A DNA stretch of 35,509 nucleotides from a virus, in IMG/VR virus record IMGVR_UViG_3300033998_000041, positions 1 to 35,509 of that record; one strand, given 5' to 3'. Positions 1 through 35,509 of this stretch are shown here, piece after piece (positions within the stretch are counted from its first letter, which is position 1; the number at the start of each line of letters is the position of its first letter). Made by a program: the position numbers and the translations under genes. The notes under the pieces were generated by a model. That model was not told where the DNA came from and did not search any database. It worked only from the letters and a program-made list of their open reading frames with translations.

Positions 1-127
1 TACTACACATCTTTCGAACACATCAATTTCTATCGTCGGTATCACAAACCAGCTGAAATCTGGATGATATTCAAATATTGTTGAAATTTTAACTGTTTTC
101 ATAACTAATTAATTTTATGCGTATTTA
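1..127. repeat. Contig-end overlap, left copy
   Basis: These 127 bases are identical to the last 127 of the window. This is the usual sign of a circular or circularly permuted molecule assembled into one contig. 127 is an odd number used as a maximum k-mer by common assemblers, so I read it as an assembly overlap, not a packaged terminal repeat. It holds the first 34 codons of a 49-aa gene whose full copy lies at the other end. Confidence 0.95.
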
Positions 128-1005
128 ATCACACTATCCTTATACATCTCAAATTCTCTTTCGATCAATTCGAGATCGAGAATGTCGTCCCCTGCTTTCA
201 ATCGTCCTTCTTTAACTGCATTGTCGACGCTTGTGTCCATCTGTCTTCCTTCGTATCTTTCTGTCTTTTTCTGCCACTTCTTAAACTGTCCGTTGTCAGG
301 AAATACGACATCGAGACGAGGTAACCGATCGAGACGATAATCGTTCAGCATCTCACTACCTCCAGCCGCGATCCACGTGAATTCGGGCCTGAATGCGCTC
401 ATCATTATAGCCGTTTTCTCGCTCTCGCAAAGCGCGATCTGCTTGTCTTCAGTTACAAGATGTTCGCCGAAGAACACTTGCTGTAGCACGAAATTCTCTT
501 TAACCTTGTTGTGAATGTACCAGCTTGTTCGATCCTTCTTTCGATGTCCGTCTTTGTTGTAATACATTACCTTTCCTGTCCTGAAATTGCCTTCTTTGTC
601 CTGTTGCCAAAAGATCGTTCCTCCGTTCTTTGCCGTACCGATGTTGTACAATTCCTGAAGCCTGTACGCCTCATTCATTCCGAACATCTCGACCAAATAC
701 ATGAAGAAGACGTTCTCTTTAAACCTGCAAAACGTTTTTTCGACGAATTCTTTAGGTACGAAGTCAGGTACTATCTTTTGTATCGGTTGCCGTGTTGGTT
801 GTGTGTAGTCGTAATCGTATTTGTTGTCGCCTCCAGGATAGCGAAAGTAACCACACGAGTTTACCCTTTCGCATCTACCGTAAAGTTCTGCATTAACGAC
901 TACATTTGTGCCTGTTACAACGAAAGGTTTAAACGTCTTCTTTCCGCACTTCGGACAAACGATGTGCTTCGATCCTTTCATTAATTCGTACTTATAGTTT
1001 TTCAT
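115..1005 (-). CDS. Primase-like protein (zinc ribbon plus Toprim)
   Basis: A 296-aa protein. Residues 17-51 form a four-cysteine zinc ribbon (CPKC, then C45 and C51). The C-terminal half has a Toprim-like pattern: ALCESEKTA with an acidic residue at E194, then VVFPDNG with D237. This resembles DnaG-type primases and the DUF6371-type proteins of Bacteroides elements; such proteins probably make primers on single-stranded DNA. No helicase domain is present. On the closed circle the VapE-type helicase gene follows after two small genes, so primase and helicase are probably encoded separately. Starts ATGAAAAAC after AAGCGAGTT. Family call fairly sure, activity inferred. Confidence 0.72.
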   Translation of the reverse strand: MKNYKYELMKGSKHIVCPKCGKKTFKPFVVTGTNVVVNAELYGRCERVNSCGYFRYPGGDNKYDYDYTQPTRQPIQKIVPDFVPKEFVEKTFCRFKENVFFMYLVEMFGMNEAYRLQELYNIGTAKNGGTIFWQQDKEGNFRTGKVMYYNKDGHRKKDRTSWYIHNKVKENFVLQQVFFGEHLVTEDKQIALCESEKTAIMMSAFRPEFTWIAAGGSEMLNDYRLDRLPRLDVVFPDNGQFKKWQKKTERYEGRQMDTSVDNAVKEGRLKAGDDILDLELIEREFEMYKDSVIKYA

Positions 1006-1014
1006 AACTCGCTT

Positions 1015-1191
1015 TCATTTTCTTATGTTCAACTCACCGTCTTTCAATCTTGCTATCCTCCAATAATGAGACTTTACGTTTCCACCGTAGCGCTCTGCCA
1101 TTTTCTCCGCCATCTGCTTCTTTGTCAATTTCAGCGTGTTAAACTCATCGATGATTTGAGTTAGTCTTACAATATATTCCTGTTTTTTCAT
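1015..1191 (-). CDS. Small basic protein, possible helix-turn-helix
   Basis: A 58-aa reading frame that fills the gap between the SSB-like gene and the primase gene; its TGA lies 9 nt before the primase ATG. The stretch KLTKKQMAEKMAERYGG looks like the first two helices of a helix-turn-helix, followed by a basic, aromatic segment (KSHYWRIARLK). Start context AAAATATGAAAAAACAG matches its neighbours. A strong hairpin stands just upstream of the start. It could be a small DNA-binding regulator or replication accessory protein; I do not recognise a named family. Confidence 0.62.
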   Translation of the reverse strand: MKKQEYIVRLTQIIDEFNTLKLTKKQMAEKMAERYGGNVKSHYWRIARLKDGELNIRK

Positions 1192-1212
1192 ATTTTCAAT
1201 TGTTTTTAATTT

Positions 1213-1240
1213 GGCAGGCAGGACAACTTTCCTGCCTGCC
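1213..1240 (-). other. Perfect 10-bp GC-rich hairpin without U tract
   Basis: GGCAGGCAGG and CCTGCCTGCC pair perfectly around an 8-nt loop, in the gap between the SSB-like gene stop and the next small gene. On the minus strand the stem is followed by AAATTAAAAA, not by T residues, so it is not a standard intrinsic terminator. It may protect the 3' end of the upstream message, cause pausing, or work as a terminator with a helper factor. The stem is itself made of tandem GGCA/GGCAGG units. Confidence 0.7.
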
Positions 1241-1253
1241 GAGTTACTTAATT

Positions 1254-1829
1254 TCAGAACGGCAAATCGTCAACTTTTTCGTCGATGTCGTTTTTTGCCA
1301 CTTTTAAGCCGTTTTTAGACACTTTTTTTTCATCGTGGATAGTTGTTCCACTCGAACGCTTATCGTCGCTCACGTCAAACGGATCTGCTTGCTGCGTACT
1401 ATTTATCCAATCATCGTTGCCGCCTTCGACGACGTCAAACGGATTGTCGGCTTTTCTTATTACCTGAATAGCGTTAACGTAGCAACCGTTCAACTCGGTC
1501 CCGACACCGTGTTTCACGTTAAATTCGAGATTTACTTCGAATTTTCCTCCGTCAAGCACCGAGTTGGCAGGAAATTCGATTTGCTTTGCAGCTGCCGTGT
1601 ACATCCTGCACGCTTTCGGAAAAATCTTGAATGATACGTAATTCAGTCCTGACTTTTCCGACTTCTTAGCAAATTCTTTGATTTCTTGATACTCCTCTAT
1701 TTCTTCATCCGTGAACGGCACTGCGAACGTTATACGTCCGCCGTTCTCGATCATCACTCGATTGCTCTTAGGTGTGTTAGCTTTGAACTGCCTGCAATCA
1801 AAATAACCTGTTACATTATTTATTTTCAT
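1254..1829 (-). CDS. Phage single-stranded DNA-binding protein (SSB-like)
   Basis: A 191-aa protein. Residues 1-130 are a beta-rich core with no motif I can name. The tail from about 130 is low-complexity and acidic, contains two similar segments (NPFDVVEGG, DPFDVSDD), and ends KVDDLPF. An acidic tail with a terminal D-[IL]-P-F is the hallmark by which bacterial SSB proteins recruit partners. Position between the exonuclease module and the primase gene supports a replication/recombination SSB. Starts ATGAAAATAAAT. Role inferred from tail and context; the fold needs structural comparison. Confidence 0.7.
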   Translation of the reverse strand: MKINNVTGYFDCRQFKANTPKSNRVMIENGGRITFAVPFTDEEIEEYQEIKEFAKKSEKSGLNYVSFKIFPKACRMYTAAAKQIEFPANSVLDGGKFEVNLEFNVKHGVGTELNGCYVNAIQVIRKADNPFDVVEGGNDDWINSTQQADPFDVSDDKRSSGTTIHDEKKVSKNGLKVAKNDIDEKVDDLPF

Positions 1830-1875
1830 AATATTATGCGCCCACGCCCGCCCCCTCCGTTTAGTTGTTAATTAA

Positions 1876-1977
1876 TTATTTTAGACTTATAACTTCAATA
1901 ACTGCTAATGCAAACAGCAATGTTGCTATAATTATCGATACAATAAGCATCGCTTTTCTGTTTTTTGTCGGTTTCAT
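1876..1977 (-). CDS. Small single-pass membrane peptide (33 aa)
   Basis: A 33-aa frame: basic N-terminus (MKPTKNRKA) then a hydrophobic helix from about residue 10 to 27. Its ATG overlaps the TGA of the upstream 38-aa gene by four bases (ATGA), the same coupling used across this operon, which argues that it is translated. Function unknown; tiny membrane proteins near replication genes may affect host physiology or exclude other phages. Confidence 0.55.
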   Translation of the reverse strand: MKPTKNRKAMLIVSIIIATLLFALAVIEVISLK

Positions 1978-2090
1978 AAGATAAATTTGTTTATCAGTCC
2001 TACGATTATTCTCGTTATGAAATAGATAGCTGCACCTGCTACTACGATCCAGCACGCTGCGTCGATAAATTTTTCAATTTTTGTTTTCAT
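1974..2090 (-). CDS. Small membrane peptide (38 aa)
   Basis: A 38-aa frame starting MKTKIEKFIDAA, with one hydrophobic segment from about residue 12 to 33. It overlaps the upstream 127-aa gene by ATGA and the downstream 33-aa gene by ATGA, so three genes are translationally coupled. The start matches the ATGAAAAC signature of this genome. No known family recognised. Confidence 0.58.
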   Translation of the reverse strand: MKTKIEKFIDAACWIVVAGAAIYFITRIIVGLINKFIL

Positions 2091-2470
2091 AACTCTTTCA
2101 TTTTTTCGATTGTCGTTAATACTTCACGCTCACGTTCTCCTAATTCGTAGTACTTCTCGACGTCTTCGATCGTAAGCGTTCCGTTCATGATCCTCTTTTT
2201 GATCTTCAGAAACTTGTCGTCGTCGATCATAAGCTGTTGCTTTTTTATTGTCATTTCATTGTCGTAATTTTCAGCGCTCTTTTCTACATACGATCCTGCG
2301 TTGTAATCAGGAAACAGTGCGTCGAACGCTTCGTTGATTTCGAGTTGTGCCGACTTGAAGCAGTCGGCTACATCGTCGCCTTCGTTGATTTCGTAGGTAA
2401 CTGACATTTTTGCAAATTCATAATTTCCAAGAGACCTTGAAATGTGTAACATGATTTCTTTTGCTTTCAT
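2087..2470 (-). CDS. Hypothetical protein in recombination module
   Basis: A 127-aa acidic protein. It starts 4 nt inside the exonuclease gene's end (ATGA overlap), so the two are probably co-translated. The N-terminal half (SLGNYEFAKMSVTYEINEGD, then a helix with CFKSAQLEINEAFD) looks like a small alpha/beta domain; the C-terminal half is helical and charged (TIEDVEKYYELGEREREVL). It sits where phages often place an annealing protein or exonuclease partner, but it has no RecT or Red-beta signature I can see. Product unknown. Confidence 0.68.
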   Translation of the reverse strand: MKAKEIMLHISRSLGNYEFAKMSVTYEINEGDDVADCFKSAQLEINEAFDALFPDYNAGSYVEKSAENYDNEMTIKKQQLMIDDDKFLKIKKRIMNGTLTIEDVEKYYELGEREREVLTTIEKMKEL

Positions 2471-3381
2471 TTCAATGTAATTTTAAGATACGGTTTTACA
2501 ACTGATGTTTTCAAGTAATCGCTTTCGTTGATTTCTGGATGTTCTTTCAGCAATTTCGCTTTGTCAAACGTCGATCGAATGCTTTCAGGCACTACCGTCA
2601 ACGTATATCCGTCGCTTTTAAGCGACTTAACGCCGTTCTTCAACATCAGATCAAGCATGATAGCTTTTTGCTTTTCTACCTCTTCCTCCATTTTTTTTAT
2701 TTGTGAAAGATAGTTGAACATCACCTCAGCCGCTGCCTGCTCGTGTGGCATCAAATCGAACGTTGTCCATTCGTCTTTTTCCTGATAGATAAACGTGTCG
2801 CAAAAGTCGTCGATCAGGCTTATGCCATTTCGTAAGATTTCAATAAACTTGTCGTCGCGTACTATGAATAGATCATAATAGCCTTTATACTCATCAGCAT
2901 CGAATTTAGCGCCTTGATCACCTTTTGTAAGAAAAACTATTTTTGCTCCTAACATGTAGTACCATTGAAGTTGCGCTATGTAATCTTTAATAGTTGTATC
3001 TACATCAGTTGATGTGTATTTCGCTTCAACTACAGTATTTCTGTCTTTGTCGTAAAAATCTGCGTGCGCAAAAATTTTGAAGTTTCGAGGCTTGATAAAA
3101 TTACTTTCTAACTTGTAGTTACTCTCCCATCCATTTTCTTCACTGTATTTTGATCTTAGCCACATCTCGAATTCATTCCCAGCCTCCATCGCTTCAGTCG
3201 CAGGTATTTCGATGTACTCTGCCTGTCCGAGCGCGACTGCTATCCTTCGCTTATCCGTGTCAGACAAAGCCGACAAGCCTTTCAGTCCTACCTTGTAAAA
3301 CATCTTCGCGTCCGATCCTCCGAACCCGCCTTTACGGGTTTCGACGATCTCTCTCTTTTGTTCTGTTTGATTGTTGTTCAT
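2467..3381 (-). CDS. YqaJ-like / PD-(D/E)XK recombination exonuclease
   Basis: A 304-aa protein with the PD-(D/E)XK order of lambda-exonuclease/YqaJ nucleases: E70/E72 in AGNEFEMWLRS, D108 in FAHADFYD, E119-A-K121 in VVEAKYTST, and Q137/Q139 in AQLQWYYML. The C-terminal part (helical from about 215) ends with a basic FDKAKLLKEHPEI segment also typical of these proteins. These enzymes resect double-stranded DNA ends for phage recombination. It is the first gene after its own promoter and after a duplicated intergenic element. No RecT partner is visible. Confidence 0.8.
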   Translation of the reverse strand: MNNNQTEQKREIVETRKGGFGGSDAKMFYKVGLKGLSALSDTDKRRIAVALGQAEYIEIPATEAMEAGNEFEMWLRSKYSEENGWESNYKLESNFIKPRNFKIFAHADFYDKDRNTVVEAKYTSTDVDTTIKDYIAQLQWYYMLGAKIVFLTKGDQGAKFDADEYKGYYDLFIVRDDKFIEILRNGISLIDDFCDTFIYQEKDEWTTFDLMPHEQAAAEVMFNYLSQIKKMEEEVEKQKAIMLDLMLKNGVKSLKSDGYTLTVVPESIRSTFDKAKLLKEHPEINESDYLKTSVVKPYLKITLK

Positions 3382-3426
3382 AACTTTTGTTTTTTAGTTG
3401 TTATTCATAATTTGAAATTCACTTCA

Positions 3427-3458
3427 CAAATCTAATAGATTATTTTCTATTTCGCAAA
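3427..3458 (-). promoter_or_regulatory. Bacteroides-type promoter for the exonuclease operon
   Basis: On the minus strand: TTTG, 20 nt, TAGATTTG, an exact fit to the Bacteroides -33/-7 consensus (TTTG, 19-21 nt, TAnnTTTG). Transcription would start near 3420, about 40 nt before the exonuclease ATG. The -33 box lies inside a GCAAA-N4-TTTGC palindrome. Confidence 0.75.
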
Positions 3459-3467
3459 CTTTTTTGC
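3454..3467. promoter_or_regulatory. GCAAA-N4-TTTGC palindrome over the -33 box
   Basis: GCAAA CTTT TTTGC, with the left arm forming the -33 element of the minus-strand promoter. The same symmetric element sits at the same place over the promoters at 7062 and (one mismatch) 30880. A shared operator for an early/middle gene regulator is a plausible reading. Confidence 0.5.
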
Positions 3468-3486
3468 AATTATTTTTCAGTAGTAC

Positions 3487-3725
3487 AAAAAATAAATTTC
3501 AGAAAAATCGATTTATCGCCTCAAACGCGCTCCTGGATTATGTTTCATAGAAAAATAATAAAATAAGCATTTAATTTGAAAACTATATATAGTATTATTT
3601 TTATTATTTATATCTCTATATAAAGTAATTTATTTTTTATTTTTTACTCATTATTACTTGAAACATAACAACTTAACTCGATAAATTTTTATGGTAAATT
3701 TTTTGTCACTACTTTTATTTTTTAC
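3487..3725. repeat. Intergenic repeat element, copy A
   Basis: Fills most of the gap between the 122-aa gene and the exonuclease gene. It is a diverged direct copy of about 29041-29300. The best-conserved blocks are TTATCGCCTCAAA, GCTCCTG, AAATAAGCA, AAACTATATATAG and a 39-base stretch (3615-3653) identical to 29179-29217. Inner arms ACTATATATAG (from 3582) and CTATATAAAGT pair as an AT-only hairpin; outer arms TTATGTTTCA (3538-3547) and TGAAACATAA (3659-3668) are exact inverted repeats. It lies upstream of the promoter, so it acts as DNA (origin, enhancer) rather than as a leader. No gene seen here. Confidence 0.8.
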
Positions 3726-4090
3726 CTGAAATTACTCGGTTTCTGCATGGTTTCGACCGTTTTTTCGAGTTTGCTTTTCATAAGATCGATCTTTTTCTGA
3801 AGCTCTTCGATTTCCATCCTGACACGATCCTCATCCGATAACCCGATAAGATTGAAAATTTCTTTCTTGTCTTCTCGCGTCATCGTCAACGTAACAGCGT
3901 TCTCATGATCGAATGATCCATTACTCTCAAGAAATTCCCATCCGTTCGCGATCCAAAACGAGAACGGTAGCCCTTCGACCTCAATTGTAACCACATGTTT
4001 TTCTGTTTTCATTACCTTGAAATCACTCGCTTTAATCTTCCGTATGACTTCAGCATTTAGTTCGTCATACATTTGTTTGATTGTTTTCAT
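3722..4090 (-). CDS. Hypothetical protein with C-terminal coiled coil
   Basis: A 122-aa protein beginning MKTIKQMYDEL. Residues 20-60 look like a beta-rich domain (KHVVTIEVEGLPFSFWI); residues 75-115 are a heptad-like charged helix (MEIEELQKKIDLMKSKLEKTVETM), suggesting oligomerisation. Last gene before the repeat element and the exonuclease promoter. Starts with the genome's AACAATGAAAAC signature. Family not recognised. Confidence 0.68.
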   Translation of the reverse strand: MKTIKQMYDELNAEVIRKIKASDFKVMKTEKHVVTIEVEGLPFSFWIANGWEFLESNGSFDHENAVTLTMTREDKKEIFNLIGLSDEDRVRMEIEELQKKIDLMKSKLEKTVETMQKPSNFR

Positions 4091-4098
4091 TGTTCTAA

Positions 4099-4392
4099 TT
4101 ATTCAATTATTTTTAAATAACCTTGTTCTATTCGTTTTTCAAAACTTGATTGCCAATCGACAATTTCATTATTTCCTTCACCTCTGTTTAATACGTTAAG
4201 TATTATCCCGCGATTTTCGTCTAATCTTGTTATCTCTGAAATTAATCCACTTGCAACTTCAAGCACTTTCGTACCTATCGGATATTGAAACGTGTTAAGA
4301 TCAACATAAACACGTTTTTCTTTCTTGGCATTCGGATCAATTCCATATCTGCTAAGCAAATTTTCGAGTGCCTTATCTTCTCTTGTTTTCAT
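4099..4392 (-). CDS. Hypothetical early protein (97 aa)
   Basis: A short helical N-terminus (REDKALENLLSRYGID) is followed by a beta-rich part with VYVDLNTFQYPIGTKVLEV and VDWQSSFEKRIEQGYLKII. Eight bases separate it from the next gene, and both start AACAATGAAAAC. No known family recognised; part of the run of small early genes. Confidence 0.65.
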   Translation of the reverse strand: MKTREDKALENLLSRYGIDPNAKKEKRVYVDLNTFQYPIGTKVLEVASGLISEITRLDENRGIILNVLNRGEGNNEIVDWQSSFEKRIEQGYLKIIE

Positions 4393-4404
4393 TGTTTTAA
4401 TTGT

Positions 4405-4722
4405 TTAATTTGTTACTATCAATAAATCAGGTACATCAATAAGTACGCTTTGTTTGAATTTTTTATTTATTCTTATTTTCTCTGCGTATTTGAATATTTT
4501 TATTATCATATTTGCAGAAACTTCATCGATACCGTCTATTACGATAAGATCAACATCTGCTTCAATTGAATTGTAAGTAAATCTGTTTATATCAATAACT
4601 TTTTCAAATGAAGGTATTAGCGTTACATGACAATCATATGAGTGATTGTATAGCTTTCTTATTTCGTTAGCAATCGTCGTTTTGCCTGTTTCTTTTCCTC
4701 CGCTTATTTTAATCGTTTTCAT
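4405..4722 (-). CDS. Small P-loop NTPase-like protein
   Basis: Only 105 aa, but with a good Walker A (G8-GKET-GKTT, residues 8-16) and a Walker B-like strand VDLIVIDGID (57-66). The rest is two helices and two strands, ending DVPDLLIVTN. This is about half the size of common P-loop enzymes, so it is either a minimal kinase/ATPase core or a partner whose missing parts are elsewhere. Members of nucleoside kinase and AAA families both fit this pattern; I cannot choose. Early-gene position suggests nucleotide metabolism or a host takeover role. Confidence 0.65.
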   Translation of the reverse strand: MKTIKISGGKETGKTTIANEIRKLYNHSYDCHVTLIPSFEKVIDINRFTYNSIEADVDLIVIDGIDEVSANMIIKIFKYAEKIRINKKFKQSVLIDVPDLLIVTN

Positions 4723-4736
4723 TGTTATAATTTTTT

Positions 4737-5000
4737 TTATTTGTTGTCAATCATATAACATCTTGTAGTCGTTCCTCTTAAACTTCTTCTTCTGTCAATC
4801 ATTCTGTTTGATCCGACAAGCACCATTGCGCTTGCTATTATTTCTGGGTTTTCGTATGATCTTGCAACCCTTAATTTTACACCCAATAAGTCCTCTACTT
4901 GTTTTTTCGTAAGTTTCTCGGAGTAAATTCTCGGATCTTCATCCATCAAATTGATCATATATCCAGAGAATTGCTCTATTTGCCAATATAGTTTTTCCAT
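4737..5000 (-). CDS. Hypothetical early protein (87 aa)
   Basis: Begins MEKLYWQIEQFSGYMINLM and contains KLTKKQVEDLLGVKLRVARSYE, which could be a helix-turn-helix or a small helical domain; the C-terminus is basic (NRMIDRRRSLRGTTTR). The frame is open further upstream to a TTG at 5054, inside the previous gene. I prefer the ATG at 5000 because it lies 5 nt after the previous stop and has the usual GTTATGGAAAAA context. Function unknown. Confidence 0.6.
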   Translation of the reverse strand: MEKLYWQIEQFSGYMINLMDEDPRIYSEKLTKKQVEDLLGVKLRVARSYENPEIIASAMVLVGSNRMIDRRRSLRGTTTRCYMIDNK

Positions 5001-5005
5001 AACGC

Positions 5006-5209
5006 TTACTTCACTTTGTAATAATCGTTTGTATTTCTCAAGAAGTAATGCCAATCTTCACCTGTCCAATAACTTGCAGAATTGAATTCTTCTTTCGACA
5101 TAGGATAAGTCCTGTATTTCGAACCATCAACTCTTATAGTGAATGTTCGTGCAGATTTGTTCGATGTAATTTCAAATTTACGTCCTGTACTTGATTTTAA
5201 TGTTTTCAT
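5006..5209 (-). CDS. Small conserved-type hypothetical protein (67 aa)
   Basis: MKTLKSSTGRKFEI, then strands TFTIRVDG and KYRTYPMSKEEFNSASYWTGEDWHYFL. The pattern (short beta sheet, then SKEEF...YxTGxDW) is one I associate with small proteins of Bacteroides phages and plasmids, without a known function. It is the first gene after the internal terminator at 5232-5276, with no obvious promoter of its own, so its expression depends on read-through. Confidence 0.65.
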   Translation of the reverse strand: MKTLKSSTGRKFEITSNKSARTFTIRVDGSKYRTYPMSKEEFNSASYWTGEDWHYFLRNTNDYYKVK

Positions 5210-5231
5210 ATTTTGTAAGTTTTTTTTGTAA

Positions 5232-5276
5232 CTAAAAAAAATCGGATAGGATAGACAAACAGCCTACCTATCCGAT
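5232..5276 (-). terminator. Intrinsic terminator inside the early operon
   Basis: ATCGGATAGG and CCTATCCGAT form a perfect 10-bp stem around 16 nt, followed on the minus strand by eight T residues. It lies between the 129-aa gene and the 67-aa gene, both in the same direction. I find no TAnnTTTG box between it and the next start, so it probably lowers, rather than stops, downstream expression, or is overcome by antitermination. Confidence 0.82.
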
Positions 5277-5281
5277 AAAAT

Positions 5282-5671
5282 TCATTCTTCTGATTCCACT
5301 TCGTCGCTCTCGAACCACTCCTTAAAAGCATCTTTCGCTCTCATAATCATTTCTTCAACCGCTTTTTTGCAAGCAGGTGTCAACGGAAAGTTAAACAATC
5401 CTGTTACGTAACCGTGTCCTTCGGCTACCTCACAAAGATAGTCGTCGCTTGTCAACTTAAATCCGAAAGGATCTTTGTTAGGGTTAAACCTTTCGCACAG
5501 GAAAGAGAATTTTTTTCCGTCGTCGTCCGTTGTTTTCAGAAACATCGCCGGCGTTCCTTTCGTTGTTTCTCTTATAACAAACTCGCTTCTGTTCATTATT
5601 TCCTTGAACCATCCGAGTGTTCCAAGCATGTGTCCTTTGTTTTCAATTCTGATTTCAATACTTGTTTTCAT
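5282..5671 (-). CDS. Hypothetical early protein (129 aa)
   Basis: Begins MKTSIEIRIENKGH. The middle has aromatic, acidic stretches (TTDDDGKKFSFLCERFNP, FKLTSDDYLCEV) and the C-terminus is a helix (ACKKAVEEMIMRAKDAFKEWF) ending in DEVESEE. The 68-bp repeat copy 1 forms its leader and first codons. A strong terminator follows directly. Overall acidic, soluble, unknown function. Confidence 0.65.
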   Translation of the reverse strand: MKTSIEIRIENKGHMLGTLGWFKEIMNRSEFVIRETTKGTPAMFLKTTDDDGKKFSFLCERFNPNKDPFGFKLTSDDYLCEVAEGHGYVTGLFNFPLTPACKKAVEEMIMRAKDAFKEWFESDEVESEE

Positions 5672-5731
5672 AACTTTATATTTTAATAAATTTTTTGCCT
5701 ACTCTTTTTGAGGATTTTCGGCAGCCTCCTT
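5664..5731. repeat. 68-bp direct repeat, copy 1 (gene leader)
   Basis: Matches 5975-6042 at 65 of 68 positions. On the minus strand it reads from AAGGAGGCTGCCG through a GCC...GGC pairing to the start ATGAAAAC of the 129-aa gene. The two copies flank the 80-aa gene, which therefore looks like a duplicated or inserted cassette sharing a leader. Confidence 0.92.
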
Positions 5732-5739
5732 GTTAAATT

Positions 5740-5982
5740 TTAAAAACCTCTGTCAATTTCTTCAAATTTAAGAGCTAAATCATACCAATATTTAACGCCT
5801 TCTTTAGTATTGCACCAATTAAACGCCTCAGAAATACATATAAATCCACTTTCATAATTTATATTTGAAATAACATCTTTATAATTCTTGTATTTTTTTA
5901 TATTTTTCATAAATGAATTATAAGCATTATTTTCAATCAAAAAATTTTGTAAAAGTGGTTTCAATTCTTTTTTAGTTTTCAT
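5740..5982 (-). CDS. Hypothetical small lysine/asparagine-rich protein (80 aa)
   Basis: Mostly helical and basic at the N-terminus (MKTKKELKPLLQNF, FMKNIKKYKNYKD), with aromatic residues toward the end (FNWCNTKEGVKYWYDLALKF). Lower GC than its neighbours. It is bracketed by the two 68-bp repeats, so it may be a mobile single-gene cassette or the product of a local duplication whose coding parts diverged. Function unknown. Confidence 0.62.
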   Translation of the reverse strand: MKTKKELKPLLQNFLIENNAYNSFMKNIKKYKNYKDVISNINYESGFICISEAFNWCNTKEGVKYWYDLALKFEEIDRGF

Positions 5983-6042
5983 AACTTTATATTTTAATAA
6001 ATTTTTTGCCTACTCTTTTAAAGGATTTTCGGCAACCTCCTT
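5975..6042. repeat. 68-bp direct repeat, copy 2 (gene leader)
   Basis: Second copy, three substitutions from 5664-5731. On the minus strand it carries AAGGAGG, a TTGCC...GGCAA pairing, TTATTAAAATATAAAGTT and the first bases of the 80-aa gene. Sequence identity reaches through the start codon, so the leader itself may be the functional unit (translation or RNA stability). Confidence 0.92.
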
Positions 6043-6050
6043 ATGTTAGT

Positions 6051-6341
6051 TTACTTCTCGCTACCGAGCGATACATAAGTAAGTTCCTGCAAATAAACAC
6101 CGCTATTGGCTCTCTTATTCAGCCAGCGATTAAGTTTTTCACATTTTAAATTATACTCTTTCGGATAGTACTCAATAACTGCGTAAGTTTTACCGTTTGT
6201 TGTGAACGCGTTTTGAAATTGCGCGCCTTCGACTTCGCATAGAAATTCAATACTCTGTTTGTAAGCTTTGTAAAGCTTTGATCCTTCACTGTAATGTTTC
6301 ATTTTACCGTTAAAACGATACTTTTTAAATCTTGCGTTCAT
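6051..6341 (-). CDS. Hypothetical early protein (96 aa)
   Basis: A basic N-terminus (MNARFKKYRFNGKMKHY) is followed by a helix and a beta-rich middle (TNGKTYAVIEYYPKEYNLKCEKLNRWL). The end reads YLQELTYVSLGSEK. Starts AAGTCATGAACGC. No known family recognised. It lies in the run of short early genes and upstream of the second 68-bp leader. Confidence 0.63.
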   Translation of the reverse strand: MNARFKKYRFNGKMKHYSEGSKLYKAYKQSIEFLCEVEGAQFQNAFTTNGKTYAVIEYYPKEYNLKCEKLNRWLNKRANSGVYLQELTYVSLGSEK

Positions 6342-6366
6342 GACTTTAATTTTTAATTTGTTGTGT

Positions 6367-6564
6367 TTAAATCATTTCAAATCTGAATCTATTCTTTTTC
6401 TTAATCACCCGGCAGCCGTCTATTTTACCCTTACTATTAATCAAAGAATATACACCCGATGAATCTTCGTGCAGTTCAATACTTGTCGAATAAAAGTATT
6501 GATTTACCATCTTTGTTATTCTATCTAAAGACGGAGCACTTGCCAATAATGTTACTGTTTTCAT
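6367..6564 (-). CDS. Hypothetical early protein (65 aa)
   Basis: Begins MKTVTLLASAPSLDRITKMVNQYF and ends KKKNRFRFEMI. The frame stays open upstream to a GTG at 6699, adding 45 low-complexity K/N/E-rich residues. I choose the ATG at 6564 because the upstream part coincides with an imperfect nucleotide tandem repeat that looks like a leader, and because ATGAAAACAGTAAC matches other starts here. If the longer form is real, it has two basic repeats of about 19 aa at its N-terminus. Confidence 0.55.
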   Translation of the reverse strand: MKTVTLLASAPSLDRITKMVNQYFYSTSIELHEDSSGVYSLINSKGKIDGCRVIKKKNRFRFEMI

Positions 6565-6582
6565 TTTGTTTTCTGTATTTAA

Positions 6583-6700
6583 TTTGTTGTTTTTCGCGCC
6601 TATTTTCGGCGCTTGTTTTTTGCGGTTGTTTTCTGCACGCTTGTTTTTTTCGGTGCTCTTATTTTCTTCCCCGTTGTTTTTTCTGTTTGTTTTCTGCACG
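6583..6700. repeat. Imperfect tandem repeat, period about 61 bp
   Basis: On the minus strand both units begin CGTGCAGAAAACAA and continue with AAAAAACAA, GAAAATA and a GC-containing segment. The second unit contains a perfect GCGCC-(7 nt)-GGCGC hairpin (6596-6612). It fills the gap between the 77-aa and 65-aa genes and could be an A-rich leader with hairpins or a repetitive N-terminal coding extension. Confidence 0.65.
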
Positions 6701-6728
6701 TGTTTTTTACGTATTCTAAAACTTCTTT

Positions 6729-6962
6729 TTATAACGACCTCGATAATTCCTTTAATCGCTTTAGCCCGTCCTGATAAACCACATGATTCTCATTCCAACA
6801 GGTGAAATTTAAAAATAACCTGTCGAATCTTTCTATCCATTCTTTCAAATACCAATATTGCCTTACAAGTTCCTCAGACCACTGTTTTTTGAGAGCCTGC
6901 TCAACTTCATTAAGGAGGCTTGTTGCCCACCTTCTATTATCTATACAATCCTGTAAATTCAT
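6729..6962 (-). CDS. First gene of the early operon, hypothetical (77 aa)
   Basis: A helical protein: MNLQDCIDNRRWATSLLNEVEQALKK, then WSEELVRQYWYLKEWIERFDRLFLNF, ending GLKRLKELSRSL. Rich in tryptophan and in charged heptad-like stretches. It is the first frame downstream of the promoter at 7035-7066, after a leader of about 65 nt that carries AAAAAGTTATGAAT. As the first transcribed early gene it is a candidate host-takeover or regulatory protein, but I recognise no family. Confidence 0.66.
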   Translation of the reverse strand: MNLQDCIDNRRWATSLLNEVEQALKKQWSEELVRQYWYLKEWIERFDRLFLNFTCWNENHVVYQDGLKRLKELSRSL

Positions 6963-7034
6963 AACTTTTTGTTTTTTAGTTTTATGCTCTTTCGAGCGGT
7001 TTATAACTGTTATTGTTTATCTTTTAATTGTCTT

Positions 7035-7066
7035 CAAATTTACAACTTTACTTCTTAACATGCAAA
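7035..7066 (-). promoter_or_regulatory. Bacteroides-type promoter for early operon
   Basis: Minus strand: TTTG (7063-7066), 20 nt, TAAATTTG (7035-7042), matching the Bacteroides consensus exactly. It faces the run of small early genes. A second TAnnTTTG-like box exists inside the -33 palindrome but has no matching -33. Confidence 0.78.
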
Positions 7067-7076
7067 TTTATTTGCA
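7061..7076. promoter_or_regulatory. Perfect palindrome over early promoter -33 box
   Basis: TGCAAAT-TT-ATTTGCA, with two 7-base arms and a 2-base centre, contains the -33 TTTG of the early promoter. Its core GCAAA-N4-TTTGC recurs at 3454-3467 and, with one change, at 30880-30893. Likely a protein-binding operator. Confidence 0.58.
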
Positions 7077-7148
7077 CTTTTAACATAGATTTAACACGTA
7101 TTTAACATAATCTTAACATTAAGCACGTTTTTGTGCGTAAATAATAAC

Positions 7149-7156
7149 TACCTTTG
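7149..7156 (+). promoter_or_regulatory. Plus-strand -7 box, divergent from early promoter
   Basis: TACCTTTG, a full match to the Bacteroides -7 consensus, on the strand opposite all genes. A TTTG lies upstream but only 15 nt away, shorter than usual, so the -33 is weak. A start near 7163 would be followed after about 95 nt by a strong terminator. Confidence 0.5.
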
Positions 7157-7162
7157 TATCGT

Positions 7163-7258
7163 GTAATTTACTACTTATAGATTAGACATTCTTAAAAAAT
7201 TACGTTCATAACTTTACGTGGTTGCCATTCGTTGCGAAACGAGCGGCAATTTTTTTTT
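7163..7258 (+). ncRNA. Candidate small RNA in the control region
   Basis: The about 95 nt between the plus-strand -7 box and the plus-strand terminator contain no ATG frame on that strand. The stretch holds GTTCATAACTTTA, the complement of AAAGTTATGAA, which is the translation start region of several phage genes on the minus strand. So the RNA might pair with phage messages. The alternative is that this is a leftover gene start on the minus strand (ATGAACGTAATTTTTTAA, 5 codons). Boundaries are estimates. Confidence 0.45.
7222..7258 (+). terminator. Plus-strand intrinsic terminator with GCGA tetraloop
   Basis: TTGCC pairs with GGCAA, then TTCGTT with AACGAG (one G-U), closed by a GNRA tetraloop GCGA, then nine or more T residues. 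The T run follows only on the plus strand, so it ends plus-strand transcription, although no protein gene lies on that strand. Confidence 0.82.
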
Positions 7259-7267
7259 GTGCGTACA

Positions 7268-7302
7268 TAAAAAAATAACGGCTACCTTCGCAGGCTGCCG
7301 CT
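7268..7302 (-). terminator. Late operon intrinsic terminator
   Basis: On the minus strand: AGCGGC-A-GCC, loop TGCGAA, GGT-A-GCCGTT, then ATTTTTTTATG. It lies about 70 nt after the stop of the last late gene and faces the plus-strand terminator, so the two transcripts converge here without overlap. Confidence 0.82.
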
Positions 7303-7375
7303 ACTCATGAATAACAAATAATCTAACTACAAAAATGATCTTATGCCTTATGTCAAATCTTAATCAAGCATTATC

Positions 7376-7756
7376 TCACCATTTTATCTTAATTATAACG
7401 TATATTACTATTATCGCGATAATAATGTTTAGGACCGACAATCTTATTTGTTGCCATTTCGTCAACCTGTTAACCTCTTTCACTACCTCAACCGAGTAAG
7501 GTATCGAATCGACTTTAACGACGCTTATCGTGTCGATCCTGAATCGCTCACGCCACTTTATCGACTGAAGATAAACGGTGTCGTTCTGTGAGAACAACAT
7601 CAAAGTGTCGCGATTATATACGCTGTCAACTCGAAACCGTTCGCGAAACTCGATCTTCGTTTCTGGTATCGGGACAAGTATCTGTTTCGGCTTACATCCT
7701 GAAATAGATAACAGAATGATTATCAAAATAGATAAATGTAATATGTATTTTTTCAT
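7376..7756 (-). CDS. Unimolecular-spanin-like lipoprotein
   Basis: A 126-aa protein with a lipoprotein signal (hydrophobic residues 5-20, lipobox SISGC with C21) and a second hydrophobic segment at the C-terminus (about 108-123), joined by a beta-rich linker with repeated FRERFRVDS / WRERFRIDT units. An outer-membrane lipid anchor plus a C-terminal inner-membrane helix is the architecture of unimolecular spanins such as T1 gp11, which fuse the two membranes at lysis. It is the last gene of the late operon and shares it with holin and lysozyme. Overlaps the previous gene by ATGA. Confidence 0.72.
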   Translation of the reverse strand: MKKYILHLSILIIILLSISGCKPKQILVPIPETKIEFRERFRVDSVYNRDTLMLFSQNDTVYLQSIKWRERFRIDTISVVKVDSIPYSVEVVKEVNRLTKWQQIRLSVLNIIIAIIVIYVIIKIKW

Positions 7757-7992
7757 AGCTCTATATTTTCAATTGCCTCTAAATATTCTTTTTGCTTTGC
7801 CTCCAATTCTGAAATTTCGCTTTCGAGAATATTAATTTGCTCCCTTGCATTTATCCTTGCCGACTTCACTTCTTCCGACATCGGTTTATACGGTTCATCG
7901 TCTTGACGATGGTCTGCATAATCTGTACTATTTAATAGCGACCTAAATTCGTGTATCTTTTGATACTTCTTGTTGATTTCTTCTTGATACAT
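7753..7992 (-). CDS. Coiled-coil hypothetical protein (79 aa)
   Basis: Highly charged; residues 40-79 are a continuous heptad-like helix (EVKSARINAREQINILESE, then ISELEAKQKEYLEAIENIEL). No signal peptide. Lies between the tail-fibre gene and the spanin-like gene with ATGA coupling to the latter. It could be a fibre chaperone or a lysis accessory protein; no family recognised. Confidence 0.65.
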   Translation of the reverse strand: MYQEEINKKYQKIHEFRSLLNSTDYADHRQDDEPYKPMSEEVKSARINAREQINILESEISELEAKQKEYLEAIENIEL

Positions 7993-8003
7993 AATTTTAA
8001 GTT

Positions 8004-9311
8004 TTAAGGTTCAAGTAGAAGAGCTGACACAACACGACAATTATGCGAGTGATTCTTATGGTAGTCGCTGAAACTACCGTGGTTGCCATAGTAAATCCAA
8101 GCATAGTTGGAGTAAGACTCGCATGATAACCAATAATATGAGCCTACGTTTAATGGTGTAAGCCCAGCTTCGATAAAACCCTTTGTAATAATATCTTGTT
8201 CAACTCCAGATATACCATTTGTTATTTTGCTTATAATTTGCTCAAATTCCCAAACGCTCGGAAGCCACCATGAACCTGTTAAATGCTTAGTACCTACTCT
8301 TTCAAATAAATTACAATAATCTGCTGCAGGATATGCAGGAGAGGCAGTCCCGTCATGGTTTGTATATGCTACTACTGCAAGTTTTTTGGTATTACTTTGT
8401 CCATTTTTATCGATTATAATTCCTTTAGAATATGACTTCTTAACCATCTTCGCTTGAAGATAATTATCATATGTCAAATAGTAATTAAATAAAATCGGAT
8501 TATCAGTCGCATTAAATCTCGATTCTCGTATTATGCCATTACTTGTTAATGTTTGATCAACAGAATCACCACCATTTGCAGAATAATATTGCTTAAACTT
8601 CAAGAAATTTGCACCTGCATAATATTCAACTGTTCCATCATTTCTGTATAATTGCGTGGATGGAGACAATAAACCCGTAATGGCTGTTTGGTAATTACCC
8701 GTTAAGATGTTTACAGTTATATTTGCATCAGAACAGGTAAATACAGTTACATTCGGTGTATAAGAATTTTGTTCTACAACTATATAGTCAGCATAGGCCG
8801 TTACAGTCCATCCAATAGGATGTGCAGTCATTATTGCACGTATTGCATCCTGCATCTTTGTAGCTAACGTGGCAAGCGTGTCAGTAGTTGTATAATTAAT
8901 TGCCGATGTAGTGGTAGAATTGATTGTTAACGTAAAACTTCCATCTGCGACGAACGAGAAGCCACTCATTTTCACCTTATACGATGCAGCCCATTGCTTA
9001 GCGACTTGCACACCAGCGTCTATTAGCGCAGACGTGTTACTTCTTTCTGCAACTACAGCTGTGATAATGTATCTTGACGAAAGTAAAGCCCTATTAACCG
9101 TGCCATTTTTAATAACTTTGTATTTCATATCTACTGTATCATATACAACCGTATCTCCAACCGAACAATAAATGCTCGGTACAATCACATTCACCCCTTT
9201 TCGCTTAATGATATTTATATCCTTAATCAAACTTACCGTATTCTCATTAGTAGGTCTATTTGTATCTGCATCATAAGCAGCCAAATTGTCGTATTTATTA
9301 ATATTTTTCAT
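8004..9311 (-). CDS. Tail-fibre/adhesin with DUF1566-like C-terminal domain
   Basis: A 435-aa protein. Residues 1-290 are beta-rich with many T/S/N residues and look like fibre or adhesin repeats. From about 310 a DUF1566/formylglycine-like fold appears: YCNLFERVG, GSWWLPSVWEFEQI, then YYWLSCESYSNYAWIYYG and a variable-looking end rich in Y, S, N, H and D (SFSDYHKNHSHN) before CRVVSALL. This C-terminal pattern is shared with targets of diversity-generating retroelements and receptor-binding adhesins. No reverse transcriptase gene is present. Probably a receptor-binding protein at the tail tip. Confidence 0.7.
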   Translation of the reverse strand: MKNINKYDNLAAYDADTNRPTNENTVSLIKDINIIKRKGVNVIVPSIYCSVGDTVVYDTVDMKYKVIKNGTVNRALLSSRYIITAVVAERSNTSALIDAGVQVAKQWAASYKVKMSGFSFVADGSFTLTINSTTTSAINYTTTDTLATLATKMQDAIRAIMTAHPIGWTVTAYADYIVVEQNSYTPNVTVFTCSDANITVNILTGNYQTAITGLLSPSTQLYRNDGTVEYYAGANFLKFKQYYSANGGDSVDQTLTSNGIIRESRFNATDNPILFNYYLTYDNYLQAKMVKKSYSKGIIIDKNGQSNTKKLAVVAYTNHDGTASPAYPAADYCNLFERVGTKHLTGSWWLPSVWEFEQIISKITNGISGVEQDIITKGFIEAGLTPLNVGSYYWLSCESYSNYAWIYYGNHGSFSDYHKNHSHNCRVVSALLLEP

Positions 9312-9317
9312 AATTGT

Positions 9318-10400
9318 TTATTTTAAAATCCAATCATTAACCGAAGTATTGTTTTTTGCGCTATAAAAGTCGCCAGTAGCAGTGTTGACATAAAATTGAG
9401 GCACGCCATCTGGTATGATGGCAGGAGCAACATTTGATACGATAAATAGAGGCCTGCCTTGATAATTCAAGTCTTTCAGAACGTCGATACTGTCAACCTG
9501 TAGCTTACTGATTATCATGTTTCGAAAAGCAGCCTCCAAAGCACTTAATCTCGCCGCCAATTCGTTCAAATCGGTAGCAATAACTTCTTCGTCGTCGATA
9601 ACTTCGTTTGATAGTTGACCTATGTTTTCATTTATAGCCGTTAAGTCTCCCTCAATAGATAACCGTGCTTCGTTTGCGTTACTTGCAGCCTCATTTGCGT
9701 TTTGTATTGCAATTGTCGTATTTTCTTGTCGTGCTGCTTCGGCAGTATTTCTTTCTGATTCGGCCTCTATCCTCGCATTTTCATTTTCAACCCTCGTCGA
9801 TTCAGCCGACACTCTTAATGCTTCGGCTTCAAGTCTTCTTGCCTCATTATACGATATTTCGCCGACTACGTTGTCTATCTCTTCTGTTTTTTCTGATATA
9901 AATAAATTTGTTTGCTCTTGTACAGCATTGCCTGCATCAATCGCAGGTTGTCTTAAATAATCAAAATAGTCATCTAATGTGCCATCTGGATTCTCATTTA
10001 ACCATACCTGATATGCACTATCTCCTTTGTCGCCTTTGAACGCAATTGCCATATCAGAAGTAACCGAAAATTCAGATACGTCGTCTGCCATAGCCGTTCT
10101 CGGTACAATCTGAAATGCATCTATATCTACTGTACATTTTCGGTCGTTGTCTGATAGCGACGTATCGGGTAGCACGTAATAGAATATAAGTGTATAAATG
10201 CCAATCTTGTTCAGCAATTCAGGCGTTAACTCAACTATAATGTTATTACCAGAAACGGTGTAGTTGTGTATCTCTGTTTTCGTACCGAAGACAATCATAT
10301 ATAGATGCTTCTCCAAAACAGTTTCGATGTTTTCAGGCACTCCTCCTCTCTCAATTGCCCAAGAAAGTACGAAGTCGTTGCCAATTCTTATCTTTTTCAT
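9318..10400 (-). CDS. BppU-like tail/baseplate fibre protein with coiled coil
   Basis: A 360-aa protein. The N-terminal about 120 residues (GNDFVLSWAIERGG, YTVSGNNIIVELTPELL, CTVDIDAFQIV) resemble BppU-type baseplate attachment domains. Then a collagen-like GDKGDSAYQVWL, a long coiled coil (about 160-290: repeated EARRLEAEALRVSAESTRVE units) and a small C-terminal domain from about 310. This layout is typical of trimeric fibres. The frame opens at a TTG two codons earlier; the ATG at 10400 fits the usual GATTATGAAAAAG start. Probably anchors or forms side fibres with the following adhesin. Confidence 0.72.
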   Translation of the reverse strand: MKKIRIGNDFVLSWAIERGGVPENIETVLEKHLYMIVFGTKTEIHNYTVSGNNIIVELTPELLNKIGIYTLIFYYVLPDTSLSDNDRKCTVDIDAFQIVPRTAMADDVSEFSVTSDMAIAFKGDKGDSAYQVWLNENPDGTLDDYFDYLRQPAIDAGNAVQEQTNLFISEKTEEIDNVVGEISYNEARRLEAEALRVSAESTRVENENARIEAESERNTAEAARQENTTIAIQNANEAASNANEARLSIEGDLTAINENIGQLSNEVIDDEEVIATDLNELAARLSALEAAFRNMIISKLQVDSIDVLKDLNYQGRPLFIVSNVAPAIIPDGVPQFYVNTATGDFYSAKNNTSVNDWILK

Positions 10401-10410
10401 AATCAATTTA

Positions 10411-10839
10411 TTATTTCGTAAAATACAGTTTTGCTTCTTCTTTACGACGTTTTACAAGACCAGGCAGCACTTTGCCTTTGCTGTACACCCAGCGATTGAA
10501 TTGCCTTTCAATGTCTCTGTCGTTCGGATCAGCTTTTATTTTCTTTAAAAGCGTCGATGATCTGAAATTTCCTACTCCGACGTTGTAAACAAAACTCGCA
10601 AGCGCGTCAAATTGATTTTGATTTATGTTTAGATTATGACTGTTTATTTCGTTCTCAACCGTTACCAAATCTTCTATCAACAATCTTTCGGCTTCTTCTT
10701 TCGTTATTACGTCGCCAAGCAACACATCTTTCGTGTGTCCGTACCCGATTGTCGGTTTTCCTGAAGGACAAATGTAGGCAGCGAGCTTCAGTCCTTCATG
10801 CTTCTTTATCAGCTCTATTCCTTTTTTACTTGTTCTCAT
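10411..10839 (-). CDS. Endolysin, T4-type lysozyme (GH24)
   Basis: A 142-aa muramidase with the GH24 catalytic order E-8x-C/D-5x-T: E15 in KKHEGLKL, C24, and T30 in PTIGYGHT. Here the middle residue is Cys rather than T4's Asp, a known variant. Other family blocks: ITKEEAERLL, NQFDALASFVYNVGVGNF, LPGLVKRRKEEAKLY. No signal peptide, so it needs the holin to reach peptidoglycan. The ATG overlaps the holin gene by 14 nt. It cuts the glycan strands of the host wall at lysis. Confidence 0.92.
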   Translation of the reverse strand: MRTSKKGIELIKKHEGLKLAAYICPSGKPTIGYGHTKDVLLGDVITKEEAERLLIEDLVTVENEINSHNLNINQNQFDALASFVYNVGVGNFRSSTLLKKIKADPNDRDIERQFNRWVYSKGKVLPGLVKRRKEEAKLYFTK

Positions 10840-11380
10840 CGATTTGTTTATTTGTCGAATTTTGATTATTTTTCAACTCATCCAAATTCACGTCGAAATG
10901 ACGCTCCGTCTTGTCAATCATTATCTTTTGCAATAATTTCCAAAACATGCCTTCCTTCTCTCCACGACACGAACTTTCATTCTCGAGAATAGACCACGCC
11001 TGTTCAAAGCAAATTATTCCTGCAACAATGTATGACAAAGGTACATCCATGTACACGAAAACCCAATGCTCAACCAAATACGCCAAAATTATAAGTATCA
11101 ATCGTTTTGGAATAGTTGATCGTATTACTTTCGCGAAAGAAAAGCTTTTGAATTTAGCGTTCTCTTTAAGGACCTTATCGGGATATTGCTCGCTCGCCCT
11201 TTTGTTCAACTGATACGCTGTCCACGTGTCATATAAAATGAAAATTATCACTATGATCATCAGTGGGAATGTAGGTTTTAACTCTTTTATAAGAAACCCG
11301 ATATATCCTCCGATCGCGATAAATAGTATCTTGAAATAGTTCAGTCCGTGATCCATCTTCGTGTCTGTTTTATGTGTCAT
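10826..11380 (-). CDS. Phage holin
   Basis: A 184-aa membrane protein with four predicted hydrophobic segments near 14-33, 38-56, 91-111 and 114-131, then a charged soluble tail (about 135-184) rich in N, E and K. Topology, size and position directly before the lysozyme gene (overlapping it) match the toxin-secretion/phage-lysis holin families of Bacteroides phages. It would form the inner-membrane lesions that release the lysozyme. Confidence 0.78.
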   Translation of the reverse strand: MTHKTDTKMDHGLNYFKILFIAIGGYIGFLIKELKPTFPLMIIVIIFILYDTWTAYQLNKRASEQYPDKVLKENAKFKSFSFAKVIRSTIPKRLILIILAYLVEHWVFVYMDVPLSYIVAGIICFEQAWSILENESSCRGEKEGMFWKLLQKIMIDKTERHFDVNLDELKNNQNSTNKQIDENK

Positions 11381-11419
11381 TTAACGATGTAGCAATGTAT
11401 CGATGTGCTCTTTTCTTCG

Positions 11420-11845
11420 TCATTTCTTTAAGTACTCCATAACGACGTCAACGAAAGTGCCGTTCTTGTCAGGATTACTCATTATAAGATCAGCGCAATC
11501 GTTTTCTGTGAAGATCTTCGTGTCGATGTCGGCAGGCTCTTTCAACCACGCTTCCATCACGGGCCGAAACGATTCGTTCCACTCATCCTGCGCATCTCCT
11601 TCCTGCCATCCTTCAGGCTTCGTCTGTTCGCTTATTTCTTGCCGAACGCGTTCGTATTCGTCGTAAAGTGCTTTCAGTTTAACGCGAAGCATTACGTACT
11701 TCACAAGCGCGTCTCGCGAAAGACTTCCGTTCTTAATGTCGCGTATCAGCATGAATAGCGATACTGCTTCGTTACGCGTAATCATGCTTGCACTTGTTGC
11801 TGCAGTTGAGGACTTCTCTTTCGAGTCAATTTTCTTTGTTGCCAT
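11420..11845 (-). CDS. Hypothetical late protein (141 aa)
   Basis: A mainly helical protein: low-complexity N-terminus (ATKKIDSKEKSSTAATSAS), then SLFMLIRDIKNGSLSRDALVKYVMLR and KLKALYDEYERVRQEI, ending FVDVVMEYLKK. It overlaps the metallopeptidase-like gene by 20 nt. The C-terminal ENDCADLIMSN segment is acidic. In this position it may be a virion accessory or assembly protein; no known family recognised. Confidence 0.65.
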   Translation of the reverse strand: MATKKIDSKEKSSTAATSASMITRNEAVSLFMLIRDIKNGSLSRDALVKYVMLRVKLKALYDEYERVRQEISEQTKPEGWQEGDAQDEWNESFRPVMEAWLKEPADIDTKIFTENDCADLIMSNPDKNGTFVDVVMEYLKK

Positions 11846-12266
11846 AAAATAGTTGTTTTACTTGTTTGAAATATTTTTGTTCTGCTTGTCTCGCTTCTTT
11901 CTCCCACTCGCGTTCGTCGTGCGAAAGGTCGGAAGTATATTCTTTTCCGTTCCAATACGCCTTTGTATGCGTATCGTTAAACGACAATCGTTTGTCAATC
12001 ATTTGCTTAACGTGCCACATCTCGTGAATGAACATGCGTATAACAAAGTTAGTAATTTTATCTTCACGTAAGTACTTTTCGTTCACATAAATGATAAAAC
12101 TGTTTATCGAAGTAACTACATACGAATTTTCGTCTAACTCCTTAACACGCAAAGGCATGATGAATATTTCGCTCTCGATATTAAAGATATGAGCTATTAC
12201 ATTCACTAACCGTTTAAAGTTAGGAATTGAGTAGCCCATATCGATGTTTGAAACTACGTTTTTCAT
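11826..12266 (-). CDS. HExxH metallopeptidase-like late protein
   Basis: A 146-aa protein with HEMWH at residues 81-85 inside a helix (RMFIHEMWHVKQM), the zinc-binding HExxH motif, and a downstream acidic helix (EWEKEARQAE, about 120-129) that could give the third ligand, as in M78/SprT-like minimal peptidases. No signal peptide. It lies within the tail-to-lysis part of the late operon and overlaps neighbours on both sides, so it is made late. It could mature a tail protein or attack a host surface protein. Motif seen; substrate unknown. Confidence 0.68.
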   Translation of the reverse strand: MKNVVSNIDMGYSIPNFKRLVNVIAHIFNIESEIFIMPLRVKELDENSYVVTSINSFIIYVNEKYLREDKITNFVIRMFIHEMWHVKQMIDKRLSFNDTHTKAYWNGKEYTSDLSHDEREWEKEARQAEQKYFKQVKQLFYGNKEN

Positions 12267-13312
12267 TAATCAAGAGGTAAATTATCAGTTACTACCGCAC
12301 TGCCTGTATATTGTTGACCAGTCGATGCAACTATCTTTCCGTACACAGTACTCCCGACACTTACGTAATTCTTTAACGTTGTAAGTGAAAAATCGAAAGA
12401 TAAATGCTTTACAAACGATTTTGTACCTGGAGTTGAATTTGGAGGTACAGAAACCGAATTATCGTAAAGTGTATATACATTCATAGAATAATCTGAAGTA
12501 GTTGACATCATGCCAGTAAAATCTATATACTGCTGAAATCTAAAATCGGCATACAAATCTGCTTCGACTTTAAACATTGTAATAGCTGGAGTTGCTGTTC
12601 TCTTAATAGCAGTAATTTCGAAATTCCTATATTCGAATGTATTTGTATAAGCACTTTCAGGTGTCGTGAATGAAAATATATGCTCATCTAAAGAAGTAGC
12701 AAACCACCTTCTTTCAGGTGACGACAAGTGCGTAACCTTGATATAAAACGTTTCGCCCTCATCGAGAGAACCATTAGTGTTATAATCAGGCGGATATAAA
12801 GCCTCTATTTCGAAAGAACCATACGGCTCTGTCACAATAAAATTATCGCTAATCAATGTTGCTGTTCCAACATTAAACGCATTCTCGTTTCGTGCAAATT
12901 CGATTTTAAAAAGGTGGTCTATTGGTGTCGCAGGGTCTGGCTTATTTATTAACGGAGGAATTTTCTCTATATAAAGCCTAAATATAAACGGGTCGTAATA
13001 CTCGTCTGTTTCAATATCTAACCCTCCATTCATATACACAACCCAATCGTGGTCATAGCCTCTAAAGTACCCTAAATGATAACCTGGAACGACATTAGGG
13101 ATAGGTGTAAATCCTGTAGCCGTAGGGCTCAATTTCGTTCTTTCTGCGACAGATTTGCCCCATACGGCTGCGAGATTTGCCGCACCTGGCGGATTAAACC
13201 CCCAAGCGTTTACTTTAGTACTTAAAAATAAAGTACCAACGTCGTTACTTGCCTCGCCGATAGCCTGCGCTACCATGCTTGTGCTTATTCCTGTTAACGG
13301 TAATGCTGCCAT
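12266..13312 (-). CDS. Tail-associated structural protein (348 aa)
   Basis: Begins MAALPLTGISTSMVAQAIGEASNDVGTLF, a start I have seen in minor tail proteins of Bacteroides phages (a short motif announcing a glycine/serine-rich tail tip). It is beta-rich throughout, with repeated threonine/aspartate strands and no catalytic motif. Its stop shares one base with the next gene's start. Located between the large tail-tip protein and the peptidase-like gene. Likely virion component, probably at the tail tip; exact role unknown. Confidence 0.65.
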   Translation of the reverse strand: MAALPLTGISTSMVAQAIGEASNDVGTLFLSTKVNAWGFNPPGAANLAAVWGKSVAERTKLSPTATGFTPIPNVVPGYHLGYFRGYDHDWVVYMNGGLDIETDEYYDPFIFRLYIEKIPPLINKPDPATPIDHLFKIEFARNENAFNVGTATLISDNFIVTEPYGSFEIEALYPPDYNTNGSLDEGETFYIKVTHLSSPERRWFATSLDEHIFSFTTPESAYTNTFEYRNFEITAIKRTATPAITMFKVEADLYADFRFQQYIDFTGMMSTTSDYSMNVYTLYDNSVSVPPNSTPGTKSFVKHLSFDFSLTTLKNYVSVGSTVYGKIVASTGQQYTGSAVVTDNLPLD

Positions 13313-13327
13313 ATTATTTTCCTTTAA

Positions 13328-16135
13328 TTAAGATGTTGCGCCATAAGCCGTTACTTCGCCGACGGCAACTATGCTGCCATCTGATAATAGCCTTTGCTTC
13401 ACAACATTGTTGTATTTGAATTGTATTTCTGTCCCTGTTTGCTCGACTGACCAACCGGCTGCGGCAAATATCACTTTCGGGACTGTTACCGAAGTGGAAG
13501 CCGTGAGTGTTGTTACTCCTGTTAATGCCCCATCAACGTTATTAGAACCGTCGAAAGGACGACCCCACAATGTGCGCGCTGTTTGCAGCTTTGTTGCGGA
13601 AACAGCATTTCCGTTTAACGGCAAATAAAGCGTATCGGCATAAGCCTTAACACGGGCATTTGTGAAATACAAATTCCCGCTCTCGGGGACAACACTTGTA
13701 TTCAATGTTTGCCAGGTCTTGTCGCCTCGCCAATATTGTGAAACATTTCCTGCGGCAATAGCATCCTCTTTGCCGGCTATCATGTTTGTTACCGTCGTAG
13801 CGAAATTAGGGTCGTCTCCCAATGCAGCTGCGAGTTCGTTAAGCGTGTCAAGCGTACTCGGCGCACTTTCAACTAAACTCGCTATTGCAGTATCGACGTA
13901 TGTCTTTTTAGCGTAATCTGACAGGTCAGGTACAATAGCCGATTGCTGTAAGTTAACCCAATGCGTTCCGTTGTACACAAGCATGTTTCCAACTTCAAGT
14001 GAAGCCAAATCGACATCGACCAATTCGCTCAACGCAGAAGCGCCTGTACCGCCTCCGCTCTCTCCAAGTCCGTAAGCCGACACTTCTTTCTTCGAGTAAA
14101 CGCTTAACTCCGAATAGATAGCATCGTTAACATCATCGTATTTCCACCACGACGAAAGATTGTTCAGAATTTCAAGCTGTTCAGGTGTCATTCCTCCACC
14201 TCCAGCCGACGGTGCTGATTCCGATATTCCGCCAACGGACGAAATACCTTCTTCTCCTCCGCCGAAGTAGCTGTAGATGTAGTCCTGTTTCCAAATCGTC
14301 GTGCTGTACGCTATTTCCTCTATTTCGACGTTGATCGTTCCTCGCAAAAAATCCTGACTTCCTGAAACCATGACGTACTTCTTACCAGAACAATCTCTGA
14401 AAATAGCTAAAGGATCAAGTACGTCACTGTCTATTTCGGCAGTCAAAAGGTCGTGCGCTATCGAAAACATCTTCGCGCGCTGCCGTGTTACGTGCTGCAA
14501 GATAGGAAGCTCATCCGCGTTGTCAGGCGCTGTCCATCTTTCAGTTAATAGACCTGTCGAAGTCAGAAGTGATGACGTGTCGTCAATCGGATACGGATAG
14601 CCGTAACCGTTCAAGCCGCTTGTCCTGTAATCTCCGATAACCGTCGTGTCAGTGTCGTGAACCTTCGTAAAATTATCTCCCTGCGTGGTTTTGTAGATGT
14701 TGCCTTTAGGAATCTCGGTTTCATTATTGAATGTAACAGAAGCGAAATTTATGGCTACAGTAATACTTCCTGTATAAGATCCTGGTTTTAGCAATGTAGC
14801 TGGATAAATACGCACCTCTATATCGTAATCTGTTACATTTTCAGCCTCAAATTTACCTGATATATTTTTACTTCCATTTACATATGTATTTTCTCCTGAA
14901 CCTAAAAGTATTGACAATAAAAAATCTGACGAATGAAAATCGTATTGTGTAAATAAACCGCTTTGATTTAAAGCGTAAATATCTTCAACATCATTTCTGT
15001 TTTTTGCAATTATAACGAAATAATAATAACTATGAAATATACCTATTACACTTGTATCGAAGTTTATGTTAACAATATTTTCATTCATCGATATTATAGG
15101 AAAGGTAGCTTTCAAATACGGTGCGTCCTCGAAATTCCAACCTGTTTCAACATTGTTATATAAATGATTTGCAGGATTTGTATTTACGCTTAATAAATAA
15201 GGTAATGTATCATTTGTTCCGTATATAGGTGTTATTGCATTATTTTCGTAATTAAAGCCTATTATTTCTTTGTTGTTTACCTGCGCAATGAAGCCGTTTA
15301 CCGCTGTCCATCCGCTTAATGCTTCAGAGAAATCAAAGTTTTGCGGATGTTTCCTCTCGCCTCCAAACTCATGATACACTCCTACACTCGACGCTACCGG
15401 CATGATTTGCCTTCGTGCACCGACCGACACCTCATCGAAATCGATGTATTGCGTCGTCGGCAGTGCAGTGCCTTGCTCAATCTGTATCTTATTTGCTATG
15501 TACCACTGTCCGTTTCGCTGTACGACGACCGAGTCTGTCACGACAAGTATCGATCGCAGAATGTCATAGCACGAAATGTTTCGTCCTTTAGTGTCAGTAA
15601 ATCGTTGCGAAATTACCTTACTTGCAAATACATTCTCATTACCTACTACGCTTGTAAAATCTGCTTTCAGGTTTATAGGCAATGATAGTCCTGTTTTCGA
15701 CAAGCACGACGAAACAAGCGACGACAGTGTTACCATCGAAGGCAGTCCGCTCAACGTCTGACCTTTCAACGATCCAAGCCTGTCCGACGCTACCATGTTA
15801 ACGATGGCAGGTGTGCCGATAACTCGACTGAAAAAATCGGGGACTACGAAGCCTGACCACGTAAGAACGTTATCGATGTAATACTCAACCTTTATATCCG
15901 TTTCGTTTGAAGTCTTAAGTGTGTCGATGTTGAACGTGCCGCTCTCATATATAGCTATATCGGCCGACGACGAAATAATGTAACCTTCCTTGTCGTTCTT
16001 CTCGCGCTTGTAATTCAGAATGAACGGTGTGTCGGTCCCTTCAATAACTTCAGTCGTTGATGTTGATCCGAACGTTATAATGTCGATACGTGCTTCAACG
16101 CCTTGCTTGTTCTTATATGTGAGTGTATATTTCAT
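13328..16135 (-). CDS. Large tail-tip/baseplate protein with fibre-like C-terminus
   Basis: A 935-aa protein. Starting at MKYTLTYKNKQGVEARIDI, the first about 300 residues resemble a distal-tail/hub module (TFGSTSTTEV, DVLRSILVV-like strands, GQWYIANK). A long beta-rich middle follows. From about 720 the protein changes to fibre repeats: ALSELVDVDL, TLNELAAALGDDPNFATTV, GNLYFTNARVKAYADTLYL, ATKLQTARTLWGRPFDGS. The frame is open 58 codons upstream into the tape measure gene; I reject that because the ATG at 16135 sits 1 nt after the tape measure stop. Likely joins tail tip and receptor binding. Confidence 0.78.
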   Translation of the reverse strand: MKYTLTYKNKQGVEARIDIITFGSTSTTEVIEGTDTPFILNYKREKNDKEGYIISSSADIAIYESGTFNIDTLKTSNETDIKVEYYIDNVLTWSGFVVPDFFSRVIGTPAIVNMVASDRLGSLKGQTLSGLPSMVTLSSLVSSCLSKTGLSLPINLKADFTSVVGNENVFASKVISQRFTDTKGRNISCYDILRSILVVTDSVVVQRNGQWYIANKIQIEQGTALPTTQYIDFDEVSVGARRQIMPVASSVGVYHEFGGERKHPQNFDFSEALSGWTAVNGFIAQVNNKEIIGFNYENNAITPIYGTNDTLPYLLSVNTNPANHLYNNVETGWNFEDAPYLKATFPIISMNENIVNINFDTSVIGIFHSYYYFVIIAKNRNDVEDIYALNQSGLFTQYDFHSSDFLLSILLGSGENTYVNGSKNISGKFEAENVTDYDIEVRIYPATLLKPGSYTGSITVAINFASVTFNNETEIPKGNIYKTTQGDNFTKVHDTDTTVIGDYRTSGLNGYGYPYPIDDTSSLLTSTGLLTERWTAPDNADELPILQHVTRQRAKMFSIAHDLLTAEIDSDVLDPLAIFRDCSGKKYVMVSGSQDFLRGTINVEIEEIAYSTTIWKQDYIYSYFGGGEEGISSVGGISESAPSAGGGGMTPEQLEILNNLSSWWKYDDVNDAIYSELSVYSKKEVSAYGLGESGGGTGASALSELVDVDLASLEVGNMLVYNGTHWVNLQQSAIVPDLSDYAKKTYVDTAIASLVESAPSTLDTLNELAAALGDDPNFATTVTNMIAGKEDAIAAGNVSQYWRGDKTWQTLNTSVVPESGNLYFTNARVKAYADTLYLPLNGNAVSATKLQTARTLWGRPFDGSNNVDGALTGVTTLTASTSVTVPKVIFAAAGWSVEQTGTEIQFKYNNVVKQRLLSDGSIVAVGEVTAYGATS

Positions 16136-16136
16136 C

Positions 16137-18530
16137 TTATAATCGTCTTTTTCGTTGATCTGCCATATCCAGCACGCCAACAAGCTCATTCGTCCCGATC
16201 TTGAATTCAACCGTGTAATTCTCCTGATACGGCCCGCGAAACTCGGTCGGTGCGTAGCTCGGTGTTGCTTGTTGATAGGACGACGTTCCGCCAGAATAGC
16301 TTCGATCATAGCCGCCTCCGCTTGTTGCGTTGTTAACCATCTTACTCGCCGCCGCAGAAGCTGCAGCCCCGAGAGCTACTAACGCTGCACCAGCTGCTAT
16401 TGCCAACCACGGTTGAGTTATCAGTGTCGTCTTCAAATGTAATGCAGCCGTACCCATACCGATCAATAACGATCCGAATTGTTGTGCCAATTTTCCCATC
16501 GCGTCGATCAATCCTTTCCCTAAATCTTGAAAGTTACCTGATCCAAGCGCTTCACCTATTGAACCAGCTATATTTGTTATTCCTGACTGCATAATGTTAC
16601 CGTAATCGATAATAACCTCATTTGCTTTCGCCAAACTTGTCTGAAGCAAGCTGCTGTCAATCGCCGGCAGCGTCCAATTCTTGCCATCAAAGAATTTATT
16701 CATGTCGGCCGCTATCGTAGGCATTTCGGCATTCACTTTTAAATTAAGCTCTCGACCGCCTGTCAACAAATTCAAAGCTTCTGAAAGATCGTTGATTTGT
16801 TGCTGCGTCGTTTTAATCTCATCGCGAACATTTGTCGATAAAATAATCCCTGTTTGCAGTTTTATCAGTTTGCTTTGAAGCTCATCAATCGTATAAGATG
16901 TTTTTCTTATCGAATCCTGCAACGACAAATTCGTGCCTATCAACTTCGTGAACGTGTCGCTTACGGCAGTCGTTGCCGATACGACTTTTTCCGACGCCGT
17001 ACTAACCGCCGTTACTTCTCTATCTGATACTTCCTCGATAACGGTAGCCGCTTCGGTAGCCGCATCTTTTTGCTTCGTGAAAGCGTTCGCCATCCTGTCA
17101 GCGAAACCGTTTACCGATTCCGCCCACTTATCAAGTCCTACGACGTCGAGAAACTTTCCAAGCACGTTAGCCATACTTGAAATAGTATTCGTTACGATCC
17201 TGCCTATTGACGCAAATGTGTTGCTGAATTGCGATAACAACGCATTCAACGCTCCTTTAAAGTCGCCGTTTATTATCGCACGCAGAAAGTCAGCAACGTT
17301 CTTAACCGTGTTCATGAAAAAGTCAAGCACGCTTTTGATACTGTCAAACGTGTTATTCCAAATCGACGTTAACGTACTTCCTATTTGATCCCAAACCGCT
17401 ACTGCAACATCACGTATCGAATTGAACGTGTTTTTTATGTTTTCGAAAAGATCAACCGCCAATGCTTTCACTGACGAGAACATCTCGCTACCTCCGCCTG
17501 TCGTGAAGTACTCTTTTATCGCGTCCCAATTCTTTACGATCAACGCTGCAGCTCCAACAATCGACGCTACAGCAATGCCAATCGGCCCTGTCATCGCAGT
17601 GAACGCAGTTCCGATCAACGGTGCTAATTTAAGCAAGCTTCCAAGACCAAGCATCAACGGGCCGAGCGCAGCCACAACGCCTCCGATAACGACGATAGTC
17701 TTCTGCAATTCAGGTGATAACGATCCGATCTTGTTAACCATGTCGGCAATTCCTGAAACAATAGGCGTTATAACAGGCAATAGTATCTCTCCGAACGACG
17801 TCGCCAAATTCTTAACCTCAACCTGAAGCGCACGCATCGATCCGCTTGCCCCTTCAGCTTCACGTGCTGCCTGTCCTTGCGCAGCTGCCGATTGTTCCCA
17901 GATCAACGATAACGTAGCTGCCTGCCTTGCTGACAAAGTCATTTCCTCGCCTTGCGCTATAAGTCCTAATTCAAGCGCACGTGTCTTTACCAGCGCGTCG
18001 TTTACGGCCATTCCGTAGTTATCCAGCATCGTGTTGTTACCCTTCAACGCTCCTGTCAACGCTCTCACGGCATCCTGCACGCGACCGCCGTACATAGCCG
18101 TCAAGTCTCCAGCAAGCTCAATAAGCTTCTGTGATTGTTTCGCGGCTTGTTCTTCAGTCAACTGACCTATGTTTACAAGCATCGATCCCATAAGGTTCGA
18201 GTAGCTTAACGCCTCGCTTTTCGCGATACCGTATTGAGACGACAAGTTTTGTGCCCATTCCTTCACCGTGTCGCTCGATTGCTTGTAAACCTGATCCGTT
18301 GCTCCGAGCGCGTCCTGAAAATCGGCGGCCATCTTAAACGAAGCACCTCCAGCGGCTACGATCGCGGCCGACAATACTGAAGCTTTTCTGCCTATGTCAG
18401 TGAATTTGTCTCCGATCGACGAAAGCCGTTGACCAACCGTCTTCTCAAGTCCATCGATCTTCGCTTGTGCCTGATCGATCGCTTTTTCAAAGCCTTTAGC
18501 ATCAGCCGTTATTATCGCTGTGAAACTCAT
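16137..18530 (-). CDS. Tape measure protein
   Basis: A 797-aa protein. N-terminal coiled coil (residues 10-50), then the typical tape-measure block ASFKMAADFQDALGATDQVY, helical repeats, hydrophobic segments near 250-345 (VVIGGVVAALGPLMLGLGSL, GIAVASIVGAAALIV) and 735-765, and a G/S/Y-rich C-terminus. It follows the frameshifted chaperone pair with an ATGA overlap, the standard order in siphoviruses. By the usual 1.5 angstrom per residue rule the tail would be about 120 nm. Sets tail length and helps DNA entry. Confidence 0.93.
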   Translation of the reverse strand: MSFTAIITADAKGFEKAIDQAQAKIDGLEKTVGQRLSSIGDKFTDIGRKASVLSAAIVAAGGASFKMAADFQDALGATDQVYKQSSDTVKEWAQNLSSQYGIAKSEALSYSNLMGSMLVNIGQLTEEQAAKQSQKLIELAGDLTAMYGGRVQDAVRALTGALKGNNTMLDNYGMAVNDALVKTRALELGLIAQGEEMTLSARQAATLSLIWEQSAAAQGQAAREAEGASGSMRALQVEVKNLATSFGEILLPVITPIVSGIADMVNKIGSLSPELQKTIVVIGGVVAALGPLMLGLGSLLKLAPLIGTAFTAMTGPIGIAVASIVGAAALIVKNWDAIKEYFTTGGGSEMFSSVKALAVDLFENIKNTFNSIRDVAVAVWDQIGSTLTSIWNNTFDSIKSVLDFFMNTVKNVADFLRAIINGDFKGALNALLSQFSNTFASIGRIVTNTISSMANVLGKFLDVVGLDKWAESVNGFADRMANAFTKQKDAATEAATVIEEVSDREVTAVSTASEKVVSATTAVSDTFTKLIGTNLSLQDSIRKTSYTIDELQSKLIKLQTGIILSTNVRDEIKTTQQQINDLSEALNLLTGGRELNLKVNAEMPTIAADMNKFFDGKNWTLPAIDSSLLQTSLAKANEVIIDYGNIMQSGITNIAGSIGEALGSGNFQDLGKGLIDAMGKLAQQFGSLLIGMGTAALHLKTTLITQPWLAIAAGAALVALGAAASAAASKMVNNATSGGGYDRSYSGGTSSYQQATPSYAPTEFRGPYQENYTVEFKIGTNELVGVLDMADQRKRRL

Positions 18531-18895
18531 TGTTTGTTCTTGTTTAGTATTTGTTCTCTTTCGCGTTTCAGTGCTTCGATCTCCGATCTCGGAACTCGAC
18601 TTGTCGTCTTCTTTCCGTCAAGCGGCATGTACTGCTCAATCGTTCTCGGCAGGCTTTTCGGATCAAGATGGCTTCCGATACGTGCTTCATAAGCTATCAT
18701 GCGCGTGTGTCTCCACTTTTCTTTTTCCATCCTTGCCCACGCGTAACATTTAATCAGATACTCGCACCACGCCATATCGTAGAATTCATCCATCCGTAAT
18801 CCTAATTCACCGAGCGCAAACGACAAGTGATTGATCGTGAATTCTTCGGCAGCACTTAGCCGTTCTTTTTCTGCGGGGCTTTCCCCGCTTTCGAG
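18527..18895 (-). CDS. Tail assembly chaperone, frameshifted C-terminal part (T)
   Basis: This frame has no convincing start of its own (only a TTG at 18826). It is reached by a -1 shift at C CCA AAA AAC in the upstream chaperone gene, adding 122 residues after codon 106, for a fusion of about 228 aa. The T part holds LSFALGELGLRMDEFYDMAWCEYL and a charged helical end (PRSEIEALKREREQIL). G and G-T proteins coat the tape measure during tail assembly. Ends 4 nt into the tape measure gene. Confidence 0.85.
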   Translation of the reverse strand, partial: LESGESPAEKERLSAAEEFTINHLSFALGELGLRMDEFYDMAWCEYLIKCYAWARMEKEKWRHTRMIAYEARIGSHLDPKSLPRTIEQYMPLDGKKTTSRVPRSEIEALKREREQILNKNKQ

Positions 18896-19212
18896 TTTTT
18901 TGGGACGCTATCATTTAACTGCTGTGCGAACAAATTATAAATTTTACTAACTTCTTCCCCAAATAAACCATCAGAAACATCATCAATCCAATCGTAAATA
19001 TCGTTAAGAGAAACGTTATCCCCTCTACGTTCTTCAGAAGCGTTAACAGCACCATAATAGATAATTCGTGGTATGATGTCTGCATAATTATTTTTTATGA
19101 GTTCATCTAAACCCTGCAATCGAATACCGTCGTCGGCAAGCTTCTTAATCACGTAAGCCCCGAAGCGGATCGGTATCGTCTTTCCATTAACCTTTATTTC
19201 AGTAGCATACAT
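18856..19212 (-). CDS. Tail assembly chaperone (G)
   Basis: A 118-aa protein between major tail protein and tape measure. Begins MYATEIKVNGKTIPIRFGAYVIKKL, a beta-hairpin start typical of the chaperones of this phage group, then helices with LNDIYDWIDDVSDGLFG. Near its end it carries the slippery site and hairpin that direct part of the ribosomes into the T frame; ribosomes that stay in frame end after PQKKNG. The short form and the G-T fusion work together in tail assembly. Confidence 0.85.
   Translation of the reverse strand: MYATEIKVNGKTIPIRFGAYVIKKLADDGIRLQGLDELIKNNYADIIPRIIYYGAVNASEERRGDNVSLNDIYDWIDDVSDGLFGEEVSKIYNLFAQQLNDSVPKNSKAGKAPQKKNG
18873..18904 (-). promoter_or_regulatory. Programmed -1 ribosomal frameshift signal
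   Basis: Minus strand: CCCAAAAAAC, which holds two in-phase slippery heptamers (C CCA AAA and A AAA AAC), then a 6-nt spacer TCGAAA and a GC-only hairpin GCGGGG-AAAG-CCCCGC (18873-18888). Slippery site, spacer and stem all fit known phage G-T signals. The -1 frame is open from here to the tape measure gene. Confidence 0.9.
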
Positions 19213-19230
19213 AGTTTTAAAGTTTAATTG

Positions 19231-19644
19231 TTATGCGAAAACATCGCTTGATTGATACTCGCTTGTAAGCTCCAAGTCCATCGTAAATGTAGCCGTTTCG
19301 CCTTCGCCAGTCGGATAATCGCCGTTGAGGTTCATTACGTTAGCCTTGAAATACTTTGCCGTTCCAGAACTGTCATAAATTCTGAATGTTTGCTCCGTTT
19401 TGCTGTCCTGCAAAACACGCAACTCGTTCAACGATCCAGCATCGACTACTTCGCCTGACACGCTTACCGTTCTGCTAATGCTTGTCGGCTTTCGAATTAC
19501 CTTCCCTTCAGTGCACACGTTTACTTTTTCGTTATAATTCGTCGCGTTGCTCTCACTTCTCGAAGTAATGCACGCTACAGGTATATATGAAACTCCTGAC
19601 TTGTAAGCTAATCTCGCTCCTTCCCATCCTGGTTGATAATTCAT
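19231..19644 (-). CDS. Major tail protein paralogue 2
   Basis: A 137-aa protein close to its upstream neighbour: both share YQPGW at the start, ACITSRSESNA, SRTVSVSGEVV or TRTVSVSGEVV, LRxLQDS, and the end DYPTGEGExATFTMDL. I estimate roughly half the residues are identical. This fold and size fit a tail tube subunit. Being second and next to the chaperone genes, it may be the main tube protein or a minor/decorating form. Confidence 0.82.
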   Translation of the reverse strand: MNYQPGWEGARLAYKSGVSYIPVACITSRSESNATNYNEKVNVCTEGKVIRKPTSISRTVSVSGEVVDAGSLNELRVLQDSKTEQTFRIYDSSGTAKYFKANVMNLNGDYPTGEGETATFTMDLELTSEYQSSDVFA

Positions 19645-19656
19645 AATTTTTAGTTT

Positions 19657-20106
19657 TTAATGAGTTGGTTCAACATTTGAATATTCGCCTTCGATGTTCA
19701 AGTCCATCGTGAACGTAGCACTCTCACCTTCTCCTGTAGGATAGTCGGCATTCAGGTTTGAAATCGTTGCCGAGAAATACCACGCTGTTTCAGTAGCTCC
19801 ATCAACGCCTGACGTTCGATAAACTTTGAAATCGTGCGTCGTCAAGCTGTCTTGCAAAGCGCGCAAGTCATCCAACGAATTAACGTCGTTATCTGTAACG
19901 ACTTCTCCTGATACGCTTACCGTTCTTGTGATACTTGTTATCGTTTTAACCGTCTTGCCTTGTGTGCAAGCGTTTGTCTTTTCCATTACATTCGAAGCGT
20001 TGCTTTCACTTCGTGAAGTTATGCACGCAATAGGCACATAAGCGGTAGCCGTAGCATCCCACACTGCAAGTCGTGCCAGCTTCCATCCTGGTTGATAATT
20101 ATCCAT
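19657..20106 (-). CDS. Major tail protein paralogue 1
   Basis: A 149-aa protein of the same family as the next gene, with extra residues around VTDNDVNSLDDL and YRTSGVDGATETAWY. Blocks ACITSRSESNASN, SVSGEVV and NADYPTGEGESATFTMDLNI are conserved. It follows the tail completion gene and overlaps it by 8 nt. Tail tube subunits assemble as stacked hexameric rings around the tape measure. Confidence 0.82.
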   Translation of the reverse strand: MDNYQPGWKLARLAVWDATATAYVPIACITSRSESNASNVMEKTNACTQGKTVKTITSITRTVSVSGEVVTDNDVNSLDDLRALQDSLTTHDFKVYRTSGVDGATETAWYFSATISNLNADYPTGEGESATFTMDLNIEGEYSNVEPTH

Positions 20107-20539
20107 TTTTTATAAAGTTTAAAATGATTATTTTACTAAAAGCTATATTGTTTATTGTCGTCTCCGCTATTGATTGAGCTGTTACCAGCAATACCTTGTC
20201 GATACCATCGATCTTTGAAGCTCCCCTGTCATCACGCAATAAGTTTATGATCGTATCTCCGATGTCCTCGCAAAGCTTCTTTTTCCCTACAGTTCCCCAT
20301 TTCGTTACAACTCTTATTGTCATGTTAAGATTGAAGCGCGGTGCGTCAACGGTTTGAACTGCGTTTAATTGTTCTTGCTGATCTTGAATAACGACGTAAG
20401 TTGCGATCGATCCATCGACTGCAGGTAAAGAAATGTTCGGATTAACGACCTCATCGAACACGGGTATCGAAACAGTACCGTATTTCAACGTTGAAAGCGC
20501 TGTAATGACTTTGCCTCGTATCTCGGTTGCTCTATCCAT
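20099..20539 (-). CDS. Tail completion/terminator protein
   Basis: A 146-aa protein: MDRATEIRGKVITALSTLKYG, then SLPAVDGSIATYVVIQDQQEQ and KKLCEDIGDTIINLLRD, ending FSKIIILNFIKNG. The pattern (helix, strand with ATYVVI, later C-terminal strand) and position between the gp10-like gene and the major tail genes match the DUF3168/tail terminator group. It would cap the tail tube and join it to the connector. Confidence 0.72.
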   Translation of the reverse strand: MDRATEIRGKVITALSTLKYGTVSIPVFDEVVNPNISLPAVDGSIATYVVIQDQQEQLNAVQTVDAPRFNLNMTIRVVTKWGTVGKKKLCEDIGDTIINLLRDDRGASKIDGIDKVLLVTAQSIAETTINNIAFSKIIILNFIKNG

Positions 20540-20972
20540 TGTCTTTCGTTTTTTCTTTTATGATCTCATCCAGCTTCTTGTTGAAAATCTCCGTGTTCTT
20601 TAAAACAGATGGGTAAAGATACGGTTTCCCTTTCAAAGTACCTAATCCGTTAATGTAAAATTTCCAAGCAATTTCACGTATCCATTCAGGATAAGGAGCA
20701 AGTATTTCTCGAGCCGACAATCCTGTACCAAATTCGAAGTAAGCGGCCAAATTGTTTTCACCCATAACTCCGACTTCACCTGTCATGTCATTGTTAGTGA
20801 AACGCTTGTCGATGTTTATGAAAATATCTCCATCCTCGCCTACCGGTGCTTTCCTTGTTGCCTCAATCTCGATCGTTGTTACAGTATCTACGACAAGCTC
20901 TCGCATTTTCCTTATTTGATCAGCTTTATACTTCTTCAAGTTGTCAGAAGTCGTATTGATCACTTTTCCCAT
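20532..20972 (-). CDS. HK97 gp10-like head-tail protein
   Basis: A 146-aa protein with the gp10 family pattern: an N-terminal amphipathic helix (DNLKKYKADQIRKMREL), IEIEATRKAPVGEDGD, VMGENNLAAYFEFGTG, and a C-terminal PYLYPSVLKNTEIFNKKL block, as in HK97 gp10/tail-component proteins. It overlaps the next gene by 8 nt. Acts at the neck or as minor tail component during joining. Confidence 0.82.
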   Translation of the reverse strand: MGKVINTTSDNLKKYKADQIRKMRELVVDTVTTIEIEATRKAPVGEDGDIFINIDKRFTNNDMTGEVGVMGENNLAAYFEFGTGLSAREILAPYPEWIREIAWKFYINGLGTLKGKPYLYPSVLKNTEIFNKKLDEIIKEKTKDNG

Positions 20973-20976
20973 CTCT

Positions 20977-21306
20977 CTAATCTTTAGCCGTTATGTCGAA
21001 CACCAATTCTTTTCCGTATCTGACGTTCTCGACGACTGGAGCGTTTATGATCCGATAATTTTTCTCTCTCCACTTCACGATGTGCTGCACCGACGGCATG
21101 AAGCCTTCACGAAACATTACTCCTACTCGATAAACCGTAGGCAACTGCATCTGTGCCTGTTCGATGTTAGCCGACACTTTCAATTGTTCGATACGTGCCC
21201 ACGTCTTCAATTCCAATAACGGCTTAGGAGTGTAACCGCCATATCCGTCGCTTACAATTCCTTCACTCCAGAATTCTATTTGTTGATCGTATCGTCCAAT
21301 TTTCAT
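20977..21306 (-). CDS. Head closure/head-tail adaptor (SPP1 gp16-like)
   Basis: A 109-aa protein: MKIGRYDQQIEFWS, GYGGYTPKPLLELKTWARIEQLK, TVYRVGVMFREGF and YRIINAPVV. RxDQxIxF at the start and a GYGG-x-W-A-x-I centre are typical of the small beta-barrel head-tail adaptor family. It closes the head after packaging and docks the tail. Confidence 0.82.
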   Translation of the reverse strand: MKIGRYDQQIEFWSEGIVSDGYGGYTPKPLLELKTWARIEQLKVSANIEQAQMQLPTVYRVGVMFREGFMPSVQHIVKWREKNYRIINAPVVENVRYGKELVFDITAKD

Positions 21307-21317
21307 GTCTTTTAAGT

Positions 21318-21629
21318 TTAAAAGATAGGTTTCGTCGAATGTCTTCTGTACGTAAACATCGAGCTTTCGCTTCCTGATTGAACATCACCGCGCGACTGAT
21401 ACATAGCTGCAACATCTTCAAGTATCGCGTTCAGAAACTCTGCCGATGAGGCTTCAGGGTTTTCAATCACTGTTTCAACTCCAAGTTCGTCAACGACAGT
21501 TATCGTCGCGCTTATTCCTGATACTCGAAGCGCTTTGTCGATCGCAGCGTCAAGCAACGACTGCAAATAACTGTCCTGATCCGTGAAGTCGATATGCAAA
21601 GCTTCTTTAACGTCGTCGAGTGTTATCAT
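21318..21629 (-). CDS. Head-tail connector (HK97 gp6-like)
   Basis: A 103-aa mainly helical protein beginning MITLDDVKEALHIDFTDQDSYLQSLLDAAI, the usual start of gp6/SPP1 gp15-like adaptors that form the ring under the portal. A second helix (FLNAILEDVAAMYQSRG) and the C-terminal RRHSTKP end fit. Its ATG overlaps the TGA of the 53-aa gene. Confidence 0.85.
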   Translation of the reverse strand: MITLDDVKEALHIDFTDQDSYLQSLLDAAIDKALRVSGISATITVVDELGVETVIENPEASSAEFLNAILEDVAAMYQSRGDVQSGSESSMFTYRRHSTKPIF

Positions 21630-21787
21630 CTTTTGCTTCGTTTTACTTGTTTGTCGTTTTCTTTATCCTTAACGTGCTCAATCGCAGCTCCAACTCTTAT
21701 CAAGTAATTTGCGGCAGGATCGGGGAGACTTACCATCTCCCCTTTCTTCCCTACCTCAACATCTTTAATTAATTTAATCTGTATCAT
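21626..21787 (-). CDS. Small head-module protein (53 aa)
   Basis: A short gene between the major capsid and connector genes: MIQIKLIKDVEVGKKGEMVSLPDPAANYLI, then a basic tail (KQVKRSKR). The pattern xKLxK-DVxxGKKGE...A-x-YLI-x-GAA is one I know from small proteins in the head modules of HK97-type phages, with unknown exact role (possible decoration or assembly factor). ATGA overlap with the connector gene supports translation. Confidence 0.68.
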   Translation of the reverse strand: MIQIKLIKDVEVGKKGEMVSLPDPAANYLIRVGAAIEHVKDKENDKQVKRSKR

Positions 21788-21789
21788 CG

Positions 21790-22962
21790 TTAAAATGTAA
21801 TTTTAACCATCGCGTTCAAATTCTTCGCAACGAAAGCAGCCATCTCCTCAACCCTGAACGTTACCTTGTTAAAAGCAAAGTTAACGTCGTGCTGTTCAGC
21901 AATTTGAATTTCGGGAGCAAGCCTGTTAATGAACTCGAATTCGGGAGCTGAAACGACATAAGCAGTACCAGCCACGATCGACGGAACAGGAACAATCTGC
22001 ACTGCCGTTTCGAGACCTGTACCGAAGAAGCCCATCAACGTGTCGTTCGGAACGTCGTACTCGCCTGACCCTGAAGCCTTGTTTAACTTGATATAAGTCA
22101 AGTAGTCGGCTTGGTTCATAAGTACGTGCGTTGGGGCCATGTAATTTCCAAGCAGTTGGTTAAACGCTGCGTCGATGATTTTCTCAAGCGCGATCGTTTT
22201 CGATCCTGCGTAAGCAACGGCATTTGCTGCAAGATAATCGGTGATCATCTTGTTTTCAGCTGCAAACAAGCCTTTCGATGAATAAAGCAGCGTGTTTGTA
22301 ATGCTCGACTGCAAGTATTTAACGTTAAGCAATAGCTCACGGTTAACAGTCGTTATCCCAGCGATCCACTTCATCGGAACGGTTACGTCTTTGTAAGCAG
22401 GAGAAACTTCAGGTTTAGCTACGTCAGCGCCGAGCTCACCCGTACCTCTTTCCCATTCTGCCGCAGCACCTGTGATCGCTCCGATTTGCGGAATGATAAC
22501 AGTTCCCATGTCGGTCGCAACGTTCGGGAAAATGTTACGCAGGTAAAGCGGCGAGTAAGGACTGTTATAAAGAGTAGGCCGTACTTCCGACGTTGCATGA
22601 TCAAGCGCACCAGCTGCCCAGCTTGCATCGGTTACCGCTTTCATCACAAGCTTTTCCTCACCTCTGAAATTCTTAAGCTTTTCAGCCCCTTCAACAAGCG
22701 CATCGGCAATCGCGTCTTTAATGCTTTTTGCCGTCTTCTCTTCAGAAGTTGTTTGCTTGATCTGTTTAATGCGCGCCTGCATTTCTGCAATCTCTTTTTT
22801 GAAGTCGTCTTCGGTTACCGATTTGCCGACCTTTCCTGCAATCTCTTCCATCTTTTCTGAAACGGCTTTCATCGCTTCTTCGACGGTCATCTTCGCTGCC
22901 GCTTCTGCTGTTTTCTTAACGTTTTCTAAAGCCTCTGCTTTTTGTTTTTCAATATCTTCCAT
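21790..22962 (-). CDS. Major capsid protein (HK97 fold)
   Basis: A 390-aa protein. Residues 1-105 are a charged coiled coil (ENVKKTAEAAAKM, QARIKQIKQTTSEEK), the delta domain removed by the prohead protease in this family. The mature part starts near ASWAAGALDHATSEVRPTL and holds YLRNIFPNVATDMGTVIIPQ, WERGTGELG, TTVNRELLL and the C-terminal ...RVEEMAAFVAKNLNAMVKITF block. It follows the protease gene as expected. Builds the icosahedral shell. Confidence 0.93.
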   Translation of the reverse strand: MEDIEKQKAEALENVKKTAEAAAKMTVEEAMKAVSEKMEEIAGKVGKSVTEDDFKKEIAEMQARIKQIKQTTSEEKTAKSIKDAIADALVEGAEKLKNFRGEEKLVMKAVTDASWAAGALDHATSEVRPTLYNSPYSPLYLRNIFPNVATDMGTVIIPQIGAITGAAAEWERGTGELGADVAKPEVSPAYKDVTVPMKWIAGITTVNRELLLNVKYLQSSITNTLLYSSKGLFAAENKMITDYLAANAVAYAGSKTIALEKIIDAAFNQLLGNYMAPTHVLMNQADYLTYIKLNKASGSGEYDVPNDTLMGFFGTGLETAVQIVPVPSIVAGTAYVVSAPEFEFINRLAPEIQIAEQHDVNFAFNKVTFRVEEMAAFVAKNLNAMVKITF

Positions 22963-22990
22963 AATTTTTTTTTGTTTTAAATAGTTGCTT

Positions 22991-23662
22991 TTAAATGAAT
23001 AACTCGTAAATATTTGTGATCAACGGCTCAACGGCTTGAGTTGTGTCAGCATCAAGCTGATCAGGCTCTTTGTCCTTGAGTGTCAAAAATTGTTCTAACG
23101 ATTTAAGTATGTTATCCGAAAATCTTACGTTGTAAGCTTTTTCGATGATACTCCAAAATTCTTCCTGCGTTGGTTCTGTCAACTCTTTCACGGCCTTAAC
23201 AGCGCTTACGAGCGAAAGCTGGTTGGCTGGTTCTTCGGTTGTAAGTACCGATATTTCTTTCAACCTGTACTCGACGACTTCAGCCTTGTTCTTCGCATTT
23301 CGTTTGATAACCCATCCTCCGATACTCATACCGCTTTCGAAACCGTTTTCATGCAGAAACTTCACTTCATGAAACGTGTCTCGTCCAGCGTCTGTGTCCA
23401 TCAGCATCTTTGCCGTCAAGCCGAGACCGTAAGGATCTGCGATATCAAGCTCAAGCGGAACGCCGACAAGTTGAGGAGTATGGTTTTTGAATATCTTTAT
23501 CTTTTTCGCGCGCTCGGCTACCGTCTTCGAGAACGATCCAGGCAACGAAATGTCTCCGTCGCTGTCCTTCACATTGTAAACGTTTGCGTAACCTTTTATG
23601 ATACCTGTTTGCTCATCAATGTCGCGAAATTCTGAAAGGTTTTTAAAAATTATTTCATCCAT
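22991..23662 (-). CDS. Prohead maturation protease (HK97 type)
   Basis: A 223-aa serine protease of the U35/S78 type: IIKGYANVYNVKDSDGDISL at about 21-40, then the catalytic-His segment FKNHTPQLVGVPL and the catalytic-Ser segment ENGFESGMSIGG. The C-terminus (about 165-223) is helical and acidic. Placed just before the capsid gene and overlapping the MuF-like gene by 8 nt. It trims the capsid delta domain after prohead assembly. Confidence 0.9.
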   Translation of the reverse strand: MDEIIFKNLSEFRDIDEQTGIIKGYANVYNVKDSDGDISLPGSFSKTVAERAKKIKIFKNHTPQLVGVPLELDIADPYGLGLTAKMLMDTDAGRDTFHEVKFLHENGFESGMSIGGWVIKRNAKNKAEVVEYRLKEISVLTTEEPANQLSLVSAVKAVKELTEPTQEEFWSIIEKAYNVRFSDNILKSLEQFLTLKDKEPDQLDADTTQAVEPLITNIYELFI

Positions 23663-24413
23663 CTTGTTGTGTTTTTAATCGTACATAAATAACCTGACAA
23701 CCGCAATTTATAACATTTCCTGCTGAAGCCGACGGATCATGCGGATACATCATTCTGTCGGTGATCCCTGTATTCGGATCGGTAACGATGAACGGTTCAT
23801 CCTTCGGTATCTCAACACCTGTATCCATCGAAACATGCCAATCGCGCGGATCTTTCGCGCCGCGATGTATCCAGAGTTTTCCGATCGGTATGTCGGTTTG
23901 TGCGGCCCAATCTTCTGCCGACTTCGCTTTTGCTATGTTTATAGCGTTTCCTGCCTCCGTTCTCGCGATAACTCTCGCCCTTCTTTTGCCTGCAGCACCT
24001 CCCATCACGTTCATGATCCGCTTTGAAAATTCTGATCTGCTTTCACCGATGGACGTGCTTGCGATCGTTTCCTGCATCAGAAGCTCACGTGTCGTGTCGT
24101 CAATGCCGACTACCTTGTTTACCAATGTAGCTAATATATAATTCTCGATCCACTGCGACCATGCAGGCATGAAAAATCTTTCCTTCTTCTGAATAACGTT
24201 GCCGTCTAATTGATCCCATTGTCTCGACAAGTAATCCTGTAACGTAACTCGATAAACCTTTTCAAGTGCTTCACCAACCGCATTACCTACAATGTTATAA
24301 TCGATCCACATCTCTGCATTCTTTTTGAACGCTTTCAAAACTTCTTTTGCAAACAACCTTTCATAAGTTGCCTGCCTTCTGCTTTCGATCTGTATGTAAC
24401 GCGTAAGTCTCAT
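23655..24413 (-). CDS. MuF-like minor head protein
   Basis: A 252-aa protein. The central GKRRARVIARTEAGNAINIAKA and the C-terminal WIHRGAKDPRDWHVSMDT ... INCGCQVIY match the MuF/SPP1 gp7 pattern (R-A-x-x-I-A-R-T-E; then D-P-R-D-x-H; then I-N-C-x-C). It follows portal and precedes protease. Minor capsid proteins of this group act in head assembly and may enter the host with DNA. No toxin domain is fused to it. Confidence 0.88.
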   Translation of the reverse strand: MRLTRYIQIESRRQATYERLFAKEVLKAFKKNAEMWIDYNIVGNAVGEALEKVYRVTLQDYLSRQWDQLDGNVIQKKERFFMPAWSQWIENYILATLVNKVVGIDDTTRELLMQETIASTSIGESRSEFSKRIMNVMGGAAGKRRARVIARTEAGNAINIAKAKSAEDWAAQTDIPIGKLWIHRGAKDPRDWHVSMDTGVEIPKDEPFIVTDPNTGITDRMMYPHDPSASAGNVINCGCQVIYVRLKTQQDG

Positions 24414-24416
24414 CTT

Positions 24417-25754
24417 TTAAATCTGTATATCATCGACGTTATAATCAGATAACGGGACCATCCCTTGCTGTACGAACACCTGATTTGCATATTCTTCGTC
24501 AAGCTCATCGCTTCCCAACATCACACGTACTTCATTGATCGTGTGAGTTTTCAAATAGGCATCGGTTTGATCAGCAGTCAACCTCAATTCTTCATACGAC
24601 GACAAGTCGTAATCTATAACGTAATTCTTTTTGTCGCGTATTTTGAAAGGTTCAACAAGCCAGCTGTTTAGCTTGTCCTCTTCAGCTGACAAGTAAGGCA
24701 ATATAACTTCCTTAACGAAACGTTCACTCGCAGCTTTCATATTTTGATACGTCGGGTTCGGATCGAATAACGTTGCTGGCACTCCCCACAAATCGCACAA
24801 TTTGTAACCTGCATGATCAAGGCCCTGTATGATGTTCAACGCATCAGGAGACAAGCCGATGTGTGTGTACTGCAGCGGCATTGCACTTACAACGATCTTG
24901 TTTCTGTTATCAGATCCGTGTATCTTTGTCTCTACCGTTGCCTGCGTCTTGTCAACCTGATCAGGCGTCAACCACAATTCAGGGTTCGGATGGTTCGGTG
25001 AAATAAGTCCTTTCGCTCCTTCGTTCTCAACCGACTTAACCCAGCTCTCAATAGCAGTGTCGTCAAGCTTCAAATATTTCAAACCTGCAAGCAACGGAGA
25101 CAATCCTCGAAACTGACTATATTTCGCGTCGAACAACGGGTTAGGCATCTTCATGTGAAGTATGTCGTTCATGTCGTCGCCGAGAAAATCGCGAAACTGT
25201 CCGTTCAACAAATTCATCCTCCATCCTACCAGCTTTCCGTTATCGATGTGCATGTTCATCAGGTGCGCAGGGATAACATGAAGCGATAATGCACAATTGT
25301 CATCTCCTGCCTCGCGGTAGATAAACGCTTCACCTTGTACGAAATAGAAAATTCTTGCAAGCGTGATAAACTCCCTCCATGTTTGCTCCGCGTTCGGCTT
25401 CTTCAATAACATCGACAAATCGAGATTGTCAGGTGCGTAATCGAGCGCTTTATGTATCTCGAGACGATGTTCGGCAGCACCGAAGGCCGTGTCTCTCGAT
25501 CCTTTCGTTGTCAAGTATCTTCTCGATTTAACTCCTTGTTTATCAACATAAACGTAAGGTGTTGCAATGTTGGCCTTATCGATGATCTTTTTTACAATGC
25601 TATAAATCTCAGCGTTCGACGTGTAACCGTTCTTCACAAAGTCTTCAGCGTTGTAGCTGTACCAAACAACAGGGTTACTCCCGATAACAGAAGCATAAAA
25701 CGTTTGCAACTTCTGAACGTTATCCGTCTTTTTCTTTCTTGTAAACAGTCCCAT
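24417..25754 (-). CDS. Portal protein (HK97 family)
   Basis: A 445-aa protein. Begins MGLFTRKKKTDN; the family blocks include SNAEIYSIVKKIIDKAN, WREFITLARIFYFVQGEAFI, DDMNDILHMKMPNPLFDAKYSQFRGLSP (phrases of the portal clip and stem), and the C-terminal LKTHTINEVRVMLGSDELDEE. It forms the dodecameric ring through which DNA is packaged and leaves. Located right after the large terminase gene. Confidence 0.92.
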   Translation of the reverse strand: MGLFTRKKKTDNVQKLQTFYASVIGSNPVVWYSYNAEDFVKNGYTSNAEIYSIVKKIIDKANIATPYVYVDKQGVKSRRYLTTKGSRDTAFGAAEHRLEIHKALDYAPDNLDLSMLLKKPNAEQTWREFITLARIFYFVQGEAFIYREAGDDNCALSLHVIPAHLMNMHIDNGKLVGWRMNLLNGQFRDFLGDDMNDILHMKMPNPLFDAKYSQFRGLSPLLAGLKYLKLDDTAIESWVKSVENEGAKGLISPNHPNPELWLTPDQVDKTQATVETKIHGSDNRNKIVVSAMPLQYTHIGLSPDALNIIQGLDHAGYKLCDLWGVPATLFDPNPTYQNMKAASERFVKEVILPYLSAEEDKLNSWLVEPFKIRDKKNYVIDYDLSSYEELRLTADQTDAYLKTHTINEVRVMLGSDELDEEYANQVFVQQGMVPLSDYNVDDIQI

Positions 25755-25759
25755 CGATT

Positions 25760-26908
25760 TTATTTTATAGCAAATTTAAAATTGTGTTCTGGCGAAATAG
25801 CATAGCGACATGCGTCAACTCCGTGATTATAAGCGTCGATCGGCTTGTTCGTCGGCTTTCCGTCTTTGTCAACTGCCCAGCAATAGTTTCGAAACTCCTT
25901 AATCAAATTTGTGCTTCGCTTCGTAACGTAAATCGGCTTACTTTTCAACTTGTCGATACCTGCACGTATGCTGTCAGCTCCCTTCTTTGCTGGCTTCACA
26001 TTGAAACCAGCGTTGTGCATCTCTTGAATGCTTTTTGGTTCTGCACTGTCAGCAATGATTTCGTCGTAATCTTTTCTTATACCTAATTGCTCCATCAATC
26101 TAACTATGTCGCGGTTTAATAATCCTGTCCTGTAAATCAGTTCGTCAACATAGAACGCTTCAGGTGTTTCGATAACTTTTACAAGCGCCGTCGGATCGTT
26201 TGAGAAACCATAGTCCAAACCGTAAACTCCTTCGCCTTCAGGCATAACATCGATTTGCTGCCAATTGCTAAAAATAACTCCTTCACTTATTCCGTACTCA
26301 CAATCGATGTGTATTCGTTTGAAATTCTTGTCTCGCTTTGCACGCGTTGCGATCCTGTTTTTCTCTGTTTCAGGCAAAAAAGGATTATCGAGATAATTCG
26401 ATTTAATTACGATCGTGTCGTTATAATTCATCAACCAATCTTCAAGCCAGAATTGAGACGTCGGATTAAAGTCTCCGATAACGTTCTCCGATCGTCTTGC
26501 CAATTCATCCCATACGTCCTTCTTCAGTGAATTTATTTCATTCCCGAACAACCAATCACGTCGTGCTCCGAGCGCCTTGTCGATCCTGTCAGCAGAGAAA
26601 AACTCGATAATGCTGCCTGTAGGCGCTGTCCATCGTGCCGTCGTGATGTTCCAATTGTCTTTTGTCCACAATCCGATCTTCTTACAAATTCCTTCCAATA
26701 TACGTATAGCCCCGATGTCGAGGTGAGGCCTCGATTCAGAGACAACCGTTATCACCTGATCCTTCAACTTCAAAGCGATATATAACAGAAACAACATGAC
26801 GTCGAACGTCTTGCCTGACCCTGTCCCGCCTTTCAAAATAACGATCTTCTTTTCGTCTTCAAAGGCTTTCTTTGTCATCTTAAATATTGTCCCTGTCTCG
26901 ATGTTCAT
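25760..26908 (-). CDS. terL: Large terminase subunit
   Basis: A 382-aa protein. ATPase: Walker A GGTGSGKT at 27-34, Walker B WLFGNEIN at about 119-126 with the catalytic E, and a coupling motif near VIGDFNPTSQ. Nuclease: acidic residues in VYGLDYGFSND, EIIADSAEPK and NHGVDACRYAI, spaced like the RNase H-type terminase nuclease of PBSX-like terminases. It drives DNA into the prohead and cuts concatemers. Overlaps the small terminase gene by ATGA. Confidence 0.95.
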   Translation of the reverse strand: MNIETGTIFKMTKKAFEDEKKIVILKGGTGSGKTFDVMLFLLYIALKLKDQVITVVSESRPHLDIGAIRILEGICKKIGLWTKDNWNITTARWTAPTGSIIEFFSADRIDKALGARRDWLFGNEINSLKKDVWDELARRSENVIGDFNPTSQFWLEDWLMNYNDTIVIKSNYLDNPFLPETEKNRIATRAKRDKNFKRIHIDCEYGISEGVIFSNWQQIDVMPEGEGVYGLDYGFSNDPTALVKVIETPEAFYVDELIYRTGLLNRDIVRLMEQLGIRKDYDEIIADSAEPKSIQEMHNAGFNVKPAKKGADSIRAGIDKLKSKPIYVTKRSTNLIKEFRNYCWAVDKDGKPTNKPIDAYNHGVDACRYAISPEHNFKFAIK

Positions 26909-27279
26909 TTGTCGTCGTCTTTTGACTTGTCTATGAAATTAACCGTAAATCCTTTGTCGTTCGTGTTCATCTCTATATATTGCTGATTTAGCATCCTTCG
27001 CTCATCAGGTGTACATATCAATCGATACAACGCCAATAACTCGCCTGCCTTGTCCGATTTAAATAACTTCGATCTGATAGCCGACTTCGTGCGTATCTTG
27101 TTCTCATTCAACAATCTCTTAAAGTATTCCGATTCTTCCGAGCCTTCAGGAAATAACTCATAGAATGTCGATGTGCTGCACGGAAGCCAAGCAATTATAT
27201 CGTTAACGAAAAACAAATTGTTTCGCTTTATCGCTTCTTCAGCCATCTTTACCAATTCCTGTTTATCGTATAGTGCCAT
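26905..27279 (-). CDS. terS: Small terminase subunit (probable)
   Basis: A 124-aa protein from MALYDKQELVKMAEEAIKRN; a DNA-binding-like helical part (NDIIAWLPCSTSTFYELFPEGSEE) then ENKIRTKSAIRSKLFKSD and LYRLICTPDERRMLN, a pattern of small terminases in Bacteroides phages. An ATG 7 codons upstream (27300) is also possible; I prefer 27279 for its AAAAAATTATGGC context. Either start lies inside the glycosyltransferase gene's end. It recognises the packaging site, probably a pac or cos sequence nearby. Confidence 0.75.
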   Translation of the reverse strand: MALYDKQELVKMAEEAIKRNNLFFVNDIIAWLPCSTSTFYELFPEGSEESEYFKRLLNENKIRTKSAIRSKLFKSDKAGELLALYRLICTPDERRMLNQQYIEMNTNDKGFTVNFIDKSKDDDK

Positions 27280-28198
27280 AATTTTTTCGTTTTGGTTCAT
27301 TTGTAAATGGATAATCTTCAGGATACGTATCCCATGCTATGTTATCTTTTCCAACTCCTTTTAATATCATCGGATACAAATATCGTCGCTGTATGTGATG
27401 ATGTAACCTGCCTCCGTTTTTAACCTGTTTTTCTGCATAAATAGCACTCGGAAACTGTATCGGTGTAACAAGTGCCTTATTCAACAATTTGCATTCATTG
27501 TATAAATCAGTCAATCCTCCTTTTGCAGTTGCCGACATCGTTTGCTTGAGGACTAATCCATCTCCGTAGCTTCCTGTAAATAATCCTTCGTTCATTATTC
27601 CTACAAATTGACTTGTGTCATCATCCTGTACTCCTCGTTCTCCTCGATAGATATATTTTGTCAAAATAAACGTAGTATTCATTACTTTATTTCGAAGCAA
27701 TTTATTATCTACTCCTCCGATAAAATCCCCTGTTTGACTTATTCCGAAACAACCGATATGTCTCTTATACATCAATTCACAAACACTTTCAAAAATAGTT
27801 GTGATATCGTCAATATTAGCTGAACGAATAGTTTTTCCTTTATATTTCACTTGATAACTTTCAGTATCGTCGTCCTGTACCATGTAAAATTCTATTCCTT
27901 TCTCTTTTGCGTAATCGTAAAACATATTTCGTGCCTGTCCAGCTGAACGTCTCGAAATACTTGCTCTATGCACATAATCATATCTTTGCCTTGCTTCATT
28001 CATATCAAAAACGAAAAGATTAAATCCAATTTCTTGTGCCAATGCTTCGTATTCTGATTTATCTTCTGCTTCATCATCGATAAACACATGTATATTTTTT
28101 ACGTTCCAGCCAATTTTAACGAAATATTTCACAGTCTTCAAATTCTTAGCTCTGTGATACGACGGAATAAATATGTCAATCATTTCAGTTTTCATCAT
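27263..28198 (-). CDS. TAGT-type glycosyltransferase (GT-A fold)
   Basis: A 311-aa protein. MIDIFIPSYHRAKNLKTVKYF starts a GT-A fold, with RRSAGQARNMFYDYA near 83-96 and an active-site VQDDDT at 107-112; a second VQDDDT lies at 190-195. This combination is found in the TET-associated glycosyltransferases described by Iyer and Aravind, which modify hydroxymethylated bases in phage DNA. Here no TET oxygenase and no thymidylate/hydroxymethylase gene is present, so the substrate is open. It sits between the ParB-like gene and the terminase, overlapping both. Confidence 0.72.
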   Translation of the reverse strand: MMKTEMIDIFIPSYHRAKNLKTVKYFVKIGWNVKNIHVFIDDEAEDKSEYEALAQEIGFNLFVFDMNEARQRYDYVHRASISRRSAGQARNMFYDYAKEKGIEFYMVQDDDTESYQVKYKGKTIRSANIDDITTIFESVCELMYKRHIGCFGISQTGDFIGGVDNKLLRNKVMNTTFILTKYIYRGERGVQDDDTSQFVGIMNEGLFTGSYGDGLVLKQTMSATAKGGLTDLYNECKLLNKALVTPIQFPSAIYAEKQVKNGGRLHHHIQRRYLYPMILKGVGKDNIAWDTYPEDYPFTNEPKRKNYGTIR

Positions 28199-28916
28199 CT
28201 TCTATTTTCCATCCTTCCAATTTGCTATTTGCTCTTAAAATATCATCTTCGAGAAATCCTTGTAATCCTTCATCGCAAAGCACTAACCGCAGTCGCTCAA
28301 TAACTCGCTTTTCTTTTTCGTCAGCATTGAAATAGTAGTAATTTGCAACATTTTCGAAATCAATCTTTAGAAATCGATATGCAAACATTTTCAATACTTC
28401 TTTCTTTTCATCGCTTAAATCTGATTCTTCGATAACTTTTATCTTAGCATCGAATTTTTCAGTGTCAATGCAATCGATTAATTTTATATTAGGCTTTTCT
28501 GTAGGTTCATAATAAATACTTTCAAACTTCAATTCGCTTAATATTTCTGTTTCCGATTTATTTTCAATAGGTACTCCCCACGATTCAAGATCAACGTTCC
28601 ATTCACCGAGTAACTCGTAATCCCATTCGCTTCCCCAATGCGCGTTGTCTTTTACGATAAATTCCTTCTTTTGTTCTTCAGTCAATCCTTCAACTTTTTC
28701 GATCCACGCATCTGGTATTTCTTTGTATCCGAGTTTCTTCAGTGCGAAGTACCGTTTATTCCCTCCGAGAATATTGTTATCTTCGTCGATAACGATCCGA
28801 CGAATTTCCATCATGCGTTCAAATTCCTGTATCGATTTTGCAATCTTCTTTATTTGCTCATCTCCGACAGATTTGAACGGGTTCTTTTCAAGCGGTTTTA
28901 ATTCCGATACTTTCAT
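28185..28916 (-). CDS. ParB/sulfiredoxin-like domain protein
   Basis: A 243-aa protein; the first about 90 residues follow the ParB N-terminal pattern: LKPLEKNPFKSVGDEQIKKI, then IVIDEDNNILGGNKRYFALKKLGYKEIP. The GGNKR segment is the ParB/Spo0J nucleotide-handling loop. The remaining 150 residues are charged and helical without a helix-turn-helix that I can see. No ParA gene is present, so plasmid partition is unlikely. Such proteins often neighbour phage DNA methylases, glycosyltransferases and terminases. First gene of the late operon. Confidence 0.78.
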   Translation of the reverse strand: MKVSELKPLEKNPFKSVGDEQIKKIAKSIQEFERMMEIRRIVIDEDNNILGGNKRYFALKKLGYKEIPDAWIEKVEGLTEEQKKEFIVKDNAHWGSEWDYELLGEWNVDLESWGVPIENKSETEILSELKFESIYYEPTEKPNIKLIDCIDTEKFDAKIKVIEESDLSDEKKEVLKMFAYRFLKIDFENVANYYYFNADEKEKRVIERLRLVLCDEGLQGFLEDDILRANSKLEGWKIEDDEN

Positions 28917-28937
28917 ATTTAATTTCCATCATCGCGC

Positions 28938-28945
28938 CAAATATA
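28938..28945 (-). promoter_or_regulatory. -7 box of probable late promoter
   Basis: TATATTTG on the minus strand, a full match to TAnnTTTG, about 22 nt from the first late ATG. A TTTTTG lies upstream at 28970-28975, but the spacing of 24 nt is too long, so the -33 is poor. Unlike the other three promoters it has no GCAAA-N4-TTTGC palindrome, as expected if a late activator replaces -33 contact. Confidence 0.45.
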
Positions 28946-29040
28946 GTGTAATTTTTCATACGTTGTTCTCAAAAACCGAAATATTTTTCAAAATTCTATG
29001 AAATTCATCAAAAATTCGATTGCAAACAAGCCAAAATGCA

Positions 29041-29300
29041 GAAAATAAATTTACATTTTTTTGCTTATCGCCTCAAAGCAGCTCCTGTATTACGTTTCAG
29101 CGAAAAATATAAAATAAGCAGTTGTTTTAAAAACTATATATAGAATACTATACTACTCTTATAATTATTATTTAATATTCTATATAAAGTAATTTATTTT
29201 TTATTTTTTACTCATTAATCACTGAAACTCAAATAATTGCTCGAATAAAATTTTCGGTAAAAATTCGGAGCAAAATTTTACTTTTTTATTTTTCAACTCA
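29041..29300. repeat. Intergenic repeat element, copy B
   Basis: Diverged copy of 3487-3725, again about 80-100 bp upstream of a promoter. ACTATATATAGAATA (from 29132) and TATTCTATATAAAGT (to 29190) pair at 14 of 15 positions, a stronger hairpin than in copy A. GTTTCAG (29094-29100) and CTGAAAC (29222-29228) form an outer inverted repeat. TGAAACATAA appears again at 29311-29320. The 39-base block 29179-29217 is identical in copy A. The rest of the 614-bp gap is described in the neighbouring entries. Confidence 0.8.
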
Positions 29301-29326
29301 CTTAATAACCTGAAACATAACTAATT

Positions 29327-29379
29327 AAAGAAAAAATAGGAGCGGCGAGCAAAAATCAAAAAAATTTGCACACCGCTCC
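29327..29379 (-). terminator. Probable terminator of the middle operon
   Basis: GGAGCGG (29339-29345) and CCGCTCC (29373-29379) form a GC-rich 7-bp stem; an inner GCAAA/TTTGC stem can form inside it. On the minus strand it is followed by TATTTTTTCTTT. The 27-nt distance between arms makes it atypical. It lies about 150 nt after the last middle gene. Confidence 0.6.
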
Positions 29380-29400
29380 ATGAAACTAAAAACGACCGAA

Positions 29401-29433
29401 AAACGATTTTAACAAAAACAAACGATTTTAACT
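29401..29433. repeat. Direct repeat AACGATTTTAAC, two copies
   Basis: The sequence AACGATTTTAAC occurs twice with 19-bp spacing, just downstream of the 97-aa gene and next to the hairpin. Two close direct repeats in a non-coding region may be iteron-like protein-binding sites. The remaining bases up to 29530 are AT-rich and show no further structure or gene. Confidence 0.5.
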
Positions 29434-29530
29434 AAATAGCACATAGTTTTTACATATTGATACATTTATTAAATATCTATCGTCTTACATGATCATCTCC
29501 GTGTCTTGTAACATTACCATAAGTTTTTTG

Positions 29531-29824
29531 TCAATTATGCCTTCTTCGACTTCTTATTTTCCAAACATTTTTCATTCTCAGCCGATATTCTATGAAATCG
29601 CGCAAACTTTCGCCTTCGAGTAAAATACCTGTCAGCGCCATGCCTGAATTCAAGAAATCTGCCTCATAACCGAGCGGCCGCGTGCACTTGCAAACAACAT
29701 ACTTCTTTCCGAATTTCTGAATGATCGTATGTGTTGCCATCATCTTTTCAACTTCAGATTCTTTTACTTCAGTCTGCACAAAAGCAAGCATTTCCTCCTG
29801 TGTCAAATTCATTAATCTTTCCAT
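29531..29824 (-). CDS. Hypothetical middle protein (97 aa)
   Basis: Begins MERLMNLTQEEMLAFVQTEVKESEVEKMM and carries a beta-rich centre (TIIQKFGKKYVVCKCTRPLGYEADFL) and a basic end (KNVWKIRSRRRHN). Last gene of the operon before the terminator-like hairpin. Start ACAACAATGGAAAG fits this genome. No known family recognised. Confidence 0.65.
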   Translation of the reverse strand: MERLMNLTQEEMLAFVQTEVKESEVEKMMATHTIIQKFGKKYVVCKCTRPLGYEADFLNSGMALTGILLEGESLRDFIEYRLRMKNVWKIRSRRRHN

Positions 29825-29840
29825 TGTTGTTTTGTTTTTT

Positions 29841-29948
29841 TTAATTGTTATTATTACGTTTCTTACCGTGATTATTCCAGCCGGCTGCTATCATAAGCAC
29901 CGACCATGCTGCTAAAAGTACCAACACTACAATTTCTACTGTTTCCAT
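29841..29948 (-). CDS. Small single-pass membrane peptide (35 aa)
   Basis: METVEIVVLVLLAAWSVLMI followed by AAGWNNHGKKRNNNN: one hydrophobic helix from about residue 5 to 24 with a basic, asparagine-rich tail, a positive-inside pattern with the N-terminus outside. It fills the gap between the lipoprotein gene and the 97-aa gene with 17-nt spacers on both sides, in the same orientation. Too short for most gene finders. Function unknown. Confidence 0.55.
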   Translation of the reverse strand: METVEIVVLVLLAAWSVLMIAAGWNNHGKKRNNNN

Positions 29949-29965
29949 AATATTTGTTGTTTCGA

Positions 29966-30508
29966 TTATTTCGATTTAGTAAATACATTATCCTTCTCTT
30001 TCAACCACAGATCGTCGCTGTCATAAAACAGTCCGAAGTCGTAATCTGCGTTTATTTGTCCGTACATGTCAGCCATCGCAGTATCTTTGAAATCGATAAC
30101 ATACGAAATTCTGCCTTTTCGCTTATTACTGTCAAACGAATATCTGAATTCTGATGTTACGTCGTAAAACACTTCTTCGTTCGTTACGTTATCGTGTTTT
30201 GCCTCATCGTAATAAGTCGTTTCTTTAACTCGCTTCATCCTGATTGATCCGCTGTTATTGTCGATGAAAATCAATTCGGTAGTCGATGTTTCGGTGTCCG
30301 TGTACGGTATCGTGTACCAATTTCCTTTGTCGTCGTACTTCTTAAACCAGCCTCGCGAGCTGTATCGATCGACCTGCTCCCATTTCGTGCCTACTAATTC
30401 GTTATGAAGTTCTGACTTTTCACATGATATTAACGTGATTAGTGTAAGTAATGTAAAAATACACAACCGAGATCCGAATAATTGTGATCCGAATAATTTT
30501 GTTTTCAT
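29966..30508 (-). CDS. Phage-encoded lipoprotein
   Basis: A 180-aa protein with a signal peptide and lipobox: hydrophobic segment IFTLLTLITLISC with the cysteine at about residue 29. The preceding stretch holds a short repeat (LFGSQLFGSRL), from two copies of ATTATTCGGATC in the DNA. The mature part is beta-rich, like lipocalin-type domains (LVGTKWEQVDRYS, YSFDSNKRKGRISYVIDF). A surface lipoprotein made early could block receptors against superinfection. Role inferred. ATGA overlap with previous gene. Confidence 0.7.
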   Translation of the reverse strand: MKTKLFGSQLFGSRLCIFTLLTLITLISCEKSELHNELVGTKWEQVDRYSSRGWFKKYDDKGNWYTIPYTDTETSTTELIFIDNNSGSIRMKRVKETTYYDEAKHDNVTNEEVFYDVTSEFRYSFDSNKRKGRISYVIDFKDTAMADMYGQINADYDFGLFYDSDDLWLKEKDNVFTKSK

Positions 30509-30837
30509 TTTGTATTTGTTTTTGTTTTATTGTTGTTAATAATTTTCATAGCATCGTTATAACCTTTGTTATAACCTCTCTCCAGCAATTCGATAATAGT
30601 TTCATCTCCAAATCCGTCGTTTTTCCAATCGTAATCGATAGTTTCATTTTTAATCCATTCGTCTTTTTCTTTTGATGTTACTGTTTTAGCAGATTGCTCT
30701 TTTCTTAAGCCCTTTAGCTCGCACAATACCATGTCGATCGCCATTCCTATTTTTGTCGGCGACTGCATCTCGATGTCAGCTCCTTTTCTCCACATGTTGT
30801 GAAGTTCGAGCACCGTTATTGCTTCATCTATTGTCAT
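30505..30837 (-). CDS. Hypothetical protein with MTIDEAI-type start (110 aa)
   Basis: Begins MTIDEAITVLELHNMWRKGADIEMQSPTKI, a sequence type I know from short hypothetical proteins of Bacteroides phages and conjugative elements. The C-terminal half is charged (EKDEWIKNETIDYDW, LLERGYNKGYNDAMKI). First gene after the promoter at 30852, with a leader of only about 8-10 nt. Function unknown. Confidence 0.68.
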   Translation of the reverse strand: MTIDEAITVLELHNMWRKGADIEMQSPTKIGMAIDMVLCELKGLRKEQSAKTVTSKEKDEWIKNETIDYDWKNDGFGDETIIELLERGYNKGYNDAMKIINNNKTKTNTK

Positions 30838-30851
30838 ATTATTTCTGTTTT

Positions 30852-30884
30852 AAAAGTTATCTATTTTGTAAAACAATGTGCAAA
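30852..30884 (-). promoter_or_regulatory. Promoter-like pair upstream of middle genes
   Basis: Minus strand: TTTG (30881-30884), 21 nt, TAACTTTT, seven of eight bases of the -7 consensus. The predicted start lies only about 8-10 nt before the next ATG. The -33 lies in a symmetric element like those at 3454 and 7062. Confidence 0.52.
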
Positions 30885-30895
30885 TATTTTCGCAC
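30878..30895. promoter_or_regulatory. Palindrome over middle promoter -33 box
   Basis: GTGCAAA-TATT-TTCGCAC: two 7-base arms with a single mismatch, matching the GCAAA-N4-TTTGC core found over two other promoters. Third member of the candidate operator family. Confidence 0.5.
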
Positions 30896-30900
30896 ACGCT

Positions 30901-31176
30901 TTACTTTTTAAAAAATTCTTTTATCGCCTCAACGAAGTCGTCGAAGTTGTCACATGTAATTCCGCTTTCGCCGAGAAATTCAAGCCAGAATTTTTGCTCT
31001 TTTGAAACAACACCGCCAGATGGTTTCTTAAACTCGACAAACATGCATTTTCCGCCTTTGCCGATAAACAACCGATCAGGTATGCCTTCCTGTCCTTCCA
31101 GCTTCACCGCAGCAATTCCGTGACTGCGGGCGTAATCGCAGCCACGCTGCTCCAATTCGTATTCGTCTCGTTTCAT
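30901..31176 (-). CDS. VRR-NUC domain nuclease
   Basis: A 91-aa stand-alone VRR-NUC protein: E and basic residues in MKRDEYELEQRGCDYARSHG, the catalytic core GIPDRLFIGKGGKCMFVEFKKP (D in PDR, E-x-K in VEFKK), then SKEQKFWLEFL. These PD-(D/E)XK nucleases are common partners of SNF2-type helicases in phages, as here; they probably cut branched DNA. Follows the methyltransferase gene by one base. Confidence 0.88.
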   Translation of the reverse strand: MKRDEYELEQRGCDYARSHGIAAVKLEGQEGIPDRLFIGKGGKCMFVEFKKPSGGVVSKEQKFWLEFLGESGITCDNFDDFVEAIKEFFKK

Positions 31177-31177
31177 T

Positions 31178-31840
31178 TCAGAATAAATTTAATTGTTTTT
31201 GATGATTTATCAATCTTTTTTTACCTGCTTCGTAGTAGTCCTCGTCCAGTTCTATTGCTGTTAATTCAAATCCCATGTCATGGCAGGCTATGCCGATCGA
31301 TAGGCTACCGAAGTGTGTGTCTAAAATAGTATCGCCTTCTTTTGCGTAGTTTTGTAGCAACCACTTGTATAATGCAACTGGTTTCTGTGTCGGGTGAATA
31401 CGTTTTTCATCTTTCGCATTTGCTCCAACCCACGACTTGAAAAATTTTCTTAACGCTCTATCGAAACTTGAATATGCCAATTCTCCGTCAGAAAAATCAT
31501 TGCATCCTGTACCCTTGTCCCAGAAAATCCATCCCATACTTGGGCGTAATTTATCGACAAAATAATTTGCGCCCCAAATGATTTGATTTTTACTAACCCT
31601 AAATAATTCATCAAAATATTCATTGGTTGGTGTATTTTTATCCCAATCCGATTTTCCACGATATATTTTATTTGTTCCATTCCCGAGAGTCATTTTGTTT
31701 ACACCTATCCCATATGGAGGATCAACTAAAGCTAAAGAGTAATAATTATCTGGTGTTTGCCTAAGCAAATCCATGCAATCACCGTTATAAATATGAATCT
31801 TTCCTGAATGATATTCATTTTTAAATCCTATGTACTCCAT
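31178..31840 (-). CDS. DNA methyltransferase (N4-cytosine or N6-adenine)
   Basis: A 220-aa enzyme of the N6_N4_Mtase type. Motif IV DPPY at 40-43 lies before motif I (DTHFGSLSIGIAC, near 180), the beta-class order. HPTQKPVALYKWL marks motif X. Motif I reads HFGSLSIG in place of the usual FxGSGT. The frame is open to a TTG upstream in the helicase gene; I take the ATG at 31840, 7 nt after the helicase stop. No matching restriction enzyme gene is present, so it probably protects phage DNA. Confidence 0.88.
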   Translation of the reverse strand: MEYIGFKNEYHSGKIHIYNGDCMDLLRQTPDNYYSLALVDPPYGIGVNKMTLGNGTNKIYRGKSDWDKNTPTNEYFDELFRVSKNQIIWGANYFVDKLRPSMGWIFWDKGTGCNDFSDGELAYSSFDRALRKFFKSWVGANAKDEKRIHPTQKPVALYKWLLQNYAKEGDTILDTHFGSLSIGIACHDMGFELTAIELDEDYYEAGKKRLINHQKQLNLF

Positions 31841-31847
31841 TTTGTTT

Positions 31848-33170
31848 TTATTTTGTAAGTTCCAAAAATTCCTGCTCAATCTTATTCTTCGTCATAAGTG
31901 ATTTGTATTGATCGACTTCGATCGTTCCGACAGCCGAGAAAACATGTATCTGGACAGGCTTTGTTTGACCTGATCTATACAACCGCGCGTTTGCTTGTAA
32001 CCACAATTCTAAGCTATATGTTATGCTCGACCACACGGCTATATGACCTCCTTTTTGAAGATTAAGTCCATGTCCACCTGACGCTGGGTGCATCATCAGT
32101 ACATCTACCTCTCCGCTATTCCACTTTTCAACGAAACGTTTGTCGTTCGAAGAACAAAAGCTTATATCCAACTTTTTAAACTTTTCTGCAAGCCACAACG
32201 CTTCTTCTCTGAAAGAGTACCATAAAAGCACGTGTTCGCCTTCTCCGACCGCACGCTCTACAAATTCTACTACTTCATCAAGCTTCGTGCTGTACTTCGA
32301 CCTGAAAGCAACGCCTTCAGCATCATACAGAAATCCATTGACAACCGTCTGGAGCTTTGCGAACTTCGCTTGCTCCTTCACGCTGAACATTACACCGTCC
32401 ATGTCGATGTGAAGCATCGTCTTCAATCGCATGTATTCCGTCATTTCGTGATTAGTCAATTCGACGTTGTGAAGATGATACGAAACTTCAGGTATCTCGA
32501 GATAATCGGCAGAATCCAACGTGAAGATGTTTTTTCTGATCGGTTTTAATAAGTCATCGATCGTAAATTCTTTCCTCAATTTCCATTTCTGCCATCGTTG
32601 CTTGCTGCCTTCCATAACATTGTAAAAGAACGTCGCACGCCACGCCCAGAAATTTTGCCGTTTATCAGTAAACAGTCCTACCGCGTGCGCCTGTCCCCAG
32701 ATACCTGTAAGATCACCGCCTGTGAACGTACCTGTCAATCCGATCTTCTGTTTCGCCATTATTCCGTAGCAAATTTTGCTTCGCTTCGTGTCGTGATTTT
32801 TGAAAGAAGTTAGCTCGTCAAGCACAAGCACATCACAACAATAACATTCGACATCTTTCATGTTATCGCGACCGATGACCTTGTAAGGCTTCGACTTGTC
32901 TTCCAGCAACTTTGATCGCTTTTTCGGTGATCCATCGACGACGACCATCTTTTCTGCAACATCTGACAATCCCCAATTTATCGCCTCCTGCATCCACACC
33001 GTAGTCGCAACGCGCTTCGGTGCAACTATCAGAACCGTTTCAGGCTTAACCTCATCAATGTAGTGAAGCACGGCAGCTGTCTTTCCAAGTCCCATACCTA
33101 CCGATAAAATCGCGTTCTTTTGTTCGTGTAGAAATTTTATAGTACGTAATTGATATTCTCTTAATTTCAT
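31848..33170 (-). CDS. SNF2/DEAD-family helicase
   Basis: A 440-aa protein: Walker A SVGMGLGKT at 23-31, motif II as VLDELTSF near 115, motif III GLTGT, and motif VI QANARLYRSGQTKP, a hallmark of SNF2-type proteins. Total length is short for the family, a typical phage-encoded form. In phages such proteins act in replication or recombination, often with a VRR-NUC nuclease, which lies two genes downstream here. Confidence 0.9.
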   Translation of the reverse strand: MKLREYQLRTIKFLHEQKNAILSVGMGLGKTAAVLHYIDEVKPETVLIVAPKRVATTVWMQEAINWGLSDVAEKMVVVDGSPKKRSKLLEDKSKPYKVIGRDNMKDVECYCCDVLVLDELTSFKNHDTKRSKICYGIMAKQKIGLTGTFTGGDLTGIWGQAHAVGLFTDKRQNFWAWRATFFYNVMEGSKQRWQKWKLRKEFTIDDLLKPIRKNIFTLDSADYLEIPEVSYHLHNVELTNHEMTEYMRLKTMLHIDMDGVMFSVKEQAKFAKLQTVVNGFLYDAEGVAFRSKYSTKLDEVVEFVERAVGEGEHVLLWYSFREEALWLAEKFKKLDISFCSSNDKRFVEKWNSGEVDVLMMHPASGGHGLNLQKGGHIAVWSSITYSLELWLQANARLYRSGQTKPVQIHVFSAVGTIEVDQYKSLMTKNKIEQEFLELTK

Positions 33171-33177
33171 AACTCAC

Positions 33178-33447
33178 CTATTGTACTTCAACTTCAATAA
33201 TTCTGCTTCCACAATATTTCGTCAAATCTGATTGCTGATTTACCCACAAATCGTAAAATTCGTAGTCTTCAGTCGGTTCTTCCATTTCTGATAACATTTT
33301 ATAGAAATCATCGACAGATTTCTTTGCAAGTTCCGCTTTTTCACGTGTCGAGTAAATACCTGCAATTTCTTTATCGTCGTAAACAGAAGTAGAAGCGTTA
33401 TAATATCTTACTACTAAATATACCATATTTTTTTCTTCTTTTTCCAT
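33178..33447 (-). CDS. Hypothetical protein (89 aa)
   Basis: Begins MEKEEKNMVYLVVRYYNAST; strands VYLVVRYY and GIYSTREKAELAKKSVDDFYKML alternate with helices, ending CGSRIIEVEVQ. ATG at residue 8 is an alternative start (33426). It looks like a small ferredoxin-like fold of DUF-type phage proteins; no functional motif. Confidence 0.65.
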   Translation of the reverse strand: MEKEEKNMVYLVVRYYNASTSVYDDKEIAGIYSTREKAELAKKSVDDFYKMLSEMEEPTEDYEFYDLWVNQQSDLTKYCGSRIIEVEVQ

Positions 33448-33468
33448 GTTTTTTTTATTGTTAAATTG

Positions 33469-33711
33469 TTATTTATCCCATTTCATTATCCGATTTTCTT
33501 TCGAGTTAGCGAAATAGTAACACTCGAACGACTTCAACTCTTTCGTCTCGACACCCCATCTTTCGCAATCGGTTACCAGCTTTCGCTTGCATGCTTTTAC
33601 TATTCGATCCTCATTACCTGCAATATCATCCTCAGAAGCCTCTTTAAATGAAACTTCTCCGTGAAATCGCATCGTCGATCCTTCGAACATAGCAGTGTAG
33701 TGAATAGTCAT
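33469..33711 (-). CDS. Hypothetical protein (80 aa)
   Basis: MTIHYTAMFEGSTMRFHGEVSFKEA, then IVKACKRKLVTDCERWGVETKEL and FECYYFANSKENRIMKWDK. Beta-rich start and a central helix. Located 9 nt before the VapE gene's end in transcription order. Start AAGTTATGACTA matches the genome's start signature. No known family. Confidence 0.65.
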   Translation of the reverse strand: MTIHYTAMFEGSTMRFHGEVSFKEASEDDIAGNEDRIVKACKRKLVTDCERWGVETKELKSFECYYFANSKENRIMKWDK

Positions 33712-33721
33712 AACTTACAAT

Positions 33722-35122
33722 TTAAAACGGTAAATCATTCATCGAATTGTCTTTCTCATCGTCATCCTCATCGAAAGCATCGCCTTTCTTAAGCTCAAGT
33801 ATCGCATTGATCAAGTCTTTTCGCTTGTATTTAGACCGTCGCGTTTCGGGAGGCTTGCCGACAAGTTTGTCAAGCGCTCCGACAACAGCCTTCTTCTCTT
33901 TAAGCGTCGGCTTGCCTTCGATCGCCGCCTTTATGATAACAGGGGGAGTGATATAAGTCCCTTCAGCGCTGTTAATAACTTGCAATATCATCGGATCATC
34001 ACGGAATCGGTTGATGTGATAGTTTATTTCCTCGCTTGCCAAGCCATTCACGTGATCGATCGTGTTATACCACGCCTGCCAATCGTCCATTCGAGGTGTC
34101 GCATTCACGCAGAACTCTTTCCAAATTTTGTATATTTCATCGAAAGACAACTGTACAGGTTGATTGTTCAAGTGAATAGCATAGAACCGCCTTTCTGTTT
34201 TGTCCTGCACGAAATCGGCAATGTCTTCATTCGACGTGCAGAAATAGAAACGTTTTGCCGAGATAGTCCGAACGTCTTTGAATTTCTGATTGTACTGACA
34301 CGAATTACTTGTCAACATCTGCTTTATCTGTCCGTAAGCTTTCGACGTGTCCTTCGGCATACTTTCGTCAAGTATTACAGCGTTGCATGAAGCTGCAAGC
34401 GGAATGTCATGTTCGTTGTACTGCATTTCTTTTGCCAACGTGCTTTCATATTTACCTGCATTGTCCATGTTTTCCTCTCCGTTGAGGACCGACACGATCG
34501 CCCTTGCTATTGTCGTCTTACCTGTTTGCTTTTCTTCAGCCCACAAATAGATCGATTTGTTCATCGACGGGTTGTGACCTTCGTGCCGTGTCTGACAAAC
34601 GAAATACCTCAACGCATCTATGTCGTTATCGCTGAAGCCCCACACGCTCTTAACTTTCTTTACTGCTTCATTGAAACGTGTCTCATCAGGCTTTTCCGCA
34701 AACATCTTATCGGTTCGTTCTTTCAGGTGCATCTGTGCCAGCGCTCCGTACCACGCAGCGTTGGCTATCCTTTGAGCTTCGTTGTCAACGCCTCCGTCTT
34801 TGCAATTCACTCGATTACAGTAAACCGAGAAATTACGTATCGCCGGGAACGTGTCCTTTTTCTTACCTGTAAGGATAGAGCTGTTTATCGCCTTTCGCAT
34901 GATACGCGAAATATCTTCAGCCAAATCATCAACGCTTGTGTGCTTCTGCAACCTTGCCCACTTCTCCAACCCGCCTGCATGCACAACGTCAATTATCAGG
35001 TTATCTGGGACCGCCGTCGTGTCGCCTACCTCTCGCATGAACACGTCTTCCCATGTCTCACCTTCGAAGCGTTCCCAATCCATTATTTCACCAAGCTTCT
35101 CGAAATCTATGTTCTTTTTCAT
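33722..35122 (-). CDS. VapE/VirE-type replicative helicase-like ATPase
   Basis: A 466-aa protein. P-loop WAEEKQTGKTTIARAIV at about 194-210, Walker B AVILDES at about 248-254, sensor FCTSNE and arginine finger DKTERRF near 295-312, in the order of the VapE (virulence-associated E) family of phage/plasmid superfamily 3-like ATPases. The N-terminal 190 residues have no primase motif. The C-terminus is highly acidic and ends MNDLPF, like the SSB-like protein here. Works probably with the separate primase gene on the other side of the contig junction. Confidence 0.88.
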   Translation of the reverse strand: MKKNIDFEKLGEIMDWERFEGETWEDVFMREVGDTTAVPDNLIIDVVHAGGLEKWARLQKHTSVDDLAEDISRIMRKAINSSILTGKKKDTFPAIRNFSVYCNRVNCKDGGVDNEAQRIANAAWYGALAQMHLKERTDKMFAEKPDETRFNEAVKKVKSVWGFSDNDIDALRYFVCQTRHEGHNPSMNKSIYLWAEEKQTGKTTIARAIVSVLNGEENMDNAGKYESTLAKEMQYNEHDIPLAASCNAVILDESMPKDTSKAYGQIKQMLTSNSCQYNQKFKDVRTISAKRFYFCTSNEDIADFVQDKTERRFYAIHLNNQPVQLSFDEIYKIWKEFCVNATPRMDDWQAWYNTIDHVNGLASEEINYHINRFRDDPMILQVINSAEGTYITPPVIIKAAIEGKPTLKEKKAVVGALDKLVGKPPETRRSKYKRKDLINAILELKKGDAFDEDDDEKDNSMNDLPF

Positions 35123-35134
35123 GTCATAACTTTT

Positions 35135-35338
35135 TTAATCTATAAATCCGATGACTATCAAATTATTCGTGTCGCATAACGTTGCTGTACCTTCGTAAAC
35201 GTTCTTTTCGATTGTCTCGAAATAAACAGGTATCTTGCAGTTTATCAATTCGTCTTTGTCGTATGTACGACCTATTCTTCCGCTTTTTCTGTGCATAACG
35301 ATCTTACCGCTTTTGCTTGTATTTGAATTCTTGTTCAT
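35135..35338 (-). CDS. Hypothetical small basic protein (67 aa)
   Basis: MNKNSNTSKSGKIVMHRKSGRIGRTYDKD, then a beta-rich end (CKIPVYFETIEKNVYEGTATLCD, NLIVIGFID). ATGA overlap with the gene before it. Basic N-terminus and small beta domain could bind nucleic acid. It is encoded directly before the VapE gene. No known family. Confidence 0.65.
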   Translation of the reverse strand: MNKNSNTSKSGKIVMHRKSGRIGRTYDKDELINCKIPVYFETIEKNVYEGTATLCDTNNLIVIGFID

Positions 35339-35484
35339 AATCTTACTTTTTTAAATGTTATCGAAAAACATAACCATGAAAGTACTACACATCTTTCGAA
35401 CACATCAATTTCTATCGTCGGTATCACAAACCAGCTGAAATCTGGATGATATTCAAATATTGTTGAAATTTTAACTGTTTTCAT
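35335..35484 (-). CDS. Hypothetical protein across the contig junction (49 aa)
   Basis: MKTVKISTIFEYHPDFSWFVI, then PTIEIDVFERCVVLSWLCFS and ITFKKVRL. The start is in the terminal overlap (also at 102 in the left copy), so the gene is complete only when the contig is closed. Start AATTAGTTATGAAAACAG matches the genome signature and the stop overlaps the next ATG. Function unknown. Confidence 0.62.
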   Translation of the reverse strand: MKTVKISTIFEYHPDFSWFVIPTIEIDVFERCVVLSWLCFSITFKKVRL

Positions 35485-35509
35485 AACTAATTAATTTTAT
35501 GCGTATTTA
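35383..35509. repeat. Contig-end overlap, right copy
   Basis: Exact second copy of the first 127 bases. Removing one copy gives a circle of 35,382 bp. The junction lies inside the early/middle operon: the primase gene on the left side and the VapE helicase gene on the right side are then separated only by two small genes. Confidence 0.95.

Follow-up and report, generated by a model that had tools for sequence, protein, structure and literature searches.

The window analyzed here, that is, the whole 35,509-base stretch of a virus record, contains a very A/T-rich element of about 200 to 270 bases in two copies, one ahead of each main gene block. The question is what this duplicated DNA does. 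According to the initial annotation, the copies could be paired replication origins, enhancers shared for regulated transcription, or a control element that had been duplicated. We found that a duplicated, conserved cis-acting element does stand upstream of the operon promoters and that the evidence leans toward transcription control, while paired origins were neither proved nor rejected. Judged from its sequence and setting, the element is most likely a transcriptional switch region that both gene blocks share, and the copies possibly also serve as paired replication starts.

The last 127 bases of the window repeat the first 127. Two contigs of relatives from one sample, L007 and L018, share an exact 127-base overlap, and since the same overlap joins these contigs, we took the repeat at the window end to be the assembler overlap of a circular assembly and not a true terminal repeat. 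In both operons, every gene is on the minus strand. Along that strand, the early operon extends from 3381 past the window ends to 29531 and the late operon from 28916 to 3722, with the labels early (recombination/replication) and late (structural) inferred from gene content. The first early gene encodes a YqaJ/RecE-like exonuclease (2467-3381, minus strand). The early operon also encodes an SSB-like protein with a DDLPF tail, an SNF2-type helicase, a methyltransferase, a VRR nuclease, a DUF5906/VapE-like ATPase with weak matches to VapE-like domain families, and a DUF6371/zinc-ribbon protein, which was labeled primase-like because of a 30.6% match to a gut-phage gene annotated as DNA primase/helicase. 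The protein encoded at 1254-1829 matched no family and has an acidic tail followed by a terminal DDLPF, like single-strand DNA-binding proteins. The first late gene encodes a ParB N-terminal-domain protein (28185-28916, minus strand) without a match to the ParB DNA-binding domain, and the late operon further contains genes for a glycosyltransferase, the large terminase, the portal, and structural proteins. The promoter type points to a Bacteroidota host, and so does the fact that the terminase and portal have relatives in phages of Flavobacterium and Cellulophaga.

The glycosyltransferase gene, which is of the TAGT type (27263-28198), adjoins the gene of the ParB N-terminal-domain protein, and the L042 relative of the latter protein is fused to sequence reading like a DNA methyltransferase; the fusion and the neighboring gene hint at DNA modification. 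Elsewhere in the window, two large open frames have 173 bases in common (16137-16309), and within this overlap, at 16143-16149, the alignments with L012, L014, and L018 are interrupted, the relatives having about 40 to 60 extra bases. Rfam family RF02914 (DUF805b RNA) matched twice on the minus strand, at 5696-5731 and 6007-6042, well above the gathering score. Both matches sit in a 68-base repeat that is 95.6% identical (5664-5731 and 5975-6042), and each adjoins a 22-base run of A/T only. Single-sequence structure prediction for 33722-35122 failed, with a pLDDT of 36.

Copy 1 of the element (3467-3731, minus strand, oriented like the early operon) was delimited by alignment with copy 2 and with L007, L008, and L009, and it extends into the final codons of the gene at 3722-4090. 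Copy 2 (29039-29316, minus strand), delimited by alignment with copy 1, lies upstream of the late operon. Local alignment of the two copies, at about 3486-3731 and 29039-29316, gave a score of 101, compared with a mean of 18.2 (standard deviation, 2.4; maximum, 28) for 300 pairs of dinucleotide-preserving shuffles, and Blast aligned them at 80% over 203 bases with an E value of 2e-31. The two copies are where they had been reported. The 39-base identical block that had been described consists of 37 identical bases, or 39 when the flanks are counted, and the identical run reads TCTATATAAAGTAATTTATTTTTTATTTTTTACTCATTA on the plus strand. In the operon direction, comparison of the copies placed the invariant A/T block ATGAGTAAAAAATAAAAAATAAATTACTTTATATAGA at 3615-3651 in copy 1 and at 29179-29215 in copy 2 (both minus strand), the block being one T short in L005. 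The outer GTTTCA/TGAAAC inverted repeats were likewise found in both copies, and with their interior they span 3542-3664 in copy 1, where they form the perfect 10-base pair TTATGTTTCA/TGAAACATAA, and 29094-29228 in copy 2. Upstream, the homology goes beyond what was first claimed and extends as far as a TTTCAGGT block (3724-3731 in copy 1, 29308-29315 in copy 2); upstream of copy 2, a third GTTTCA(GGT) site occupies 29308-29316 (minus strand), with TTTCAGGT as its copy 1 counterpart. A motif scan located CAGGAGCnnnTTTGAGGCRATAA at 3513-3535 in copy 1 and at 29065-29087 in copy 2 (both minus strand). When up to 3 mismatches were allowed, this 23-base motif had 2 matches in the genome, with 0 expected.

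Read in the operon direction, both copies consist of TTTCAGGT, a TTTACC block, GTTTCA, ATGAGTAAAAAATAAAAAATAAATTACTTTATATAGA, a variable loop, CTATATATAGTTTT, TGCTTATTTTA, TGAAAC, CAGGAGCnnnTTTGAGGCGATAA, and AAATTTATTTTYTG, followed by the promoter. From GTTTCA onward, the spacing of the blocks is equal within 1 base, except for the central loop (13 extra bases in copy 2) and for the distance to the promoter. In the distal part of the element, the block spacing differs between the copies.

Each copy stands close upstream of a promoter, as had been proposed, and has the same orientation relative to it. Consensus boxes of the form TTG-N-TAnnTTTG define Bacteroidota-type promoters for the early operon (TTG-N20-TAGATTTG, 3457-3427, minus strand) and the late operon (TTG-N24-TATATTTG, 28972-28938, minus strand), the -7 consensus TAnnTTTG being documented in Flavobacterium (PMC9723704). 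Both early-promoter boxes and their spacing are kept in L007 and L008 despite a differing spacer. The -7 box follows the last shared block at a distance of 52 bases in copy 1 and 94 bases in copy 2. On the coding strand, three intergenic promoters matched the full consensus, and two of these come directly after the copies. The third lies at 7065-7035 (minus strand) with three TTTAACA repeats, at 11-base spacing, just upstream, and the TTTAACA array near 7035-7118 appears operator-like. Just before copy 2, inverted-repeat structure and conservation revealed a GC-rich hairpin followed by a T run (29339-29379, minus strand), which is likely the terminator of the early operon; a simple terminator scan did not list it because its loop is longer than allowed.

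Close relatives of the window virus were gathered by pattern scans and protein searches. Copy 1 is present in L007, L008, and L009, and copy 2 is present in L004, L005, L006, L010/L018, L011, and L012/L027, at the same two places and nowhere else. Each relative fragment carries one of the sites, and none of the contigs carries both; L007 (copy 1) and L018 (copy 2) probably form one genome, since they come from the same sample and join exactly over 127 bases. The search of relatives that the initial annotation had suggested thus found fragments of the genus with a copy at each site, and not relatives with only one copy.

The copy 1 core (3467-3654) had no change at any of its 188 positions in L007 or in L008, compared with changes at 91 of 413 fourfold sites in L007 and 61 of 324 in L008, although resolution inside the element is limited because the relatives are close (about 90 to 97% identity). 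The promoter stretch (3427-3466) had 6 changes in 40 bases in L007, and the stretch just upstream of the core had 7 changes in 67 bases in L007 and 8 in 67 in L008. For copy 2, L018 had 13 changes in the 350 bases at 28975-29324, versus 245 changes at 965 fourfold sites. The proximal segments, from the element to the promoter, are unlike between the two copies, yet each is conserved among the relatives. Distant relatives of the portal, exonuclease, and ParB-like proteins (L021-L042) showed no similarity to the element beyond the A/T background. Close relatives apart, the motif CAGGAGCnnnTTTGAGGC had only chance matches in viral contigs, and no match to the element was found in genome contigs, plasmids, or named phages, the genomes having been searched with one motif.

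We consider that the two copies may form a shared upstream cis-acting control module for the two promoters, a reading to which we assign a probability of about 50%. Transcription control was favored because the two promoters are next to the copies, because element and promoter stay together upstream in L007, in which an extra gene lies between the promoter and the exonuclease gene, and because a terminator-like hairpin precedes copy 2. The control module is also supported by conservation that is unbroken from the copy 1 core to near the -33 box. Repeated promoters that end in TAnnTTTG-like boxes, in phages 11b and Fpv5 and in the viral contigs G009 and G012, indicate that duplicated control DNA is usual in Bacteroidota phages. 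In such a module, a protein or complex, probably phage coded, would bind the GTTTCA/TGAAAC sites and the 23-base motif and would fold or loop the A-tract-rich DNA between the sites. The looping could tune host RNA polymerase at the downstream TAnnTTTG promoter, and the conserved proximal segment of each promoter may give the early and late operons their separate timing. The distances to the -7 box differ by 42 bases, or four helical turns, as looping would need, in what is one comparison only. A-tract phasing in the element was not above that of shuffles. Several observations argue against the control module. The shared part stops short of the core promoter, which the repeats of 11b and Fpv5 do include; phage operators are usually shorter than a segment of nearly 200 bases; the two operons, one early and one late, should be regulated differently; a regulator match was seen only at 30505-30837 and was marginal; and the promoter at 7065-7035 lacks the element.

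The main rival, which we regard as possible but distinctly less probable, is that replication starts at both copies as paired origins, which on the circle are separated by about 10 kb. An initiator would bind the GC-containing motif and the inverted repeats, and the A/T stretch would melt. Of all stretches of the genome, the two copies are the least stable, whether 60, 100, or 150 bases are considered, and the operon adjoining copy 1 contains the exonuclease, SSB-like, primase-like, VapE-like ATPase, and VRR nuclease genes. A precedent is phage SPP1, whose two similar AT-rich origins, oriL and oriR, about 13 kb apart, share one binding protein, so that both phages have two similar AT-rich elements about 10 to 13 kb apart on the circularized genome, as well as exonuclease and SSB genes (PMC6316719). 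The SPP1 origins, however, contain defined direct repeats bound by gp38, with oriL inside gene 38, and no such repeats were seen in the element. One direct repeat (33 bases, 76%) was found in copy 1 and not in copy 2, and no clear initiator repeats (iterons) were seen in either. The cumulative GC skew that had been proposed as a check showed no switch at either copy, in raw sequence or at fourfold sites, and was one-sided everywhere; this pattern speaks only against a classical bidirectional origin, since a unidirectional origin, as reported for SPP1, gives no switch. Low stability and duplication are not specific to origins, since the repeated promoters of Fpv5, G009, and G012 also fall on the least stable DNA, and conservation of the element continues into the promoter.

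In phage P4, two separated cis-acting sites, ori1 and crr, are needed by one primase-helicase initiator, and these sites carry short iterons. Such iterons were not seen in the element, and the VapE-like domain matches of the window protein are weak. We know of no origin described in the phage group of the window virus. It is also conceivable, if rather unlikely, that one element does both jobs, the copies being paired origins whose melting would be coupled to the adjoining early and late promoters. If so, replication would switch the late operon on.

An RNA element acting in the leader or trailer, for example a put-like antiterminator, is improbable. Both copies are oriented like the operons, and pairing of the A/T arms can give copy 2 a long hairpin, but both copies lie upstream of the predicted transcription starts, and no Rfam family matched at either. 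RNA folding was no better than that of shuffles for copy 1 (z of -0.04) and moderately better for copy 2 (z of -2.1), and single-strand DNA folding gave z values of -2.1 and -1.6. The folding signal of the copies is moderate and carries no decisive weight. The AT-only hairpin with partly covarying arms that had been described was only partly upheld: its GAATA/TATTC extension is paired in copy 2 but broken in copy 1. The palindrome CTATATATAG and the complementary TATATAG of the other arm are invariant, and copy 2 of L005 has lost most pairs outside the TATATAG core. A covarying hairpin was rejected as the main feature because pairs beyond CTATATATAG fail in L005 and in copy 1. A structured leader RNA was likewise not supported, as folding beyond shuffles with compensatory changes was not observed.

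That the copies are a partition (parS-like) site, or another segregation or recombination site, is very improbable. The ParB N-terminal-domain gene follows copy 2, and GTTTCA/TGAAAC resembles half of the canonical parS site. However, the half sites are more than 100 bases apart, the ParB-like protein has the N-terminal domain only and has a relative fused to DNA methyltransferase-like sequence, and the best full-parS match in the window, with 3 mismatches, lies elsewhere and is at chance level. A parS site as such was rejected, the 16-base palindrome TGTTTCACGTGAAACA or a close variant being absent from the copies. A miniature mobile element (MITE) inserted twice, to which the short terminal inverted repeats TTATGTTTCA/TGAAACATAA of copy 1 would be suited, was dismissed, in agreement with the earlier argument from conservation outside the inverted repeats, as the homology passes the repeats on both sides with no target-site duplication seen, the relatives hold their copies at the same two places and nowhere else, and there was no match in plasmids or named phages or, for the one motif tested, in genomes.

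Among Flavobacterium phages, 11b and Fpv5 have A/T-rich intergenic repeats that, like the element, recur within the genome upstream of genes in the same orientation and, in Fpv5, coincide with the least stable DNA. These repeats are about 50 to 80 bases long and contain a TAnnTTTG-like box, whereas the window element is 200 to 270 bases long and lies upstream of the promoter, and no sequence similarity was found between them. Phages 11b and Fpv5 and the viral contigs G009 and G012 have families of repeated intergenic promoters with common A/T-rich upstream parts. The literature searched contained nothing direct on the mapping of early and late operons or on paired origins in Bacteroidota phages, and little on gene timing or replication start in these phages. 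The element provides a defined, conserved, and compact target, with two natural copies, two promoters, and a unique 23-base motif.

Follow-up and report, generated by a model that had tools for sequence, protein, structure and literature searches.

The control region of this phage raises the question of why a genome whose protein genes all lie on one strand should carry, on the other, a promoter box and a terminator with no reading frame between them, and at what an RNA made there would be directed. The window, that is, the whole stretch of 35,509 nucleotides analyzed here, has a 127-bp direct repeat common to both genome ends (1-127 and 35383-35509), and proteins from the two window ends adjoin each other in relatives L008 and L009, indicating a complete, circularly permuted genome of ~35.4 kb. 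Matches to a terminase, a portal, a head protease, a helicase, and a RecE-like exonuclease were found among its proteins, with the closest terminase relative (44.7%) in Flavobacterium phages, which places the window among tailed Bacteroidetes phages; judged by its sequence, it is a gut-type bacterial virus. No related DNA was matched in phage records, a terminase scan of the genome-contig collection returned 0 relatives, and a scan with the protein of early gene 6729-6962 found no relative. The orientation of all protein genes on the minus strand, as given in a preliminary description, rests on inspection of open reading frames rather than on a gene caller. Around the circle, the gene order runs leftward from 6962 to the gene at 7376, which is putatively spanin-like by product reading, and the gap between these gene ends (6963-7375) constitutes the control region. 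Elsewhere in the genome, a TET-associated glycosyltransferase (PF20691, E 9e-12) adjoins a ParB_N-like protein (27263-28916, minus strand), a pair that hints at DNA base modification.

Relatives were gathered by a 126-aa neighbor protein, for which a scan gave six loci and a profile scan one more. The whole region is kept in five relatives (L002-L006) and absent from L007 and L036, in which the neighbor protein is 64-67% identical. The plus-strand unit and the terminator that faces it comprise the following features.

7149-7156, plus strand: -7 element TACCTTTG (TAHHTTTG), identical in 6/6 phages
7161-7258, plus strand: predicted small RNA of ~98 nt, its start deduced from a -7 box spanning -12 to -5 and its end set by the T tract
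7200-7217, plus strand: invariant block TTACGTTCATAACTTTAC, kept in all six phages
7206-7215, plus strand: anti-start loop UCAUAACUUU, between ACGU arms at 7202-7205 and 7216-7219
7221-7258, plus strand: intrinsic terminator with a GNRA loop (GCGA in the window, GAGA in L003) and T9, -15.5 kcal/mol, z -2.97
7269-7304, minus strand: facing terminator with a GCGA loop, closing the structural-gene operon, -16.7 kcal/mol, z -3.75

The G of the Bacteroidetes -7 element sits at -5, according to the available part of PMC6847099, so plus-strand transcription is predicted to start near 7161. Because the plus strand of the genome contains 16 TAHHTTTG matches, the box by itself is weak evidence. The candidate -33 element, a T-run at 7128-7133 upstream of the box, is poorly spaced. 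Each run of at least seven T was scanned for a terminator, which was called strong if the preceding hairpin reached -9 kcal/mol or better. The terminator at 7221-7258, unlike the box, is not weak evidence, being the only strong one among 14 plus-strand T-runs; two of three minus-strand T-runs (7275 and 5241) were strong. The plus-strand unit ends ~12 bp before the facing minus-strand terminator. No plus-strand ORF of at least 40 aa lies inside the unit, and 7161-7258 has no ATG on the plus strand. The three elements from which a small RNA had originally been proposed, namely, the plus-strand -7 box, the GNRA-capped stem followed by nine T, and the absence of an open frame between them in the ORF list, were therefore all borne out. 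No Rfam family was found at or above its gathering score in 7149-7258, and our RNA model R1 had one strong copy in the window.

Three other readings of the segment were rejected. A cis-antisense RNA of the OOP/aQ type does not fit, since the predicted RNA shares no stretch with any gene or predicted transcript and lies between the predicted operon end (~7269) and the early start (~7030). A hidden small protein was dismissed because there is no plus-strand frame and the minus-strand frame is short and variable. A second plus-strand promoter at 7283-7290 (TACCTTCG, within a direct repeat) proved to be the stem of the minus-strand terminator.

The promoter box, the anti-start block, and the terminator occur together in six of six phages (the window and L002-L006). 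Invariant columns numbered 18/19 in 7200-7218, a count that leaves out 14 insertion columns of L002 and L004, versus 24/50 in the 5' part of the RNA (Fisher p 2.6e-4), which comes in two diverged forms, one in the window, L002, L004, and L006 and the other in L003 and L005. Invariance was also seen in 7126-7160 (31/35 columns) and in the facing-terminator segment 7270-7304 (32/35). The stem pairs of the plus-strand terminator are never broken in the six sequences, all changes falling outside the pairs. At the level of sequence, the unit and its conservation are demonstrated, and we consider it highly probable that it constitutes a separate plus-strand transcription unit for a small RNA.

Pattern scans of the viral collection yielded no further members, and a 27-letter pattern gave 0 matches in the genome-contig collection. 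Scanning 19 sources with the RNA model gave five strong matches, all of them known members or the window; the best remaining ones (E 0.04-0.05) were next to the L003 and L009 elements, on the strand opposite to them. A match in L010 (E 0.37), which has a related neighbor protein, was rejected because no such element was present on reading. The pattern also picked out a second promoter-seed pair in L006, L027, and L033, which proved to be a gene start preceded by a DUF805b-like motif, its promoter being due to chance. The other new pattern-scan loci, including L043-L046, had no such terminator when read.

The anti-start segment points to the following predicted targets, all on the minus strand.

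6958-6968, minus strand: start of the first early gene, 6729-6962, 11-nt match
5978-5988, minus strand: start of gene 5740-5982, 12-nt match
5667-5677, minus strand: start of gene 5282-5671, 12-nt match
3377-3387, minus strand: start of the RecE-like exonuclease gene, 2467-3381, 12-nt match
6337-6347, minus strand: weaker predicted target, gene 6051-6341, AAAGTCATGAA/AAAGTCATGAACG, one mismatch and then extension by CG, duplex -13.8 kcal/mol

The previously noted complementarity of 11-12 bases at 6962, 5982, 5671, and 3381 is thus contiguous Watson-Crick pairing (11, 12, 12, and 12 nt), and the near-match noted at 6341 differs by one mismatch. In the RNA, GTTCATAACTTTA is located at 7204-7216. 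The sequence AAAGTTATGAA occurs five times on the minus strand of the window and never on the plus strand; four of its sites are gene starts, and the fifth is the strand complementary to the RNA itself. With early genes defined as those within 6.2 kb downstream of the element and orthologues counted in each phage, starts pairing over at least 10 nt with the RNA of their own phage made up 14/52 early starts versus 3/91 others (Fisher p 5e-5, six phages). The sequences thus demonstrate a concentration of matches in early starts. The many phage messages of the earlier suggestion are better counted as a small number of early genes, four in the window and perhaps some weaker ones.

By BLASTP, the six first early-operon proteins form five groups that show no similarity to one another (one group is common to L009 and L006). 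The first-gene matches of these five unrelated groups are 11, 12, 9, 12, and 14 nt, the match in L003 being only 9 nt. The leader of gene 5282-5671 in the window, which contains a DUF805b motif, differs from that of its L002 orthologue, as judged by length and start, and AAAGTTATGAAAAC is the same in both. The only Rfam matches in the window were two DUF805b motifs on the minus strand (6007-6042 and 5696-5731; 52 and 50 bits), which lie directly upstream of the predicted target starts 5982 and 5671. Their loop, UUGCC/UGCC, could pair with a downstream GGCAA as a pseudoknot. Titles retrieved by the word DUF805b apparently included nothing on the RNA motif.

Dinucleotide shuffling of the 60-nt 5' part gave at least five starts matched over at least 10 nt in 4/2000 cases. 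A comparison of pairing energies with those of shuffled sequences, suggested in the preliminary description, revealed no energy advantage, as the summed five best duplex energies were equally low in 114/500 shuffles. Of the 4318 plus-strand windows chosen to avoid starts, 716 had a match to one start or more and 104 to three or more; T-rich plus-strand windows often match starts because starts are A-rich. These results make the match alone modest evidence, and conservation and early-gene concentration are stronger.

The start signal was also considered apart from the RNA. Starts with AAGTTATGA were found in 19/137 ORFs of the six phages with the RNA versus 4/472 in 14 loci without it, a comparison in which five control loci have a G+C of 0.49-0.58 and orthologues, as in the early/late test, are counted repeatedly. 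Three of the four control starts belong to the unrelated Bacteroides phage B124-14, which has four AAAGTTATGA start-like sites and in which no RNA was found; the fourth belongs to L010, at its first early gene. These starts indicate that the signal exists independently of the RNA, and it can be present for its own sake. This bears on the possibility that the RNA is a real phage small RNA whose main targets are host messages with a AAAGTTATGA start, the phage early genes merely using the same signal. The B124-14 starts, which imply a more widely used signal, are in its favor, as are the phage small RNAs against host mRNAs, PreS and DicF, covered in the portion of PMC12197685 available. However, the matches concentrate in early phage genes and such starts are rare in the 14 other loci, and we regard host messages as unlikely to be the main targets.

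When each RNA was folded alone, the anti-start segment had an unpaired probability of 0.78-0.97 in all six. In the window and L006, it forms a loop of 10 nt closed by the ACGU arms (about 0.95). The ACGU-arm stem is one among several forms in L002, L003, and L004 (0.34-0.43), and it fails in L005, whose arm reads ACAU. The proposed covariation check across related genomes found compensatory, both-side changes in 0/17 consensus pairs and therefore gives no support; the block is identical in all six phages, so there is no covariation with targets either. In L002 and L004, the anti-start motif is present twice in tandem, the second copy differing in two letters (AAAATTATGC), and no start matching this second motif was seen in the start lists examined. 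In another reading, the promoter and terminator are real and the RNA binds a protein or a host small RNA as a sponge or decoy, the repeated UUUACGU(U/G)CAUAA being the binding site and the start match a by-product. In its favor are the altered second copy, for which no matching start was seen, and conserved bases that reach past the strict anti-start stretch into the ACGU on either side; in addition, Bacteroides small RNAs bind RbpB, as reported in the accessible text of PMC11697453. Such a role would leave unexplained why five unrelated kinds of first gene all bear the complement, and we find it distinctly doubtful.

It is also quite improbable that the block is a relic minus-strand gene start or a DNA-protein site, the plus-strand terminator only insulating the control region. 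The minus strand does read GTAAAGTTATGAACGTAA, which resembles the first-gene start TAAAGTTATGAACGCAA of L005 and L008, and the direct repeats of TTTACGT could serve as a DNA site. However, the frame after the ATG in the block has only 4-5 codons, differs between relatives, and lies downstream of the operon terminator. Had the element been such a relic, the promoter and terminator might have been lost with the match retained; instead, all three are kept together in 5/5 relatives having the region. The change of the terminator loop in L003 from GCGA to GAGA remains GNRA on the plus strand only, and a terminator implies a transcript to stop.

Between the unit and the first early gene, three further elements were identified.

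7035-7066, minus strand: early promoter by sequence, TTTG (7066-7063), a 20-nt spacer, and TAAATTTG (7042-7035)
7079-7118, no strand assigned: four TTAACA repeats with 11-bp spacing between the divergent promoters, probably a regulator site
7061-7076, no strand assigned: palindrome TGCAAATTTATTTGCA, overlapping the early -33 box, probably an operator

The leftward promoter fits the Bacteroidetes consensus TTTG/TAHHTTTG, as given in the consulted part of PMC6847099, and 56/58 columns in 7061-7118 are invariant. The arrangement of divergent promoters around shared repeats suggests that early messages and the RNA could be balanced against each other by a phage regulator. These AT-rich, iteron-like repeats and the adjacent palindrome would also suit an RNA serving replication (as a primer or in origin control, like the lambda po region), which is very improbable because the GC skew, negative along the whole genome as expected for a single coding strand, has no sign change at 7 kb and the anti-start block would be left unexplained.

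Several other features were observed in the early operon. The first early leader contains a GNRA-type hairpin, GCTCGAAAGAGC (6986-6997, minus strand); in relatives, several early starts follow this hairpin or its GAGCAC end, which resembles a movable leader module. The leader of gene 6367-6564 is unusual in appearance, being A-rich (6565-6728, minus strand) with short GC hairpins between AAAACA-like runs. A very strong terminator (-21.1 kcal/mol) lies inside the operon after gene 5282-5671 (5234-5280, minus strand), where early transcription may be split. The long AT-rich gap before the RecE-like gene (3384-3721) contains a ATTTGTGAAGTG stretch and is a possible site of a second early promoter.

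Initiation by Bacteroidetes ribosomes proceeds without Shine-Dalgarno pairing and depends on the start region. Adenines at -3, -6, -12, and -13 promote initiation in this phylum, according to the part of PMC6847099 available. In the reading that we favor, the phage would use a host-type promoter to transcribe, in the rightward direction, a small RNA of ~98 nt that acts in trans and has an intrinsic terminator of its own. The exposed anti-start segment, often a loop between ACGU arms, would pair with AAAGUUAUGA of early genes, covering -6 to +4 or +5, above all in the gene that heads the early operon, and would block ribosome entry by occluding the start codons. The likely purpose would be to damp early genes or turn them off, perhaps along with cistrons further downstream, once a given time or dose is reached. 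Transcription, pairing, repression, and timing are what we infer from the sequence, and early-gene repression by pairing at start regions is, in our view, reasonably probable. A broader proposal is tentative and rather unlikely to hold in full, namely, that an RNA with one or more anti-start loops targets a shared early start signal as a class, so that new operon-head genes with a AAAGTTATGAA start would be controlled automatically and extra loops would be added by tandem duplication, as in L002 and L004. If true, this would be a simple way of jointly silencing a changing set of early genes in a phylum without Shine-Dalgarno use.

Several known systems can be compared with this RNA. As described in the available portion of PMC11697453, FopS is a small RNA family of Bacteroides thetaiotaomicron with a canonical sigma-ABfr promoter, chromosomal, present in 14 copies of about 65-70 nt, with a 5'-end seed and PUL-gene targets. 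By this description, the predicted RNA would likewise be a Bacteroidetes small RNA with such a promoter, but it is phage-borne, single-copy, and ~98 nt long, with a central or loop seed and the phage's own early genes as predicted targets. FopS offers a Bacteroides precedent for start blocking (PMC11697453, as far as its accessible text goes), and by analogy the same action may occur here.

The c4 RNA of P1/P7 is a phage antisense RNA with loop complementarity to the ribosome-binding region of a phage message, according to the accessible part of PMC12197685. To that extent, the predicted RNA resembles c4, being a phage antisense RNA with its complementary stretch in a loop and directed at a phage-message start region. 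The c4 RNA is presumably excised from the leader of its own target message, ant being the single target, whereas the predicted RNA would be a separate, divergent gene with several predicted targets. The sar RNA of P22 and the OOP RNA of lambda have their own promoter and terminator, and each is known for one phage target encoded nearby. Both are 68-77 nt long and regulate a phage message, as stated in the available part of PMC12197685; the predicted RNA, in contrast, lies clear of all genes and would have several targets in trans. The PreS RNA of phage lambda, a trans-acting small RNA of about 88 nt, acts on host dnaN with Hfq (PMC12197685, available text). Within that account, the predicted RNA would likewise be a trans-acting phage small RNA of similar kind, with phage starts as its predicted targets instead and in a different phylum.

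A narrow search of open-licence papers found no report of a phage-encoded small RNA from Bacteroidetes phages. With c4 and sar, phage antisense RNAs are already known to prevent initiation at a phage gene, as covered in the accessible part of PMC12197685. What would set the present RNA apart is its predicted aim at a start signal common to several exchangeable early genes, its tandem motif, and its phylum.
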